Positions 1 to 64,000 of a stretch of DNA of 64,000 nt are shown here, piece after piece. Where the stretch lies: assembly GCA_015064485.1 (NCBI GenBank), contig SVSD01000005.1:1-64000 (forward strand), in the 5' to 3' direction. Origin of the DNA: Oscillospiraceae bacterium (GTDB lineage: Bacteria; Bacillota; Clostridia; Oscillospirales; CAG-382). The notes under the pieces were generated by a model. That model saw nothing but the letters and a program-made list of their open reading frames with translations, searched no databases and was not told the origin of the DNA. A program made the translations under genes and the position numbers. The number at the start of each line of letters is the position of its first letter. Within the stretch, counting starts at the first letter, position 1.

Positions 1-1
1 A

Positions 2-85
2 TTCCGTAATATTTATCTTGAAGGACCGCCACAACATAAAGATAAAAGCAAATTTATCACACAGATTATTGCGATAATTGAATAA
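2..85 (+). CDS. C-terminal end of a protein, possibly a GyrI-like (AraC effector-binding) domain
   Basis: Only the last 27 codons lie in the window, reading from the left edge to a TAA at 83-85. The peptide carries the sequence IYLEGPPQHKDKSKFITQI. This resembles, from memory, the closing strand of GyrI-like/AraC_E_bind effector-binding domains, which often end in a YL.GP....T.I pattern. If so, it is the tail of a multidrug-type MerR/AraC regulator or a stand-alone GyrI-like protein. The assignment rests on a very short segment and could be wrong; that a coding end lies here is more certain than what it encodes. It is probably cargo of the mobile element ending near 2150. Confidence 0.4.
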   Translation, partial: FRNIYLEGPPQHKDKSKFITQIIAIIE

Positions 86-131
86 AAAAGAATGAGCCTC
101 TAAGGATTTACTGTCATATTTATTGGATTTT

Positions 132-176
132 AAACACACATTTTGTATCTACGGGATACCTATGTGTGTTTTTTGT
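132..176 (+). terminator. Rho-independent terminator
   Basis: Arms AAACACACA (132-140) and TGTGTGTTT (163-171) pair, with an inner GTATC/GATAC helix (145-149 with 155-159), followed by a T-rich run. It ends the partial gene at the left edge. Confidence 0.75.
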
Positions 177-271
177 TTTCTTCGCTCTTTTTTCCTTTGC
201 TTTTTCAATTCTGATAATTTGCCAAAACTTTGGGCAATATATAATCACAAAAAGAAAGTGTGGTGATTTAT

Positions 272-472
272 TTGACAAAAAAGAATTACGAGTTCAGTCC
301 TGTACTTTATATGGTTGAAAGATGTTATGGAAAAAACACTGTAAAACAACTCATAACAGAAAGTATAGCAAAGGAAAATAACGGAAATTACGAGCCTTTG
401 TTGACAACAAGAGCAAGCGTAATGTATAATATAGATGGGTCGGTTGAGGAGGACATGAATGCAAACCGATAA
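272..472 (+). CDS. Small hypothetical protein upstream of the recombinase
   Basis: A 66-residue protein of unknown function, rich in Lys, Asn and Tyr. The likely start is TTG at 272, because GGTGA (262-266) sits at ribosome-binding distance; a GTG at 260 is in frame but lacks a good site. The gene overlaps the recombinase start at 459 by 14 nt, so the two are probably translationally coupled. Small proteins of this sort often precede large serine recombinases on clostridial integrative elements, where some act as directionality factors, but nothing in the sequence proves that here. No domain, membrane segment or signal peptide is visible. An inverted repeat TTGCC...GGCAA (219-237) next to a TATAAT-like box (240-245) lies just upstream and could be its promoter/operator. 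Confidence 0.55.
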   Translation: MTKKNYEFSPVLYMVERCYGKNTVKQLITESIAKENNGNYEPLLTTRASVMYNIDGSVEEDMNANR

Positions 473-2117
473 AACAAGGATAGCATTTGCCTATCTTCGA
501 CTATCAAGAGAAGAAAGCAAAAACGGCTCTGAATCGTCGAGTATTCAGAACCAGAGAGTGATTATTCAGGATTTTTGCGAAAGAAACGGAATTACGCTTG
601 TAAGAGAGTTTGTTGACGACGGCTGGTCGGGCGGAAGCTTTGAAAGACCTGCGTTTCAGGAAATGATTTCGCAGCTAAAGAAGGGGCTTGCCAACACCGT
701 TGTCACAAAGGACTTGTCCCGATTCGGGAGAGAAATGAACGGAGCCAGCGACTACGCCGAGCAGATTTTGCCCGAAATGGGAGTTCAGCTTGTAACGGTT
801 GTTGACAACTTCAACACAGAAGATGCATTCGTTTATGCACCGTTTATGTACGCAATGAACGATGTTTATATCCGTGACGGCTCAAAGAAAATCAAAGAGG
901 TTCTCAAAAACAAGCGTGAGCATGGTCAATACTGTGCTTGTCCGCCATACGGCTACAAAAAGAGTGATGCGGACAAAAACAAGCTTGTTCCCGACGAGAT
1001 AACAGCTCCTGTTGTTAAGCGTATTTTTTCGGCTGCGGCAAGTGGTGATTCATCAAGGAAAATCGCTATGGACTTGAACCGTGACGATGTAATACCACCG
1101 CTAAAGTACAGAGTTTTATACCGTGATGACTTCAGCGAAGCGGGTGCGGCAAGAGCATCTGACTTGTGGAATTACACTACCGTTAAGCGAATACTGAAAA
1201 ATCCCGTCTATCTCGGTCACACAATTCTTGGAAAAACGAAAAAGGTCAGCCTTAAATCTAAAAAGAAGATGGCAGTTCCAAAAAAGGAATGGGCGATAAC
1301 CGAGAGCACTCACGAGCCGCTTGTTTCCGAAGCTATTTTTGAGCAGGCAAAAATCAATATGGGAAAAGGCACTATGATGCACGAAAGCTATGACAATGTG
1401 CGAAAGAGTATTTTCTCAGGAATTGTCTACTGCAAGAAGTGTGAACACGCTCTCTGCTCGGCGGGAACGGTATATAAAGGAGAGCGAGAGAAGTACTGGT
1501 ATCTTTCCTGTATCAACAAGCGAAAGGACATCACAGAGCCTTGCAGCGGCACACGAATACGATATGCCGATTTGCTTGAAGTGGTACGGCGTGACCTCAA
1601 TGAACTATTGGCACTTTCCGATGAAGAAGTGAACGAAATCGCAAGCGAGCTTATAAGGCGTGAAAATGCGAAAAGCGGAGTTGTCAATTCTGCGGTGCAA
1701 AAGCGAAAGCTGAACGAACGGCTTGACACTATAAACAGAATTATAACAAAGCTTTACACAGATAACGCTGAGGGCAGACTTTCGGACGAGAGGCTTTTTA
1801 CAATGGTAAGCGAACACGAAAAGGAAGCCGCACAGATAAAAGCAACTCTCGCTCAGGCACAGGAAGCAAATCACGAGGAGAGAATAAAGCAAAGCTTTGA
1901 CAAATTCTTTTCAGCGGCAAAGCGGTATTCAAACATTGAAACTCTTGACAGAGAAACTCTTACAACCTTTATTGAAAAAATTGAAATCGGCGAAAAGATA
2001 CTTCCGCCGGGAACGAAAATGGTAACACACAGAAACCAAAGCTATTCGCAGGAAATAAAAATCTATTACAAATTTATAGGAAACATTGCCGATGAAGAAC
2101 AAAGACAAATCGGCTGA
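459..2117 (+). CDS. Large serine recombinase (site-specific integrase, TnpX-like)
   Basis: A 552-residue integrase of the large serine recombinase family, which integrates and excises mobile elements through a 5'-phosphoserine intermediate. The N-terminal resolvase domain (about residues 8-150) has the YLRLS motif with the likely nucleophile Ser16 and supporting Arg14. A recombinase domain follows, then a zinc-ribbon with two CxxC-like pairs (about residues 325-360), a long coiled-coil (about 400-475) and a C-terminal DUF4368-like segment. This architecture is typical of TnpX/Tn4451-type and conjugative-transposon recombinases of Clostridia. GAGGAGG (446-452) precedes ATG 459. The gene ends about 36 bp before a spore-protein gene fragment, so it sits at the very end of its element, as is usual for integrases. 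The rest of the element must lie left of the window. Confidence 0.93.
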   Translation: MQTDKTRIAFAYLRLSREESKNGSESSSIQNQRVIIQDFCERNGITLVREFVDDGWSGGSFERPAFQEMISQLKKGLANTVVTKDLSRFGREMNGASDYAEQILPEMGVQLVTVVDNFNTEDAFVYAPFMYAMNDVYIRDGSKKIKEVLKNKREHGQYCACPPYGYKKSDADKNKLVPDEITAPVVKRIFSAAASGDSSRKIAMDLNRDDVIPPLKYRVLYRDDFSEAGAARASDLWNYTTVKRILKNPVYLGHTILGKTKKVSLKSKKKMAVPKKEWAITESTHEPLVSEAIFEQAKINMGKGTMMHESYDNVRKSIFSGIVYCKKCEHALCSAGTVYKGEREKYWYLSCINKRKDITEPCSGTRIRYADLLEVVRRDLNELLALSDEEVNEIASELIRRENAKSGVVNSAVQKRKLNERLDTINRIITKLYTDNAEGRLSDERLFTMVSEHEKEAAQIKATLAQAQEANHEERIKQSFDKFFSAAKRYSNIETLDRETLTTFIEKIEIGEKILPPGTKMVTHRNQSYSQEIKIYYKFIGNIADEEQRQIG

Positions 2118-2155
2118 AAACACTATTTTAATATGGGACGGGAACACCCACAGAA
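2118..2155 (+). other. Probable right attachment junction of the integrated element
   Basis: Between the recombinase stop and the first codon recognisable as SASP there are about 35 bp. An in-frame TAA at 2129-2131 shows that the SASP reading frame does not extend further left. A GA dinucleotide occurs at 2153-2154, within the Glu codon that opens the SASP homology. TnpX-like recombinases cleave at GA, so the crossover may lie here. The exact boundary cannot be fixed without the left end or an empty site. Confidence 0.5.
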
Positions 2156-2272
2156 GTTGGTGTAAACCTCAAGGAAGGTTATAACGGTGATCTTACCTCT
2201 AAGCAGGCAGGTTCTGTAGGCGGCCAGATGGTTAAGAAGATGGTTCAGGCTTACGAAAATTCCATCAAATAA
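2153..2272 (+). pseudogene. 3' fragment of an alpha/beta-type small acid-soluble spore protein gene
   Basis: Thirty-nine codons and a TAA encode the C-terminal part of an alpha/beta-type SASP, the proteins that coat and protect forespore DNA. The diagnostic motifs EVGVNLK, GYNGDLTS and AGSVGGQMVKKM are present in the correct order. No start codon or ribosome binding site precedes them; the frame is closed by a stop at 2129-2131, right after the recombinase gene. The N-terminal half, which normally begins with a short basic segment and the first DNA-binding helix, is absent and presumably lies beyond the left end of the element. The gene is therefore interrupted rather than decayed: the remaining frame is intact, so excision could in principle restore it. 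Confidence 0.85.
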
Positions 2273-2326
2273 CACCCAAAGTTCAGAAATAGTAGCCTGC
2301 ACTAAATAGTGTAGGCAAAAAAGAAG

Positions 2327-2375
2327 CTGTCATTCCGAGAAAGATAAGGAAAACCTTTTCATTTCGGAATGACAG
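2327..2375. terminator. Bidirectional terminator between SASP remnant and metH
   Basis: Perfect 12-bp arms CTGTCATTCCGA (2327-2338) and TCGGAATGACAG (2364-2375), flanked by A-rich sequence on the left and TATTTTTA on the right. It can end transcripts from both converging genes. A weaker hairpin at 2295-2316 lies inside the SASP side. Confidence 0.85.
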
Positions 2376-2380
2376 TATTT

Positions 2381-4789
2381 TTATTTATTATTAAAAACTT
2401 TTTCCGCAAAGCGGACAGTTTCCATAGCGTCTTTAGCGTATTTATCAGCACCGATATTTTTTGCGTATTCCTCGGTCAAAACAGCTCCTCCCACAACAAC
2501 TAAGGTTTTGGGCGACTTTGTTTTTATGAGTTTTATTGTTTCTTCCATCGCCGGCACTGTTGTTGTCATAAGAGCGCTGAGTCCGACAAGCGGAGCATCA
2601 AGACGAATAACTTCCTCAAGAATTGCCTCGGGTGCCACATCCTTTCCGAGGTCATGAACATCAAACCCGTAGTTTTCAAGCAGAAGCTTTACGATATTTT
2701 TACCTATATCGTGAATATCCCCTTGTACCGTGGCAATAACAAACGGACATTTTTTTGATGAACTATTGTCAGATTTAATTTTGCTTTTAATACATTCAAA
2801 AGAAGCCTTTGCCGCTTCAGCCGACATTAAAAGCTGCGGAAGATACATAGTTTTGTTTTCGTATCCCCTGCCGACTATGTCAAGTGCAGGTATTATATCG
2901 CAATTCACAAGATCAAGCGGAACACAGCTATCCAAAAGTTCTGATGTCAAGCGATAAGCATCATCTTTTATACCTTTGACTATTGCGAATTTTAACGGCG
3001 AAATATTCGAATCAATCTTATTTTGAACTTCGTTTTTCACATCAGTAACTGTAGTTTTTTCGGGAAGCGTTGATATAAAATCTATATATTCCCCGCAGTT
3101 TTCGTCAAGTCCTCGCAAAGCTTTATACGAATGATATACTTTCATCATATCTTCGGAATGTGGATTCATAATTGCCGCGGAAAGACCGTTTTCAAGCGCC
3201 ATTGCAAAAAATGTACTGTTTATTACATCACGGTTCGGAAGTCCGAACGAGACATTGGAAACACCGAGAGATGTATGGCAGCCAAGAACATCTTTTATAT
3301 ATTTTAAAGCGTCAAGCGTAACTTTCGGTGAGTTGGAATTTGCACTTACGGTCATTGTCAAAGTGTCAAAAACTATGTCATTTTTTGATATACCGTAATT
3401 TTTTGCCGTTTCTATTATTCTTTTTGCGATTTCAATTCTGCCTTTTGCGGTTTCGGGAATTCCGTTTTCATCAAGAGTAAGAGCTATAACTACACCGCCG
3501 TATTTTTTAACGAGAGGGAAAATAGCATTCATACTTTCTTCTTTTCCGTTTACGGAATTTATCAAAGCCTTGCCGTTATAACAGCGAAGAGCTTTTTCCA
3601 TTGCTGTATACGATGATGTATCAATCTGCAAAGGAAGAGCTGATACTGCTTGTAGTTCCTTTATGACGCAGTTAAGCATCTCTTCTTCATTAATATCGGG
3701 TATCCCGACATTTACATCAAGAATATCAACGCCTTTTTCTTCCTGAGAAATACCTTCGTTGAGAATATACGAAATGTCTTTTTCAATTAGTGCTTGTTTA
3801 AATCTTTTTTTGCCTGTTGGATTTATCCGTTCGCCAATAAGAACAGGTTTTTTATCAAATACAACCGTATTTGCATACGAAGAAACAACAGTTGTATTTT
3901 TGTTTCTTATTTCCATTGGCACAACATCCGCAAGAGATTTTGAAAGTGAAGATATGTATTCCGGGGTTGTGCCGCAGCATCCGCCGGCAATCCGCACACC
4001 CGACAAAACCATATCTTTCATTACCAATGAGAACTCTTCCGGCGAAATATCATATACGCTTTTTCCGCCAACACTTTTCGGAAGTCCTGCATTCGGTTTT
4101 ACGAGAACGGGAACAGAAGAACATTCAACCATTCTTTTTACTGTATCAAAAAGCTTATCAGGTCCCAGAGAACAGTTAGCACCAACAGCATCAGCCCCCA
4201 TACCCTCAAGCATTGCAATCATCACTTCAGGAGAAGCTCCCGTCATAAGCTTGCCGTCTTCTCCGTAGGCATTTGAAACAAATACCGGAAGATCGCACGA
4301 TTCTTTTACAGCAAGAAGCGCCGCTTTCGTTTCGTAGCTATCTGAAAAAGTTTCAAGAAAAACAATATCAACACCGTACTTAACACCGATTTTTACGGTT
4401 TCTGAAAATAGTTTTACAGCATCTTCGAAATCCATATCTCCGTACGGCTTTAAAAGTTTGCCGCAAGGGCCGATATCAAGAGCTATAAATTTCGGATGAG
4501 AAGTTTTTGATTCTTCCCTCGCCTCTTTTGCAATTTTTATTGCGCTTGAAATTATTTCCTCAAGCTCGATCTTTGTAAATTTTAAAAGATTTGCACCGAA
4601 AGTATTGGTGCTTATAACATTGCTTCCGGCTTCAAAATACGATTTGTGAATATCTTTTATTATGTCCGGATGCGTAATATTCCAGCTTTCGGGATACTGA
4701 CCGGGTGCAAGTCCCCTTTCCTGCAATAGAGTGCCCATACCGCCATCGAGGAAAAGAATATTCTCTTTTATAAAATCTCGTATGTTCAT
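2381..4789 (-). CDS. metH: Cobalamin-dependent methionine synthase (homocysteine methyltransferase), without reactivation domain
   Basis: An 802-residue enzyme that moves the methyl group of methyltetrahydrofolate to homocysteine through methylcobalamin. Domains in order: homocysteine-binding barrel (1-290) with zinc ligands in GANCSLGP (about Cys206) and GGCCG (about Cys270-271); pterin-binding barrel (about 310-560); B12 cap; and a B12-binding Rossmann domain with GDIHDIGKNIVK, whose His (about 690) is the lower axial cobalt ligand. It stops after the B12 domain, so the AdoMet-dependent reactivation domain found in the roughly 1200-residue E. coli enzyme is missing; the next upstream gene supplies it. 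ATG 4789 is preferred over an in-frame start at 4819, because AGGAAA lies at the right distance. It is the last gene of the his-met operon. Confidence 0.95.
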   Translation of the reverse strand: MNIRDFIKENILFLDGGMGTLLQERGLAPGQYPESWNITHPDIIKDIHKSYFEAGSNVISTNTFGANLLKFTKIELEEIISSAIKIAKEAREESKTSHPKFIALDIGPCGKLLKPYGDMDFEDAVKLFSETVKIGVKYGVDIVFLETFSDSYETKAALLAVKESCDLPVFVSNAYGEDGKLMTGASPEVMIAMLEGMGADAVGANCSLGPDKLFDTVKRMVECSSVPVLVKPNAGLPKSVGGKSVYDISPEEFSLVMKDMVLSGVRIAGGCCGTTPEYISSLSKSLADVVPMEIRNKNTTVVSSYANTVVFDKKPVLIGERINPTGKKRFKQALIEKDISYILNEGISQEEKGVDILDVNVGIPDINEEEMLNCVIKELQAVSALPLQIDTSSYTAMEKALRCYNGKALINSVNGKEESMNAIFPLVKKYGGVVIALTLDENGIPETAKGRIEIAKRIIETAKNYGISKNDIVFDTLTMTVSANSNSPKVTLDALKYIKDVLGCHTSLGVSNVSFGLPNRDVINSTFFAMALENGLSAAIMNPHSEDMMKVYHSYKALRGLDENCGEYIDFISTLPEKTTVTDVKNEVQNKIDSNISPLKFAIVKGIKDDAYRLTSELLDSCVPLDLVNCDIIPALDIVGRGYENKTMYLPQLLMSAEAAKASFECIKSKIKSDNSSSKKCPFVIATVQGDIHDIGKNIVKLLLENYGFDVHDLGKDVAPEAILEEVIRLDAPLVGLSALMTTTVPAMEETIKLIKTKSPKTLVVVGGAVLTEEYAKNIGADKYAKDAMETVRFAEKVFNNK

Positions 4790-4790
4790 A

Positions 4791-5396
4791 TTATTTTCCT
4801 TTCTTTTTGATACCGACAATCGCAGTTACAGATTTTGACGGTGACATAAGCATACTGTCGCATAAAGTAAGCCCTATATTCTTTTCGCAATTAAGTATTC
4901 TGAAAATTTGCTTTTGAAATCCGATCGAAATATCTGAATATCCGGGGCTGAATCTTTGAAGCGGCTTGAAGGAGCTATTATTTTTAAGGTCGTCGCAAAA
5001 TGTATCGCAAAGACTTTCTATCCTTTCCGATCCTATTGCTTGAAAAGCTAACGCTTTTGCAGGAGAGATACGGCTGTATTTTTCAATCAACCTGTCAATA
5101 CCGATACCTACAGTTGCGGCAAACACTATAGCTTTTTCACATTCCGCAAGTTTTTTTGCGTATTTTTCACTTTCGAAAAAGATCTCCCCGAGCAAAATCT
5201 GTTTCCCCTTTATTATCAAATCAAATTCTGAAAAACAAATTTTATTGGAAACTACTGTTTCTTTTTCGAATATATTTATACATTCGTCCATCAAATCGTT
5301 TATCGACGGATCATTATAATCTCCCGAAACTCCCATATACCGCAAAATTTCTCTTTTGTTATACGGTCGGGACGGATATTGTTTTATATATACCAT
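4791..5396 (-). CDS. Stand-alone methionine synthase reactivation domain protein
   Basis: A 201-residue protein resembling the vitamin-B12-dependent methionine synthase activation domain, which binds AdoMet and remethylates the enzyme when cob(I)alamin is oxidised. The region FSPGYSDISIGFQKQIF and the segment CDSMLMSPSKSVTAIVG match the conserved RxSPGY and (L)xxSxMMxPxKSxS(A) motifs of that domain. It is smaller than the E. coli domain, like the separate forms known in Clostridia and Thermotoga. One nucleotide separates its stop from the metH start, which supports a working pair. No other domain is visible. Confidence 0.88.
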   Translation of the reverse strand: MVYIKQYPSRPYNKREILRYMGVSGDYNDPSINDLMDECINIFEKETVVSNKICFSEFDLIIKGKQILLGEIFFESEKYAKKLAECEKAIVFAATVGIGIDRLIEKYSRISPAKALAFQAIGSERIESLCDTFCDDLKNNSSFKPLQRFSPGYSDISIGFQKQIFRILNCEKNIGLTLCDSMLMSPSKSVTAIVGIKKKGK

Positions 5397-5401
5397 ACCG
5401 G

Positions 5402-6280
5402 TTATTTCCCTATTATTGCACTGAGATTATCAAGGATCTTTTTTGCAACATCCGGCTTGTTCATTGAGTAAACATGAACATTTGTAATATTGTTAGCAAA
5501 AAGATCGATTATCTGGTCGGTAGCATAAGCAATTCCTGCCTGTTTCATAGCTTCTGCATCATTGCCGAACTTATCAACTATACTCTTAAATCTGTTAGGC
5601 ATAAAAGAACCCGAAAGCTTGATTGCACGCTCTACCTGGTTTGCGTTTGTAATCGGCATAATGCCGGCTATTACGGGAACGGTTATCCCCTTTTCTCTTA
5701 TTTTGTAAAGAAAATTGTATAAAAGATTATTGTCAAAAAACATCTGAGTTGTCAGGAAATCACATCCCGCATCTACCTTTTCTTTAAGATACAAAATATC
5801 TTCCTTTTGATTTCGGCTTTCGGGATGTACCTCTGGATAACACGCACCGCCGATACAGAAATCTCCGTCGCTTGCCTTCAGTTCTCGTACAAGATCAACA
5901 GCGTTTTTATATTGCCATGTATTTCTGTCAGATGCTAAAAGTTCCGGAGTAAGATCGCCTCTTAGCGCAAGTACATTTTTTATCCCCGCACTTTTCATAT
6001 TTTCAATCTGCTTTTTGACGGTTTCTTTTGTGGAAGAAATGCAGGTAAGATGTGCAATGGTAGATACACTGTATTCCTCTTTTATATTTTTTGCAATATC
6101 AAGAGTATATTTGCTGGTTCCTCCGCCGGCACCGTATGTAACGCTCATAAATGCAGGTTTTAATGCGGCAATTTCCTCAGTGGCAATTTTAACGCTTTCA
6201 AAAGCAGAATCTGCTTTAGGCGGAAAAACTTCGAAGGAAATCCTTAATTTATCATCGCAAAGCGTTTCAATTATCTTCAA
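5402..6280 (-). CDS. metF: 5,10-methylenetetrahydrofolate reductase
   Basis: A 292-residue flavoprotein that reduces methylene-THF to methyl-THF, the methyl donor for the MetH encoded two genes downstream. The N-terminal SFEVFPPK motif with the catalytic Glu, the GAGGG substrate loop (about residue 50) and LRGD are all present; length is normal for the bacterial catalytic domain. The likely start is TTG 6280 with GGTGA five bases upstream; GTG 6289 in frame is an alternative without a clear site. It lies only about 20 nt after hisIE and 5 nt before the MetH reactivation gene, so methionine and histidine genes share a transcript. Confidence 0.93.
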   Translation of the reverse strand: MKIIETLCDDKLRISFEVFPPKADSAFESVKIATEEIAALKPAFMSVTYGAGGGTSKYTLDIAKNIKEEYSVSTIAHLTCISSTKETVKKQIENMKSAGIKNVLALRGDLTPELLASDRNTWQYKNAVDLVRELKASDGDFCIGGACYPEVHPESRNQKEDILYLKEKVDAGCDFLTTQMFFDNNLLYNFLYKIREKGITVPVIAGIMPITNANQVERAIKLSGSFMPNRFKSIVDKFGNDAEAMKQAGIAYATDQIIDLFANNITNVHVYSMNKPDVAKKILDNLSAIIGK

Positions 6281-6299
6281 TCTATTCACCTTTTTCGTC

Positions 6300-6950
6300 T
6301 TATTTTGTCATTTTTTCCTGTTTCACCTTGTGGTCTATCACATGGCGGGATGCAAGTTCGTTATGAATATCCTCAAGCGAAATACCCATTTCGATCATAA
6401 GAACCATAACATGATATGTAAGATCCGCGATTTCATAAATAGTCTCTTTTTTATCGTCAGCTTTACCTGCGATTATAACTTCAGTACATTCTTCTCCGAC
6501 TTTTTTAAGTATTTTATCAATACCCTTCTCGAAAAGATAGGTTGTATATGAGCCTTCTTTTTTTTCGGTTTTTCTTCCTTCAATAAGCTTCATTAATGAT
6601 GCAAGAGAAAACTCGCTTCTTTCTTCGCTTTCCCATACAATGTCATTAAAGCAGGAATCTGTTCCTTTATGACACGCAGGACCGTCTTTATCAACAACGA
6701 TTGTAAGTGCATCCTTGTCACAATCTGCGGTAATAGATACAATATGCTGATAATTTTTCGAGGCTTCGCCTTTAAGCCACAGTTCCTGTCTTGAACGGCT
6801 GTAGAAGCAGGTAAGGCCTTTTTCCATCGAAATCTTAAGGCTTTCTCTGTTCATATATGCAAGAGTCAAAACCTTTTTACTTGTTGAGTCAACAACGATT
6901 GCAGGAATAAGTCCTTTTTCGTCAAATTTAAGTTCATCTATATTTACCAT
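6300..6950 (-). CDS. hisIE: Bifunctional phosphoribosyl-AMP cyclohydrolase / phosphoribosyl-ATP pyrophosphatase
   Basis: A 216-residue fusion performing steps 3 and 2 of histidine synthesis. The HisI half (about 1-110) has [10 protein letters not shown] and the zinc/magnesium segment [13 protein letters not shown]...GPACH. The HisE half (about 118-216) has the MazG-like [14 protein letters not shown] motif that binds magnesium. ATG 6950 is chosen because GAGGAG lies about 8 nt upstream; a TTG 15 nt further up is in frame but would overlap that site. The ribosome binding site overlaps the hisF stop. Confidence 0.96.
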
Positions 6951-6961
6951 AAAAAATCTCC

Positions 6962-7720
6962 TCAAAGTCTTACGGGTATACCGTTTGATTTTAATTCTTC
7001 TTTCAAAGCTTTAATTGAAACCTCGCCAAAGTGGAATATCGATGCGGCAAGGCCGGCGTCCACTTTAGGCAAAGTTTTGAAAAGCGTTGTGAAATCACTT
7101 ATTGATCCTGCTCCTCCGGATGCAATTACAGGAACATTTACAGCATTGCATACCGCATCAAGCATTTCAAGGTCAAATCCACCCTTTACGCCGTCTGTGT
7201 CGATGGAATTCAGAACAACCTCGCCTGCTCCGGTTTCAACACATCTTTTTATCCACGAAACAGCTTCCATTCCTGTGTTTTCTCTGCCACCTTTTGCAAA
7301 AACTCTGAATACGCCGTCAACTCGCTTGACATCAGCAGAAATAACTACGCATTGATCACCGTAAAGCTTCGCCGCTTCATATATAAGATCGGGGTTTCTT
7401 ATTGCTCCCGAATTTACGCTTACCTTATCTGCGCCGCATTTTAAAACTCTGTCAAAATCGGAAACCGTATTAATTCCGCCTCCGACGGTAAGGGGGATAA
7501 ATATCTGACTTGCGACTTTACAAAGAATGTCTGTAAAAAGCTGTCTGCCTTCAGCAGATGCTGTTATATCGTAAAACACAAGTTCGTCGGCACCGTTGTC
7601 GCTGTAATATTTTGCGAGTTCAACAGGCGAGGAAACATCAGAAAGGCCGAGGAAATTAACTCCTTTTACTACCCTTCCGTCTTTTACATCGAGGCATGGA
7701 ATTATTCTTTTTGTTATCAT
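6962..7720 (-). CDS. hisF: Imidazole glycerol phosphate synthase, cyclase subunit
   Basis: A 252-residue (beta/alpha)8 barrel that joins PRFAR with ammonia from HisH to give imidazole glycerol phosphate and AICAR. The catalytic Asp residues are visible in [14 protein letters not shown] (first strand) and [10 protein letters not shown]. Two-fold half-barrel symmetry and length fit the family. The start overlaps the hisA stop by 4 nt (ATGA). HisH is encoded two genes upstream, and the two proteins form one complex. Confidence 0.97.
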
Positions 7721-8430
7721 TTTACCACCTCTGCCGCCTCTTTTATGGATATTGCGCCTGTATAATACGCTTTACCTATTATAGCTCCGTAAATACCAAG
7801 TTTTGAAAGCTTTTCAATATCCTCAATGCTTGAAACACCGCCGGAAGCTGTGATCTGCATATCGAATTTATATGACAGCTCTTTATAAAGCTCGAGGTTT
7901 GTCCCCTGCATTGCACCGTCTTTTGAGATATCAGTACAAATAATAGTTGAAACACCGATATCCTTCATTTTGCGGCAAAAATCAAAACAGGTAAATTCGG
8001 ATTTTTCTGTCCATCCTTTGATGGCAACATATCCGTCTTTTACATCAACACCTACAGCAATTTTTTCACCGTAAAGAGATACCGCTTCCCTAAGAAAAGA
8101 CTCATCATTTACAGCCGCTGTACCGAGTATTACTCTGTCAACACCTATTGAAAAATATTTTTCAACAGTTTCAATACTGCGTATTCCTCCGCCGATTTCC
8201 GAAAACATCGGTGTCTGTTTTATTATTCTTTCAACAGTTTCAATATTCGGCGTTGTGCCGTCTTTTGCACCCTCAAGGTCAACTATATGAATATGCCGTG
8301 CGCCCTGATTATAAAAATCTTTTGCTATTTCTTCAGGATGCTCGCTATATACTGTCATTTTATCGTATTCGCCCTTTAAAAGCCGAACTGCTTTACCTTC
8401 ATAAAGGTCAATTGCGGGAAAAATATACAT
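7717..8430 (-). CDS. hisA: ProFAR isomerase
   Basis: A 237-residue (beta/alpha)8 barrel isomerase for step 4 of the pathway. The start region IFPAIDLYEGKAVRL carries the catalytic Asp and ligand loop, with the second phosphate-binding site in TASGGVSSIED near the C terminus. ATG 8430 with GGAGG upstream fits the family; a longer open frame to 8631 overlaps hisH and does not look like HisA. One nucleotide separates it from hisH. Confidence 0.97.
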   Translation of the reverse strand: MYIFPAIDLYEGKAVRLLKGEYDKMTVYSEHPEEIAKDFYNQGARHIHIVDLEGAKDGTTPNIETVERIIKQTPMFSEIGGGIRSIETVEKYFSIGVDRVILGTAAVNDESFLREAVSLYGEKIAVGVDVKDGYVAIKGWTEKSEFTCFDFCRKMKDIGVSTIICTDISKDGAMQGTNLELYKELSYKFDMQITASGGVSSIEDIEKLSKLGIYGAIIGKAYYTGAISIKEAAEVVK

Positions 8431-8431
8431 T

Positions 8432-9049
8432 TTATGCCTCCAGTTCGCAAAAAGATCTAAGTATTGAAAGACCGACATTTCCGCTTTTTTCGGGATGGAA
8501 CTGACAACCGTAAACATTGCCGCTTGAAACTGCAGCTGTAAGATCATATCCGTAATTGGATGTTGCAATAACCGCCTCGCTGCAATCAGAACCGTAATAC
8601 GAATGAACAAAATAGACATAGTCACCGTCATTCAGATATTTAAAAATCTCAGATTTTTCACCCTTGAAATCCAAAGCATTCCAGCCGATATGCGGAATTT
8701 TGTAATCTTTTGGTATAACATCGGAAATAGGCTTTATCTCACCTTTGATAAGGCCAAGCCCCTTATGTTCTCCGTATTCATAACTCTTTTCGAACAAAAG
8801 CTGCATACCAAGGCATATTCCGAGTATGGGTTTCCCCTTTTTCGCCTCGTTTTTAACGATATCACCAAGACCTGTGTCCTTGAGCTTCTGAGCGGCGTCA
8901 CCAAACGCGCCAACACCCGGAAGTATGATCTTCTCGCAAGCTTCGATAACAGCCTTATCGCCCGTCACAACAGCTTCTACGCCAATTGCCGCAAACGAGC
9001 TTTTTAGAGAAAACAAATTTCCCACTCCGTAGTCAACTATCGCTATCAT
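8432..9049 (-). CDS. hisH: Imidazole glycerol phosphate synthase, glutaminase subunit
   Basis: A 205-residue class I glutamine amidotransferase that feeds ammonia to HisF. The oxyanion strand GVGAFGD, nucleophile elbow GICLGMQLLF (Cys at about 79) and the His/Glu pair in QFHPEKSG (about 184-186) form a complete triad. The start overlaps the hisB stop by one base (TGATG). Confidence 0.97.
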   Translation of the reverse strand: MIAIVDYGVGNLFSLKSSFAAIGVEAVVTGDKAVIEACEKIILPGVGAFGDAAQKLKDTGLGDIVKNEAKKGKPILGICLGMQLLFEKSYEYGEHKGLGLIKGEIKPISDVIPKDYKIPHIGWNALDFKGEKSEIFKYLNDGDYVYFVHSYYGSDCSEAVIATSNYGYDLTAAVSSGNVYGCQFHPEKSGNVGLSILRSFCELEA

Positions 9050-9636
9050 CAGATAACTCCTTTTGTAGAAGGAATGTCGTTTATAAACTTTTCATCAATA
9101 GATACAGCGGCAGAAAGACTGCGTGCAACAGATTTAAATGCGCCTTCGATAATGTGATGAGAATTTTTACCTGAAAGCTGATTTATGTGCAAAGTAATAC
9201 CCGCGTTTACAGCAAATGCTCTGAAAAATTCTTCAACAAGCTCGGTATCAAATGTTCCTACCTTTTCGCAAGGGATATCAAGATTGTATGCAAGCATACC
9301 TCTTCCCGAAATATCAACAGCCGTAAGTATCAAAGCTTCGTCCATCGGCAAGATCATATTTCCGTATCTTACGATACCTTTTTTATCACCAAGAGCATCA
9401 AATATTGCCTTACCGAGAGCAATTGCAATATCTTCGCATGTGTGGTGATCATCAACATATGTGTCGCCTTTACATTTTACTTCAAGGTCAAATCTTGCGT
9501 GCTTTGAAAAAAGCACAAGCATATGGTCAAGGAATCCGACTCCTGTAGAGATCTCGCTCTTGCCGATTCCGTCAAGATTGATTTTAATATAAATATCTGT
9601 TTCGGCTGTTGTTCTTTTAATTTCCGAAATTCTCAT
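9049..9636 (-). CDS. hisB: Imidazoleglycerol-phosphate dehydratase
   Basis: A 195-residue monofunctional dehydratase (step 6). The two manganese-binding motifs, DDHHTCEDIAIALG and SHHIIEGAFKSVAR, are intact. It lacks the histidinol-phosphatase domain of enterobacterial HisB, and no phosphatase gene (hisJ/hisK-type) is seen in the operon, so that step must be encoded elsewhere. ATG 9636 with GGAGG upstream; one nucleotide after hisC. Confidence 0.97.
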   Translation of the reverse strand: MRISEIKRTTAETDIYIKINLDGIGKSEISTGVGFLDHMLVLFSKHARFDLEVKCKGDTYVDDHHTCEDIAIALGKAIFDALGDKKGIVRYGNMILPMDEALILTAVDISGRGMLAYNLDIPCEKVGTFDTELVEEFFRAFAVNAGITLHINQLSGKNSHHIIEGAFKSVARSLSAAVSIDEKFINDIPSTKGVI

Positions 9637-9637
9637 T

Positions 9638-10696
9638 TTAATCCTCCAATATACTTTCAAGAGAAGTCAAAAGTGTTTTTATCTGATTGCTGTCGCCCAC
9701 TGTAATTCTGAGATAGTCAGAAATCTTGTCGGTAGCAAAATGACGCACAAGAACACCCTTCTCTTTAAGTTTCTGATATAAAAATCCGCCATCATACGAT
9801 GGATGCTTTGCAAAAACAAAATTCGTTTTTGACTCAGTAAACACAAATCCTAATCTTTCAAGTTCTTTTTCAAGATATTTTCTGTTTTCGATTATAATAT
9901 TACAATTCTTTTTTGTATAATCATCATCTTCAAGAACGCCAATCCCCGCCGCCATAGTCATACGGTTGACATTATAGGGGTTTGTAGAATATTTTATTGT
10001 ATTAAGGTCCTGAATAAGCGCCTTGCATCCGATTCCGAATCCAAGTCTTGCGCCCGCCATTGATCTTGATTTTGAAAATGTCTGTGTAACAAGAAGGTTT
10101 TCGTACTTATGTATAAGCGAAACACAGCTTTCAGCTCCGAAATCAACATAAGCTTCATCAATTACTACTATATTATCAGGGTTTGATGCTACTATCTTTT
10201 CAATATCCGTAACAGAAAGAGCAATTCCCGTCGGCGCATTTGGGTTTGCGATAAAAATGTTTTTTCCGATACCGATATAATCGTTTATATCGATTGTAAA
10301 ATCATCTTTTAAGGTTATTTCTTCGTATGGGATCCCATTAATTTCCGCAAAAACTTTATAAAAACCGTAAGTTATATTCGGGAAAACCGCAGGATTATTC
10401 TTATCGCAAAATGCCATAAAGGCAAAATTGAGTATTTCGTCAGATCCGTTTGTTGCAAGAACCTCATCAGCAGAAACATCAAAGGTTTCCGCAAGTTTCT
10501 GATGTAAAAATTTACAAGTCGGGTCCGAATAAAGCTGAAGCTTTTCAGCTTCGATTGCGGCATATTTTATTGCTTTTTCGGACGGCGGAAAGGGAGATTC
10601 GTTTGTGTTAAGTTTTGTATACACAACATCTCTCGGCTGTTCACCCGGAGTATACGGAACCAATTTCTTATATTTTTCACTGAAAAATCTGCTCAT
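9638..10696 (-). CDS. hisC: Histidinol-phosphate aminotransferase
   Basis: A 352-residue PLP-dependent class I/II aminotransferase. The PLP lysine is in TQTFSKSRSMAG, the cofactor-binding NPNAPTG loop is present, and DEAYVDF contains the Asp that contacts the pyridine nitrogen. A single-base gap separates it from hisD. In this context histidinol phosphate is the expected product, though HisC enzymes can also accept aromatic substrates. Confidence 0.95.
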   Translation of the reverse strand: MSRFFSEKYKKLVPYTPGEQPRDVVYTKLNTNESPFPPSEKAIKYAAIEAEKLQLYSDPTCKFLHQKLAETFDVSADEVLATNGSDEILNFAFMAFCDKNNPAVFPNITYGFYKVFAEINGIPYEEITLKDDFTIDINDYIGIGKNIFIANPNAPTGIALSVTDIEKIVASNPDNIVVIDEAYVDFGAESCVSLIHKYENLLVTQTFSKSRSMAGARLGFGIGCKALIQDLNTIKYSTNPYNVNRMTMAAGIGVLEDDDYTKKNCNIIIENRKYLEKELERLGFVFTESKTNFVFAKHPSYDGGFLYQKLKEKGVLVRHFATDKISDYLRITVGDSNQIKTLLTSLESILED

Positions 10697-10697
10697 T

Positions 10698-11984
10698 TTA
10701 AGCCTCATTTATATCTTTTGTTCTTATTGTTGCGCTTTTTGCGTGGGCTGTAAGCCCTTCTTTTTCTGCAAAATAGCCTACATCCTCAGCAACTCTTGAG
10801 AGCGCTTCCTTTGTATAGTAAGTATACTGCGTCTTCTTTACAAAGTCGTCAACCGACAACGGGCTTGAAAACTTTGCAGTGCCGCTTGTCGGAAGAGTGT
10901 GATTGGGGCCTGCAAAATAATCGCCGAGCGCTTCGGGGCAATATCTGCCCATAAATATCGAACCCGCATGGCGTATTGAGTCAAGATAGTCAAATGGATT
11001 GTCAACACAAAGTTCAAGGTGTTCGGGGGCAATTTCATTTGAGATTTCAATTGCAGCATATAAATCATCAGCAACAATGATTTTTCCGTTGTTATCTATA
11101 GAAGCACGCGCAATCTCAGAGCGTGAAAGAAGCGGTATCTGCTTTTCAAGCTCTTCGCTCACTTTTTTTGCAAATTCAAAGGAATCCGTCACAAGAACTG
11201 CACTTGCCATTTTGTCGTGTTCTGCTTGCGAAAGAAGATCAGCCGCCACATATTCCGGGTTACTCAATCCGTCTGCAACAACCAAGATCTCACTCGGCCC
11301 TGCTATCATATCAATCGAAACGGTACCGAAAACCTGTTTTTTTGCTTCGGCAACAAAAGCGTTGCCGGGGCCTACGATCTTGTCAACCTTCGGGACAGTT
11401 TCTGTGCCGTAGGCAAGAGCTGCAATAGCCTGAGCTCCGCCGACTTTAAAAATCTTGTCAACACCTGCAATATGCGCCGCCGCAAGGATAACAGGGTTTA
11501 TTTTACCATCCTTTGAAGGCGGAGTTACTATTACAACCTCTTTGCATCCTGCAATTTTTGCAGGAATCGAATCCATAAGAACGGTTGACGGATATGCGGC
11601 AGTTCCTCCGGGCACATAAAGACCTGCTCTGTCGACAGGGATAACTTTCTGACCGACAACAATTCCCTTTTCATCATTAATAATAAAACTGTTTCTGACT
11701 TGCTTTTCGTGAAATTTTCTGATATTTGCAGCAGCTTTTTTCAGTATTTCAAGGAACTTATCTTCAACGATCGAAAGTGCCTCCTGAATTTCATCGGGAG
11801 TGACCAAAAGCGAATCAAGCTTTGCGTTATCAAACTTTTCGCAATATTTATATAAAGCTGCATCACCGTTTTTTCTTACATCGTAAATAATATCGGCTAC
11901 CACTTCTTCGACATTTACTGTCGGCTCTGTACGAGCAAAAATTTCATCAGCCGAAACCTCGCCGTATTTCATTATTTTTATCAT
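10698..11984 (-). CDS. hisD: Histidinol dehydrogenase
   Basis: A 428-residue zinc enzyme oxidising histidinol to histidine in two NAD-dependent steps. GPGNAFVAEAKKQVFG, SQAEHDKMASAVLVT, EHLELCV (base Glu-His) and the zinc-site region NHTLPTSGTAKF are conserved. The start overlaps the hisG stop by 4 nt (ATGA), with GGGAGG upstream. Confidence 0.97.
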   Translation of the reverse strand: MIKIMKYGEVSADEIFARTEPTVNVEEVVADIIYDVRKNGDAALYKYCEKFDNAKLDSLLVTPDEIQEALSIVEDKFLEILKKAAANIRKFHEKQVRNSFIINDEKGIVVGQKVIPVDRAGLYVPGGTAAYPSTVLMDSIPAKIAGCKEVVIVTPPSKDGKINPVILAAAHIAGVDKIFKVGGAQAIAALAYGTETVPKVDKIVGPGNAFVAEAKKQVFGTVSIDMIAGPSEILVVADGLSNPEYVAADLLSQAEHDKMASAVLVTDSFEFAKKVSEELEKQIPLLSRSEIARASIDNNGKIIVADDLYAAIEISNEIAPEHLELCVDNPFDYLDSIRHAGSIFMGRYCPEALGDYFAGPNHTLPTSGTAKFSSPLSVDDFVKKTQYTYYTKEALSRVAEDVGYFAEKEGLTAHAKSATIRTKDINEA

Positions 11985-12619
11985 TTATTTTCCTCCCGCA
12001 AAATCTTATTGCGTTCTATGGCTTCTCTTATTTTTTCAATAAGCTCGTTTTTAAATTTAAAGCTCGACTTATTTGCAATAAGACGGGCACTTATCGGAAC
12101 TACCGTTTCAAAAACCTCGAGATTATTTTCTTTAAGCGTAGTACCCGTTTCAACAATATCAACTATAACATCCGAAAGATCGAGAATGGGTGCTATCTCG
12201 ATCGAGCCGTTTAAATGTATAATATCGATTTTTCTTCCGAGAGAAGCATAATATTTTTTTGTAATATTTGAAAACTTGGTAGCCACACGAAGGGTTTTTG
12301 ATGTGTCATCTCTGAAATCCTTTTTAGCGGCAACTGCCATACGGCATTTTCCGATATCAAGGTCTGCAAGTTCATATACATCGGGTTCGTATTCAAGCAA
12401 AATATCCTTGCCTGCAATACCGATATCTGCCGCACCTCTTTCAACATATATCGAAACATCAGACGGCTTTACCCAGAAATATCGGACGCATTTTTCCGGA
12501 TTTTCAAATATGAGTTTTCTGTTGTTTTCCTTGATAGAAGGACATTCAAAACCCGCATCCTCAAATATTTTATAAACCTTTTCGCCGAGTCTGCCCTTTG
12601 GGAGCGCAATATTAAGCAT
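11981..12619 (-). CDS. hisG: ATP phosphoribosyltransferase, short catalytic form
   Basis: A 212-residue first enzyme of the pathway. It has the periplasmic-binding-protein-like fold of HisG but lacks the C-terminal regulatory domain of long HisG; short forms work as octamers with HisZ, which is encoded directly upstream. The PRPP-binding segment is visible around IVETGTTLKENNLEV. ATG 12619 overlaps the hisZ stop by 8 nt; an in-frame TTG at 12628 is possible. Confidence 0.95.
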   Translation of the reverse strand: MLNIALPKGRLGEKVYKIFEDAGFECPSIKENNRKLIFENPEKCVRYFWVKPSDVSIYVERGAADIGIAGKDILLEYEPDVYELADLDIGKCRMAVAAKKDFRDDTSKTLRVATKFSNITKKYYASLGRKIDIIHLNGSIEIAPILDLSDVIVDIVETGTTLKENNLEVFETVVPISARLIANKSSFKFKNELIEKIREAIERNKILREENK

Positions 12620-13724
12620 TGTTTTCAACTATTTCGACTCCCCTTTCCTTGAGCATAAGCAGCTGCTTGTATCTTATCTGCGACGGGATGTTCTTTTGAA
12701 CCATAACACTTTTTCCGTTTTCGGACAAAAGCTTTACAGCGTTTGCAAGAGCAGAAAGTTCCGCATCATCTCCGTAAAGTAAAAGAGCATCCACATCATA
12801 TTCGTTTTCAGTAACATCAAGTCTTTCAAGCATATCAAGATAAACCGCAAAACCGATTGCACAGGATGTTCTTCCGAGCTTGTTCATAAGCTTATCATAC
12901 TGACCGCCCGAAAGCACGCCGGTTGCGACATTTTTGATAAATCCTTTGAATACAAAACCGTTGTAATAGTTTAAATCATTTACGACTGAAAAATCTATTC
13001 TTATATGTTTGCCATAACCGGCACTCTCGAGCAAAAGAACGATATCTTCAAGCTCCTGTACCGAAATTTCAGAAACAAAATCGAATTTTTTAAGTTCTTC
13101 AAGAACCTTTTGCGGCTGACCGTAAAGGGAAACAAGCTTTTTTATCGGCTCGGCATCTTTACCGTCTGCAGATAAAATCGAAGTGAGTTCATGTATGTTC
13201 TTTTCCCCGATACACTTTAGCACCTTGCTTTTAAGTTCGTCTGAAATACCCATATTCTGCATAACGCTGTCGAGTATACCGAGATGAGAAAGATCAAGAA
13301 CATATTCATCGGATATCTTCGACAGACTTTCAGCCGCAAGCATTATAACTTCATATATGTTGTATTTATCTATATCTCCGATACATTCAAGGCCTACCTG
13401 CATAATCTCTTTAAAAGACTGCGCGCCTTTTGTAACTCTGTATACATTTTCATTATAACAAAGCTTTTGAACAAAACCGTCTGCGTCTTTGCCGTTTTTT
13501 ATTATAGAAAGAGTCACATCAGGCTTTAACGCCATAAGCTTTCCGTCTGTATCTGTAAAAGTAATTATATGGTCAGAAACCAAAAAATCTTTATTTCTTA
13601 CATAAAGGTCATATTCCTCAAATTTACTCATTTTATACGGCAAAAAACCGTATCTGCGGTATAAAGAGCGCAATTCAAAAACCGCTTTTTCTTCATATTT
13701 GAGAACGGATTCTCTGATATTCAT
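12612..13724 (-). CDS. hisZ: ATP phosphoribosyltransferase regulatory subunit
   Basis: A 370-residue class II histidyl-tRNA-synthetase paralogue that gives HisG activity and histidine feedback inhibition. The N-terminal FELRSLYRRYGF and the motif 3-like GGQYDKLMNKLGR are HisRS-like, but the C-terminal anticodon domain is shortened and divergent, which separates HisZ from HisS. The start overlaps the regulator stop by one base (TAATG). Pairing with short HisG confirms the assignment. Confidence 0.94.
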   Translation of the reverse strand: MNIRESVLKYEEKAVFELRSLYRRYGFLPYKMSKFEEYDLYVRNKDFLVSDHIITFTDTDGKLMALKPDVTLSIIKNGKDADGFVQKLCYNENVYRVTKGAQSFKEIMQVGLECIGDIDKYNIYEVIMLAAESLSKISDEYVLDLSHLGILDSVMQNMGISDELKSKVLKCIGEKNIHELTSILSADGKDAEPIKKLVSLYGQPQKVLEELKKFDFVSEISVQELEDIVLLLESAGYGKHIRIDFSVVNDLNYYNGFVFKGFIKNVATGVLSGGQYDKLMNKLGRTSCAIGFAVYLDMLERLDVTENEYDVDALLLYGDDAELSALANAVKLLSENGKSVMVQKNIPSQIRYKQLLMLKERGVEIVENNA

Positions 13725-14044
13725 TATTTTTCCTCCGGAAGTATATTGCCGTCCCTGTCTTTAACATCAAGGCGTTCAAGAATTTTATTATAACCGCCGC
13801 TTCCGTACAAAAGACATCTGTTTACACGGCTTATCGTTGCAGTACTTGCACCGGTTTCTTTTGAAATTATCTGATAGCTTCTTCCCTCTTTAAGCATCTG
13901 AGCTACCTGTAGCCTTTGGGATATATCCTGTAATTCGCGAACGGTAAATATATCTTCAAAAAAGCTGTAACATTCATCAATATCTTTTAAAAGCAGAATG
14001 GCTTTAAAAAGATTTTCGGTTGTTTCAGAATGAAATTTATCCAT
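13724..14044 (-). CDS. TrpR-family regulator (YerC/HisR), probable histidine operon repressor
   Basis: A 106-residue protein of the TrpR-like YerC/YecD family. The helix-turn-helix segment SYQIISKETGASTATISRVNR (residues about 63-83) fits TrpR. Comparative studies have proposed that family members next to Firmicute his genes are histidine-responsive repressors (HisR). Here it is the first gene of the his operon and overlaps hisZ, which strongly suggests autoregulation of the whole operon. ATG 14044 is chosen because GAGAGG lies 9 nt upstream and family members begin near here; an ATG at 14065 has no ribosome binding site. Confidence 0.88.
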   Translation of the reverse strand: MDKFHSETTENLFKAILLLKDIDECYSFFEDIFTVRELQDISQRLQVAQMLKEGRSYQIISKETGASTATISRVNRCLLYGSGGYNKILERLDVKDRDGNILPEEK

Positions 14045-14093
14045 AAGATCAAACCTCTCAAACATATTTTTAAAATCGCTTTAGCACTTTAGT

Positions 14094-14122
14094 ATGTTAA
14101 CACATAAAAGCGATATTGTCAA
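14094..14122 (-). promoter_or_regulatory. his-met operon promoter with candidate HisR operator
   Basis: On the minus strand TTGACA (14122-14117) and TAACAT (14099-14094) are separated by 17 bp, a good sigma-A promoter. A perfect 8-bp palindrome TGTTAACA overlaps the -10 box, within a looser inverted repeat; this is where an autoregulatory HisR repressor would be expected to bind. Confidence 0.75.
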
Positions 14123-14163
14123 TAGTTTCACAGCCATTTTATATAATTTTATGTATACTTAAA

Positions 14164-14190
14164 TCAAGGACACCAAAAAAGTGTCCTTGA
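14164..14190 (-). terminator. Terminator-like hairpin after argD
   Basis: Perfect 10-bp arms TCAAGGACAC and GTGTCCTTGA with a 7-base loop directly follow argD. The downstream U-tract on the minus strand is weak, so termination may be partial. Confidence 0.65.
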
Positions 14191-14197
14191 TAACTGA

Positions 14198-15370
14198 TTA
14201 TACAGAAGCAAACGCTTCCTTTATGACAGCTACTGCCTCTTTAAGTATATCGTAAGGAATATTCAACGCAGGAAGAAGTCTTACCTTATTCTTAGCTGTA
14301 AGACAAAGTACGCCTTTATCAATACAGTATTGTACAATTTCCTTCGCACAGTCTTTTTCGGGCAATATTCCGACCATAAGCCCCATTCCTGAAACGGATT
14401 TTACTCCCTGCGCTCCTTCAAGCTCTTTAAATATATACTCTGATTTTCTCTTTACCTCGTCTAAGAAAGCATCATCTATTCTTTTTAAAACAGAAACAGC
14501 CCCTGCACAGCATACCGGATTTCCGCCGTAAGTAGACCCGTGATCTCCGAAACCAAGAACATTTTGCACTTTTTCTCCAAGTATTGCTGCACCTATCGGC
14601 AAACCTCCGCCCAAGCCCTTTGCAGTTGTGACAACATCAGGGCAAATTCCGAAATTCATATATGCGTAAAGCTTACCTGTTCTTCCGTTACCTGTCTGAA
14701 CTTCGTCGATTATAATAATAATGTCCTCTTCTTCGGCGAGTTTTGCTACGGCTTTTACATATTCGTCATCAAGGGCAATTACTCCGCCCTCACCTTGAAC
14801 ACATTCAAGCATTATACCTGCCACTTTATGTGTTTTTACGGTTTCTTCAAGTTCTGCGATATCTCCTGCATTTACATGAACAAAACCGGGTGTTAAGGGC
14901 ATAAAAAGTTCATGGTAATGCTCCTGTCCCGTTGCCGCAAGAGTTGTAAGAGTTCTTCCGTGAAAACTATTTTTTAAGGTAACGATAGTAAAGTAATCCG
15001 AACCTTTCTTTTCTGCTGCGTATTTACGGGCAACCTTTATTGCACATTCATTGGCTTCTGCACCGGAATTTGAAAAGAAAACTTTTTTCATCCCTGTTTT
15101 ATTGCAGAGAAGCTCTGCAAGATCCGCACAAGGTTTTGTATAATAAAGATTTGACATATGCTGAACGGAAGACAACTGTTCTTCAACCGCCTTTTTCCAT
15201 TCATCATCAGAAATACCGAAACTCGTAACACCGATGCCTGACCCCATATCAATATAGCGTTTGCCATTTGTGTCATAAACAAGTGAACCTTTTCCGTTTA
15301 CGATCTCAACGGGAAAGCGGGCGTATGTGCCGGCAACATATTCTTTATCTTTTAAAATGATTTCGTTCAT
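14198..15370 (-). CDS. argD: Acetylornithine aminotransferase
   Basis: A 390-residue class III PLP aminotransferase making N-acetylornithine. The PLP-binding lysine lies in TTAKGLGGGLPIGA, the IIIDEVQTGNGRTG segment holds the PLP-nitrogen Asp, and the SGAEANECAIKVARKY phosphate-binding loop is intact. It is the last gene of the operon, 18 nt after argB, with GAGG upstream of the ATG. ArgD-type enzymes can also act in lysine synthesis; the context argues for arginine. Confidence 0.95.
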   Translation of the reverse strand: MNEIILKDKEYVAGTYARFPVEIVNGKGSLVYDTNGKRYIDMGSGIGVTSFGISDDEWKKAVEEQLSSVQHMSNLYYTKPCADLAELLCNKTGMKKVFFSNSGAEANECAIKVARKYAAEKKGSDYFTIVTLKNSFHGRTLTTLAATGQEHYHELFMPLTPGFVHVNAGDIAELEETVKTHKVAGIMLECVQGEGGVIALDDEYVKAVAKLAEEEDIIIIIDEVQTGNGRTGKLYAYMNFGICPDVVTTAKGLGGGLPIGAAILGEKVQNVLGFGDHGSTYGGNPVCCAGAVSVLKRIDDAFLDEVKRKSEYIFKELEGAQGVKSVSGMGLMVGILPEKDCAKEIVQYCIDKGVLCLTAKNKVRLLPALNIPYDILKEAVAVIKEAFASV

Positions 15371-15388
15371 TATTTTACCTCTTAAAGC

Positions 15389-16255
15389 TTATTTGTCGCC
15401 GATAACCATCGTTCCGGCGCCTTCATCGGTAAGGATTTCCATAAGTATGGAATGAGGAACTGTTCCGTCCATTATAATTACCTTTTTTACGCCTTTAGAT
15501 ATCGCTTCGATACAACAGTCAACTTTAGGTATCATGCCTCCGGATATCACGCCTTCTTCGTAAAGAGCCTTTGCTTCGCTTACAGTAACCTGAGGAATAA
15601 GGCTTTCGGGATCGTCTTTATCCTTTAAAATGCCCGAAACATCAGTCATCATTATAAGATTTTCGGCTTTTAAAGCACCAGCAATATATGCCGCCGCGGT
15701 ATCACCGTTTATATTATATGCATTACCCTGTCTATCGCATCCGACGGTTGAAACTACGGGAATATAGCCCATTTCGAGAAGGTCTGTAACGGGAGAAATA
15801 TTTATTTTTGTAATCTCTCCGACATAACCAAGCTTTACATCCTTCATTTTAGCTTCTATAAGTCTTCCGTCCATACCGGAAATACCCATAGCCTTGCCGC
15901 TTTTCATTTCAAGCAGGTTAACAAGGGTTTTATTGACTTTTCCTGCAAGAACCATCTGAACGATATCAATTGTTTCTTTATCGGTAACCCGAAGTCCGCC
16001 GACAAATTCGGGCTTCTTGCCGAGCTTGTCCATAGTTTCGCTGATTTCAGGTCCTCCGCCGTGAACAAGTACGACCTTGACACCGATAAGCCACAAAAGA
16101 ACGATATCTTCCATAACCTGTTCCTTAAGGCTTTCGTTAATCATAGCATTGCCGCCGTACTTTATAACGACTATCTGTCCGTTGTATTTTTTTATGTAAG
16201 GAAGGGCTTGTACAAGAACTTCAGCCCTTTCAGCGTTTGAAAAATTATTATACAT
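15389..16255 (-). CDS. argB: Acetylglutamate kinase
   Basis: A 288-residue amino acid kinase phosphorylating N-acetylglutamate. The nucleotide-binding VIKYGGNAM and VLVHGGGPEIS motifs and NINGDTAAAYIAGAL are conserved. The N-terminal helix before the kinase core (residues 1-25) is typical of the arginine-inhibited hexameric type, so feedback inhibition is likely. A GGGGG-containing ribosome binding site precedes the ATG; 14 nt separate it from argJ. Confidence 0.96.
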   Translation of the reverse strand: MYNNFSNAERAEVLVQALPYIKKYNGQIVVIKYGGNAMINESLKEQVMEDIVLLWLIGVKVVLVHGGGPEISETMDKLGKKPEFVGGLRVTDKETIDIVQMVLAGKVNKTLVNLLEMKSGKAMGISGMDGRLIEAKMKDVKLGYVGEITKINISPVTDLLEMGYIPVVSTVGCDRQGNAYNINGDTAAAYIAGALKAENLIMMTDVSGILKDKDDPESLIPQVTVSEAKALYEEGVISGGMIPKVDCCIEAISKGVKKVIIMDGTVPHSILMEILTDEGAGTMVIGDK

Positions 16256-16269
16256 TTAAGATTCCCCCA

Positions 16270-17484
16270 TCAAGTTCTGTAATCACCGTTTATCTTTACA
16301 TAATCATATGTAAGATCACATCCCCAGGCCGATGCAGAATACTTTCCGTCACCAAGCTTTATGAGTATTTCAATCTCTTTTTCAAGAAGAATTTCCTTGG
16401 CTTTTTCTTCGGAAAATTCAATTCCTGCTCCGCTTTTACAAACATCAACCGTTCCCTTGGCGGATCTGAAGGATACATCTATCTTATTAACATCAACATC
16501 TGCACCGCTGTAACCTATTGCGCAGAGAACTCGTCCCCAGTTTGCATCAGCTCCGAACATCGCAGCTTTAAGAAGGCTTGAACAAATTACGCTTTTTGCA
16601 GAAATTTTCGCTGCTTCAAGTGTATCCGCGCCTGTTGCAGTACATTCAAGAAGCTTTGTTGCTCCCTCGCCGTCACCCGCAATCATTCTGCACATATGAA
16701 CCGTAACAGTGTTGAGTGCTTTCATAAAGTTATTGAAATCTTCCCCTTCTGCTACGATCTTGTCGTTTTCAGCCATCCCGTTTGCAAGAATACAAACCAT
16801 ATCGTTTGTTGATGTGTCTCCGTCAACGCTTGTCATATTGAAAGTGTTTTTTACATCTTCTGAAAGTGCTTTGGAAAGCATTTCGGATGAAATGTCAGCG
16901 TCTGTTGTAATAAATACGAGCATTGTAGCCATATTTGGATGGATCATACCGCTTCCTTTTGCAATACAGCCCATACGGCAGACTTTTCCCGAAAGTTCAA
17001 ACTCTATTGCAACTTCCTTCATAACTGTGTCGGTTGTCATAATAGCCTCGGCGGCATAAGCTCCGCCGTTTTCGGTAAGGCCTGCGCAAAGTTCACTCAT
17101 ACCGTTTTTGATGGGGGTAATATCAAGAAGCTGACCGATAACACCGGTTGATGCTACCACAACATCCTTTTTGTCGATGCCGAGAGCTTCGCCTGTAAGT
17201 TTACACATCTCTTCAGCAATTTCTATTCCGTTATAATTGCAAGTGTTGGCGTTTCCGCTGTTGCATATAACAGCACTTGCATATCCGTCGGAAATGTTAT
17301 TTTTTGTAACGGTAATAGGTGCGCCTTTAACAAGGTTTGTTGTATAGACACAAGCCGCCGCTGCTTTCTTTTCGCTGTAAATAAGGGCAAGATCTCTCTT
17401 TGTGCGGTTTTTACGGATGCCGCAGTGTACGCCATTTGCTTTAAATCCTTTTGCGGCGCAAATGCCGCCTTCAATAAGTTTCAT
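16270..17484 (-). CDS. argJ: Bifunctional ornithine acetyltransferase / N-acetylglutamate synthase
   Basis: A 404-residue Ntn-type enzyme that recycles acetyl groups from acetylornithine to glutamate. The self-cleavage site is in KGSGMIHPNMATMLVF; Thr at about 185 becomes the new N-terminal nucleophile. The presence of argJ means no argE is needed, giving the cyclic pathway. GGAGG lies upstream of ATG 17484, 13 nt after argC. Whether it is bifunctional or only the transferase cannot be told from sequence. Confidence 0.95.
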   Translation of the reverse strand: MKLIEGGICAAKGFKANGVHCGIRKNRTKRDLALIYSEKKAAAACVYTTNLVKGAPITVTKNNISDGYASAVICNSGNANTCNYNGIEIAEEMCKLTGEALGIDKKDVVVASTGVIGQLLDITPIKNGMSELCAGLTENGGAYAAEAIMTTDTVMKEVAIEFELSGKVCRMGCIAKGSGMIHPNMATMLVFITTDADISSEMLSKALSEDVKNTFNMTSVDGDTSTNDMVCILANGMAENDKIVAEGEDFNNFMKALNTVTVHMCRMIAGDGEGATKLLECTATGADTLEAAKISAKSVICSSLLKAAMFGADANWGRVLCAIGYSGADVDVNKIDVSFRSAKGTVDVCKSGAGIEFSEEKAKEILLEKEIEILIKLGDGKYSASAWGCDLTYDYVKINGDYRT

Positions 17485-17497
17485 TTTATATCCTCCG

Positions 17498-18424
17498 TTA
17501 CTCGGTTACAAGTCCAGTTTTTTCGTCGCATCCGAGAAGTATGTTCATATTCTGTATTGCGGAACCTGAAGCTCCTTTTCCGAGATTATCAAATCTTGCA
17601 ACAAGGTTAAATCTTTCTTCGTTGCCAAAGACCGAAATTTCCATATCATCTCTCATAGAATATTTGGATGCGGACAAAAATCCGTTCTCATCAGCATTAT
17701 CACAGAATTTTACAAGACCGCCGCGCGAATAAAACGCTTTATAAATTTCTGAAATCTCTTCAAAATCACAAGAAATATCATCCGCAGTCATCGAAACCGT
17801 TACTTCCATACCGCTGTAAAAAGGTGCAACTATGGGAGAAAAAACAGGTTTGTTTTCAAGCGAGCAGATTTTTGCCATTTCCTTTAAATGCTTGTGCTGC
17901 TGAGAAAGGCCGTACTGACGGGGTGCATCATAATACAGCGGAAGTTCATTACCTTCATATTCCGCTATCATCTGCTTACCACCGCCGGAATAACCTGTTA
18001 TAGAAAAACAGTGAAGCTTTATCGCGGTTGATATTACACCGGCCTTAACAAGAGGCGCAACAAGTGCAACAAAACCGCTTGCATGGCAGCCGGGATTTGC
18101 AATACGCTTGGAATTTTCAACTGCATCATATCCGCAAATTTCGGGAAAACCATATGTCCAGCCCGAATCTACTCTATGAGCAGTTGATGTATCAATAACT
18201 GCTGTAGTATTATTTTCTATAAGCGAAACAGCCTCGACCGCAGCCGCATCAGGAAGACATAAAAACGCAATATCGCATTTATTCAGCGCTTCTTTTCTTG
18301 CATCTACATTTTTGCGGAGATCATCGGATAAACGCATAAGCTCTATATCATTTCGTAATGATAATCTTTCGTATATACGCAACCCTGTAGTTCCGGCGCT
18401 TCCGTCTATAAATACTTTTGTCAT
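17498..18424 (-). CDS. argC: N-acetyl-gamma-glutamyl-phosphate reductase (type 2)
   Basis: A 308-residue NADP-dependent reductase. The N-terminal FIDGSAGTTGLRI is the dinucleotide-binding motif, and the catalytic Cys is in ANPGCHASGF. The shorter length and the CHASGF signature place it in the type 2 group, rather than the roughly 345-residue CYATA group. It is the first gene of argCJBD and follows a promoter carrying candidate ARG boxes. Confidence 0.95.
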   Translation of the reverse strand: MTKVFIDGSAGTTGLRIYERLSLRNDIELMRLSDDLRKNVDARKEALNKCDIAFLCLPDAAAVEAVSLIENNTTAVIDTSTAHRVDSGWTYGFPEICGYDAVENSKRIANPGCHASGFVALVAPLVKAGVISTAIKLHCFSITGYSGGGKQMIAEYEGNELPLYYDAPRQYGLSQQHKHLKEMAKICSLENKPVFSPIVAPFYSGMEVTVSMTADDISCDFEEISEIYKAFYSRGGLVKFCDNADENGFLSASKYSMRDDMEISVFGNEERFNLVARFDNLGKGASGSAIQNMNILLGCDEKTGLVTE

Positions 18425-18441
18425 AATACAAGCCCCTTTTG

Positions 18442-18496
18442 TGAATAATTATACAAACAATAATGTATATTATACATCTCAATTTTATTTTGTCAA
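18442..18496 (-). promoter_or_regulatory. argC promoter with two candidate ARG boxes
   Basis: On the minus strand TTGACA (18496-18491) and TATAAT (18474-18469) are spaced 16 bp. Two palindromes cover the region: ATGTATATTATACAT (18463-18477, 7-bp arms, over the -10 box) and TGAATAATTATACA (18442-18455, downstream). Their centres are about 21.5 bp apart, the spacing expected for paired ArgR/AhrC boxes bound by one hexamer. Arginine-dependent repression is the natural reading. Confidence 0.75.
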
Positions 18497-18740
18497 TACT
18501 TTTTGCAAAATTATGCAACAAAAACTGCATAAAATACAAAAATGCTGATTTTTTTAATCAAAAACAGAAAATAATATATTATTATAACAGAAATAAACAA
18601 TATTTTCAACAGTGTAAGAACCAAATATATCCTGCATAAAACAAAAAAATTATGCAATCCGCACAGTAACATCTGCCAATTTTCAATCATAATATACATC
18701 GGGTGCAAAACACCCAATGTATTGCAAGGAGTTTTTTTCA

Positions 18741-18911
18741 TTGAATAACAAGAATAACAGTGAACAGTTTATACTTGCATCTGCCTATGTGCCATATCAG
18801 GTAAGCGATTTTGAAAACTTGTTTGAACCGGACGAGGCATTATGCAAAGGAACTGTCTTCCCCGAGCTGTTCCTTCCTCACTTGGGAATGGAGGAGTATT
18901 ATGAAAGATAG
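18741..18911 (+). CDS. cotJA: Spore coat protein CotJA
   Basis: A 56-residue small protein matching the CotJA family: AYVPYQ, a central acidic segment and the PELFLPHLGMEEYYER end. TTG 18741 is preferred because AAGGAG (18726-18731) lies 9 nt upstream; an ATG at 18717 would place that site inside the gene. CotJA is an inner coat component laid down by the mother cell with CotJB and CotJC. Its 3' end overlaps cotJB by 11 nt. A sigma-E promoter is expected upstream, but I do not see a convincing match. Confidence 0.85.
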   Translation: MNNKNNSEQFILASAYVPYQVSDFENLFEPDEALCKGTVFPELFLPHLGMEEYYER

Positions 18912-19161
18912 AACATCAAAAGCATATCTTATGAGAAAATGGCAAGAATATTCCTTTGCCGCATACGAAGCAAGACTTTATCTTGACACACATCCCGATT
19001 CCAAAGCCGCACTTCGTTATTTCAATAAGTTTAACAAAATGAGCATTGCTGTATCCAAAGAATTACAGGAAAAATACGGTGCAGTAAACACAAATCTTGA
19101 TACTGAACTTGAAAGCTGGAGCTGGATCGATATGCCCTGGCCCTGGACTAAGGAGGCATAA
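18901..19161 (+). CDS. cotJB: Spore coat protein CotJB
   Basis: An 86-residue CotJB-family protein, with the typical LMRKWQEYSFAAYEARLYLDTHP segment and the C-terminal WPWTKEA. GGAGG precedes ATG 18901, and longer upstream frames do not resemble the family. It lies between cotJA and cotJC in the standard order, with 2 nt before cotJC. Confidence 0.92.
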   Translation: MKDRTSKAYLMRKWQEYSFAAYEARLYLDTHPDSKAALRYFNKFNKMSIAVSKELQEKYGAVNTNLDTELESWSWIDMPWPWTKEA

Positions 19162-19163
19162 CT

Positions 19164-19754
19164 ATGTGGAATTACGAAAAGAAGCTTCAGTTTCCTATTA
19201 ATATAAAAGATACCGATGCAAGAACTGCTAAAATAATTATGAGCCAATACGGCGGACCCGACGGCGAAATTTCCGCATCGCTCAGATATCTCTCTCAACG
19301 CTTTACAATGCCTAACGGTGAACTGATAGGAATACTCACCGATGTGGGTACAGAAGAACTTGCGCATATGGAAATGGTTGCAAGCATTGTCCATCAATTG
19401 ACTAAAGGTTTGACAGAGAAACAAATCGAGGAGCAGGGATTTGCAGATTATTATGTTGATCACGGTGTAGGGATTTGGCCTCAGTCAGCAGGCGGTATTC
19501 CCAACAATGCTTTGACTTACGCTTCAAAAGGCGATATCATTGCAGATCTCAACGAAGATCTTGCAGCAGAACAAAAAGCCCGTGCGACTTATGACAATAT
19601 TCTGCGTCTTATCGACAACCCTGATGTAATAGCTCCCATAAGATTTTTAAGACAACGAGAAGTTGTTCATTATCAGCGTTTCGGAGAAGCTCTTGACAGA
19701 TATCAAAACGGAGATTTTGACCATATAAAAGTGTATACAGGACTTAAAAAATAA
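19164..19754 (+). CDS. cotJC: Spore coat protein CotJC (manganese catalase family)
   Basis: A 196-residue di-manganese catalase-like protein of the spore coat. The metal-ligand helices are visible in TDVGTEELAHMEM (Glu, His) and EDLAAEQKARATY...REVVHYQRF. It may retain catalase activity or be mainly structural; in Bacillus and Clostridioides it associates with CotJA and CotJB. AAGGAGG lies upstream of the ATG. Confidence 0.94.
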   Translation: MWNYEKKLQFPINIKDTDARTAKIIMSQYGGPDGEISASLRYLSQRFTMPNGELIGILTDVGTEELAHMEMVASIVHQLTKGLTEKQIEEQGFADYYVDHGVGIWPQSAGGIPNNALTYASKGDIIADLNEDLAAEQKARATYDNILRLIDNPDVIAPIRFLRQREVVHYQRFGEALDRYQNGDFDHIKVYTGLKK

Positions 19755-19761
19755 ACTGATT

Positions 19762-19800
19762 AAACATACCGGCTTATATAAGCCGGTATGTTTATTTTTA
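19762..19800 (+). terminator. cotJ operon terminator
   Basis: Perfect 14-bp arms AAACATACCGGCTT (19762-19775) and AAGCCGGTATGTTT (19780-19793), a 4-base loop and a T-rich tail. Confidence 0.9.
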
Positions 19801-19814
19801 ATTACATAAAATGC

Positions 19815-19843
19815 TTGAAGTTTATTGTAAAATAGATTATAAT
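19815..19843 (+). promoter_or_regulatory. Probable sigma-A promoter of the GerMN lipoprotein gene
   Basis: TTGAAG (19815-19820) and TATAAT (19838-19843) are separated by 17 bp, about 30 bp before the start codon. The vegetative type of promoter argues against purely sporulation-specific expression. Confidence 0.6.
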
Positions 19844-19872
19844 TAAATAAAGAAATATTTGGAGGTGTAGTT

Positions 19873-20418
19873 ATGAAAAAAATCATTATTGCTCTTACTT
19901 TGCTTTCACTTGCTTTTTCTTTCACTTCTTGCTTCAAACAGACTCAAACCGAAATCAATAACGATAACGGAACGACTCATTCAGAGAGTAATAAAGGCAA
20001 CGAAATTTTGGAAACGCCAACACCTGTAAGTGTGGATTATACCGTAAAATATTATGATATAATAACAGATGAATGGAAAGAGTTTTCGTCAACTGCAAAT
20101 TTTGAAGAACAGCCGGATCCTGCTTTCTTTATCAGTGAAGTTTCGCGACTTATGGGAATTTCCGTTTCCGTAAATAATATAACCGCTGAAAATGACAAAA
20201 TGACAATTGATTTTTCCGCTTCCTCTCCCCCTTTAAACGGCACAGGCTCTTATGAAGAGAACTGTATACTTGAAAGTATTTGCAGTACCCTTTTCGGTGT
20301 TTTTCCCGAAATAAATAACATACATATAACCCAAGACGGAAAGGAATACGACAGCGGACATCTCTCGCTGTCTCCGGACACCCCTTATGCTACAAGAACA
20401 TCAGAAAAACTCGGATAA
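19873..20418 (+). CDS. GerMN-domain lipoprotein
   Basis: A 181-residue predicted lipoprotein. A short signal peptide ends in the lipobox FTSC (Cys20), followed by a Ser/Thr/Asn-rich linker and a C-terminal GerMN-like (Sporulation and spore germination) domain at about residues 70-165. Evidence for that domain includes the SICSTLFGVFPEINNIHITQDGKEYD ending, which is shown here only in outline: a long helix, FPEI, and a QDGKE turn. GerM in B. subtilis is needed for sporulation and cortex formation, but stand-alone GerMN lipoproteins of Clostridia have no assigned role. GGAGG precedes ATG. The 3' end overlaps the next gene by 32 nt. Confidence 0.75.
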   Translation: MKKIIIALTLLSLAFSFTSCFKQTQTEINNDNGTTHSESNKGNEILETPTPVSVDYTVKYYDIITDEWKEFSSTANFEEQPDPAFFISEVSRLMGISVSVNNITAENDKMTIDFSASSPPLNGTGSYEENCILESICSTLFGVFPEINNIHITQDGKEYDSGHLSLSPDTPYATRTSEKLG

Positions 20419-21223
20419 TATAAAGCTTCGCAGACACAAAACGAGAAACGGTAAGGCTATAAACAATCAGAAGCATTATACCGTCGATAAAAGGGCCGCA
20501 TCTTCCGAAGAAAGAAATGCATACGACACTTTGATCAAAAATGGAAATTTGCCCGAGAACACCGATATAAATATAGGTATCAAAAGAAAGAAGATAGACG
20601 GAAGCGAAAAATATATTATCGTAGATCCAAAAGAAGAGCTTAGCCGCGTAAAGTCAAGAAAGTATACAAATATGCTTATATGTTTTCTTGCAGTAATTTC
20701 TTTAATAATAGCTTTATTTACAATAGCAGATTTCTTTTTCACAACTCCGACAGGACAAAAACTGGCAAGCTTTTTAAACGGTTCTCCTGTTTCCGAAAAC
20801 GGAAACTATAATTTCGGAAAGTTTGATGATTATGTTACCATCGGCGACAGCTATAATACTGCAATTGAAATTTTAGGTTCGCCTGAAACTATAAAGACTG
20901 ACAATACCTCAAGCTTTTATTATTATAACGACTCATACATCATAGTAAAAAACGAAACGGTTGTCGGTTATTACAAAGCATCCGATGATGATTTCAAAGT
21001 AACCGTCGGTGAGCGGAAAAAGGACATTCAATCTATGATATTTGTCGGGGATGATGCCAAAAGAGTAGTCGATAAATTAGGTTCTCCGGATCACTACTTG
21101 AAACAGCGATGGATATATTATGATATGGATATCGATTACAAAAAGACAAGCAAGAATAAGGGTAAAACTCTAACAGTAAATTTTGATGACAAATATATTG
21201 TAACAAGTATCAATTTGGAATAA
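20387..21223 (+). CDS. Single-pass membrane protein with two BamE-like repeats
   Basis: A 278-residue protein that I do not recognise by name. Residues 1-90 are basic and hydrophilic, a single transmembrane helix follows (about 93-120), and the rest is extracytoplasmic. The outer part contains two similar blocks: GDSYNTAIEILGSPE...FYYY (about 148-195) and GDDAKRVVDKLGSPD...WIYYD (about 214-245). The G...A...LG.P motif followed by an aromatic strand is the pattern of the SmpA/BamE-like fold. It begins inside the preceding lipoprotein gene without a clear ribosome binding site, so translation is probably coupled and the two proteins may act together at the membrane. Confidence 0.65.
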   Translation: MLQEHQKNSDNIKLRRHKTRNGKAINNQKHYTVDKRAASSEERNAYDTLIKNGNLPENTDINIGIKRKKIDGSEKYIIVDPKEELSRVKSRKYTNMLICFLAVISLIIALFTIADFFFTTPTGQKLASFLNGSPVSENGNYNFGKFDDYVTIGDSYNTAIEILGSPETIKTDNTSSFYYYNDSYIIVKNETVVGYYKASDDDFKVTVGERKKDIQSMIFVGDDAKRVVDKLGSPDHYLKQRWIYYDMDIDYKKTSKNKGKTLTVNFDDKYIVTSINLE

Positions 21224-21231
21224 CAAGAATT

Positions 21232-21262
21232 AAACCCACGAATAATCGTGGGTTTTGTTTTT
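21232..21262. terminator. Terminator between convergent genes
   Basis: Perfect 10-bp arms AAACCCACGA and TCGTGGGTTT with a 4-base loop and T-run; usable from both directions. Confidence 0.88.
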
Positions 21263-21267
21263 TTATT

Positions 21268-22005
21268 TCAAATTAAAAATCCTCCGTTGGGACTTAAAAC
21301 CTGACCCGTAATAAAAGCTGCATCATCAGATGCAAGAAACAGTACAGATCTTGCAATTTCCCAAGGTTTTCCGATTCGTTCAAGAGGAGTTTCATCGCAA
21401 AGGCTCTTAATATCCTCATCAGAAAGAGCGTTGTTCATTTCGGTATCAATAACGCCGGGAGCAATACAGTTTACTGTGATATTTGAAGGGCCGAGTTCTT
21501 TGGCAAGGGCTTTTGTCATACCTATTACCGCTGCTTTTGATGCCGAATAGTGAACCTCACAGGATGAGCCGCAAACACCCCAAATAGACGAAATATTAAT
21601 TATTTTTCCGTTCTTTTCTCTTACCATATGAGGAACTGCAGCTCTTGTAACATAAAAATTGCCCTTAACATTCGTATTGAATGTATCATCCCACAATTTA
21701 TCTGTTATCTCAGTAAAGAGCGAAAAAGAAGATATACCCGCATTATTTACAAGAACATCTATTTTTCCGGAATAAGTAAGTGCTTCATCGCACAGCATCT
21801 TTGCTTGTGAGGAATCGGAAATGTCAGCTTTAACAAGCTTGCATTCTCCGCCGTCATTTATTATTTTTTCAGACAGTGCTATAGCTTCATTTTCAGATTT
21901 ATTGTAATTTATAACAACAAAGTATCCGGCTGTTGCCGCTTCGTATGCAACAGATGCACCGATTCCTCTTGAAGCACCTGTAATAAGCATTACCCGTTTC
22001 ATCAT
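21268..22005 (-). CDS. Short-chain dehydrogenase/reductase (FabG-like)
   Basis: A 245-residue SDR enzyme. The Rossmann motif TGASRGIG, the NNAGIS strand and the catalytic Tyr-Lys in YSASKAA are all present, with Ser in NISSIWG. It resembles 3-oxoacyl-ACP reductase, but its position after metG and tatD, away from fab genes, means the substrate is unknown. ATG 22005 with GGAGG upstream; the start is embedded in the tatD stop region. Confidence 0.85.
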   Translation of the reverse strand: MMKRVMLITGASRGIGASVAYEAATAGYFVVINYNKSENEAIALSEKIINDGGECKLVKADISDSSQAKMLCDEALTYSGKIDVLVNNAGISSFSLFTEITDKLWDDTFNTNVKGNFYVTRAAVPHMVREKNGKIINISSIWGVCGSSCEVHYSASKAAVIGMTKALAKELGPSNITVNCIAPGVIDTEMNNALSDEDIKSLCDETPLERIGKPWEIARSVLFLASDDAAFITGQVLSPNGGFLI

Positions 22006-22006
22006 A

Positions 22007-22813
22007 TCATATCCTCCAGACCGTAAAGGCGACACGCATTGCTATAGGTGAGTTCACAAACTTCCCCGCAGGTAAGCGATAAAATCTTACCAGCTTTTCG
22101 GTTATATATTTAATATTTCCAGAATGATTTATTTTTCCTCTCTCGGGAACCGGTGCAAGGTAAGGACAGTCTGTTTCAACAAGAATTCTATCAAGATACT
22201 TTCCGTTTTCAAAGTCTTTAATAAATTCAGCAACTTCAACGGTTTTCCTCGCATTTTTAAAAGTGACGATACCGTTAAAGGATATATACCAGCCTTTTTT
22301 TAAAAGCACTTTTGCCATTTCGCAAGAGCCCGAAAAACTATGAAAAACGCCGGATATATCCGAAAAATCAGAGATTATTTCAAGACAATCACCATGAGCT
22401 TCTCTGTCGTGAATTATAACAGGAAGTTTAAGCTCTTTTGCAAGTTCAAGCTGATTTATAAAAACTTCTTTCTGAATATCTGCAGTTTCTTTACCGTAAT
22501 AGTAATCAAGACCGATTTCTCCGATTGCTTTGCATTTATTGTGCAATGCATTATTTCTGACAGTTTCAAGCCATTCCGCCTCTATCGAATCAGTATCGGC
22601 ACTTTCCGGATGAACACCTGCAGAAAAATATACGAAATCCAAATTTTCAGCAATCGCTTTTGAAGTTTCAATTGATTTTAAACTCGCCGCCGCATTCATA
22701 ACAAGAGATACATTATCATCGTTGTGCAAACGATTAAGGAGGGCGATTTCGCCCCCCTCAAATCTATCATCATCGTAATGGGCGTGAGAATCAAATATTC
22801 TGATACCTGCCAT
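22007..22813 (-). CDS. tatD: TatD-family metal-dependent hydrolase (DNase)
   Basis: A 268-residue TIM-barrel hydrolase of the TatD/YcfH family. Metal ligands are seen in FDSHAHYDDDRF, GEIGLDYY (Glu), VIIHDREAH (His), FHSFSG (His) and ETDCPYLAP (Asp). TatD proteins have 3'-5' exonuclease and DNA-repair-type activities. Coupling with metG (TAATG overlap) is a common arrangement in Firmicutes. The segment around residues 215-250 is somewhat divergent in the C-terminal helices. Confidence 0.93.
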   Translation of the reverse strand: MAGIRIFDSHAHYDDDRFEGGEIALLNRLHNDDNVSLVMNAAASLKSIETSKAIAENLDFVYFSAGVHPESADTDSIEAEWLETVRNNALHNKCKAIGEIGLDYYYGKETADIQKEVFINQLELAKELKLPVIIHDREAHGDCLEIISDFSDISGVFHSFSGSCEMAKVLLKKGWYISFNGIVTFKNARKTVEVAEFIKDFENGKYLDRILVETDCPYLAPVPERGKINHSGNIKYITEKLVRFYRLPAGKFVNSPIAMRVAFTVWRI

Positions 22814-24819
22814 TATCTTATAACACTACCTTCGGGAATGGAATCGTCAAGGAATGTGATCTTGATATTTTCATTTCCGTCTTCATCCTTATAGCCTGCT
22901 GCGAGTAACATACCGTGACTTTCAACGCCGCGAAGCTTTGCGGGTTTGAGGTTTGCAACAAGAATAACTTTCTTTCCGACAAGTTCATCCGGAGTGTATG
23001 ATTTTGCAATACCCGAAACTATCTGTCTTTCACCGCATCCGTCAAACGCCATAATCTTTAAAAGCTTATCTGACTTTTCAACAGGTTCCGCCGAAAGAAT
23101 TTTCGCACAAACAAGCTTTACCTTTGCAAAATCGTCTATATCGATAAGTGCATCATCACAGATTTTGTCATTCTTTGCATCATTTTTCTGAAGTTTTTCA
23201 GGCTTTTTATTCTCTTTGGCAGCTTTTGCGCTTTCGTTCGCAGCAGTAATTTCAGACATTTTCTTTTCTTCGTCGATTCTTACAAACAGCGGTTCGGGTT
23301 TGGAATTAACCTTAGCGCCGGAAGGAACATTGCGTCCGAATTTTTCTATATCAGCCCAGTTAGTAATATCCGTTAAAATATTTTCGGGATCATTTATCTG
23401 ACGGATGATCTTTTCTGCAGATGAAGGCATAAACGGGAAAAGCAAAGTTGCACTTATACGGATACCTTCGTAAAGGTTATACATAACAGTAGCAAGTCTG
23501 TCTTTCTTTGTTTCATCCTTGCCGAGCACCCAAGGGGTAGTTTCGTCTATATACTTATTAAGGCGGCGAAGGATTGTCATAATCTCGTCTGATGCATCAG
23601 CAATATGGAAAGTTTCAAAGCCTTCTGAAACCTTCTTAACGCCGTTTTCGATTGTAGCAATAAGATCCTCGTCAACTTCTTCCTTTACTATAGGAGAAGG
23701 TACGACGCCGTCAAAGTATTTGTTGATCATCGCAACAGTGCGGTTTACAAGGTTACCTAGAGTATTTGCAAGATCGGAATTATAACGGGCAATAAAAGAT
23801 TCGTATGTTATGCTACCGTCATTAAGATACGGCATTTCAGCAAGAACGAAATAGCGGACAGCATCAGAACCGAAATAGTTTGCAAGGTCATCAGCATAAA
23901 TCGCATTACCTCTTGATTTGCTCATCTTGTCAAATCCAACGAGAAGCCAGGGATGTCCGAATATTTTCTGAGGAAGAGGAAGTCCAAGTGCCATAAGAAT
24001 TACAGGCCAATAGATTGTATGGAATCTGAGTATATCCTTACCGATTATCTGAACATTTGCGGGCCAGTATTTCTTGAAAAGCTCGCCCTGTTCGTCGATA
24101 TCGTATCCGAGTGCAGTAATATAGTTGATAAGCGCATCCATCCATACATAGATAACATGACCGTCATCAAAGCTTACCGGAACGCCCCATTTGAATGTAG
24201 AGCGGGAAACGCAAAGATCCTGTACACCCGGTTTTATGAAGTTGTTTACCATTTCCTTTTTACGGGCTTCGGGATAAATAAAATCCGGATGTGATTCTAT
24301 GTAGTCCTCAAGCTGTTTCTGATACTTTGAAAGCTTTAAAAAGTATGCAGCTTCCTTTGATTTCTGTACATCTCTGCCGCAATCGGGACATTTGCAGCCC
24401 GCAGCCTGAGTTTCGGTCCAGAAAGATTCGCAAGGAGTACAATACCAGCCTTCATATTCGCCTTTATAGATATCTCCCTGATCGTAAAGCTTCTTAAATA
24501 TATTCTGTACAGCCTTTACATGGTAATCATCGGTTGTACGGATAAATTTATCATAGCTTATATCCATCAAAGACCAGATGCCCTTAAGTTCGTCTGTTAT
24601 TCTGTCAACATACTGCTGAGGAGTGATCCCCTCTTCCCTTGCGGCATCTTCAATCTTCTGACCGTGTTCATCAGTACCTGTGAGGAAAAACACATCAAAA
24701 CCGTTTAATCTTTTAAAACGGGCGATAGCGTCTGTTAGAATCATCTCATATGTGTTTCCGATATGAGGCTTACGGGAAGTATAAGGAATCGCCGTTGTCA
24801 AATAATACTTTTCTGCCAT
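22813..24819 (-). CDS. metG: Methionyl-tRNA synthetase
   Basis: A 668-residue class I synthetase. The HIGH-type motif is PHIGN (about residue 20), KMSKS is FDKMSKSRGN (about 300), and a zinc knuckle lies in CTPCESFWTETQAAGCKC..C (about 127-145). An anticodon-binding helical domain, a charged linker (about 530-560) and a C-terminal EMAPII/Trbp111-like tRNA-binding domain follow. AAAGGAAA precedes the ATG. No T-box or SAM riboswitch was found in the short upstream gap. Confidence 0.97.
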   Translation of the reverse strand: MAEKYYLTTAIPYTSRKPHIGNTYEMILTDAIARFKRLNGFDVFFLTGTDEHGQKIEDAAREEGITPQQYVDRITDELKGIWSLMDISYDKFIRTTDDYHVKAVQNIFKKLYDQGDIYKGEYEGWYCTPCESFWTETQAAGCKCPDCGRDVQKSKEAAYFLKLSKYQKQLEDYIESHPDFIYPEARKKEMVNNFIKPGVQDLCVSRSTFKWGVPVSFDDGHVIYVWMDALINYITALGYDIDEQGELFKKYWPANVQIIGKDILRFHTIYWPVILMALGLPLPQKIFGHPWLLVGFDKMSKSRGNAIYADDLANYFGSDAVRYFVLAEMPYLNDGSITYESFIARYNSDLANTLGNLVNRTVAMINKYFDGVVPSPIVKEEVDEDLIATIENGVKKVSEGFETFHIADASDEIMTILRRLNKYIDETTPWVLGKDETKKDRLATVMYNLYEGIRISATLLFPFMPSSAEKIIRQINDPENILTDITNWADIEKFGRNVPSGAKVNSKPEPLFVRIDEEKKMSEITAANESAKAAKENKKPEKLQKNDAKNDKICDDALIDIDDFAKVKLVCAKILSAEPVEKSDKLLKIMAFDGCGERQIVSGIAKSYTPDELVGKKVILVANLKPAKLRGVESHGMLLAAGYKDEDGNENIKITFLDDSIPEGSVIR

Positions 24820-24864
24820 TTTATATATTTCCTTTCGTGAATATTCGAGTATTAAATATGCATA

Positions 24865-25659
24865 TCATGTAAAAGCGTAAAATGTACATTTTTTACTGTC
24901 TTCAGCTACATAAAACGCGAAAGAACAAAGTGTGTTAAGGTAATACGGCAAAACATATATAAGAGAAATGCCGAATGTAAAATATACCGTCAGAAAATGA
25001 GGGATGAACGAAAGATTTAAAAGGAAAAGTTCTCCCCTTTTACCTTTCATCATATTTTTGCTGCGGCAAAGTTTAACACAAAAACTGCTTTCATCGGAAT
25101 TATCTGTTAAAAAAAATACCATAAAAAAGCTGTTTAACCATATACTAAAAAAAGCAATTATTAAAAAACAAAGGATGTAAAAAGAAAATCCAAATAAGGA
25201 ATCCAAAATCTCGCTTTCAAAACTGAAAGATGCAAGCGTTTCCCGGGTAATTGCCGGCAAACAGTTTAATATAAGAAACTCAAAAAAGCATAAAATCGCG
25301 GCAAACACAGATAATCTTAAATGCTTACAAAACTCCTGTTTTTCAGTAAACACATTAAGACAACATACTTTTCTCTTTTCAGTATTCTTTTTTAACAAAA
25401 TATATGAGCGTAACAATTCTGTAAAAAAAGCAGATAAAACAAGAAAAACAAATGAATAAAGAACGATTTCAAAACATAATGCGATACTGTCGGGCGCTGT
25501 GCTTGAAACAGTACGGGAAAGAGTTCTCAAAAAAGATGAGCTCCCGGCCGCAAGTATAATGAAAAGAAAACTTGTGCTGAAGAAGAAAAGCGGATTTGAA
25601 AAAATGCTCTTTCTTGCTTCGCGCTTGATCGCCTTGCGCCGCATATGAAAAGAAGCCAT
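24865..25659 (-). CDS. Integral membrane protein of unknown function
   Basis: A 264-residue protein with a basic N terminus (MRRKAIKREARKS) and about five to six hydrophobic segments (roughly 25-50, 68-92, 125-145, 165-195 and 225-250). I see no catalytic motif or known family signature. ATG 25659 has GGAGG 7 nt upstream; an ATG at 25704 is in frame but would put that site inside the gene. It lies 45 nt upstream of metG and may be co-transcribed with it. Confidence 0.65.
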   Translation of the reverse strand: MASFHMRRKAIKREARKSIFSNPLFFFSTSFLFIILAAGSSSFLRTLSRTVSSTAPDSIALCFEIVLYSFVFLVLSAFFTELLRSYILLKKNTEKRKVCCLNVFTEKQEFCKHLRLSVFAAILCFFEFLILNCLPAITRETLASFSFESEILDSLFGFSFYILCFLIIAFFSIWLNSFFMVFFLTDNSDESSFCVKLCRSKNMMKGKRGELFLLNLSFIPHFLTVYFTFGISLIYVLPYYLNTLCSFAFYVAEDSKKCTFYAFT

Positions 25660-25709
25660 CTCTAAACCTCCAAAACATTTCGGCACAAATGCAATATTAT
25701 CCAAATGTT

Positions 25710-25738
25710 ATTATATAACATATTTTTGAAAAAAGCAA
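25710..25738 (-). promoter_or_regulatory. Probable promoter of the membrane-protein/metG operon
   Basis: Minus-strand TTGCTT (25738-25733) and TATAAT (25715-25710) are 17 bp apart, about 50 bp before the start of the membrane-protein gene. The -35 box is weak. Confidence 0.5.
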
Positions 25739-25866
25739 GATAAAACGATACCACATTTGCTTTTTTATTGCTATTTTACCGTTGTCATTGATTTTATACA
25801 TATGAAAAAAATTTATACACTGTCGCATCAAAATATCCCGGATTATCAAAATATAACCTGTAAACC

Positions 25867-25894
25867 TTGACAAATTTTAAAAAAATCGTATAAT
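25867..25894 (+). promoter_or_regulatory. Promoter of the acyl ligase-ACP-lnt operon
   Basis: TTGACA (25867-25872) and TATAAT (25889-25894) with a 16-bp spacer, about 55 bp before the first start codon; close to the sigma-A consensus. Confidence 0.8.
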
Positions 25895-25948
25895 AGTAAG
25901 TGTATTCGTATGCAATAAAATACATCGAAAAGATATAGGAGGTATATT

Positions 25949-27655
25949 TTGGCTAAGAAAACAAAAAGAGAGTTTACACCTATTGAAAATTTAAGAGATC
26001 TTTATTCCAAGCACGCAAATACACGCGGCGATAAAGTTGTTTTCAGATATTATGCAAAAGAAGGTAATATAGATACACTCACATACAGCCAGTTCAAAAC
26101 AAAGACTGACAGACTCGCCGCAGGTCTTGATTCTCTCGGACTTGCAGGTAAGCGCGTTGCGATAATCGGAGAAACTTCTCCCGAATATTTTATAACATAC
26201 CTTGCCGTTGTTTCAAGCGGCGGTGTAATTATTCCTCTTGACAAGGAACTTGTGGTAGACGAAATTTCCGGATTTTTAAACTCCAGCAAAGCTGATGCTA
26301 TCGTTTTTTCCCGCTCCTTCAACAAAAAGTTTGAAGCTTTCAGCGAAAACGCAAACGACATCGAATATTTTATTCCAATGGATCCTGACACTTATGATTT
26401 CGGAGATAATGAAAAAATCATTTCTCTGCAGAGAGTGTTGGAGCTTGGTCAGATAAACCTTGCAACTCGCGGATATAAGCTTCCCGAAAACCACGATCAG
26501 GAAAAAATGAGCATAATGCTTTTCACTTCCGGTACTACCGGTACAAGCAAATGCGTTATGCTTTCGGAAAAAAATATCGTTTCAGCTATAAACGCAGCAT
26601 GTACTTCAGTTGATTTTTGCCCTGATGATGTACTTCTCTCGGTTCTTCCGATACACCATACTTATGAATCAACTTGTATGCTTGCAGGCTTAAATTACGG
26701 TGTTGAAGTATGTATCAACGACAGTATCAAAAATGTTCTTAAAAATTTAAAGCTCTTTAAACCTACAGGTATTACACTTGTTCCCCTTTTCCTCAACACA
26801 TTCTACAAGAGAATTTGGGATGAAGCAAAGAAAAAAGGCAAAGACGATATGCTAAGACGCGGTATTGCAGTTGCAAGTGTTACTAAAAAAGTCGGTCTTG
26901 ATATAAGCCAGAATCTTTTTAAAGATGTTGTCGGTGCTTTTGGCGGCAGACTTAAAAAGATCGTCTGCGGCGGTGCTGCTCTTGATCCCACATTAGTAAA
27001 AAGCTTTGCTGTATTTGGCATTACCGTTGTTGAAGGCTACGGTATCACAGAGTGCTCACCTCTTATTTCCGTAAGCCCTTATTTCAAGCAGAAAAAAGGC
27101 TCTGTCGGTCCCAGCGTTCCTTGCTGTACTGTTATGATAGATAACCCAACACTTGATGATGACGGACATTACATCGGTGAGATTCTTGTCAAAGGCGACA
27201 ATGTAATGCTCGGTTATTACAACAACGAAGAAGCAACAAAGGAAGTATTTACCGATGACGGATGGTTCCGTACAGGTGATATCGGTTATATGGATTCCGA
27301 TAACTATATCTATATTACAGGCCGTAAGAAGAATGTTATCGTTTTAAATAACGGTAAGAATGTCTTCCCCGAAGAGCTTGAGGAGTATCTTGAAAAAATA
27401 GATATTATCAGCGAATGTGTTGTTGTCGGAAGAACAAATAAAGAAACCGGCGAAGTAGTTCTTACAGCGGTTGTATACCCGGCGTTTGATCTTCTTCCCG
27501 ACAAAGACATTTCAGAAGTTGCAGCTGAAGTTAAAGCTGAAATTGCTAAAGTAAATAAAATAGTTGCAGGCTTTAAACAGATACGCAATGTCGAAATCAG
27601 AAAAACTGAGTTTGAAAAGACTTCGTCAAGAAAAATAAAGAGATACACAGTTTAA
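25949..27655 (+). CDS. AMP-forming acyl-activating enzyme (long-chain acyl-CoA/acyl-ACP ligase)
   Basis: A 568-residue adenylate-forming ligase. The P-loop LFTSGTTGTSK (about 190-200), the adenine-binding VVEGYGITECSP, the GWFRTGDIGY hinge region and the C-terminal GRKKNVI and catalytic-lysine segment SSRKIKRY are present. It resembles long-chain fatty acyl-CoA synthetases and acyl-ACP synthetases. The next gene is an acyl carrier protein, and Lnt follows, so the natural acceptor may be this ACP rather than CoA; that is inference. A TTG start at 25949 has GGAGGT upstream. There is no membrane segment, so the enzyme should act in the cytoplasm. Confidence 0.88.
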   Translation: MAKKTKREFTPIENLRDLYSKHANTRGDKVVFRYYAKEGNIDTLTYSQFKTKTDRLAAGLDSLGLAGKRVAIIGETSPEYFITYLAVVSSGGVIIPLDKELVVDEISGFLNSSKADAIVFSRSFNKKFEAFSENANDIEYFIPMDPDTYDFGDNEKIISLQRVLELGQINLATRGYKLPENHDQEKMSIMLFTSGTTGTSKCVMLSEKNIVSAINAACTSVDFCPDDVLLSVLPIHHTYESTCMLAGLNYGVEVCINDSIKNVLKNLKLFKPTGITLVPLFLNTFYKRIWDEAKKKGKDDMLRRGIAVASVTKKVGLDISQNLFKDVVGAFGGRLKKIVCGGAALDPTLVKSFAVFGITVVEGYGITECSPLISVSPYFKQKKGSVGPSVPCCTVMIDNPTLDDDGHYIGEILVKGDNVMLGYYNNEEATKEVFTDDGWFRTGDIGYMDSDNYIYITGRKKNVIVLNNGKNVFPEELEEYLEKIDIISECVVVGRTNKETGEVVLTAVVYPAFDLLPDKDISEVAAEVKAEIAKVNKIVAGFKQIRNVEIRKTEFEKTSSRKIKRYTV

Positions 27656-27680
27656 TTTTATTACATTAGGAGATATGATC

Positions 27681-27908
27681 ATGTACGAACAGCTCAAAAC
27701 ATTATTAATTGAAGAAATGCAGATTGAAGAAGACAAAATCGCTCCCGAAGCAGAACTTGTAAATGATTTGGGATTCAATTCCCTTGAACTTGCAGAACTT
27801 GTTATCCATTGCGAAGAAACATTCGATATTGAAGTTGACGAAGAAATTGCAAAGGATTTCGTTACTGTAAACGATGTTGTCAAATATCTCGAAGAACTTA
27901 CAGCTTAA
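27681..27908 (+). CDS. Acyl carrier protein
   Basis: A 75-residue acidic four-helix ACP. The phosphopantetheine attachment Ser34 lies in LGFNSLELAEL; the residue before Ser is Asn where Asp is usual in fatty-acid-synthase ACPs (DSL), which suggests a specialised carrier. ATG 27681 is 8 nt after AGGAG; an ATG at 27675 is too close to the site. It lies between the acyl ligase and lnt and is not near fatty acid synthesis genes, so a dedicated partner role is likely. Confidence 0.9.
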   Translation: MYEQLKTLLIEEMQIEEDKIAPEAELVNDLGFNSLELAELVIHCEETFDIEVDEEIAKDFVTVNDVVKYLEELTA

Positions 27909-27915
27909 GTCTTTG

Positions 27916-29514
27916 ATGAATTCAGTATCCAAGTTCAGATATTACATCAGAAATAATGAAAAAATCCGCTTACTCGCTTGCGTTTTAAGCGGATTTTTTT
28001 CATCCGTACCTTTCTATTTCGAAAGACTTTTTATTATCGAATGGGTATGCTTCATACCGCTGTTCTGCACTCTCTTTTCTCGTAATAATAGCCGCCGTCA
28101 CACTTTTTTATATGGTTTTTTATTCCATTTTTCGAGATCGGTTATAATACTTTCCTGGTTTAAAGAACTGTATTTTATGCAGTCCTTGTCAATACCACCG
28201 ATTGTAATGATTTTTATTATCGCCGCCGCAATTATCGGCCTTTCCGCAATACAGGCGATTCCTTTCGGTTTGTGCTCATTTATAATTGTGAAATTTGAAG
28301 AAAAGAACCTTCCCTCTTTATTTTTGCCTTTAATTTCGGCAATACTTTTCACTGCAGGCGAGCTTATAAACACCGTTTTTCAGCAGGTTGGACTTGTAGG
28401 TTTTCCTTGGGTTCAAACTTACATTTCACAATCAGGTTTTATCTTCGGAATTCAATCCGCATCTGTTCTTGGTGCACATTTTATTTCATTTTTAATTATT
28501 ATTTGTAATGCATTTATTGCATGTGCCGTTACAAAATGCGGAATAGTACAAAAAATATGTGTTATTCTGCCAATCGGTCTGTTTACTCTAAATTTATTTT
28601 ATGGTATAATTTGCTTAGAAACAAACAGCACATTTGAAAATTCAATAAACGCACTCGCCTATCAGGACAACAATTCGTCATACAGCAAATGGAACGGATC
28701 ATCAAAAGACATCTGCGACGGCTTTATTTCGGATATGGAAAACACATATAATGAAAAAAATATGCCCGAACTTATCGTTCTTTCCGAAACTGTCTTTCCT
28801 ATCAGCATAAATAACAGTTCTACAGGAGCATATATAAGAAATGCGCTTTGCGATTTTACAGAAAAATATAAAAACACAATTGTCGCAGGCGGATTTTTAA
28901 CAGAAAACGGCAAAAGATATAATGCCCAATTTGTGTTTGAAAACGGAAGAATCCTTGATACCGTTTACAAAAAGCGTACACTTGTCCCGTTTGGCGAATA
29001 TATCCCGGCAGAAAAGCTTATTTTAAATCTTTTCCCTTTTTTTGATAGCTTTAATCTCAGCGGAGACGCCCTTACGAAAAGTGTTGATACAAATATTATA
29101 AAAAGTTCGGTCGGAAATCTCGGGGGTCTTATCTGCTACGATTCGATCTTTTATTACAACACTTCCACAAGCGTTAAAGACGGAGCGCAGATTCTTGTTC
29201 TGTCAACAAACGATTCGTGGTATAACGATTCAGGTGCCGCCTATCATCATTACGCACAGGCAGTTTTCAGAGCTGTAGAATCAAGAAAACCGCTTGTCCG
29301 TTCTGCAACAACAGGATTTTGCGGCATTATCGACAAATACGGACGCACTCTTGATAAAACAAAGCTTCTTCAAAAAGATTATGCCGCAGCTGAAATATCA
29401 AAAAATTCGGAACTATCAGCTTTTGTCCGCATGGGATACTCCTGGTATTACACCTTGTGTATAATAACCTTAGTGTTTATTGCTGTTTCAAAATTTAAAA
29501 GGAGAAAATTATGA
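27916..29514 (+). CDS. lnt: Apolipoprotein N-acyltransferase-like protein
   Basis: A protein of about 532 residues with several N-terminal membrane helices (about 20-220) and a C-terminal nitrilase-like domain (about 235-500). The Lnt catalytic triad appears intact: Glu (about 291) in SETVFP, Lys (about 351) in KKRTLVPFGEY and Cys (about 407) in GGLICYDSIF; the downstream STNDSWYND and LVRSATTGFCG segments also match. Lnt adds the third acyl chain to the lipoprotein N terminus and is usual in diderms; most Firmicutes lack it or use LnsAB or Lit. The start is uncertain: ATG 27916 avoids overlap with the ACP, while ATG 27874 is in frame. ATGA overlap with the next gene. Confidence 0.85.
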   Translation: MNSVSKFRYYIRNNEKIRLLACVLSGFFSSVPFYFERLFIIEWVCFIPLFCTLFSRNNSRRHTFLYGFLFHFSRSVIILSWFKELYFMQSLSIPPIVMIFIIAAAIIGLSAIQAIPFGLCSFIIVKFEEKNLPSLFLPLISAILFTAGELINTVFQQVGLVGFPWVQTYISQSGFIFGIQSASVLGAHFISFLIIICNAFIACAVTKCGIVQKICVILPIGLFTLNLFYGIICLETNSTFENSINALAYQDNNSSYSKWNGSSKDICDGFISDMENTYNEKNMPELIVLSETVFPISINNSSTGAYIRNALCDFTEKYKNTIVAGGFLTENGKRYNAQFVFENGRILDTVYKKRTLVPFGEYIPAEKLILNLFPFFDSFNLSGDALTKSVDTNIIKSSVGNLGGLICYDSIFYYNTSTSVKDGAQILVLSTNDSWYNDSGAAYHHYAQAVFRAVESRKPLVRSATTGFCGIIDKYGRTLDKTKLLQKDYAAAEISKNSELSAFVRMGYSWYYTLCIITLVFIAVSKFKRRKL

Positions 29515-31178
29515 AATTACAATCAAAGATCATCTCCCCTCTTGAAAAAGTATTTTATGACGACAGGTTTTCAAAGTTTAAAAAGTATCCCCAATCGTCA
29601 GCATTAATAGGTGAGAAACACAACTTTGTTGTTGTATATCAGGACACTGAATTTTTTACTACTCACTATTGCATACAAAAGTATTTCGTAAAAGTAAAAT
29701 CTGATATCAAAGAAAGTATTAAAGTATATACAGTCGAACATGTACCGGCCGTTTTTGCGGCTCCAATATACGAAGAGCCCGATAACTTTTTACGCCAGTA
29801 TCCGGGTCTTTATCCTGATCTCCTTGTTGAAACAAATGAAAACATCGAACATGTTATAGTTCACAGAGTATTAAATACCTTATGGGTGGAAATCGACACA
29901 GAAAACTTACCCGCAGGAACTCATAAAATAACTGTTGAATTTACTGATGCAGAGGGTAATATATTTTCATCCTGCACTCACAAATTGAATGTAATAAACG
30001 CCCGTCTTCCCGAACAAACTCTCAAAGTAACACACTGGATGCATACTGACTGTATTGCAGATTACTACAATTTGAAAATGTTTTCGGAAAAGCACTGGGA
30101 AGCTATCGAAAGTTATATAAAGATGTATGTAGAACTCGGTAATAATATGCTTTATACTCCTATGTTTACTCCTCCGCTTGATACAGCCGAAGGCGGAGAA
30201 AGAACAACAGTACAACTTATTGATGTTGAACTTTGCGACGGCAAATATACATTCAATTTTGAAAAATTCAGAAGATGGATAAACCTTGCAAGAAAATGCG
30301 GCGTCAAGTATTTTGAAATGAACCATCTGTTTACACAATGGGGAGCAAAACACGCTCCGAAAATAATCGCAACCGTTGACGGCAAAAAGAAAAAGATATT
30401 CGGTTGGGAAACAGATGCTCACGGAAGTGAATACGAAAGCTTCCTTGCACAGTTTATGTCGGCTCTCCTTCCCGAACTTGAAGCACTTAATATGAAAGAC
30501 TGCACTGTATTTCATATATCGGACGAGCCATTCATCGAGCACTTTGAAAGCTATAAGGCGTGCAGTGCCATAATTAGAAAATATCTTGCCGGATACAAGA
30601 TTATGGATGCTATGGCAAATATTGAATACTATAACGAAGGTCTTGTCGATATTCCGATTCCGTATGTAAAAGAATGTAAACACTTCTTTGCTGCAAATCC
30701 TAACCCGAGATTTGTATACTATTGCGGTGCCGATAAAGAGTTTATGGGAAGAGCGATTGCAATGCCTTCTTCAAGAAACAGAATCGCAGGTGTTCATTTC
30801 TATACAAATAATATTGACGGATTTTTGCATTGGGGATTTAATTTCTACAATGCAAGAAGCTCTGTAAAACATATCGACCCCTATTTTATCACCGATGCGG
30901 ACAAACAGTTCTGTGCAGGAGATTCATATCTTGTTTATCCTGGCGAAAATTTCAAGGTACACCCATCAATAAGAGCTTTTGTTTTCAGGGATGCTTTACA
31001 GGATATGCGTGCTCTGCAGCTTTGTGAGGCTCTTTGCGGGCGCGATGCTGTTATGAGTGCAATTGCTTCCTGCAACAGAAACGAAATCCCCGACATCCTT
31101 ACAACACCCTCGGATCCATACTTTACATTAAACCTAAGAGAAACAATAAACAATATGATACAAAATGAAATAAAGTAA
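29511..31178 (+). CDS. GH123/DUF4091-like glycoside hydrolase, cytoplasmic
   Basis: A 555-residue protein with an N-terminal beta-rich region (about 1-165), a central (beta/alpha)8 barrel-like part and a C-terminal DUF4091 segment (about 430-530). The HISDEPF motif (about residues 335-341) supplies the Asp-Glu pair used by GH123 beta-N-acetylgalactosaminidases for substrate-assisted catalysis. No signal peptide is present, so it should act inside the cell. It overlaps lnt by 4 nt with AAGGAG inside the end of lnt, so it is cotranscribed with the acylation genes. The sugar substrate is unknown; a link to lipid or glycolipid handling is only suggested by the operon. Confidence 0.75.
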   Translation: MKLQSKIISPLEKVFYDDRFSKFKKYPQSSALIGEKHNFVVVYQDTEFFTTHYCIQKYFVKVKSDIKESIKVYTVEHVPAVFAAPIYEEPDNFLRQYPGLYPDLLVETNENIEHVIVHRVLNTLWVEIDTENLPAGTHKITVEFTDAEGNIFSSCTHKLNVINARLPEQTLKVTHWMHTDCIADYYNLKMFSEKHWEAIESYIKMYVELGNNMLYTPMFTPPLDTAEGGERTTVQLIDVELCDGKYTFNFEKFRRWINLARKCGVKYFEMNHLFTQWGAKHAPKIIATVDGKKKKIFGWETDAHGSEYESFLAQFMSALLPELEALNMKDCTVFHISDEPFIEHFESYKACSAIIRKYLAGYKIMDAMANIEYYNEGLVDIPIPYVKECKHFFAANPNPRFVYYCGADKEFMGRAIAMPSSRNRIAGVHFYTNNIDGFLHWGFNFYNARSSVKHIDPYFITDADKQFCAGDSYLVYPGENFKVHPSIRAFVFRDALQDMRALQLCEALCGRDAVMSAIASCNRNEIPDILTTPSDPYFTLNLRETINNMIQNEIK

Positions 31179-31187
31179 ATATAAAAG

Positions 31188-31217
31188 AGAGGTACTTTCA
31201 TCTTTGAAAGCACCTCT
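31188..31217 (+). terminator. Terminator after the lnt operon
   Basis: Arms AGAGGTACTTTCA and TGAAAGCACCTCT with a 4-base loop and one mismatch, followed by TTTAATA. Confidence 0.75.
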
Positions 31218-31255
31218 TTTAATATATCCGAGTTTATATAAAACAATAAAATGAG

Positions 31256-31287
31256 CGGAGACGCATCGCACAAACGATACGCCTCCG
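31256..31287 (-). terminator. Terminator after the large surface protein gene
   Basis: Arms CGGAGACGCATCG and CGATACGCCTCCG (one mismatch) with a 6-base loop, located about 30 bp past the stop; followed on the minus strand by a short T-rich run. Confidence 0.7.
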
Positions 31288-31317
31288 TTTTCCGTATTAC
31301 AACGGCAAAATCAGATT

Positions 31318-34300
31318 TTAGTTTGCAGAAGATTCAACAGTTGTGATAATGTTTTTGATAAAATCATTCTGAGCATCAGTTCCTGTTGCTTCTTTTGCAA
31401 CATCATAAAGCGACAAGCTCTGTGCTTCGCCGTATGAGTAGCTGCCGTCTGCCTCGATTATATAAGGAACGACGGTAAATTCTTTCTGGTAGCCTGCTGC
31501 TGTATTCTTGATATTGTAAATTGCAAGAGAGAACGAGAAAGATGTACTGTCCTCAGCATATATCTTTTCAACATCAATATCCTTAGCTTTGCCTTCGCCG
31601 ACAAGAGCGTGAGTAAGAATATCATCACCAAGAAGCGCTGTAGGATATACAAGCATACCGTAGTTCGCTTTTGCAGCAGAACTTGCACCCGAAACTTTAA
31701 ATATAAATCTCAATGCCGCAGGATCATCAAGTCTTATCTGCGCACCTGTAAAGGACATTTCGCGAGGATAAATACTGTATGTGCCTGCTGTAAGACCTGT
31801 AAATTCTGCAGTTCCCTGCATATCGGTATACTGACCGATTACTCTTGCGGGCTTATCTGTTGTAAATTTTCCGTTTGCAAAAGATACAGGGTTTACATCT
31901 CCGTAGACATTGAATCTGTAAATATTAATATTATGGGCATCCCAGTTATTAAACTCAAAATTCAAATGACAATAGTCATATACCAAAATACCGCCGGTTA
32001 TTTTAGAAAGCTTATGAGTGTTCATATAACCAACGCTTCCGGATTTTATGATGAACTTTTCAGTACCGTTTATGCTAAATCCGCCTTCTGTTGTAGAGCC
32101 CCAACTATCGCCGTGTTCAATCTTTCCGATAGTAGCGCCGTCAACTATAAGTTCAAAATTACCATTCCAAACCTTTGAAGTTCCTGTAGCATTATAATAC
32201 GGACCAACTCTGAATTCCTTGATGTCACCTGACTTGAGGACAACTTTAAGATCGCCGTTCATATTGTTGTCTGACAAGCCTGCATGAATATACAAGCCCT
32301 GGCTTCCGCTTGCCTCAGTAACTCCTGTATCGAATGTAAGATCGTACATTTCTGTTGCGATATACTTCCATCCACCGTCAGCATAAAGATTTATGTTCTT
32401 AAACACAGTATCACTGTTAAGGTTAAGACCGCCACTCCACTTAATTGTGCCGCCCTGAAGTGTGAGAACGCCGGAAAAAGCAGGAAGCGACAACCATTCA
32501 GCGCTGAGAGTTCCAATGATTTCAACAGTTGCCTTATTGCCCGTCAAAACAGAAAGGCGTCTGTTAACTTCATCGATAGATTTGATTGCTGTTGCTTGTG
32601 TATAACCATCTCTTGAGTCATTACCGCTTTGCGGATTCAAGTAAATAACTTTTACAGCTTCTTCGCCAAATTCAGCTGCAAATTCCAAAACAGATCCGTC
32701 AAATACAAAATCGGAATTTGAGGTATATAATGTTTCTCCGGCTTTCCAACCCTTAAATTCAAAACCATCGGGTATTACCGCATCAGCAGGAAGACCGGGT
32801 ATCATAACTGTATCGCCTTCAAACCAAGATTTTTCAAAAGACTTATTTCCATAAGTAAATGTTACAGTCTTCGGAGCTGATGTGCTGAAACGAATAAGTG
32901 TTGTGCCTTTTTCAAAAGCATAAAGACCATCATCATTCGCCGTAACAGCTTTGCCGTTTGCGTAAATTGCACCTGCTCCGTCAGCATCCGCTTCAATACT
33001 GAAGTATACATTATTACCATCAAAAACAGGAGTAGCCTTACCGCCTCTGACCTGTATATTATAGTCAGCAATATCAAGAGTAGGAACAGTTTCCAAAAGC
33101 TCTGAATTGTTTACAACGAAAACAGAGTTTTGAACATCATTTTGATTATCTCTCATTGTTATTGCGGGAATAGCAGACTGATTTGCAAGGATTTCTTTTA
33201 CATTGTAGACAAGAGCAAGATTCTTGACGCTTCCGCTTTGTGCCGAATTATATGTTCCGGATCCGTAATAAATATTTTCAACAGTTCCGCCGTTAATAGT
33301 AACAACAGCATTACCGACAAGCTTATCTGCTTTACGGCTTCCCAAATAGAGGTCTGAAACAGTACCGCCGTTGATTTCGACATCAACATTGCCTGTTACA
33401 ACAGACGGTTGTGCATACTGATTATCGTTATACGCAACAAGTGAAAGGTTTTTGACAGTACCTCCGTTCACAACAAATCTGAAATCACCGTTTGCTGTGT
33501 GAGCACCGTCTATCCATCCGCCGAGAGGAGCAAGAATATCAACATAAACCTGCCCGCCTATTTCAGCAGAGAAGCCGCTGCCAGTATTTATATTTGCTAT
33601 ATAAAGGCCTCTTTCAACATCTAATTGCTGCCAGTTTTTAAATGTTGCGGTAGAAAATTCACAGCCATCACCGAAAACAAGATTTACATTCTTAAGCTGC
33701 AACCAGTTTTCATCAACATTACCTTTTCCGCGGATTATCTTAATATCGTCAAAAGTAATCTCGGATTTTGTACCTGTTGTAAAAATAATATGATTGTTTG
33801 TGCTCAAGGTTACTGTTGCGTTTGCATCGTATCCCACAATTTTAATGTCTTCAGATGCGAAAGTATATGTACCTTCAAGAATCGGGAGATTACCGGACAC
33901 AAAGACAGTACCAACACCGCCGGCGTGAGCAATAGCCGCATCTGCTTCTGCAAGAGTTGTGTAAACTTTTTCAGAAACGCCTTCAATTACACCGCTTGCG
34001 GAATAATATACTTTTGCAGCTTCAACAAATTCTGCTGTAAATTCAAGATGTTCTCCTGTGAAGAAATATTCGGAGCCCGCAGCATATACGGCATCTCCGG
34101 CTTTCCAGCCTTTGAATAACTTTTCGTCGGGTATTACAGCGTCATCGGGAAGCTGGGGCATCTGAACATCTTCTCCCGCAAACCAGGACTGTTCAAAGGA
34201 TTTATCATTATAGTTAAAGGTTACAGTCTGAGAAGAAACCGCGCGATATTGAACTAAAGTAGTTCCTTTTTCGAATGAATAAAGTCCGTCCGAATTTGGA

Positions 34301-36822
34301 GCAACTGCTTCCCCGTTAGCTAAAACAACATAATCAACATCAGAATCAAATTCCACATTGAAAAGCACATTATCATCAACAAATACAGCAACAGCCTTAC
34401 CGCCTCTGACCTGTATATTATAGTCAGCAACATCAAGCTCAGGAACATTTGCTGCAAGTTCAGCATTATTTACTATAACAACAGAATTCTGAACTTCATT
34501 CTGATGCTCTGTCTTTGCAATTGCAGGAATAGAATAATTGTTTTCAAGAATTTCTTTTAAATTATATACGAGAACAATATTCTTGATACTGCCGTTTCGT
34601 GCAGAATTATAAACATCTCCGTTACCGTAATAAAGATTTTGGATATTACCGCCATTGATTGTTACAACAGCATTGCCTTCGAGTTTATCTCCTCTGTTGC
34701 TTCCCAAGACAAGGTTTGAAATGTCACCGCCGTTGATTATAACATCAACATTGCCGTTTACCACAGAAGGAGTGCCCCAATAATTGCCGTTATTTGCAAC
34801 AAGATAAATGTTTTTAACAGTACCGCCGTTTACAACAAATTTATAATCAGCTGTGGAGCTGTGTGAATCACCGTATCCGCCGAGCGGAGAAAGTACATCA
34901 ATATAAACCTGTCCGTCGATTTCTGCAGTATAATTGTCGCCTGTGATAATATTTGCTATATAAAGACCTCTTTCAACAGGATTGCCCTGCCAGTCGTTAA
35001 ATGTAGCAGTTGCAAAATCACAATTATCTCCGAAAACAAGGTCAACATTTCTAAGCTGCAACCAGTTCTCATCGTTTCCGCCTTTACCACGGACTATTTC
35101 GATATCATCAAAAGTAATTTTCGTTCTTTCCTGTGATTCTATTGTAACATGGTTATTTGTGTTAAGAGTTACGGTTGCATCTTCATCGTATCCGATAAAT
35201 TTAATATCTGCAGATGCAAAAGTAAATGTTCCTTCGAGCATCGCAAGATCGCCGGAAACATATATTGTTCCTACGCCACCCGCACGATTGATAGCAGCAT
35301 CAGCGTCTGCGACATTTGTATAAACCTTATCTGTGATACCATCAATTGAACCTGTAGATGAATAATATATGATTGAAGGTTCAACGAACGAAGCTGTGAA
35401 TTCAAGGTATTCGCCTGTAAAATAGTACTTCGCACCTGCTGAATATCTTACACCGCCGGCTGTCCATCCTGCAAAAACTTTTCCCTCAGGTGCTTCTACA
35501 CCTGCAGGTAACTCATAATAAGAATTCTCATACCATTTTCTTATAATAGGATCAATACCGTTAGCTGTAAATTTAACCTCACAAAGGTTTGAATAAACAG
35601 CATCAAAGCCTACTCTTATATCGGAATACAAATATTCATCGCCGGGCATATAAATCTTGCCTTCGATATTGTCTTTCCAGCCATAAAACTTTGCATTCTG
35701 AGGATCGACAGCATCTTCGGGAAGTTCAGGTATAATTATTGTATCGTTACGGTAGCAGTCATCAAGATACAATTTACTGCCGTTATAATTAAAAGTAATT
35801 GTCTGAGGCTTTATATAAACACCACTGAAATATGCGTCGTTACCGTCAACGATCGAATAAACTTCTCCGGGATAATGCTTTGTACCGTAGTCGATTCTCA
35901 ACCAATGAGAAAATTTCTGTCCTTCAATTCTTTCAAATCCGGAATCTTCGTCTTCGGGATTAGGGAATACAAAAGTATCAAGGTCTTTTGTTCCTTCAAG
36001 TTTTAAAAATCTACCCTGTGCAGGTTCATCCTCAAGATAGTCATTTTGTGTAAGATAGAAAATAACTTCTCTTTCTTCAGAGGGCGGATTGGAAGGATCG
36101 TATGAACAGAAACGGATGCTCTTTATATAGAACACATCGCCTTTAAACATCTGAAGCCCTTTTTCGCCACCGAAGGGATACAAAGCCCACTGTTTCAAAG
36201 TGTATGTATCGGTATTTTCATAATAAAACACTTCAGGCCTGTTAAGAGTGCTGTTGAAAGCATCTTTATTGTTGAAAACAGCAGTAGCCCATTCGTTTGC
36301 GACAATCTCGTCAGTTGCATCACAGGTTACATATATATCATTTTTTGTGCCGTTCTGATTATAACTGTATGTATTGAACTTCATGACATTTCCGGTGAAA
36401 TCATCGCCGATAGTATCATTTTCGTCGCGATTTGTTGTGTCATAATAGTATTCGACAACTACATACTGCGCATCGTACATACGCACAAGCTGACCGTTGC
36501 TGTCGTACAGTTCATCGTAGCTGTAAAGGTTAAGCGAATAGTCTTCTTTTGTTTCATCACCTCTTACAGCTGTTATTTTGTCGGCTGTCTTACTGAACGC
36601 TTTAACAGTCTGACCGTTAAATTCTGTAATCTCAAGATTTACTCCGTTGATAACAAAATTTCCATCGGCTGCATAGGGGTCTTCGAATTTTGAAATCTCT
36701 CCCGGTTCAAGAACTCGGAACGAATAATCCACATCGGCAGCACTGACCGCAAACGATGTATAGGGTATCGTTGAGATCATACACAAAACCGCCAAAACGA
36801 GGCTTAAGATTCTGTTTTTCAT
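31318..36822 (-). CDS. Large secreted repeat protein (probable surface protein)
   Basis: An 1834-residue protein with a clear signal peptide (MKNRILSLVLAVLCMIS..., cleavage after AVSAA or nearby). The N-terminal 400 residues are unique. Then come two large modules of about 453 residues, each with an InlB/Flg_new-type block (GW.AG...Y..G..YFFTGE.LEF), an ADAAI...GGVGT segment and a beta-strand-rich part with repeated NGG motifs (VVNGGTVKN, INGGTV). These look like a beta-helix. A third InlB-like block and a shorter strand region follow. The last 180 residues contain the GAQIRLDDPAALRFIF segment seen in other clostridial surface proteins. There is no LPXTG, SLH or C-terminal helix, so anchoring is unclear. 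ATG 36822 follows GAGGAG. The function is probably adhesion or matrix structure, by analogy only. Confidence 0.8.
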   Translation of the reverse strand: MKNRILSLVLAVLCMISTIPYTSFAVSAADVDYSFRVLEPGEISKFEDPYAADGNFVINGVNLEITEFNGQTVKAFSKTADKITAVRGDETKEDYSLNLYSYDELYDSNGQLVRMYDAQYVVVEYYYDTTNRDENDTIGDDFTGNVMKFNTYSYNQNGTKNDIYVTCDATDEIVANEWATAVFNNKDAFNSTLNRPEVFYYENTDTYTLKQWALYPFGGEKGLQMFKGDVFYIKSIRFCSYDPSNPPSEEREVIFYLTQNDYLEDEPAQGRFLKLEGTKDLDTFVFPNPEDEDSGFERIEGQKFSHWLRIDYGTKHYPGEVYSIVDGNDAYFSGVYIKPQTITFNYNGSKLYLDDCYRNDTIIIPELPEDAVDPQNAKFYGWKDNIEGKIYMPGDEYLYSDIRVGFDAVYSNLCEVKFTANGIDPIIRKWYENSYYELPAGVEAPEGKVFAGWTAGGVRYSAGAKYYFTGEYLEFTASFVEPSIIYYSSTGSIDGITDKVYTNVADADAAINRAGGVGTIYVSGDLAMLEGTFTFASADIKFIGYDEDATVTLNTNNHVTIESQERTKITFDDIEIVRGKGGNDENWLQLRNVDLVFGDNCDFATATFNDWQGNPVERGLYIANIITGDNYTAEIDGQVYIDVLSPLGGYGDSHSSTADYKFVVNGGTVKNIYLVANNGNYWGTPSVVNGNVDVIINGGDISNLVLGSNRGDKLEGNAVVTINGGNIQNLYYGNGDVYNSARNGSIKNIVLVYNLKEILENNYSIPAIAKTEHQNEVQNSVVIVNNAELAANVPELDVADYNIQVRGGKAVAVFVDDNVLFNVEFDSDVDYVVLANGEAVAPNSDGLYSFEKGTTLVQYRAVSSQTVTFNYNDKSFEQSWFAGEDVQMPQLPDDAVIPDEKLFKGWKAGDAVYAAGSEYFFTGEHLEFTAEFVEAAKVYYSASGVIEGVSEKVYTTLAEADAAIAHAGGVGTVFVSGNLPILEGTYTFASEDIKIVGYDANATVTLSTNNHIIFTTGTKSEITFDDIKIIRGKGNVDENWLQLKNVNLVFGDGCEFSTATFKNWQQLDVERGLYIANINTGSGFSAEIGGQVYVDILAPLGGWIDGAHTANGDFRFVVNGGTVKNLSLVAYNDNQYAQPSVVTGNVDVEINGGTVSDLYLGSRKADKLVGNAVVTINGGTVENIYYGSGTYNSAQSGSVKNLALVYNVKEILANQSAIPAITMRDNQNDVQNSVFVVNNSELLETVPTLDIADYNIQVRGGKATPVFDGNNVYFSIEADADGAGAIYANGKAVTANDDGLYAFEKGTTLIRFSTSAPKTVTFTYGNKSFEKSWFEGDTVMIPGLPADAVIPDGFEFKGWKAGETLYTSNSDFVFDGSVLEFAAEFGEEAVKVIYLNPQSGNDSRDGYTQATAIKSIDEVNRRLSVLTGNKATVEIIGTLSAEWLSLPAFSGVLTLQGGTIKWSGGLNLNSDTVFKNINLYADGGWKYIATEMYDLTFDTGVTEASGSQGLYIHAGLSDNNMNGDLKVVLKSGDIKEFRVGPYYNATGTSKVWNGNFELIVDGATIGKIEHGDSWGSTTEGGFSINGTEKFIIKSGSVGYMNTHKLSKITGGILVYDYCHLNFEFNNWDAHNINIYRFNVYGDVNPVSFANGKFTTDKPARVIGQYTDMQGTAEFTGLTAGTYSIYPREMSFTGAQIRLDDPAALRFIFKVSGASSAAKANYGMLVYPTALLGDDILTHALVGEGKAKDIDVEKIYAEDSTSFSFSLAIYNIKNTAAGYQKEFTVVPYIIEADGSYSYGEAQSLSLYDVAKEATGTDAQNDFIKNIITTVESSAN
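32874..34232 (-). repeat. Second copy of a 1359-bp coding direct repeat
   Basis: Module of about 453 codons inside the large surface protein gene. The exact period is visible because a stretch of over 35 identical bases recurs at 33035 and 34394. Boundaries are approximate. Confidence 0.75.
34233..35591 (-). repeat. First copy of a 1359-bp coding direct repeat
   Basis: N-terminal partner of the module at 32874-34232. Its protein is clearly similar along its whole length, with most differences in the InlB-like block at the start. Boundaries are approximate. Confidence 0.75.
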
Positions 36823-36901
36823 AAAACTCCTCTTTCTTCTGATAATAATATTTTTTAACACCTGTAAATCAACGCATATTTACTGACATTAAACTGATTA
36901 T

Positions 36902-36930
36902 ATCATACCACAAACGAACGATTTTGTAAA
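36902..36930 (-). promoter_or_regulatory. Promoter of the large surface protein gene
   Basis: Minus-strand TTTACA (36930-36925) and TATGAT (36907-36902) spaced 17 bp, giving a leader of about 75 nt. The 365-bp gap 36823-37187 holds this and the divergent asnA promoter; I see nothing else in it. Confidence 0.65.
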
Positions 36931-37103
36931 TGTTTTTTGACGAAAAAACCCTTATTTTCAAAGCTTCATAGCCTCTTTTTACATTCTGTTAACAATTGGT
37001 TTTATCAGTAAGTTTCACACTATACATAATGTACAATTTGATATCAAAATTATTGTGCAAAATTATCTTGCAGCAATATATTAAAATTTTTATTGAAAAA
37101 CTA

Positions 37104-37132
37104 TTGAAATAATTGACGGAATTTGGTAAAAT
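37104..37132 (+). promoter_or_regulatory. asnA promoter
   Basis: TTGAAA (37104-37109) and TAAAAT (37127-37132) with a 17-bp spacer, about 55 bp before the start codon. No T-box motif is present in the leader. Confidence 0.6.
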
Positions 37133-37187
37133 ATATGGGTATTATAATGCGTAGCAGATATATATCATACGCTGTCAGGAGAATTGT

Positions 37188-38195
37188 ATGCCAAATCTTA
37201 TTATTCCCAAAGACTATAAATCGCTTCTCAACATAAGACAGACAGAAGTGGCTATCAAAAAAGTTAAGGACTTTTTTGAAAAAGACCTTGCAATACAGCT
37301 TAATTTAACAAGAGTTTCGGCTCCCCTTTTTGTTAAAACCTCAAGCGGTCTCAACGATACTTTAAACGGTATAGAGCGCCCTGTTTCTTTTGATATTAAG
37401 GGCGAACCAGATGAGGTTGAAATAGTTCAGTCACTCGCAAAATGGAAGCGTCACGCTCTTGCGCATTACGGTTTTGAAAGAGGCGAAGGTCTTTATACCG
37501 ATATGAACGCTATCCGCCGCGATGAAGATACAGACAATCTTCATTCGGTATATGTCGACCAATGGGACTGGGAAGTTACAATAAACCACGAAGACAGAAA
37601 TATTGAAACTTTAAAATCGTTTGTAAACCGTATTTACGCATCTTTGAAGCATACCGAAAGATATATTGCAAACGAATATGAATTTGCAACAAGATTTCTT
37701 CCCGAAAATATAACATTTATTACTTCACAGGAGCTTGAGGACAAATATCCTGACCTCACACCTAAGCAGAGAGAATATGCAATCACAAAAGAGTGCGGTG
37801 CAGTATTTATTATGCAGATAGGCGGAAAGCTAAAATCCGGCGGAATACACGACGGAAGAGCACCCGACTATGACGACTGGAAGCTCAACGGCGATATTAT
37901 GGTTTATTATCCTGTTCTTGACATTGCCCTTGAACTTTCATCAATGGGTATAAGAGTAGATGAAAACTCTCTTATTTCTCAGCTCGAAGAGCGCGGCTGT
38001 CCCGAAAGAGCAAATCTCCCCTTCCAGAAGGCACTTCTTGAAAAGAAGCTTCCTTATACTATCGGCGGAGGTATCGGACAATCGAGAATGTGTATGTTCT
38101 TTTTACACAAGGCTCATGTCGGCGAAGTTCAATCATCAGTCTGGAACGAGGAAGATATAAAGGTTTGCCTTGAAAACGGCATCAATCTTCTTTGA
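37188..38195 (+). CDS. asnA: Aspartate-ammonia ligase (ammonia-dependent asparagine synthetase)
   Basis: A 335-residue class II synthetase-like enzyme making asparagine from aspartate, ammonia and ATP. Conserved segments include VSAPLFVK, FDIKGE, LYTDMNAIRRDE, VYVDQWDWE and the C-terminal GGGIGQSRMCMFFL, the class II motif 3 with its Arg. Length is normal for AsnA. AGGAG precedes the ATG. It is monocistronic, between its own promoter and terminator. Confidence 0.97.
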   Translation: MPNLIIPKDYKSLLNIRQTEVAIKKVKDFFEKDLAIQLNLTRVSAPLFVKTSSGLNDTLNGIERPVSFDIKGEPDEVEIVQSLAKWKRHALAHYGFERGEGLYTDMNAIRRDEDTDNLHSVYVDQWDWEVTINHEDRNIETLKSFVNRIYASLKHTERYIANEYEFATRFLPENITFITSQELEDKYPDLTPKQREYAITKECGAVFIMQIGGKLKSGGIHDGRAPDYDDWKLNGDIMVYYPVLDIALELSSMGIRVDENSLISQLEERGCPERANLPFQKALLEKKLPYTIGGGIGQSRMCMFFLHKAHVGEVQSSVWNEEDIKVCLENGINLL

Positions 38196-38221
38196 TTGAT
38201 TAATTAATAATAAACAAAAAG

Positions 38222-38250
38222 GAGCTGTAAAAATTTACAGCTCTTTTTTC
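38222..38250. terminator. Terminator between asnA and the polysaccharide operon
   Basis: Perfect 10-bp arms GAGCTGTAAA and TTTACAGCTC with a 2-base spacer (effective loop larger), followed by a T-run on the plus strand and, seen from the minus strand, also a T-run. Confidence 0.88.
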
Positions 38251-38317
38251 ATCAATTTTATCTCGTTTATTGTTTTTGTTTATATACGCTACAGACTTTT
38301 TTACATCCGCATTTGTG

Positions 38318-39265
38318 TTATAAACCATTGTTTACGGATGTTTTTTGCCTGTTATGACGACGGCGCTTTTTCACCTTGACACTTTTCATAGCAGCATCGA
38401 AATCCGAAGCTCTGAGTAAAGTTTTGACAGACTTATATTTGGAATTTACAAGCTTTTCGTTTATCTTTGCAACGATTATGTTTTCAGAAAAGCATCCGTG
38501 TTTTTCACATTCCCGAACAGCCGAAAATTGATTATAATACTTTCTGAAATACTCGGTTTTAAGAACAAGCGGTTTCCCGCACAAAGGGCACATATTATCG
38601 CAAGAGCTTGTAAATTCAAAAGCATCCCTTGGAGTTCCGAAATCATAATACCTGTATTTGCGCTTGAAATTTTCCTCTGTGCTTTTTTGCCTTTCCCTGC
38701 ATAGCAAGAGTCCTGCCGTCATATCCATTTTACCGCAGACCTCTGCAGTATATAAAGCGTCGTTAAGCGCATTGTGAAGCTGCTTATCCTGAACAATACC
38801 GAGGGTTTCACACGCTGTGGAAAGTGCAACCTGCTGATGTTCTGACTTGAATTGCTGATTGTAGATTATCTGCAGATTGTACCAATTATGTACGGTAACT
38901 CCCGTAATTTTATTTACATCAATATTCTGCTTGAGTATTGCAATATCATCGCTTCCCCAAATAAGAAACTCATGCTGTTCGCCGCACCAAGAAATAAAAT
39001 CGAAAAACACTTCCGTAAAGGGTGCAGCACCCTTTAATTCTTCTTTTGAAATGCCTGTAAGCTCTTCGATCTTAAAATGCATTTTGCGGTAAAAAACCGG
39101 CTTTACAAGTTTTGAATAAGTGCTGACAACCTTAAAGTCAGAATCAAGCTTAACCGCGCCTATTTGTATTATTTCGCCCACAAGTTGCTTTCGGGTATCT
39201 CCGATAAAAACTTTCGTACCCGGATACCCTTGATTCCATTCCATATCGAGAATAATATAGTTCAT
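38318..39265 (-). CDS. DEDD-family 3'-5' exonuclease (KapD-like)
   Basis: A 315-residue DnaQ-type exonuclease. Motif I is ILDMEWNQ (Asp, Glu), motif II is around SWCGEQHEFLIWGSDD, and motif III is HNALNDALYTAEV. The C-terminal third carries a CxxC pair (NMCPLCGK) and is basic, ending in KVKKRRRHNRQKT, which suggests nucleic-acid contact. B. subtilis KapD is a related inhibitor of sporulation (KinA pathway). ATG 39265 follows GAGGAA and overlaps the upstream gene stop by one base, so it is the last gene of the polysaccharide operon; a link to that pathway is not evident. Confidence 0.82.
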   Translation of the reverse strand: MNYIILDMEWNQGYPGTKVFIGDTRKQLVGEIIQIGAVKLDSDFKVVSTYSKLVKPVFYRKMHFKIEELTGISKEELKGAAPFTEVFFDFISWCGEQHEFLIWGSDDIAILKQNIDVNKITGVTVHNWYNLQIIYNQQFKSEHQQVALSTACETLGIVQDKQLHNALNDALYTAEVCGKMDMTAGLLLCRERQKSTEENFKRKYRYYDFGTPRDAFEFTSSCDNMCPLCGKPLVLKTEYFRKYYNQFSAVRECEKHGCFSENIIVAKINEKLVNSKYKSVKTLLRASDFDAAMKSVKVKKRRRHNRQKTSVNNGL

Positions 39266-41490
39266 CAAATTTCCTCTCCGTTTAATAGCTTGATGCATAT
39301 TTTTGCACTTGTTTTCGCCTTTTCAGAAAGAGTTTTACTGTTGTTTTCAACGGCCGTTTTTACATCAGTATAATTTTCAATTATTTCCTGAGTGAACCTT
39401 TTTAACAATTCAACATCAAAATTTTCTGCATTAACGCTTTTATCGATGTTTGCATATTCAAGAAAACCCGTAATTTTCGGATCGTAAACAATTCCTACAA
39501 CAGGCACAAGCGATGCAACCGAAAAGATAAGAGTATGAAGTCTCATACCTATCATAATATAGGTTTTAGATATCACACCTATCGTTTCCGAATAATCAAG
39601 TCCCGACGGAGTCATATACGCTTTATTTTTCATATGCGACATAACTTTGAGAGAAGCTTTTTCGTCATCCGGAGTCTTCATCGGGATAAACAGGATCTCA
39701 TAACCGTCATTTGCAAGTTCGTCAAGGTATCCGCCGAGTTTTTCGAAAAAATGCACATCATTTTTCATCCAATCACGAACCGAAACGCCGATAATATTCT
39801 TTTTCCGGTCAAGTCCCGTTTTTTCTAAAATGGTTTCAATAACCTTGTCGGGAGAGCCGGAAAGAGAAATTGCCGGGTCTGCAGTTACCATAACTTTATC
39901 TTTTGAAATACCCATGCGTTCAATTTCTGAAAGCGATGAATTTTCACGCAAAGTAATAAAATCCGCAAGATTTGTAGCTTCTGATGCAAATTTCAGATTC
40001 TTATCCTTTACAGGACCTATTCCGTTTGCGTAAATATAAACCTTGCATCCGAGTTTCTTTGCAAGTTTTATGACATTAAGGTAATACCAAAGAGATTTTG
40101 AGCTGGTGGCATCCTGTATAAGGCTGCCGCCGCCGTTTATAAGAAGTTTTGTTTGTTTCAATTTTTTTACTATTGAAAAATAATTAAATCTGAAGGACGA
40201 ATCTACACCGTAATTTTTCTTTGTATTTTTCGGCTTCATCGAAAATACATTTATTCTTATGTCTGGCTTTTCTTGTTTTAAGTCATTGATTATTGCATGT
40301 AACAGAGCGTCGTCACCGCAATTCTTAAATCCGTAATATCCGGAAAGGCATACATCGTATTTTTTATCGCTGTAATAGTCCGAAATCACTGCATTATATA
40401 TTTCAACATGGGAAAGGGCAAGTTTTTCATTTGAAAAATTGCCTGTTGCGCGGTTATATAGATTTTCCCCCATATTGTTTGCAAGGTTTTTGTCTTCAAT
40501 AAGTTTTATAAGCTTGTCTGCAAGATCGTTATGATTTTCTTTTTCAAACAAAAAGCCGCACTCACCGTCAACAATAAGATCGGGAATCCCGCCGACACGG
40601 GAACTGACTGTAGGCTTTTTAAGTCTTGCGCCTTCCATAAGCACATACGGAAAGCTTTCGCATCTTGATGTGAGAGTATTGATATCAATAAAATTAATAA
40701 AGCTGTATATATCCTTTATAAAACCTGCAAAAATAACTTTCTCCGAGATGCCAAGGCTTTCACAAAGTTTTACAAGCTCGGCTCTTCCCTCGCCGTCGCC
40801 GGCAATTATAAATTTCACATTATCTATTCTGGCGGATACAGCTTTTGCAGCCTTTAAAAACACATCATGACCTTTTACAAAATCATGCCGTCCTATAATT
40901 CCGACATAAGTGGTTTCCGGATCGTATTCGATACCGATACGGGAAGCAAACTCTTCCTTTGAGCAATACTCCATTTTTTCGGAATAGTCCATACCGTTAT
41001 ATACGGTAAAAACTGAATTTGGACGGAAGTTCCTCGATATAAGCATCTCTTTAAAATTTGAGGAAACCGCAATATAATAGTCAAATTTTTTAAGCGAATA
41101 TATATTCAAAGAAGTATATATAAGTTTCTTATAAAATCCGTCAAAATCAAGAAGATAATCACTGTGCACAGTTGTAATAAAAGGAATTTTGACACCTCGT
41201 TTTTTCAAAGCAACAGCAATAAAGTTTGCACGGGCTCCGTGGCAATGAACGATATCAAACCCTTCATCAATGATTTCGATAAGTCTTTCAAGAACCGACA
41301 TATCGGTTCTTCCTTTTTGTTCTATAAGTTCACTGTCGACAGGCATTCTTGATAATTCATCATAAAATACGCCCTTGGAAAAGCAAACCATTTTTACATC
41401 AATCTTATTTACAAGAGCGCTGAGCAAAGCAAAAACATGAGTTTTTGCGCCGCCTGTATCACCGCCGCTGATAAGATGTAATACTTTCAT
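39265..41490 (-). CDS. Fusion of a GT4 glycosyltransferase and a CsaB-type polysaccharide pyruvyl transferase
   Basis: A 741-residue two-domain protein. Residues 1-370 form a GT-B fold retaining glycosyltransferase (family GT4): HLISGGDTGGAKTHV at the start, DIVHCHGARAN, and the nucleotide-sugar segment EGARLKKPTVSSRVGGIPDL with its Glu. Residues from about 378 form a polysaccharide pyruvyl transferase of the CsaB type: LSGYYGFKNCGDDALL, LINGGGSLIQD, and IGMRLHTLIFS. CsaB adds a ketal pyruvate to secondary cell wall polymer, which anchors SLH-domain proteins. The fusion suggests that sugar addition and pyruvylation are coupled. Confidence 0.88.
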   Translation of the reverse strand: MKVLHLISGGDTGGAKTHVFALLSALVNKIDVKMVCFSKGVFYDELSRMPVDSELIEQKGRTDMSVLERLIEIIDEGFDIVHCHGARANFIAVALKKRGVKIPFITTVHSDYLLDFDGFYKKLIYTSLNIYSLKKFDYYIAVSSNFKEMLISRNFRPNSVFTVYNGMDYSEKMEYCSKEEFASRIGIEYDPETTYVGIIGRHDFVKGHDVFLKAAKAVSARIDNVKFIIAGDGEGRAELVKLCESLGISEKVIFAGFIKDIYSFINFIDINTLTSRCESFPYVLMEGARLKKPTVSSRVGGIPDLIVDGECGFLFEKENHNDLADKLIKLIEDKNLANNMGENLYNRATGNFSNEKLALSHVEIYNAVISDYYSDKKYDVCLSGYYGFKNCGDDALLHAIINDLKQEKPDIRINVFSMKPKNTKKNYGVDSSFRFNYFSIVKKLKQTKLLINGGGSLIQDATSSKSLWYYLNVIKLAKKLGCKVYIYANGIGPVKDKNLKFASEATNLADFITLRENSSLSEIERMGISKDKVMVTADPAISLSGSPDKVIETILEKTGLDRKKNIIGVSVRDWMKNDVHFFEKLGGYLDELANDGYEILFIPMKTPDDEKASLKVMSHMKNKAYMTPSGLDYSETIGVISKTYIMIGMRLHTLIFSVASLVPVVGIVYDPKITGFLEYANIDKSVNAENFDVELLKRFTQEIIENYTDVKTAVENNSKTLSEKAKTSAKICIKLLNGEEI

Positions 41491-41504
41491 ATATACCGCC
41501 TTTA

Positions 41505-43031
41505 TTAATCTTTATATGATGCAAGTTTTGAAACAGCAAGACATAATCCAACACTTATAAAAAACGCAAACATAACACGGGGATAAAACCAACAATACTC
41601 AAAAAGACCGATAAGTGTAATACCCGAAACTGAAGCCGCAGCCGCAACGCAATAATGCTTCATATCATCATTTTTAGCATATGACGACCCGATTACAGCT
41701 CTCTTAACGGTTACAAAAACAAGAATTAAATAAGCAAAAAACAAAAGTATTCCGCCTTCAACCATCATTTCCATAAACTGCATATGTGAATGCATAACAA
41801 CAGTAGTCTCGCCTGTTGCATATTCGGGAAATATCTCTGCAAAAGCACCGGGTCCGAGTCCGATTCCTGTAAACCAAAACTTTTTAAGCATATCAAGACA
41901 GCCTTCCCATATATCCATACGGTAGGAGCTTGAAGAGTCTTTTAAATTCCCGATAGTAAGGATTCTGTCATAAATAGACTGAGGAATAAAAGGAAGCGCA
42001 AAAATTCCGCCTGTTATGAATATCGGGAAAAGCTTATAGTTATATAGAACGATATAAACAACAACGGCACAAAAAAGTGCGATCCATCCGGAACGGGAAT
42101 ATGTCAGAAGTATTGCAACGATCGGCAAAATCATACCGCAAAGGTACAAAAGCTTTTCTTTTAAATTCTTTTTGGTTACAGCAAACGCAAAGCCATAAGG
42201 TATAAAAACTGTCAGATATTCGGCAAGATTGTTGGGGTTATCCATTGTACCGAAAACTCTGCCTGGCATATTTTTATTAAGCGTAAGATCCGTCAATGAA
42301 GCATCCGCCTCAACCCCGGCAACTCTTTGAACTATTGCAAACAAAGACATAATCAAAAGAGTAAAATACGCACATCTCATAAAACTTTCGAGCATACTTT
42401 TTGTGCTTATTCTTCCGCTTACGGAAATTGTAAGTATAAACGAAGTTGCAAAGAAGAACAAAATTCGTATACTGTCCCCTACTGCTCTTGAAATGACGAC
42501 ACTCAAAAGTATTGAAAAAACAAAAAACACAATTGAAAGAGGCAGTTTTTTTGCTTCAGCCGGCAAAATACTTTTTTCATTTCGTGCAAGGCTGAAAACA
42601 TAAAAAGCAAAAAGCACAAACGATATTATGAGTCCGTATAAGTTATTCCAATAATCGTGAGGTATTAAAAAAATCGCAGCACAGAAAAGCGCAAAAAGAT
42701 TTTCAATACCAAAAAATAACGAGTCGGATACATATTTTTCATAAAGCTTTGAAAAAATACCGTCTTTTGAAAGCTTTAAAACAATTCCTGCAATTTTCGT
42801 AAACAAATTCATAAAGAACGAAGTAATAACAGAAATTATTCTGCAAAAAAACGAGTCGTCGGTATACTCAGATAAATCACCGAGTTTTATCAAAAATCTT
42901 TTGCAAAAGCTGTTATGAAAACCGTCAGCAACAAAATCAAGGATATAAAGCATTATTGCAAAAACACGGGATGAATGCAACTCCTGCCAAAGCTTTTTCA
43001 GCAATGAAAAAGTCAAACTATTTTGCAGCAT
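41505..43031 (-). CDS. O-antigen ligase/polymerase-type membrane protein (Wzy-like)
   Basis: A 508-residue polytopic membrane protein with about ten or more helices. The large loop with SYRMDIWEGCLDMLKKFWFTGIGLGPGAFAE is typical of the Wzy_C/O-antigen ligase family (the motif R...W......P..G.G.G.F), and MHSHMQFMEMMVEGG is the conserved His-containing segment. Such proteins polymerise or transfer undecaprenyl-linked glycans at the outer face of the membrane. ATG 43031 follows GGAGGAG, inside the end of the preceding gene. Confidence 0.88.
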   Translation of the reverse strand: MLQNSLTFSLLKKLWQELHSSRVFAIMLYILDFVADGFHNSFCKRFLIKLGDLSEYTDDSFFCRIISVITSFFMNLFTKIAGIVLKLSKDGIFSKLYEKYVSDSLFFGIENLFALFCAAIFLIPHDYWNNLYGLIISFVLFAFYVFSLARNEKSILPAEAKKLPLSIVFFVFSILLSVVISRAVGDSIRILFFFATSFILTISVSGRISTKSMLESFMRCAYFTLLIMSLFAIVQRVAGVEADASLTDLTLNKNMPGRVFGTMDNPNNLAEYLTVFIPYGFAFAVTKKNLKEKLLYLCGMILPIVAILLTYSRSGWIALFCAVVVYIVLYNYKLFPIFITGGIFALPFIPQSIYDRILTIGNLKDSSSSYRMDIWEGCLDMLKKFWFTGIGLGPGAFAEIFPEYATGETTVVMHSHMQFMEMMVEGGILLFFAYLILVFVTVKRAVIGSSYAKNDDMKHYCVAAAASVSGITLIGLFEYCWFYPRVMFAFFISVGLCLAVSKLASYKD

Positions 43032-43045
43032 AAAGCTCCTCCGAA

Positions 43046-43513
43046 TCATTCAATAATCTCGATTTTCGTTATCTCGATATAAACTTTTGAAACGCCTGCG
43101 CGAAGCACAACAAAATCTCCGAGAAAATATGTGTGTCCGCCGATATCAACGCCGTTGTCAAGCTTTTTGCCGCTCGCTATACTTGTCAGAACCATAGAGG
43201 AATAGTCCGGTTTATCGGTAATTATCCATTCGCCCGAATCCGTGACAATACTCGAAAGAGAATCGGACACAGTCTTACTTTCAAGTGTTCCAAGATCTGT
43301 TTTATTGTTGTCATCAAACATACGGCAACCGACTTCAACTTTATCTACAACAAAATCGCTTACTTCTTTTGTGGTAAAAGTAAGTTTTACCTGTTGAGCT
43401 TCGGAATTATCAGAAGCAAAAAAGAGCTTATATGCGCCAAAGAAAACAGCCGCAATCAGAACAAGCAAAACTATTACATCAAAAAAGTTTATTTTAGTCT
43501 TCTTTTCCATCAT
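43046..43513 (-). CDS. DUF4330 protein, second of a pair
   Basis: A 155-residue protein with an N-terminal membrane anchor (about residues 10-30), followed by a beta-rich extracytoplasmic domain ending in HTYFLGDFVVLRAG...YIEITKIEI. It matches the DUF4330 family, which is common next to clostridial exopolysaccharide genes; its function is unknown. Its stop is followed by the Wzy-like gene, whose ribosome binding site it contains. ATG 43513 or 43510. Confidence 0.85.
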   Translation of the reverse strand: MMEKKTKINFFDVIVLLVLIAAVFFGAYKLFFASDNSEAQQVKLTFTTKEVSDFVVDKVEVGCRMFDDNNKTDLGTLESKTVSDSLSSIVTDSGEWIITDKPDYSSMVLTSIASGKKLDNGVDIGGHTYFLGDFVVLRAGVSKVYIEITKIEIIE

Positions 43514-43984
43514 TTAACCCTCCACAACTTCAATATCTTTTACTCTGGCAGTAAATCTAGAGTCGCCGACAAGAAGTGTCAAAGTGTGGCCGACACCATA
43601 AATGTTATCGTCAAATACTGCACCTATATCGCTGTAAACGGCCTCGGTTTCGCACTTGATAGTAATTGAGCGGTAGCCGCTTCTTGTTGTTTTTATATAT
43701 TCATTTTTATCTGTTGCAATATAAGAAACAGAGTCTGCGATTTCTATATTTGCATTACCGAAAACAACTTCTGTCGTACTGTCGGAAACAATATCGCCGT
43801 CCTTCATATATTCGGCAATAGATTCGCTGACTTCTTCGGAATAAAATGTGATAACCATATTTTTATTTTCGCCGTTTGCAGCCCCTTTATCGGTCAATTT
43901 AGAAACGCCGACCACCAAAACTGCAACCAGTACCACAAGGATAACAAGAAGGTCGATGACATTTATTCTTTTCTTAGACTTCAT
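43514..43984 (-). CDS. DUF4330 protein, first of a pair
   Basis: A 156-residue paralogue of the next gene: the INVIDLLVILVVLVAVLVVGVSKL anchor is of the same design, shown here in outline, with a matching central SIAEYMKDGDIV and C-terminal GVGHTLTLLVGDSRFTARVKDIEV. The two adjacent copies (stop and start adjoin exactly) have diverged to low identity, so the duplication is old. GGAGG precedes the ATG. Confidence 0.85.
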   Translation of the reverse strand: MKSKKRINVIDLLVILVVLVAVLVVGVSKLTDKGAANGENKNMVITFYSEEVSESIAEYMKDGDIVSDSTTEVVFGNANIEIADSVSYIATDKNEYIKTTRSGYRSITIKCETEAVYSDIGAVFDDNIYGVGHTLTLLVGDSRFTARVKDIEVVEG

Positions 43985-43998
43985 AATTTTACCTCCGT

Positions 43999-45084
43999 TT
44001 ATTTAATCGCTTTTTCATAACAGTCATAAACTTTATTAAATACATTTTGTATATCAAAATGCTCTTTTACGCAAGCAAAGGCATTCTGGGAAGATGTTTC
44101 GTATTTGTCTTTATCGCACATATATTTTACGATCTCATCTGCGCAAGACTTCACATCGCCGTATTCAACAAGAACACCGCAAGCAGTTTTGTCATTTATA
44201 ATATCGACCGTTCCTCCAACATTTGTAGCGACAACAGGTATCCCGAAGCTTAAAGCTTCGATAATTGCAAAACTGAGAGCTTCCGTCGATGAAAGATTTA
44301 CAAAAAGGTCGGACGCACAAAGGATGTTTTGAGTATCGGTTCGGTAGCCAAGCTGATATATATTATCTCTTAACCCAAGACTATCAATTTTATCTGAAAT
44401 TTCATCATACAAAGGGCCGTCGCCTGCGACTACAAACGCAAAATCTTCAATATTTCTTTTTTTCATCTCATCAACCGTATCAACAAGGAAATGCAGTCCC
44501 TTTTCGGCACTGTATCTTGTAAGGGTTGAAATAACATATGTGTTATCAGCTATTCCAAGTTCATTTCTCAAAGTCGAAGTGTTTTTTTCAGCAATCTTTA
44601 TGCCGTTAAAGACAACTTCAATCTTTTCCTTCTTTACTCCATTTGATATAAGAACATCTTTTCCGCAATTACAAACTGCAAAAACCTTTTCATTAAAGGG
44701 AGATATAATTTTATTTATAATCTTCCAAAAAGCCCCCTGAGTCATTATCAGATGGTTTGTATTAAAGACTTTTATTTTTTTATTAAACAGTTTTGAAAGC
44801 ACCGCAATTACATTTTCTCTTGGAAACTGTGTGTGGATGATATCAATACCGTTTTCTTTACAGTATTTTGCAAGCAGTCTTGCGGCTCTCAAATCCAAAA
44901 CATTCTTCATAGGAAGCCGAAAACAGCTAACGCCCATATCTTCAAGCTGTTCCCTCAGAAGGCCGTCTTCATTATATGCGAAATAGCAATTCGCTTTTGA
45001 GCCATTATATTCAGAAACAAGGTCGCGTACATACTTTTCGGTTCCGCCCTTGCCGGCGTAATTTAAAAGATATAATATATTCAT
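43999..45084 (-). CDS. GT4-family glycosyltransferase
   Basis: A 361-residue GT-B glycosyltransferase. It has LLNYAGKGGTEKYV (acceptor loop), FVVAGDGPLYDEI, and EALSFGIPVVATNVGGTVDII with the EX7E-type Glu for nucleotide-sugar binding. It resembles WsaF/EpsF-type enzymes. It lies between the flippase and the DUF4330 pair, and should add a sugar to a lipid-linked surface glycan in the cytoplasm. ATG 45084 with AAGGAAGG upstream. Confidence 0.9.
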   Translation of the reverse strand: MNILYLLNYAGKGGTEKYVRDLVSEYNGSKANCYFAYNEDGLLREQLEDMGVSCFRLPMKNVLDLRAARLLAKYCKENGIDIIHTQFPRENVIAVLSKLFNKKIKVFNTNHLIMTQGAFWKIINKIISPFNEKVFAVCNCGKDVLISNGVKKEKIEVVFNGIKIAEKNTSTLRNELGIADNTYVISTLTRYSAEKGLHFLVDTVDEMKKRNIEDFAFVVAGDGPLYDEISDKIDSLGLRDNIYQLGYRTDTQNILCASDLFVNLSSTEALSFAIIEALSFGIPVVATNVGGTVDIINDKTACGVLVEYGDVKSCADEIVKYMCDKDKYETSSQNAFACVKEHFDIQNVFNKVYDCYEKAIK

Positions 45085-45085
45085 A

Positions 45086-46642
45086 TCAGCCTTCCTTTTT
45101 GTTTGTACGGAATTTTGCAACGAATGACGATACAAATTCCTTTATCTGCTCAACTTTAAACAAATACAAAAGCAAACCGTAAACCGCAATACCGCAGCCT
45201 GTAGGTACAAAAAGTTTTATGATACGGCTTATAAGAGAATCATCCAAGTAAATTCCAAACAACTCGGATATTCCGATAACTACCGCCGACATAACAAGAG
45301 ATGCTGCAAGAGATTTCAATACAACCGATAAAGTTGATTCAAGAAAACCTCCGACTTTTTTGTTGAGCACAACAATAAGAATAGCAGCTCCGGTCAAAGA
45401 TGCACATGAATATGCAAACGGAATTCCGTATGCTCCGATATACTTCATAAGTAAAAGACTCAGCGTTATGTTTACAAGCATAATGATAAAGCCGTTAATC
45501 GCCGAAACAAGTGTCTTTTTAAGAGCATAAAACGCTCTGTCAAGTATCTCTTTAAGCCCGATACCAACAATTCCGATCGAATATATGGCAATAAGACGGG
45601 CTCCGTTTTCAATATCTGAACTATCAATCTTTCCCCATTTTGTAATGAGTTCAAGAAGTGGAACTCTTACACAGAAAAGCCCGAATGTGATAGGGATAAG
45701 AAGCAATAAAACTGAATTCAAAACGCTGTTTAATGTTTTTCTGTATTCGCCCATTTGTCCGGTTGCAGCATATTCGGTAAGCTTCGGATAAAGCACTGCA
45801 GTGATGGAATAAACAAATGCCAGAACCATATTAAGAATAAGGTTTTGTATGAATGTTAAAAGCGTTACCATTCCTTCGTAATTCGCTATCATAGTAACAT
45901 TATAAAACATATTGAGCTGATAAGATGAAGCGCCGAGAAGAACGGGAAGCGTCATTTTACCGGCTTTTATAATATCGGGATCTTTGAGATTGAAAGAAGG
46001 GGTAAATCTGTATCCTTTTTTCAAAAGCGGAGGAATAAGAATAAGCGCCTGTAAAGAAAGACCGATAAAGGTTGCAACCAAAAGACCCTCTACACCGAAT
46101 TTGTCAGACAAAAAAACCACATAAAGTATAACCGTAAGACTACTCGGAACACTTACAAATGCAGGCCAACCAAAAACGCCCTCGGATTGCAGCATTCCCT
46201 GAAAAATATAATTAAGTCCGTAGAAAATCATAACGGGCATCATTATCATAAGTGCTTTTGTGCAGAAAGCTCTTGTTTCTTCAGTTGCGTTAAATCCTGT
46301 AAGTCTCGGAAGAACAGGCGACAATGCGATACCTATTATTGCCAAAACAACAGTAAATACGGTTGCAATCGTAATAATATTGTCGGCAAACTTTTTCGCG
46401 CTTTTTCTGTTATTATTTGCAATATAATCGGTATATATCGGAATAACAACAGTAGAAAGTGCTGTTCCAAAACAATTAAATATAATATTGGGTAAAGAGA
46501 TTGCGTATGAATAGACTTCAATCTCCGCGCCTCTGACGCCAAAGGTTGACATATAAAACTGTGTACTGACAAGCGACAATACTCTTGACAATACCATAAT
46601 CAGCATAACATAGCTGATAGATCCGAGTAGTTTCTTTTTCAT
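45086..46642 (-). CDS. MurJ/MviN-type lipid-linked glycan flippase
   Basis: A 518-residue MOP-superfamily exporter with about 14 membrane helices. The start VMLIMVLSRVLSLVSTQFYMSTFG and the following ALSTVVIPIY fit MurJ. In Firmicutes such proteins either flip lipid II or act as Wzx-type flippases for surface polymers; the surrounding glycosyltransferases favour the second, but both remain possible. It is the first gene of the operon. Confidence 0.88.
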   Translation of the reverse strand: MKKKLLGSISYVMLIMVLSRVLSLVSTQFYMSTFGVRGAEIEVYSYAISLPNIIFNCFGTALSTVVIPIYTDYIANNNRKSAKKFADNIITIATVFTVVLAIIGIALSPVLPRLTGFNATEETRAFCTKALMIMMPVMIFYGLNYIFQGMLQSEGVFGWPAFVSVPSSLTVILYVVFLSDKFGVEGLLVATFIGLSLQALILIPPLLKKGYRFTPSFNLKDPDIIKAGKMTLPVLLGASSYQLNMFYNVTMIANYEGMVTLLTFIQNLILNMVLAFVYSITAVLYPKLTEYAATGQMGEYRKTLNSVLNSVLLLLIPITFGLFCVRVPLLELITKWGKIDSSDIENGARLIAIYSIGIVGIGLKEILDRAFYALKKTLVSAINGFIIMLVNITLSLLLMKYIGAYGIPFAYSCASLTGAAILIVVLNKKVGGFLESTLSVVLKSLAASLVMSAVVIGISELFGIYLDDSLISRIIKLFVPTGCGIAVYGLLLYLFKVEQIKEFVSSFVAKFRTNKKEG

Positions 46643-46685
46643 TATGACTCCGAATTCTTTATTTGTTTATAATTTCCAAATAAAT

Positions 46686-46714
46686 ATTATACCATAATAT
46701 TTTATATTTGTCTA
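46686..46714 (-). promoter_or_regulatory. Promoter of the polysaccharide operon
   Basis: Minus-strand TAGACA (46714-46709) and TATAAT (46691-46686) with a 17-bp spacer, about 40 bp before the flippase start. Confidence 0.6.
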
Positions 46715-46738
46715 CAAATAATAGTAAATAAAGGCAAT

Positions 46739-49700
46739 TTATCCTTCAAGTTCGATATAATCCGAATGTGCAAAAGAATATATAACGAGTCTTATATCGT
46801 TTAAACCTGTCATTTCTTTTACCGCTCTTTTATAGTAATAAAGCTGTAGCGAATATCTTTCGGACAATACTCTTATATCTTTTACTTTATCTGTTTTAAA
46901 ATCGATGATACAAAACTTTCCGTTTTCATCTCGGAAAAAACAGTCTATTTTACCTTGGATAAGCATTGTTTCGTTTTCAAAAACCGAATCATCAGCATGT
47001 TCGTACATCTCAGAAATCGGAATGTTGATCGTAAACGACGATTCTCTTTTGATAAATTCAGCCTTTGAAATTTCAGCATAAACGCCGCTTTTAAAAAACT
47101 CAGCAAGCTTATCAAAATCAAGCATTTCAAACTGTTCGCCGGTAATGTATCCGTTTTCAAGAAGCCTTCTCGCCTCATAATAGCAATCGCTTTCGCAATT
47201 TTTATAATCAGCATACTGCATAAATGTATGCATAGCGGTTCCGACTTCCTCCGGTTTTTTTGCAGTATCATCAAGAAAAGCCGGCTGCAAAAGATCGTTT
47301 GAAGACGGTGTGATACTGCCGCCCGTTTTAAGCTTTCCGTTTTTAATATCCGACACACTGATTTTCGAAAGAACTTTTGAAAGCTCTCGGTAAGGATAAT
47401 TAAAAAGCACGCGCTTTTTTATATCTTCGCTTAAAGCTGAAAAGCCGTTGTCATCCTCTTTGGTTTCCGCTTTCTGATTTTTATAAACAGCTTTTGACAA
47501 AACACTAGTTACGGTAAAACTATTATTTGAATCCGCCTTTATATCGCTTCGTTCGAAACCTATTTCATCAAATTGGTCATTCATACGGTCGTACAACGAT
47601 ATGACAGGATAAATCCAACCGGCAAAAGAATTTGCGCGGGAAATATAGTTTCTGCCGCCTCTTCCCTTTTCATAATACGACACAAGCGCCTTTTTATCAA
47701 CCTTTTCAAGCATAATAACCAGCCTGTCTTTTGCGCGGGTCATAGCTACATATAAAAGCCTTTTTTGCTCTTCAAGTGCAAGTTTAAGTTCGGAATGTCT
47801 GACAGCTGCTCTGAATGGTGTATCAAATTTCACGCTTGAAGTTGCAGATTCCGCACTTCTTACAGACGGAAGATCGCAAAGTTTGAAAGTTACGCCAAGG
47901 CTGTCGCTGATTATGCAGGAAGACTGTTCATCGCTCTTATTAAATGCAGATGAAAGTCCGCAAAGGAAGCAAACAGGAAATTCAAGTCCCTTTGAATGGT
48001 GAACACTCATAATCCTTACGGCTGAAGCAGTATCAGAAGATGATGCTGAAATAATATCCTTAGGATCCTTTGCCTGATCGTTAAGATACTCAAGAAAAGC
48101 ACAAAGACCTCTGAAAGATGTTTTTTCAAAGTTTCTTGCAAGATTGTAAAGTATCATCAGGTTTTCACGGCGTAAAGGTGCTGATTGAGTAAATCTGTTA
48201 AAGGATTTTTCCGAAACAACATTCATAAGATGAAGCTCAGAATAAAGCTTCAACAAAAGTTTATCTGACGAATTTCCCACAGAATACTTTCTGAATCTTT
48301 CGATCGTTTCAACAAATTTTTTGCATTTAAGAGAAATATCATCATCCGAATCGGAATCTGCAAATGCTTTTACCGATTCCCAAACACTTTCATCACTTCC
48401 TGCAATACCGCCACTCAGTCTTCTTATTGTCAAAAGGTCATCATCGGAAAACATAAATATCTCCGAACGCATAGCACCGGTTACATAAACATCCCTTAAC
48501 GGATTGTCAATAGCATTAAGTATGCAAAGACAAAGAAGTATTTCTGCGTTTTCAAAAAAGTTTTCGCTGACCTCGGAATGGGCAGGAATACCGCAGTTTT
48601 CAAAATACTTGGCATATTTTTCCGCTACATTTTTAACCTTAGGCAATAGTACGGTTATATCTCCGTAATCATACATCTTTCCGTCGGAGCTGATATAGGA
48701 GGGATTATTTACTATCTCTAGGATCTTCAAAGCCGTTGCTTTCATTTCGTCTGTATAATAATCCTTTTCGTCGGCTTCGTCGGGAGAAAAAAGAACAATT
48801 TCCGTTGGTGCATCTACTTTAAACGATTCGTGTTTTGAATAGATGAGTCTGTCCCCTTCGCCGTATGATTCCCTCATTATTTCGGAAAATATAAGATTTG
48901 TGAAGTTTACAACGCCCTCAGAACATCTGAAGTTATCGGCAAGGAATTCCTTATGTTCACAACCGCTATCTTCTTCTCCGATTCTTACAAACCTTTGAAG
49001 GTATGAGGCGAAAAGCTCGGGGCGCGCACCTCTGAAGCGGTAGATACTTTGCTTTATATCACCGACCATAAAACGGTTCAATTCATATCCGTTTTCATCA
49101 TATCTGCATATAGCACGAAAAATAGTATCCTGAATGGGATTGATATCCTGATACTCGTCAATATATATTTCCGCAAAGCTGTTTCTGTATTTTTTAGCAA
49201 CATCCGTTATTTCAAGTTTTCCGGTTTCTTCATCATTTTCTTTAACAAAAAGCCTATATGTAAGTCTTTCAGCATCCGAAAAATCAATAAATCCTCTTTC
49301 GTATTTTTCTTCTTTATATCGTTTATCTATCATAAACACGATATCAAAAACCGTCGAAAGTATTTTAAGACAATCGCCTGCTGCCAATTTGATTTTTTCT
49401 TGATCTGCTCCGAAAAACAACTTTCTGTGGGTATTGAAAGTGTCATATGCATCGCCACGCAGAGATTTTATAGTTTCAACCTCAAGCTCATCATAATCAT
49501 ATTTCTTTGCCGGGAGAGCCGTAAGCCTTGTTGTGGTTACAGACGAAACGGCGGCTGAAGTTTTTATATAGTTTTCTATATCAAGTGAAGAAAGCGCACA
49601 TTTAGCATTATCGAGGTCGGTTGAAAAGATACCTACATATTTTGCATACTTTTCTTGATTTTCCATCCTTTCAAGCGCAGAATTTATACCTTCGATATAT

Positions 49701-50416
49701 GCTTCGATGTCGCTTTTTATAATTTCAAAAGCGATCTTTCCGTATTCTGTTCCGAGAAAATCCTTTTCGCAGATCTCCTGATAAAAACAAAGTGCTTTTT
49801 CACACCATTTTTCCGGTTCGGGAAAAGACATAATTTTCTTGTAAAGCTTTTGCAGAAGCGATATAAAGCCCTCGTCGTTTTTGCTGCCTGAAAAGATCTC
49901 TACAGCATCAAAAAAAGCCGCGCCGTCTAAAGACTGAGCATACATATCTTCGACAACCCGCTCGGTTACGCGGCGAAGCAATAGTTCCGCTTCCGAACCA
50001 TCGCATATCCGAAGTTTAGCAGGCAAAGAAAGAAGCTGAAAATGTTTTCTTACAACACCAAGACAAAACGAACTGATAGTAGAGATATTAGCGTATTTTA
50101 TTTTAGAAAGCTGCCGCATCGCCTTGCGGTTTCCTATATCTTTTGAAACCGCTTCGGAAACGGTGCGCTCTATCTTTTCGGAAAGATCCTTTGCGGATGC
50201 ATTTGTGAAGGTAACAATAAGAAAATCGTCTATTTCAACCGGGTCGTCGGGATTTGTTATACGGCTGATTATTCTTTTTGACAAAGTTGATGTTTTTCCG
50301 CTTCCCGCACCCGCAGAAACAAGGAGAGTTTTGCCTCTGTGAATAACGGCGTTGCGCTGTTGTTCCGTAAGGTTTTTGTCATTTACAGCTGATGATACAA
50401 CTTTTTGATTTTCCAA
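46739..50416 (-). CDS. addA: ATP-dependent helicase/nuclease subunit A
   Basis: A 1225-residue subunit of the AddAB helicase-nuclease, the Firmicute counterpart of RecBCD. Walker A is SAGAGSGKT (about 34-42), the Walker B region is YIDEYQDINPIQ, helicase motif III and the GDIKQSIYRFRGA segment follow, and the C-terminal PD-(D/E)XK nuclease reads GKIDCFFRDENGKFCIIDFKTDK (Asp...Asp-Phe-Lys), shown here in outline. A TTG start at 50416 with AGGAGGTG upstream. It lies 2 nt after addB, whose last codons contain the ribosome binding site. Confidence 0.96.
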   Translation of the reverse strand: MENQKVVSSAVNDKNLTEQQRNAVIHRGKTLLVSAGAGSGKTSTLSKRIISRITNPDDPVEIDDFLIVTFTNASAKDLSEKIERTVSEAVSKDIGNRKAMRQLSKIKYANISTISSFCLGVVRKHFQLLSLPAKLRICDGSEAELLLRRVTERVVEDMYAQSLDGAAFFDAVEIFSGSKNDEGFISLLQKLYKKIMSFPEPEKWCEKALCFYQEICEKDFLGTEYGKIAFEIIKSDIEAYIEGINSALERMENQEKYAKYVGIFSTDLDNAKCALSSLDIENYIKTSAAVSSVTTTRLTALPAKKYDYDELEVETIKSLRGDAYDTFNTHRKLFFGADQEKIKLAAGDCLKILSTVFDIVFMIDKRYKEEKYERGFIDFSDAERLTYRLFVKENDEETGKLEITDVAKKYRNSFAEIYIDEYQDINPIQDTIFRAICRYDENGYELNRFMVGDIKQSIYRFRGARPELFASYLQRFVRIGEEDSGCEHKEFLADNFRCSEGVVNFTNLIFSEIMRESYGEGDRLIYSKHESFKVDAPTEIVLFSPDEADEKDYYTDEMKATALKILEIVNNPSYISSDGKMYDYGDITVLLPKVKNVAEKYAKYFENCGIPAHSEVSENFFENAEILLCLCILNAIDNPLRDVYVTGAMRSEIFMFSDDDLLTIRRLSGGIAGSDESVWESVKAFADSDSDDDISLKCKKFVETIERFRKYSVGNSSDKLLLKLYSELHLMNVVSEKSFNRFTQSAPLRRENLMILYNLARNFEKTSFRGLCAFLEYLNDQAKDPKDIISASSSDTASAVRIMSVHHSKGLEFPVCFLCGLSSAFNKSDEQSSCIISDSLGVTFKLCDLPSVRSAESATSSVKFDTPFRAAVRHSELKLALEEQKRLLYVAMTRAKDRLVIMLEKVDKKALVSYYEKGRGGRNYISRANSFAGWIYPVISLYDRMNDQFDEIGFERSDIKADSNNSFTVTSVLSKAVYKNQKAETKEDDNGFSALSEDIKKRVLFNYPYRELSKVLSKISVSDIKNGKLKTGGSITPSSNDLLQPAFLDDTAKKPEEVGTAMHTFMQYADYKNCESDCYYEARRLLENGYITGEQFEMLDFDKLAEFFKSGVYAEISKAEFIKRESSFTINIPISEMYEHADDSVFENETMLIQGKIDCFFRDENGKFCIIDFKTDKVKDIRVLSERYSLQLYYYKRAVKEMTGLNDIRLVIYSFAHSDYIELEG

Positions 50417-50418
50417 AT

Positions 50419-53400
50419 CTACACCTCCTCCAGTTCGTATCTTATCGAAGGATTTTTTCTGTCAAGTCGGCACACCGCGGCATAATCACAATATGAACAC
50501 GGGCTTGCGACTTGTTTATAAGGGTTTGTATCAATATTTCCCATATACATAAGACTTGCAAGCTTTCCCGATACTGACGCCGCTTTTTTTAATAATGCAC
50601 CCATTTCCTCAAGACTTGTCACCTTTGAGCGTCTTTTATCAAATTCACCGTCTTTTGTAAGCTTTGCCGGAACATATTTCCCGCTTATTCCTTTATCCAT
50701 AGCGTCAAGTACATCTTTGTCATCAATAAGGATACCGTCGCCCTTAAATGAAGTTTCCGCAGTTGAATTATATTTTGATTCCATATCGTCGCCTAAAACG
50801 GCATCCTTTATCTCAGGCTTTCTCACAGGTACATACAAAACGCCCGCAGGAACGATATTTTCACCGTATTTTTTAGTTTTACTGAGTTCGATACAGTAAA
50901 GATACAAAAGCATCTGCAAGTTAAAGCCGTATGCAACATCGTCTTTTCTGAAATGCTTTGTTCCTGTTTTGTAGTCAATTATTCTGACATATGTTTTATC
51001 GCCGCACTTATATACATCCGCTCTGTCAACTTGTCCGACGATATGAAGTTCTCCGAGTATACTTCCGTCATCCCCTACAAGCTCAATAGGCGGTGCTTTT
51101 ATGCAATCGTCTGACATTCCGATATTTACTTCAAAATCCGCAGGTATAAAATCGGATTGAGCGATATCATCCGTAAGATGTACTGCAAGAGATGTGAGTA
51201 TTGCAGAAAGTCTGTTATAAAGATACTTGAATCTTTTTGAAACAGCATTATCATGACCTTTTGCGTGGGTTATGTTGTCAAAATGCATGCTTAGAAGCTC
51301 TTTTATTCTCTTTTTTGACATTTCGTGGGAATAAGAATTACCTTCAAGCTTTGCATCAGCGAGTTCTTTAACAAAGATTTCAAGAATTTTATGTGATATA
51401 AGACCTGTTTGTATGCTGTCAAGTTCTGCTGTCTTTTCGGGTTTTACTTTGAGTACATAACGGTTAAAATAATTAAACCGGCAGCTGCTGTAACATTCAA
51501 AGCGCGATGGACTTGAATAAACATTTTTTCCGAAAAGCTCTGCTGTTTTATCGCATGAAAGCTTTCCTTTTTCGTTAAGAATCATATCTGCTTTTTCAAA
51601 TAAAGCTCTGTATTCCTCATTTTCAGACAAGACAGCCTTTGAAGCGTTTACAAATTCGTCATCCCCAAAAGAATACATATCATCGACAAGTGATATTGGT
51701 GTTGTTATATTTGAAACTTTATCTTCAAATGGATATTTTATGTAAAGCGAGTTTTCGAAAAGATTCTGCACAGTATCAAGCAAAACCGATTTTCTCAACG
51801 GTTTGTTGTCGCAATCCTTTTCGGAATACAGCAAAAACAGCTTGTCGTAAGGGTCGCAAAAAATATTGTACGCAAGGAAAAACTCATCATAAGCGCAATC
51901 TTTTGCAGGCTTTGAAATATTTAATCCGACCTCAGACAAGGCTTTTTTCTCCGCATCCGAAAAAATACTGTTTTCTTCGTTTTGCATCGGAAAATATTCG
52001 TTATTGCAACCGAGAACAAACATATATTTTATCGTTTCGCTTCTGATAAGGTCGGCAGAACCGATAAGAACACTGTCAGCAGATTCGGGAATATCTAAAA
52101 CTCCGTATTCATTAATTACCGCCTTAAAAAGCTCTGCGAAAAATTTCGGCTTCATCTCGTCGTACCCGAAAACACGAACGATCTCGTCAAGAGCTTTTAT
52201 CGTAAGATTCCAGAAACGCACATCATCCTGTTCTCTGAGGTTATCAGCATAATTTGAGTCTTTCATAAGACGGAAAACAGCGGCGGCAATATCTCTGCAG
52301 CAAACAGAATCAGAAATATCCTCGGAAAATTTTGCAACAGCTCCCATAACCGTTTCCTTGGCAGTATTTATTTCAGAAAGCATCTGTGCATCCTTTTCGG
52401 TAAATTCGGAAGAATATCCCGAAGGATTCATAAACCATTCGGAATTGAATCCTTTTTTTCCGTTTATATTCCATGTTCGTATGTAGCTTTCAAGAAGGGA
52501 CGCACTCTCAGGCGAAATCCTAAGCAGCCCCGTTTTTAAAAGAGTTATAAAGCTTTGCATCTTCCAGGAAGAAACAAGCTCGATACAGTTAAGAATGTAT
52601 GAAATTATAGGTTTAGTCAACAAATCCTCTTTTGAAGAAAAAGTATAGGGAATACTTGCCTTTTCGAGAAAGACATCTATTATTCCTTCGTATAAGGATA
52701 TATTTCTTGCACATATCGCTATATCCCTAAAATGAGTTTTACCGTCAGAAATAAGTGTATAAATACTTGAGCTTACCGCCTTCGCCTCATCAATCGGAGT
52801 ATTACAAGTAATTATTTTGATATTATCGCTTGTCCTTTTTTGCATTTCACCGGTCATATTAAGGCAGGCAGCTTCAGTAAAGTTCTTTTCAAGATAAACA
52901 ATATCATTATCAAACCCTACAGGAGAAAGACAAATATCTGAAATTATGCACGATACGCTTTCCGCTATTCTTTTTATACTTTCAGCCGCTTCACACGGTC
53001 TTTCAAACACCTTATCGGTATCATCTTTGTCGGTGCAAAATGTTATATGTACTTCTTTTGACTGTTTAACAATATGTCTTATAATGTCAAGCTCCTGAGG
53101 AGTAAAGCCGTAAAATGAGTCGATAACAACAACTGCATCGCCGAAAAAGTCATTTTTGTCAAGCACTTTTGAAAGCATCTCAAGATTTTCGCCGTCTGTG
53201 CCAAAACACGCTTTTAGCTCCTGTCTGTATGCAGAAGTAAGCAGCGACATATCCTTAAGTTTGCCGCACAATGAGGGATTTGCGTTTTCAAGTTCGTTTA
53301 CCGCCTTATCAATCGTTTCTTGTGTTACATTGTACGCCGAGAATTCGCGGGCAAAATGTACAGCCGCGGAGGCAAACGATAAATCTGAAGAAGAAGACGA

Positions 53401-53718
53401 GTATTCGCAAAGCTCATCCGAAAGCGTATTGATTACCCTCGACATACAAAGCATCTTGCCGACATTATCAAGGAAACTTCCGCACACTCCTCCGAAATTG
53501 CGAAAAACCCGATTACACAATCGGGTAAAGCTCAAAACTTCCGCATACATATTGGCACAGTTTCCGATCTTGTCGGCAATTTTCTTTTCACAGGAAAAAG
53601 TAAACTGTTCAGGGACAATATAATAGCATTTTTTCTTTTCGGAAACACACTTTTTTAGTATATCCATACAATAGCTTGTCTTTCCGTATTTTTTTCGTCC
53701 GAAGACTCTGTAAACCAT
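50419..53718 (-). CDS. addB: ATP-dependent helicase/nuclease subunit B
   Basis: A 1099-residue partner of AddA. The N-terminal GRKKYGKTSY (residues 7-16) is the AddB P-loop, the C-terminal nuclease has VRIIDYKTGT, and an iron-sulphur staple is formed by one Cys in YSSCRFNY and three in SPCSYCDYAAVC. AddB recognises Chi and holds the second nuclease. ATG 53718 follows GGAGG. The gene follows spoIIR by 11 nt. Confidence 0.95.
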   Translation of the reverse strand: MVYRVFGRKKYGKTSYCMDILKKCVSEKKKCYYIVPEQFTFSCEKKIADKIGNCANMYAEVLSFTRLCNRVFRNFGGVCGSFLDNVGKMLCMSRVINTLSDELCEYSSSSSDLSFASAAVHFAREFSAYNVTQETIDKAVNELENANPSLCGKLKDMSLLTSAYRQELKACFGTDGENLEMLSKVLDKNDFFGDAVVVIDSFYGFTPQELDIIRHIVKQSKEVHITFCTDKDDTDKVFERPCEAAESIKRIAESVSCIISDICLSPVGFDNDIVYLEKNFTEAACLNMTGEMQKRTSDNIKIITCNTPIDEAKAVSSSIYTLISDGKTHFRDIAICARNISLYEGIIDVFLEKASIPYTFSSKEDLLTKPIISYILNCIELVSSWKMQSFITLLKTGLLRISPESASLLESYIRTWNINGKKGFNSEWFMNPSGYSSEFTEKDAQMLSEINTAKETVMGAVAKFSEDISDSVCCRDIAAAVFRLMKDSNYADNLREQDDVRFWNLTIKALDEIVRVFGYDEMKPKFFAELFKAVINEYGVLDIPESADSVLIGSADLIRSETIKYMFVLGCNNEYFPMQNEENSIFSDAEKKALSEVGLNISKPAKDCAYDEFFLAYNIFCDPYDKLFLLYSEKDCDNKPLRKSVLLDTVQNLFENSLYIKYPFEDKVSNITTPISLVDDMYSFGDDEFVNASKAVLSENEEYRALFEKADMILNEKGKLSCDKTAELFGKNVYSSPSRFECYSSCRFNYFNRYVLKVKPEKTAELDSIQTGLISHKILEIFVKELADAKLEGNSYSHEMSKKRIKELLSMHFDNITHAKGHDNAVSKRFKYLYNRLSAILTSLAVHLTDDIAQSDFIPADFEVNIGMSDDCIKAPPIELVGDDGSILGELHIVGQVDRADVYKCGDKTYVRIIDYKTGTKHFRKDDVAYGFNLQMLLYLYCIELSKTKKYGENIVPAGVLYVPVRKPEIKDAVLGDDMESKYNSTAETSFKGDGILIDDKDVLDAMDKGISGKYVPAKLTKDGEFDKRRSKVTSLEEMGALLKKAASVSGKLASLMYMGNIDTNPYKQVASPCSYCDYAAVCRLDRKNPSIRYELEEV

Positions 53719-53729
53719 CTTTTCCTCCG

Positions 53730-54350
53730 TTATTTTTTTCGTTTGAAAAGTTCGAGTATATACAAACCATATTCGTATTCTTTGCTTTCGGAACAAATCA
53801 TTTTGGCTGTGTTTTCGCTTATTCCGGCACTTTTAAGCTTTTTGTCAACATCTGTCGCCATTGAATTGCAGACTGTGGGATATAACACACACCACCAGTT
53901 TTTCCCTTCCCCGCTTCCAAGTGTGATTTTTAAAGACTTATAATCTCCGGACGGAAAAGCAAATCCTTCGTAATACCTTACGGGATAGTATTCGTTTTCA
54001 AAGAAAACTTGGGTTTTATAAGTATATCCGAGTTCTGAAACAGTATCTTTTACTTTGTTTTCAATGTTTTGAAGATTGTTTTTGATAATAATATCTGCCT
54101 CATCCTTATTTTCGGCTTCTGATACAAGAGTATAAATATAATCTTTTACGCCGTCGCGAACTGCAAGCTTTGCTTTTTGGTCTTTTTCGCTGTCCGAATC
54201 TGCAAGTATATGAAGTCTTATCACATTATCATACAATTCACTGTCAAAAGAATTTTGCATATTCTGAAGAGTGACAGCGTAAGTAAAAACAAACGCAGAA
54301 ACAAGTGAAACTGTGATATAAACCGATATTTTAATAAATTTTCTTTTCAT
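53730..54350 (-). CDS. spoIIR: Stage II sporulation protein R
   Basis: A 206-residue secreted signalling protein with an N-terminal membrane helix (about 8-28). The family motifs VIRLHILADSDSEKDQ, KLAVRDGVKDYIY, FPSGDYKSLKITLG and GEGKNWWCVLYP are all present. SpoIIR is made in the forespore and activates SpoIIGA to process pro-sigma-E in the mother cell. ATG 54350 follows GGAGG. Its placement within an ispE-spoIIR-addBA run implies it may also be read from a vegetative upstream promoter; I found no clear sigma-F promoter in the 53-bp gap. Confidence 0.95.
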   Translation of the reverse strand: MKRKFIKISVYITVSLVSAFVFTYAVTLQNMQNSFDSELYDNVIRLHILADSDSEKDQKAKLAVRDGVKDYIYTLVSEAENKDEADIIIKNNLQNIENKVKDTVSELGYTYKTQVFFENEYYPVRYYEGFAFPSGDYKSLKITLGSGEGKNWWCVLYPTVCNSMATDVDKKLKSAGISENTAKMICSESKEYEYGLYILELFKRKK

Positions 54351-54403
54351 TTTTGTCCTCCGACATTTTGTAGTTACATCGGTTATGGACAAAAAAACAG
54401 ATT

Positions 54404-55270
54404 TTATTCAATTACGGTTGCACATTTATAACACTTTTTGAATTTTTCAGACAATTCAGCGAAGCACAAGTTGAGATCATCCTCGTTTTCAAAAATTCCG
54501 TATACAGACGATCCGCTTCCCGACATCTGCGATGCAAGAGCACCGGATTTTTTCATTGTATCCTTAATTAAAGTTATATCGGGACAAGCCTTTTCGCAAA
54601 TAGGTGCAAAGGAATTCACAGTAAAATCATAAATATTTTCCTGCTTATTATTATTTAAAAGATTTTTCACTTGTTCCGAAGGATTTCCGTCATAAAGAAT
54701 CGGCGAATCATCAAAGGCTCTGTAAATTTCCGATGTTTTCATACCGTGATCCGGTACACAGATAAGAATATATTTACCGTCAAAAGGGGCGCATTTTTCA
54801 AGAACTATTCCTCTGTCGGTACAAAGCGCACAAATATACTTCCCAAGACAGAAGTTTATGTCAGATCCAAGCGATGCCGCGATCTCCTCTACCTTTTCGT
54901 ATCCTATCCCGCCGTAGGTTTCATACAAATAATCAAGAACACATGCGCAGTCGGCGCTTCCGCCGGCAAGTCCTGCTTTATCGGGAATATGTTTGTCTAT
55001 ATGTATCTTGACACCAAAGGATTTTCCCTGCTCTTTTTTATACATATCAAGATACTTCACAGCCGCCTTATATGCAAGATTATCCTCGGGGGCACATACA
55101 TCAACATTACAGGTAAGTACAATTTTATCGTCCTCGTTTTTTTCGAAGTTCAAACTATCGCAAAGAGTAACCTTTTGCATAACAGATCGGATATTATGAT
55201 ATCCGTCTTCCCTTTTTTCTCTGATTTCAAGGGTGAGATTGATTTTTGCGTATGCATTTTTTGTAGTCAT
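54404..55270 (-). CDS. ispE: 4-diphosphocytidyl-2-C-methyl-D-erythritol kinase
   Basis: A 288-residue GHMP kinase of the MEP isoprenoid pathway. The N-terminal AYAKINLTLEI and the glycine-rich GLAGGSADCA motif (about 95-105), together with QMSGSGSSVYGIF near the C terminus, match IspE. GAGG precedes the ATG. It lies 9 nt after the DUF362 gene. Confidence 0.95.
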   Translation of the reverse strand: MTTKNAYAKINLTLEIREKREDGYHNIRSVMQKVTLCDSLNFEKNEDDKIVLTCNVDVCAPEDNLAYKAAVKYLDMYKKEQGKSFGVKIHIDKHIPDKAGLAGGSADCACVLDYLYETYGGIGYEKVEEIAASLGSDINFCLGKYICALCTDRGIVLEKCAPFDGKYILICVPDHGMKTSEIYRAFDDSPILYDGNPSEQVKNLLNNNKQENIYDFTVNSFAPICEKACPDITLIKDTMKKSGALASQMSGSGSSVYGIFENEDDLNLCFAELSEKFKKCYKCATVIE

Positions 55271-55279
55271 ATCAGTTCC

Positions 55280-56425
55280 TCATAATTTCATAACAAGATT
55301 TTGTTTTATACTTACCGCCTTCATAGGGCAAAGTTCCTGACAGCAATAACATTTTATACATTTATCATAGTTTATAACGGCTTTTTTGTTGACTATATCA
55401 ATAGTTTCCTGCGGACAGCATCTTGCACATTCGCCGCATCCTATGCATTTTTTCTTGATAATAACAGGTCTTGGTTCAAGCCATTTACGAAGTCTTCCAC
55501 CGAAAAGATTGGGAAGCTGCTTTATGACGCCTCCTGCACTGCTGTCGGGCCTTTTGAAATTTGATACATAGCTTTCGATATTTTCACCGACAATTTTAAT
55601 TTCTGTAATATCCTCCGGGCAAAGCCCCATATCGATACAATTTTTTACTGTCAAAACTTCTTCTTTTCTGAAGCCCATTATGTGGCAGGCAACTCTGTCG
55701 AGAACATAGGGATTCGAAGAAGACATAACAAGCCCCACTTTTTTAAGTGTTCCGCCGGCAGGTCCGTTTCCTTCCATAGCGATTATTGCGTCAATTATGC
55801 TGACACACGGTTTTACTGTTTTACACAAATCTATAAGATATCTGGAAAAGTCCTTTTGATCGGGGAATCTTGCATGTTGCTCCGCTTTCATAAGTCCGGG
55901 AATTGAACCGTACATATTCTTTACGGCAGCCGACATATTGCAGAGTGAATGAGTTTTTAATCGGCAGAGATTTACTATAAAATCAGCCTTGGCAAGCGGA
56001 TTTATTATCGAAAACGATTTTGACATAACACCTTCCGAATTAAACATTTCGGTATGCCCCATATCAAAGTTTACGGAAGCACCCGTCATATCCGCAGCAT
56101 CCTTCATACCGCAGACCGAATATATTCCGTTTATTGAAGATGTATTATATACTCCTCCGGGACTGTCACATATTATAACTTTTGCGCCCTTCCCTATAAA
56201 ATACTCAGCACAAGATCTTACAAAAACAGGGTTTGTTGTAATTCCAGCATCCGGACTTCTTTTAGCAAGAAGATTGGGTTTAAGAACAACATTTTTATCT
56301 GTGAAATCAAACTCATCATAGCAATCAGAAATAATCATATCAAGATGCTCAAAAATCACATTTTTAACATTTTCATATTCATAGCTTTCGCATTTTGAAG
56401 AATAAACCTTATAGTTTCCCGACAT
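55280..56425 (-). CDS. DUF362 protein with two 4Fe-4S clusters
   Basis: A 381-residue iron-sulphur protein. Residues about 1-290 are a DUF362 domain (VVLKPNLLAKRSPDAGITTNP, DSPGG, CRLKTH); residues about 320-375 are a ferredoxin domain with CIGCGECARCCP and CIKCYCCQELCP. DUF362 proteins are frequent in anaerobes and their reaction is mostly unknown. The start region is noteworthy: its ribosome binding site (GGGAG) is inside a 14-bp hairpin (see 56433-56472). Confidence 0.88.
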   Translation of the reverse strand: MSGNYKVYSSKCESYEYENVKNVIFEHLDMIISDCYDEFDFTDKNVVLKPNLLAKRSPDAGITTNPVFVRSCAEYFIGKGAKVIICDSPGGVYNTSSINGIYSVCGMKDAADMTGASVNFDMGHTEMFNSEGVMSKSFSIINPLAKADFIVNLCRLKTHSLCNMSAAVKNMYGSIPGLMKAEQHARFPDQKDFSRYLIDLCKTVKPCVSIIDAIIAMEGNGPAGGTLKKVGLVMSSSNPYVLDRVACHIMGFRKEEVLTVKNCIDMGLCPEDITEIKIVGENIESYVSNFKRPDSSAGGVIKQLPNLFGGRLRKWLEPRPVIIKKKCIGCGECARCCPQETIDIVNKKAVINYDKCIKCYCCQELCPMKAVSIKQNLVMKL

Positions 56426-56432
56426 AAAAGAA

Positions 56433-56472
56433 CTCCCAAATGTGTTTTTTATTATTTTAACACATTTGAGAG
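56433..56472 (-). promoter_or_regulatory. Hairpin covering the DUF362 ribosome binding site; terminator or switch
   Basis: Minus-strand arms CTCTCAAATGTGTT and AACACATTTGGGAG form 14 pairs (one G-U) with a 12-base A/U loop. The second arm contains the GGGAG that precedes ATG 56425, followed by UUCUUUU. It could end transcription of the upstream peptide cluster, hide the ribosome binding site, or both. Confidence 0.65.
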
Positions 56473-56522
56473 AAAAAAGAAAGTATATTACCTAAAATAT
56501 TATATAATTATTTGAGAAGAAG

Positions 56523-56696
56523 TCAAAGATCGTCCGCATCCTGTACCGGCTTTTCGTTTTTTTCGACCGCAACTCCGGTATAGCTTCCAAGCGGATCTGA
56601 AATTATGCCGTCATTTTTATTTGTATCTTTGTCATCTAAAATATATTCGGTTTTTTTCAGGCACTTTTTTGAACATTTTCTATTTTCGTTTCGCAT
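56523..56696 (-). CDS. Small peptide (57 residues) with conserved-looking acidic tail
   Basis: A 57-residue peptide. The N-terminal third is basic with two Cys (residues 8 and 12); the C-terminal part reads SDPLGSYTGVAVEKNEKP followed by VQDADDL. A strong AAAGGAG lies just upstream of ATG 56696, which argues it is really translated. I recall similar GSYTG...PVQDADDL tails in other clostridial small proteins, but this is memory and not a search. It is the last gene of a cluster with a PqqD-like protein, an HPr-kinase-like protein and a peptidase, so it could be their substrate. No function is known. Confidence 0.7.
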   Translation of the reverse strand: MRNENRKCSKKCLKKTEYILDDKDTNKNDGIISDPLGSYTGVAVEKNEKPVQDADDL

Positions 56697-56762
56697 ATAT
56701 TATCTCCTTTCAATAACTATTGTTTCTTGAAAGAAAAAAATAATACAAAACCTGCAAAAACC

Positions 56763-57254
56763 TCATCTGTTTTTAAAAAATAGCTTTTTGAAAACAGATT
56801 TTACTCTTAAAAACAGGCATCTTAACGGAAACAGTCTGCAATAAAAGAAAACATAGACCTTATACGAAAAAGATCTTTTGACATCTATTGTCTTACCGTT
56901 TCTGATTATTTTTGAAACGACTGCTATGATATCGCCGTCATTTATTCCCGATTCTTTTATAAACTGATTGTCACCGCACAAAACATATCCGTTTTTATCA
57001 AATGAAACGACTCTGTGAAGAACGAATTTACCGTCTTTCCTTTTGTATAACGGTATATCAAATCGTTTAAGAGGAATATCAGCCTTTACAAGAACAACCG
57101 TATCTTTGCGGTTTCTCAAAAGCGGCTTCATACTTGTCCCCGCGGTTATAAGACTGAATTGCCCTCCGCTGTTGACAGTTTCTCTAATAATATCCTCGGT
57201 TTCCGAAAGAGCTGCTACGATTTTTTTCTTATTATCGTTTGAATTGTTACTCAA
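56763..57254 (-). CDS. S24/S26-family peptidase (signal-peptidase-like)
   Basis: A 163-residue protein of the S24/S26 (LexA/signal peptidase) fold. The catalytic Ser41 is in TAGTSMKPLLR and a conserved LHRVV follows at about residue 80; a His there, rather than Lys, is like the SipW/archaeal signal peptidase type. GDNQF matches the later conserved box. No N-terminal membrane anchor is present; a hydrophobic basic tail (about 133-160) may attach it to the membrane. TTG 57254 overlaps the pqqD-like stop, with AAGGAG 11 nt upstream. Confidence 0.82.
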   Translation of the reverse strand: MSNNSNDNKKKIVAALSETEDIIRETVNSGGQFSLITAGTSMKPLLRNRKDTVVLVKADIPLKRFDIPLYKRKDGKFVLHRVVSFDKNGYVLCGDNQFIKESGINDGDIIAVVSKIIRNGKTIDVKRSFSYKVYVFFYCRLFPLRCLFLRVKSVFKKLFFKNR

Positions 57255-57510
57255 TTATACCGGCACTCCTTGCTTTATCAAGAAAAGCTTCGATATCGCG
57301 TCTTGCTGTTTCTTCATCAATATCATATTTTTCGATCATTGCACAAACAAGCTCCTCGGGAGTTGTTTCTTTTTCAAGAAGCGACCACAAAAACGAAGCC
57401 GAACCGTTCAAAGTTATCATTGCGTTAAAATTCAATGATGCTTCGCCGACAGCAACAACTATATCAACACCGCCAACATTCTTTTTCAAAAAACCTTCTT
57501 TGATTTTCAT
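57247..57510 (-). CDS. PqqD-family peptide-binding protein
   Basis: An 87-residue PqqD-like protein (RiPP recognition element fold). The family pattern is visible: LN..A..LW.LLE..TT.EEL...MIEKYDIDEETA..DI..FL...R..GIIE. PqqD-type domains bind leader peptides and present them to modifying enzymes. Here the neighbours are an HPr-kinase-like protein and a peptidase rather than a radical SAM enzyme. AAAGGAG precedes ATG 57510. Confidence 0.88.
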   Translation of the reverse strand: MKIKEGFLKKNVGGVDIVVAVGEASLNFNAMITLNGSASFLWSLLEKETTPEELVCAMIEKYDIDEETARRDIEAFLDKARSAGIIE

Positions 57511-57529
57511 AAAATCTCTCCTTTGAAAG

Positions 57530-58240
57530 TCAGTTTACATCGTTCATTCCGTTATAGGAAGTAATAACCGCATCGTCTTCCATATTGCAGTACAAGGAAT
57601 ATACATTCACATTTGCGAAAATCTTGTCAAGCAATTCAAGTACCTTTATCATCTGTTCCTTATTACGAGGTCTGAAAGTCTGGTTTAAAATCTTAGGTAA
57701 AGCCTGTGCCGCTTCCATTTTATGTATGTGATTTTTTGTATCTCTCGATAAAATACATATTCCCTTTACAGGTACACAAACATCAGAATTAAGGTCGGTT
57801 TTTCCTGAAAAAGGGGTTCCGCAGGCATATACCTTGCCGTCAATTATGCGAAGAGCGGGTTTGTCATCGTTTATAAAAGTAAGCCTGTCCCCGAAATGTT
57901 TTTTCCAAAGAGAAGTGTGTGTACTTTTACCGGTGCCGCAGGGGGCGGAAAACAAGTATGCATATCCATCTACCGCAACACACGAAGAATGAAGCAAAAT
58001 AGCATCAAAATCCGGCAATTTCTGATAAAAATCAAGCCCGAACAAAAGGTATTCACATTCATCTATTGTAAGATGCGGATTTTGTTTTTTCAACAATCCG
58101 ATCATTTCATCCGAAACCTGAATTGTTATATCGGGTTCTTTTTCGCTGTCTGTAAGATAATTCTCACTTCTGCTTTTCAGAAGTTCGAAATTTGGCTGCA
58201 TTTCGACAATAAGTCCTGCGATTTTATATTTATTCATCAT
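57530..58240 (-). CDS. HPr-kinase/phosphorylase-like protein
   Basis: A 236-residue protein related to the kinase domain of HPr kinase (HprK). The Walker A loop SAPCGTGKSTH spans about residues 98-107, FINDDKPALR supplies the catalytic acidic pair and GTPFSGKTDLN is a later conserved segment. The N-terminal HprK domain is replaced by an unrelated 80-residue region. HprK-like kinases without HPr are known beside PqqD-like proteins in other bacteria (the HPr-rel-A type systems) and in some lasso peptide clusters, where they phosphorylate the peptide. GAGG lies within the end of the VanZ gene; the two overlap by 11 nt. Confidence 0.85.
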   Translation of the reverse strand: MMNKYKIAGLIVEMQPNFELLKSRSENYLTDSEKEPDITIQVSDEMIGLLKKQNPHLTIDECEYLLFGLDFYQKLPDFDAILLHSSCVAVDGYAYLFSAPCGTGKSTHTSLWKKHFGDRLTFINDDKPALRIIDGKVYACGTPFSGKTDLNSDVCVPVKGICILSRDTKNHIHKMEAAQALPKILNQTFRPRNKEQMIKVLELLDKIFANVNVYSLYCNMEDDAVITSYNGMNDVN

Positions 58241-58721
58241 TACCTCTTATGCTTTTGATTTTTAAGAAAATAAGTTTTAACGATACCACAACAATAATAA
58301 GAAAAACTGCTCCGCCGGTATCAATTAAAACATCCGTAAAACGGCACGCCCGACCGGGTACAAAATACTGTATTATCTCGTCGGTACAGGCAACAAAGAA
58401 AGCTGCTGTCACCGGCAAAAAATATCTCAAAAAGCTTTTCAGATTCCAAGCCCAAAACGAAAGAAATGCAAAAAGCGAAAGAACCGCAAATTCCGAAAAA
58501 TGGGCCAGCTTCCGTATAAAATTATTTATTATGCTGATTTCAGCTTTGCTTTTACTTTCTAAATCTTCCCTCAGGACTTTTTCGATTATTATTTCAACAA
58601 CATCATAACTTTTATCGTTGGATTCACTTGCGGTTTCGGCAGAATTTGAAAAGATGAAAAAAATCCAGAAGACCGACAGAAGACTTAATACCACTGCCAG
58701 AACTTTTCTGTTTAATGTCAT
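58230..58721 (-). CDS. VanZ-like membrane protein
   Basis: A 163-residue VanZ-family membrane protein with four helices (about 8-25, 74-92, 97-116 and 130-152). The conserved VanZ segments RKLAHFSEFAVLS, ACTDEIIQYFVPGRACRFTDVLIDTGG are present in outline. VanZ proteins affect teicoplanin resistance and cell-envelope lipids; the reaction is not established. ATG 58721 follows AAGAGG and overlaps the phosphatase stop by 4 nt. Confidence 0.88.
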   Translation of the reverse strand: MTLNRKVLAVVLSLLSVFWIFFIFSNSAETASESNDKSYDVVEIIIEKVLREDLESKSKAEISIINNFIRKLAHFSEFAVLSLFAFLSFWAWNLKSFLRYFLPVTAAFFVACTDEIIQYFVPGRACRFTDVLIDTGGAVFLIIVVVSLKLIFLKIKSIRGNDE

Positions 58722-59434
58722 AATATGACCTCTTGGCAATGCATCATTCTTTCAAAAACAACAGGTAGCAATGCTTTTTCAAGATATTTTATACCCTTTT
58801 CGGAATGAAAAAGCCTTATATCGGGTTCGTGAATATCTGTACCGAAAATAACATTAACTCCGTTATCAAGCAGTCTTCTGAGAAAAAGCTTTGTTTTCAA
58901 ATGAGTTAATGAATACAGATTAATCTGGAACATTATGTCATCGATATTTGACAGCTCCCTAAATTCCCGGAAAGTCATATACGGCAGATACCTTTCCGCA
59001 TGAGCAAGAATTATCTTTACACCGTGCCGGTGGCCTATATCATAAAACTCTTCAACAGTTTTCATTGAGAACCTTTTCATCGGAAGCTCTATGAGTACCT
59101 TGTCTGTTCCCGAAATTGTAAGCTTTGAAAGGTCGCATCTTTTTGATATTCCCGTTTCATATGCAATTTCTGCGCCGGGGAAAACTTTAAATCCGTCGGG
59201 AAAAGGCGTATTAAAAAAGGAAATATCCCGTCGGGATATGAAATCTTCAACAGTTTCTTCGTAAAAGTAAAAATGAGGTGTCGCATAGCAGGATGAAAAC
59301 CCCAAGGCTTTTAAAGACTCGGCTATACCAAACGCAGTTGCAGCATCTTTTGCCCCGTGATCTACTCCGGGCAAAATATGACAATGCGCATCAATATATT
59401 CAGTTTTCTTAATAAAAGCAGTTTGATTATTCAT
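58718..59434 (-). CDS. PHP-family protein tyrosine phosphatase (CpsB/YwqE-like)
   Basis: A 238-residue PHP-domain enzyme. The metal-binding motif DAHCHILPGVDHGAKD (His17 and His19) is the CpsB/YwqE signature with His in place of the second Asp of the usual VDDG; ATPHFY, GAEIAYE, HAERY and FGTDIHEP supply the other ligands. Such enzymes dephosphorylate tyrosine kinases of capsule synthesis, but no kinase is nearby, so the substrate may be different here. ATG 59434 is preferred; GTG 59446 is in frame. It heads the peptide cluster. Confidence 0.85.
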   Translation of the reverse strand: MNNQTAFIKKTEYIDAHCHILPGVDHGAKDAATAFGIAESLKALGFSSCYATPHFYFYEETVEDFISRRDISFFNTPFPDGFKVFPGAEIAYETGISKRCDLSKLTISGTDKVLIELPMKRFSMKTVEEFYDIGHRHGVKIILAHAERYLPYMTFREFRELSNIDDIMFQINLYSLTHLKTKLFLRRLLDNGVNVIFGTDIHEPDIRLFHSEKGIKYLEKALLPVVFERMMHCQEVIL

Positions 59435-59498
59435 TAAACCGATCACTTTCTTATTTACTTTTAATCAGAAATACCCTAATTTAATGCATATATATTAT

Positions 59499-59527
59499 AT
59501 ATTACATATAATATGCACAAAAGTCAA
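59499..59527 (-). promoter_or_regulatory. Possible promoter of the PHP-VanZ-HprK-PqqD cluster
   Basis: Minus-strand TTGACT (59527-59522) and TAATAT (59504-59499) are 17 bp apart, about 60 bp before the first gene. The area is an AT-rich run, so the -10 call is tentative. Confidence 0.4.
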
Positions 59528-59577
59528 GTTATTTTGCTTTCTGTTTACAATTTAATTATAAATAGTGTCAAAAAAGC

Positions 59578-59606
59578 TTGACAAAGAAAACTTTTGGTGT
59601 TATAAT
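59578..59606 (+). promoter_or_regulatory. Promoter of the T-box leader
   Basis: TTGACA (59578-59583) and TATAAT (59601-59606) with exactly 17 bp between; a near-consensus sigma-A promoter that starts the leader RNA at about 59613. Confidence 0.88.
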
Positions 59607-59611
59607 AGTAA

Positions 59612-59882
59612 TGTTTTTTAAAGGCGTTGACGAAGAGTAAATGTAATCGAAGCCTCAAGAGAAATGGCGGTTGGTGCGAGCCATAGGTATAATTTACATT
59701 TTTGTAGCTTCCGAGCCGGGAGGAAGAAAAGATTTTTGAGTAGACCCTCCCCGAGACAACTGCGTTAGTGTTAAAGGGATTGCTTGATCCTGAAGAGGCA
59801 GACTTTTCTGCAATTTGAGTGGTACCGCGGGTATTATGTACTCGTCTCAAAGTAAATTACACTTTGGGACGATATTTTTTTG
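59612..59882 (+). promoter_or_regulatory. T-box riboswitch
   Basis: The leader has all T-box landmarks. The Stem I 5' strand carries the AGTA loop-E element (59636-59639); its helix AAATGTAA (59639-59646) pairs with TTACATTT (59694-59701), and GAAG (59632-59635) with CTTC (59708-59711). A distal GGTTGGTGCGAGCC apex, the antiterminator GAGTGGTACCGCGG (59817-59830), and a terminator with arms CGTCTCAAAGT (59843-59853) and ACTTTGGGACG (59861-59871) plus a T-run follow. The specifier loop 3' strand reads TTTGTAG (59701-59707); TGT (Cys) or GTA (Val) are the readings that best fit a following purine, but I cannot fix the codon. Uncharged tRNA would turn on the acyl-CoA synthetase gene. Confidence 0.92.
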
Positions 59883-59901
59883 TCCCGCAACGGAGGTTAT
59901 T

Positions 59902-62196
59902 ATGAATAATTTCAACGATCTTGATCAAAAGATCAGAGAGATGGCGGAGCGTATTCGAGAGCTCCGTGAAATCGAAGGGATCTCTCCCCTTTCAATGGCA
60001 AAAAGCACAGGCGTTTCCGTTGAAGAATACCTTGCTTGCGAAGAAGGCAAAAACGATTTGAACTTCGCCTTCATTTACCGCTGTGCAAGTGCTCTCGGCG
60101 TAAATGTTACCGATATCATTGAGGGCTACAGCCCTAATCTTAAATCTTATACCGTAACAAGAGCAGGTTCCGGTCAGCAGATAGCCAAGGCGCACGGTAT
60201 GACCTATTTTAACCTTGCCTACGCTTTTAAAAACAGAATTGCCGAACCGCTTTATGTTGTCAGCACATACGACGAAACAAAGACTGCCGACAATATCGAG
60301 CTTACAACCCATGCGGGTCAGGAATGCGACATCGTCATCGAGGGTAACCTTATGGTTCAGGTCGGCGAACACAAGGAAGTTCTCGGCCCTGGCGACAGTA
60401 TTTATTACGATAGTGATACCCCTCACGGTATGATCGCGGCAAACGGAAAAGACTGTAAGTTCTACGCTATCGTTTTAAAAGCCGATGAAGACGATATTGA
60501 AGATGCGGCTACACCCGATATGATAACAAAGAAGATTATCGGTTCGCTCCATAAAGACGAAAAGGACCGCATTTACCGTCAATTTATCGATATAGTCGAA
60601 GATGAAGACGGAACTCCCACTTCGATAACATTCAAGAATACCGATAAATTCAATTTTGCTTTTGACCTTGTGGACAAGCTTGCAGAAAAAGAACCCGACA
60701 AGCTTGCAATGCTTCACATTTCAAAAGATAAAACAGAACGCCGCATAACTTTCTCTGAAATGAAGAAGGTTTCATCTCAGTATGCAAACTACTTTATGTC
60801 GCTCGGTATTAAGAAGGGCGACAAGGTTATGCTTGTTTTGAAGCGCCATTATCAGTTCTGGTTTGCAATGATAGCTCTTAACAAGATCGGTGCAATTGCA
60901 ATTCCTGCTGTAAATCAGCTCCAGGAACACGATTTTGAATACCGCTTTAAGGCAGCCGGTGTTTCGACCGTTATCTGTACTTCCGACGGAGATACAGCAA
61001 ACCAGATCGACATTGCGGCAAAAACCTGCCCCGGACTTGTAAATAAGCTTATTGTAAACGGCGAAAAAGACGGTTGGAGAAGCCTTGATGAAGAATACAA
61101 GCGTTTCAGCACTCATTTTTACCGTTCGGACGAATCCCCCTGCGGCGACGACCTTATGCTTATGTATTTTACATCAGGAACATCCGGTTATCCCAAGATT
61201 GCGGCTCATAACCACAAATACCCTCTCGGTCATTTCCATACCGCAAAATACTGGCATTATGTAGATCCCGACGGACTCCATTTCACAATTTCCGATACGG
61301 GTTGGGCCAAGGCTATGTGGGGTAAGCTTTACGGTCAGTGGCTCTGCGAAGCTGCAACCTTTGTATATGACTTTGACAGATTTGATGCTGCAGATATTCT
61401 TCCTATGTTTGAAAAATATCATATAACCACATTCTGCGCTCCTCCCACAATGCTCAGAATGATGATAAAACAGGATATATCACAATACGATTTTTCATCT
61501 GTGCGCCATATGACAACTGCGGGCGAAGCTTTGAACCCTGAAGTTTACCGCCAATTTGAAAAAGCAACGGGGCTTCAGATTCTCGAAGGCTTCGGTCAGT
61601 CCGAAAGCACAATGATCATCGGTAATATGATCGGTAAACCTCACAAGATAGGCTCTATGGGTAAACCAGCACCGATTTATGATGTTCATCTCCTCGATGC
61701 CGACGGCAACGAAGTTAAAACAAGTGAATCCGGCGAAATCTGTATCAATATCAAAGACGGTGCTCCCTGCGGTCTTTTCACTGGCTACTACGGCGATGAA
61801 GAAAAGACAAAGGAAGTATGGTACGACGGTTATTATCACACAGGCGATGTTGCGTGGCGTGATGAAGACGGATTCTATTGGTATGTCGGCAGAAGCGACG
61901 ATGTTATTAAATCCTCCGGCTACCGCATAGGCCCGTTTGAAATCGAAAGCGTTATTATGGAGCTTCCCTATGTTCTTGAATGTGGCGTATCTGCTGTTCC
62001 CGACGAGGTAAGAGGACAAATAGTTAAGGCAAGCATCGTTCTTGTAAACGGCACTCCCCCCTCAGAAGAGCTTAAGAAAGAAATTCAGAACTATGTCAAG
62101 GAAAAAACTGCTCCTTACAAATATCCTCGAATCGTTGAATTCCGCGATAGTCTTCCCAAGACTGTAAGCGGTAAGATTATGAGAAATAAACTTTAA
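59902..62196 (+). CDS. XRE-cupin-acyl-CoA synthetase fusion
   Basis: A 764-residue three-part protein. Residues about 8-65 are an XRE-type helix-turn-helix, about 95-170 a cupin (TTHAGQECDIVIEGNL ... GDSIYYDSDTPHG in outline), and about 230-764 an AMP-forming acyl-CoA synthetase: P-loop MYFTSGTSGYPK (about 418-430), EGFGQSES, WYDGYYHTGDVAW, YVGRSDDVIKSSGYRIGP in outline, and the catalytic Lys in KTVSGKIMR. The ligase part resembles medium/short-chain acyl-CoA synthetases. ATG 59902 follows CGGAGG after the T-box. It may activate a branched-chain or aromatic acid for reductive amino acid synthesis; the HTH-cupin part may sense the substrate. That is inference. Confidence 0.88.
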   Translation: MNNFNDLDQKIREMAERIRELREIEGISPLSMAKSTGVSVEEYLACEEGKNDLNFAFIYRCASALGVNVTDIIEGYSPNLKSYTVTRAGSGQQIAKAHGMTYFNLAYAFKNRIAEPLYVVSTYDETKTADNIELTTHAGQECDIVIEGNLMVQVGEHKEVLGPGDSIYYDSDTPHGMIAANGKDCKFYAIVLKADEDDIEDAATPDMITKKIIGSLHKDEKDRIYRQFIDIVEDEDGTPTSITFKNTDKFNFAFDLVDKLAEKEPDKLAMLHISKDKTERRITFSEMKKVSSQYANYFMSLGIKKGDKVMLVLKRHYQFWFAMIALNKIGAIAIPAVNQLQEHDFEYRFKAAGVSTVICTSDGDTANQIDIAAKTCPGLVNKLIVNGEKDGWRSLDEEYKRFSTHFYRSDESPCGDDLMLMYFTSGTSGYPKIAAHNHKYPLGHFHTAKYWHYVDPDGLHFTISDTGWAKAMWGKLYGQWLCEAATFVYDFDRFDAADILPMFEKYHITTFCAPPTMLRMMIKQDISQYDFSSVRHMTTAGEALNPEVYRQFEKATGLQILEGFGQSESTMIIGNMIGKPHKIGSMGKPAPIYDVHLLDADGNEVKTSESGEICINIKDGAPCGLFTGYYGDEEKTKEVWYDGYYHTGDVAWRDEDGFYWYVGRSDDVIKSSGYRIGPFEIESVIMELPYVLECGVSAVPDEVRGQIVKASIVLVNGTPPSEELKKEIQNYVKEKTAPYKYPRIVEFRDSLPKTVSGKIMRNKL

Positions 62197-62204
62197 TAGT
62201 ATAA

Positions 62205-62234
62205 AAAAATATCCACCCGAGGGTGGATATTTTT
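62205..62234. terminator. Terminator between convergent genes
   Basis: Arms AAAAATATCCACCC and GGGTGGATATTTTT with a very short loop, followed by TG and a T-rich run; works in both directions. Confidence 0.88.
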
Positions 62235-62263
62235 GTTATAGATAAAACAACTCTCATCTTTTG

Positions 62264-63814
62264 TTATTCAATATATTCAAAAAAGATACTATATGTTGGA
62301 ACTGATGATGAAATATCCGGAATTCTGTATTCCACATATATATTTTGTTTTCCGGAGTTGATAACTAATGTTTCAAGCGTTGTTTTATAAGATTTAAATC
62401 TGTTTACAACATTTAAACCATATTCTGATGCTTGTTTATCAGATATTGGGTCTAAAGGATCTGCTAACATTAATGTAGTTCCTGGCTGGCATTTTGTCCA
62501 TTCTGTGTTAGGATTTACATAAAAAGCTCCTTCTAATGTGTAATAATCATTCATCATTTTCCAAATTCTTTGACCGGTTTCACCTAAAAATTCATTTGAC
62601 ATTAAAAGTGAATTATGAACACCTGCATCAATACCGAAGCCATTAGTTAATTTTGATCCATATTGAAGATCATTAGAAATTGTGTTATGCATAAAATATT
62701 TTGAAAAATCGTATTTTGTGAAATATACATCAATTCCATAATATTTTTTATTGCCAATATAATTTATAGCTTCTTGATCATAATAAAGTTCATATAAAAC
62801 TTGATATGGTGCATATTTAAGGTATATTGCATCATTAATTGTTGAATAAGTTGGATTTAATCCAATACCACCATTATCATATTTTTCAACTTTTACTTCA
62901 TCATGAACTTTATCTTCATAGAATTTTTTGAAAGTTTCAAGATTTTCTTCAGGTGTTTTATCATTAGAAAGATCGTACTCTTTTTCATCAGATTCGATGA
63001 TATAATTGTTTTGGATAAACTTATATGGTACAAGGTTTACCATTTTACCATTTTCGTATTTTCCAATACTTGTATCAATAATAACAATATCTTCATATCC
63101 TTTTCTTGAAGGATAATCTTTATCATATACTGTTGTTATATCCGGATACTTTTCTTTATCATATTCGTAATCAAGTATAGGAGTATTATCTTCGTTTTCC
63201 TGTATATCAAAATCTATAGTTTGTCTTTCGATATACTTGTAATCAACTCTTCTGAGCTCGTCATTCCAGGAAACATCATATCCAAGTGCATATCCTACAA
63301 ATCTTGCAGGGATAAATGTCCTTCCGTCTACAATTACAGCTGTGACATCCATTTCCCTTGCTTCTGAATATACAGCTGTTGATGAGAGAATCGGTCCTCC
63401 GGTATAATCAATTACTCTATCAAGACCAATTTTGATTTCGTTGTTACCGATTATCAATTCTGCTACCATATTTACATTATTTGTCATACCTGTTCCATAA
63501 ATAGGTTCAATTGTACCATCTTCTTTAACCCAGTTGTGAACAATTGTTTTGTACGAAGCTTTTTGTGCAAACTTTTTAAGGGAAACTGTTTGTGTTTCCT
63601 GATTCCATAATACTTCTGCACCCATTGCTTCTGCAACAGCTCTTACTGGCACAAGAGTTCGTCCATTTTCAATAAATGGTTTAACATCCATGTTTTGAAC
63701 AGCAACTCCATCAACATAAATTTCAATATTATTTGAATTGGCTGCAAGGACAGATGGAACGGATGAAATAATCATAACGATAACGAAAATTAAACTAAAA
63801 ATTTTCTTTTTCAT
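62264..63814 (-). CDS. Secreted protein with copper-amine-oxidase N-terminal domains
   Basis: A 516-residue secreted protein. A signal peptide (MKKKIFSLIFVIVMIIS...SVLAA) is followed by two copper amine oxidase N-terminal-like (stalk) domains: the first at about 30-80 with NGRTLVPVRAVAEAMGAEV, the second at about 150-200 with VDGRTFIPARFVGYALGYDVSW. The remaining 300 residues are a Tyr/Asn/Asp-rich region of unknown fold. The stalk domain is common in clostridial wall proteins and says little about function. The C-terminal coding part is visibly more A+T-rich than the stalk domains and neighbouring genes. ATG 63814 follows AGGAAGG. Confidence 0.82.
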   Translation of the reverse strand: MKKKIFSLIFVIVMIISSVPSVLAANSNNIEIYVDGVAVQNMDVKPFIENGRTLVPVRAVAEAMGAEVLWNQETQTVSLKKFAQKASYKTIVHNWVKEDGTIEPIYGTGMTNNVNMVAELIIGNNEIKIGLDRVIDYTGGPILSSTAVYSEAREMDVTAVIVDGRTFIPARFVGYALGYDVSWNDELRRVDYKYIERQTIDFDIQENEDNTPILDYEYDKEKYPDITTVYDKDYPSRKGYEDIVIIDTSIGKYENGKMVNLVPYKFIQNNYIIESDEKEYDLSNDKTPEENLETFKKFYEDKVHDEVKVEKYDNGGIGLNPTYSTINDAIYLKYAPYQVLYELYYDQEAINYIGNKKYYGIDVYFTKYDFSKYFMHNTISNDLQYGSKLTNGFGIDAGVHNSLLMSNEFLGETGQRIWKMMNDYYTLEGAFYVNPNTEWTKCQPGTTLMLADPLDPISDKQASEYGLNVVNRFKSYKTTLETLVINSGKQNIYVEYRIPDISSSVPTYSIFFEYIE

Positions 63815-63878
63815 AAAAATCTTCCTTCCTGCCATTCGTTCAGCTTGCGCTTTTGCTTCGAAATCAAACGACACATAT

Positions 63879-63907
63879 ATTATACTACAATCAACTCACA
63901 TAGTCAA
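63879..63907 (-). promoter_or_regulatory. Promoter of the secreted stalk-domain protein gene
   Basis: Minus-strand TTGACT (63907-63902) and TATAAT (63884-63879) with a 17-bp spacer, about 65 bp before the start codon. To the right of it (63908-64000) no feature is supported. Confidence 0.75.
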
Positions 63908-64000
63908 TGTTATATGCAAACAAATGAGTTTAACAACGGAACATTGATAATAGGCTTGACAATCTGACGAGGCTTTTCTCATTAATAGTTTCTACTAAAT

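Follow-up and report, generated by a model that had tools for sequence, protein, structure and literature searches.

An apparent operon joining a probable acyl-ACP synthetase, its carrier protein and an apolipoprotein N-acyltransferase in an Oscillospiraceae bacterium

Why should the gene for an apolipoprotein N-acyltransferase (Lnt) lie directly behind those for an acyl-activating enzyme and an acyl carrier protein (ACP) in a monoderm member of the Firmicutes, and does the carrier feed the acyltransferase? A preliminary description of this locus suggested that it may, through ACP-fed N-acylation of lipoproteins by way of a ligase and carrier devoted to Lnt, or that the loaded chain goes to another acceptor. 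ACP is a cytoplasmic protein. Characterised Lnt, by contrast, binds phosphatidylethanolamine, takes the sn-1 chain onto its catalytic cysteine and has an extracytoplasmic nitrilase domain (PMC8689077), in agreement with the same description's statement that Lnt normally draws acyl chains from phospholipid. Low-GC Gram-positive bacteria are, furthermore, said to be without Lnt (reviews PMC8689077, PMC7530257), and the remark that the enzyme is uncommon in monoderm Firmicutes is borne out to the extent that, by these reviews, it would be unexpected there. The reading preferred here, to which we give a probability of about 0.55, is that the first two genes encode a two-protein acyl-ACP synthetase pair for scavenged fatty acids, accompanied by an ordinary phospholipid-dependent Lnt that is linked to the pair at most indirectly.

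The operon and its ligase-carrier pair

The window (the whole stretch of DNA that was analysed, 64,000 nucleotides in length) was checked for open reading frames and profile matches. The ligase, ACP and lnt genes were found to be consecutive on the + strand at 25949-29514, and the positions first given for them proved correct. The features of the locus are as follows.

25867..25894, + strand: sigma-A type promoter upstream of the ligase gene (TTGACA-16-TATAAT, 12/12 matches)
25949..27655, + strand: AMP-forming acyl ligase, probable acyl-ACP synthetase (PF00501 and C-terminal domain, 568 aa)
27681..27908, + strand: dedicated acyl carrier protein (PF00550, 75 aa, DLGFNSLEL)
27916..29514, + strand: apolipoprotein N-acyltransferase Lnt (TIGR00546, 532 aa)
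29511..31178, + strand: fourth gene, glycoside hydrolase family 123 (GH123) catalytic-domain protein (PF13320, 338 bits)
31188..31287, no strand assigned: two strong hairpins, probable terminators (14-pair and 13-pair stems)

The ligase and ACP genes are separated by 25 bp and the ACP and lnt genes by 7 bp, and the GH123 gene overlaps lnt by 4 bp, so that the operon, correctly recognised at the outset, comprises four genes and not three. Together the four look like a single transcription unit behind a perfect promoter, and perfect promoters are also found upstream of the ligase in the loci of two relatives (L047 and L116). A clear ribosome-binding site for lnt was not seen in the window sequence. 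The hairpins at 31188-31287, which were scored on the - strand, separate the GH123 gene from a convergent gene of 1847 aa and are probably terminators, which may serve transcription from both directions. Adjacency of the GH123 gene to lnt is seen in three loci (L029, L030, and L031), all of the window's genus, g1, and is not seen in genus g4.

Translation of the ligase begins at a TTG codon, and the protein matches PF00501 (222 bits) and the AMP-binding C-terminal domain PF23562 (35 bits); its top matches in NCBIfam are long-chain fatty acid ligases, each scoring under its own cut-off. A fused acyltransferase domain (PF01553) was not found in a profile search of the protein, and an E. coli-type fused Aas was ruled out by the lack of an N-terminal lysophospholipid acyltransferase domain. 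This architecture, of AMP-binding domains without a fused acyltransferase, is that of acyl-ACP synthetases of the AasS/AasC type. The gating residue of AasS is Trp230, and no Trp is present near the PIHHTYES stretch of the window ligase, the correspondence of positions being tentative. It is suggested that the enzyme acylates ACP rather than CoA, the conserved ACP partner being the one feature that points to this.

The carrier itself matches PF00550 with 44.9 bits and has its expected phosphopantetheine site at Ser34, within DLGFNSLEL. Its FNSLE motif, earlier singled out as unusual, does differ from that of ordinary ACP, of which the window's genome encodes a second copy with the sequence DLGADSLDL (G000:C7:137876-138091), and it can be regarded as a family signature because all seven of the orthologues that were aligned share it without change. 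The interpretation of the first two genes as an activating enzyme with its own carrier protein is one that we retain as sound. Such pairing is typical of the window's family and a few others rather than of the ligase family at large, since in 69 of 80 close-ligase loci fetched from GTDB genomes no ACP is present up to about 6 kb away; a quick tree that included both ACP-paired and unpaired ligases, and that carried a long-branch warning, is used only to show that the two kinds exist.

Identity of Lnt and its place in lipoprotein maturation

The third gene product scores 213.6 bits against the equivalog profile TIGR00546, for which the curated cut-off is 132.9, and contains both the LNT_N membrane domain (PF20154) and the nitrilase-like CN_hydrolase domain (PF00795). 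As first reported, the catalytic Glu, Lys and Cys are in place; they occur in order as E291, K353 and C407, are invariant in a 17-row alignment and fall on the Glu/Lys/Cys triad when aligned with solved Lnt, and W259 and E361 are also conserved. An AlphaFold model built from seven sequences (mean pLDDT 77.8, pTM 0.80) has the Lnt fold, its first 24 structure matches all being solved Lnt chains at a TM of about 0.75. The position equivalent to Glu389 of E. coli Lnt, a residue that is not part of the family definition, is occupied by Asp409 in the window protein; Asp is likewise found in 17/17 aligned Lnt and in most class-level clostridial Lnt, and Glu in two of family f74. With Lnt identity confirmed in this way, with Lgt and LspA also encoded in the window's genome and with lipobox proteins observed, lipoproteins plausibly mature by the classical three-step route (Lgt, LspA, Lnt), in which this predicted classical Lnt would N-acylate them at the expense of phospholipid.

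Lnt is not confined to the window. The TIGR00546 cut-off was passed in 12 of 291 genomes of the class sample, the window's own included, and a profile built from such Lnt proteins gave strong matches in 26 of the 37 family genomes. Clostridia with such predicted Lnt would contradict the review statement on low-GC Gram-positive bacteria. Lipoprotein N-acylation in a monoderm member of the Firmicutes has a precedent in LnsAB of Staphylococcus aureus; this is an unrelated two-component system, whereas the window encodes a true Lnt homologue (PMC7387801, PMC7530257). If monoderm Clostridia do have a true Lnt, their lipoproteins would be triacylated, a property relevant to recognition by TLR2.

Distribution and origin of the gene set

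Gene order was surveyed in the window's genome (G000) and 60 relatives, with family counts referring to 37 genomes; all are drafts, mostly from metagenomes. The closest named relatives are the metagenome genomes Oscillospiraceae bacterium SIG695 and Clostridia bacterium RGIG7446 (water buffalo colon). The trio of ligase, ACP and lnt was found in three genera of the family, with lnt directly after the ACP gene in g1 (G000-G003), in g4 (G007, G019, G027 and G034, the last with ACP and lnt adjacent and the ligase on another contig) and in one of four g8 genomes (G022). The ligase-ACP pair is present in 31 of the 37 family genomes, and among these Lnt adjoins the pair in 9, lies at an unrelated place in 15 and was not found in 7; an expectation of conserved ligase-ACP-lnt order thus holds for g1, g4 and the single g8 genome and fails for most genomes that hold the pair. 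Two family genomes have Lnt without the pair, namely G028 and G014, the latter having kept the ACP with no neighbouring ligase. Beyond the family, the pair also occurs in families f6, f17 and f20.

The surroundings of the trio differ between genera. In g1 it is flanked by metG and tatD on one side and the GH123 gene on the other, and in g4 by nusB and xseA on one side and a GntR regulator on the other, so that its order has been kept between the two despite different genes on both flanks; Lnt identity between them is about 26%. Among the remaining Lnt-bearing genera that were examined, the usual position of lnt is behind parA, parB, serS and genes for one MORN-repeat and one TIM-barrel protein, and ahead of an esterase gene. 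The pair, for its part, adjoins spoVAC, spoVAD and spoVAE in most genera, usually in divergent orientation, and spoVA-type genes stand beside it in 15 examined loci, with divergent transcription as the typical case. The ligase and Lnt trees fit a single origin of the trio, the whole trio group having a support of 88 in the Lnt tree. These patterns are consistent with the trio having been assembled a single time, before g1, g4 and g8 diverged, with subsequent loss of lnt from part of g8, where three of the four genomes lack it and retain the pair. By comparison with relatives, the ligase-ACP pair is an older, independent unit that Lnt joined later.

A history of this kind could leave the genes side by side without any functional relationship, lnt having been inserted once behind a strongly expressed pair in the g1/g4/g8 ancestor and simply carried along since. 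The 15 pair-holding genomes with Lnt elsewhere, in a parA-parB-serS neighbourhood that is stable in most of those examined, would fit this account, as would the persistence of the pair in the g8 genomes that lack lnt and the agreement of both trees with one origin. The trio has, however, stayed together while the genes on either side were completely replaced between g1 and g4 and Lnt identity fell so low, a persistence often not seen in short passive operons, and we regard mere co-location as doubtful, though by no means negligible.

Fatty acid supply and the role of the pair

The window's genome, which is 94% complete, has no match to the ketoacyl synthase profile PF00109, a profile matched in 14/14 control genomes. 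Judged from this one profile in draft metagenome genomes, fatty acid synthesis appears to have been lost widely in the family, since 23 of the 37 genomes are without ketoacyl synthase, 14 of these with a completeness of 90% or more, and the gene is missing throughout genera g2, g4 and g6. A fab cluster is present in sister genomes G002-G004; no gene order around it is shared between G003 and the window's genome, so no empty-site comparison could be made. The pair is kept in 13 of the 14 family genomes at least 90% complete without ketoacyl synthase, and also in 9 of 11 near-complete family genomes that have one, and it is therefore a general feature rather than a mark of loss; the direction of the correlation fits, but the difference is small, and it was for this reason not used as proof. 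Three PlsC-type acyltransferase matches were obtained in the window's genome, two of which are broken ends of one gene. A literature search on fatty acid auxotrophy in Clostridia gave nothing usable.

In the preferred reading, the ligase would adenylate free fatty acids, whether of external origin or liberated from lipids, and would load the activated chains onto its own ACP, from which they would enter phospholipid synthesis. In the window's lineage, apparently without fatty acid synthase and FakB, the pair may be the main or only source of acyl-ACP. Lnt would transfer an acyl chain from phospholipid at the outer membrane face to the lipoprotein N-terminus once Lgt and LspA had acted, its gene having presumably been placed behind that of the ACP once, in the ancestor of the three genera. 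Any link between Lnt and the pair would then be indirect, in that Lnt uses phospholipid and acyl-ACP would serve to replace it.

Acyl-ACP synthetases are established as a scavenging route for AasS and AasC (PMC11271967, PMC6167442). AasS of Vibrio harveyi is a soluble enzyme that directs exogenous fatty acids into lipids; the accessible part of the source describes no dedicated ACP partner for it, unlike the window ligase, whose ACP specificity is putative (PMC11271967). AasC of Chlamydia trachomatis, a genome with Lnt, is likewise a stand-alone synthetase without a fused acyltransferase, is used for exogenous fatty acids and has been proposed to act in phospholipid recycling during lipoprotein maturation. 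Its neighbour, however, is the acyltransferase LpaT rather than an ACP and Lnt, its loading of ACP is demonstrated where that of the window ligase is predicted, and C. trachomatis has fatty acid synthesis (PMC6167442). FakAB of Gram-positive bacteria shares the task of exogenous fatty acid use but works via acyl-phosphate (PMC11271967), and the window's own genome, having no PF02645 (DegV/FakB) match, is not assigned this system. As counterpoints to scavenging, no sequence test used here separates ACP-loading from CoA-loading ligases, and the neighbouring spoVA genes could indicate a role in sporulation.

A broader proposal, offered tentatively and at less than an even chance, is that a widespread family of gut Clostridia, having lost both FakAB and fatty acid synthesis, subsists on scavenged fatty acids by means of a ligase and private ACP, a third fatty acid route in monoderm Firmicutes, and that some of its genera have a true Lnt, joined to the pair in an operon, that makes triacylated lipoproteins. 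If so, common gut bacteria would be dependent on fatty acids from the host, the diet or neighbouring organisms, which would help to explain why they are hard to culture and from which a simple supplement to the medium is predicted.

A closer tie to Lnt would exist if the pair were dedicated to lysophospholipid repair, with its acyl-ACP used by a separate acyltransferase to re-acylate the lysophospholipid released by Lnt, as a split Aas or a counterpart of Chlamydia AasC-LpaT. In E. coli, a diderm, Aas carries its acyltransferase as a fused domain and relies on the general ACP of the cell, and aas is not known to share an operon with lnt. In the E. coli cycle, the lysophospholipid that Lnt produces is flipped by LplT and regains an acyl chain from acyl-ACP through Aas, by which acyl-ACP synthetase activity is tied to Lnt (PMC11416262, PMC4666226). 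The documentation of this cycle, its proposed equivalent in the split Chlamydia pair (PMC6167442) and the PlsC-type acyltransferases of the window's genome speak for repair. Yet there is no acyltransferase, flippase or LplT-like gene in the operon, so that even an indirect bridge from Lnt through lysophospholipid is something we infer here, and the pair is kept in the 7 family genomes in which Lnt was not found; dedicated repair is thus improbable. Whether lipoprotein N-acylation is coupled to phospholipid repair outside diderm bacteria is nevertheless a question for which the trio offers a tractable case. Slightly more improbable again is the production of a special acyl product, for example a spore or surface lipid, in place of bulk phospholipid, which the adjacent spoVA-type genes and the distinctive FNSLE motif would suit, but which sits poorly with the lack of any accompanying tailoring acyltransferase and with a promoter of perfect housekeeping type.

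The proposal that acyl-ACP from the pair is the direct donor of Lnt can draw on a gene order conserved in three genera, but it is very improbable indeed and is set aside, because characterised Lnt has an extracytoplasmic active site and draws on phospholipid (PMC8689077), the window Lnt matches the phospholipid-using type in residues and fold, and Lnt lies elsewhere or is absent in most genomes that hold the pair. Dedication of the pair to Lnt is rejected in turn because, within the family, the pair outnumbers the trio by 31 to 9.

Fatty acid synthesis in the family

In a profile search, the beta-ketoacyl synthase domain (PF00109) was absent from the genome that holds the window and from 22 others among the 37 genomes of its family. 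Many of the genomes without it are more than 95% complete; judging from this domain, fatty acid synthesis has probably been lost.

The lnt gene and its surroundings

The motif at the catalytic Cys of Lnt is C-[YF]-D in clostridial proteins (27916-29514 in the window; also loci L159-L170), whereas that of E. coli is C-Y-E. Asp takes the place of the E. coli Glu in nearly all clostridial Lnt sampled, with Glu in family f74. Two features lie at the ends of lnt:

27974-27992, hairpin resembling a terminator and carrying a T run, within lnt shortly after its start
29511-31178, gene for a GH123-type protein that shares 4 bp with lnt

A weaker form of the hairpin occupies roughly the same position in the related locus L047. 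It may act as a partial terminator separating ACP from lnt, or it may result from codon conservation. The GH123-type gene is kept beside lnt only within genus g1, to which the window belongs. In most genera of the family, spoVAC-spoVAD-spoVAE adjoin the ligase-ACP pair (L129:10190-11657 and equivalent loci), typically in divergent orientation.

Spore coat and other genes of the window

18717-19751, genes of the spore coat, for CotJA (PF11007) and a CotJC-type Mn-catalase
19873-20418, Germane-domain lipoprotein, following the coat genes
31318-36861, minus strand, 1847-aa repeat protein with sub-threshold Pfam matches only
39265-41490, glycosyltransferase (PF00534) and polysaccharide pyruvyl transferase (PF04230) domains fused in a single gene

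A cotJB gene likely lies between the two coat genes, and the lineage looks spore-forming. The repeat protein, which is conserved in genus g1, is probably secreted.
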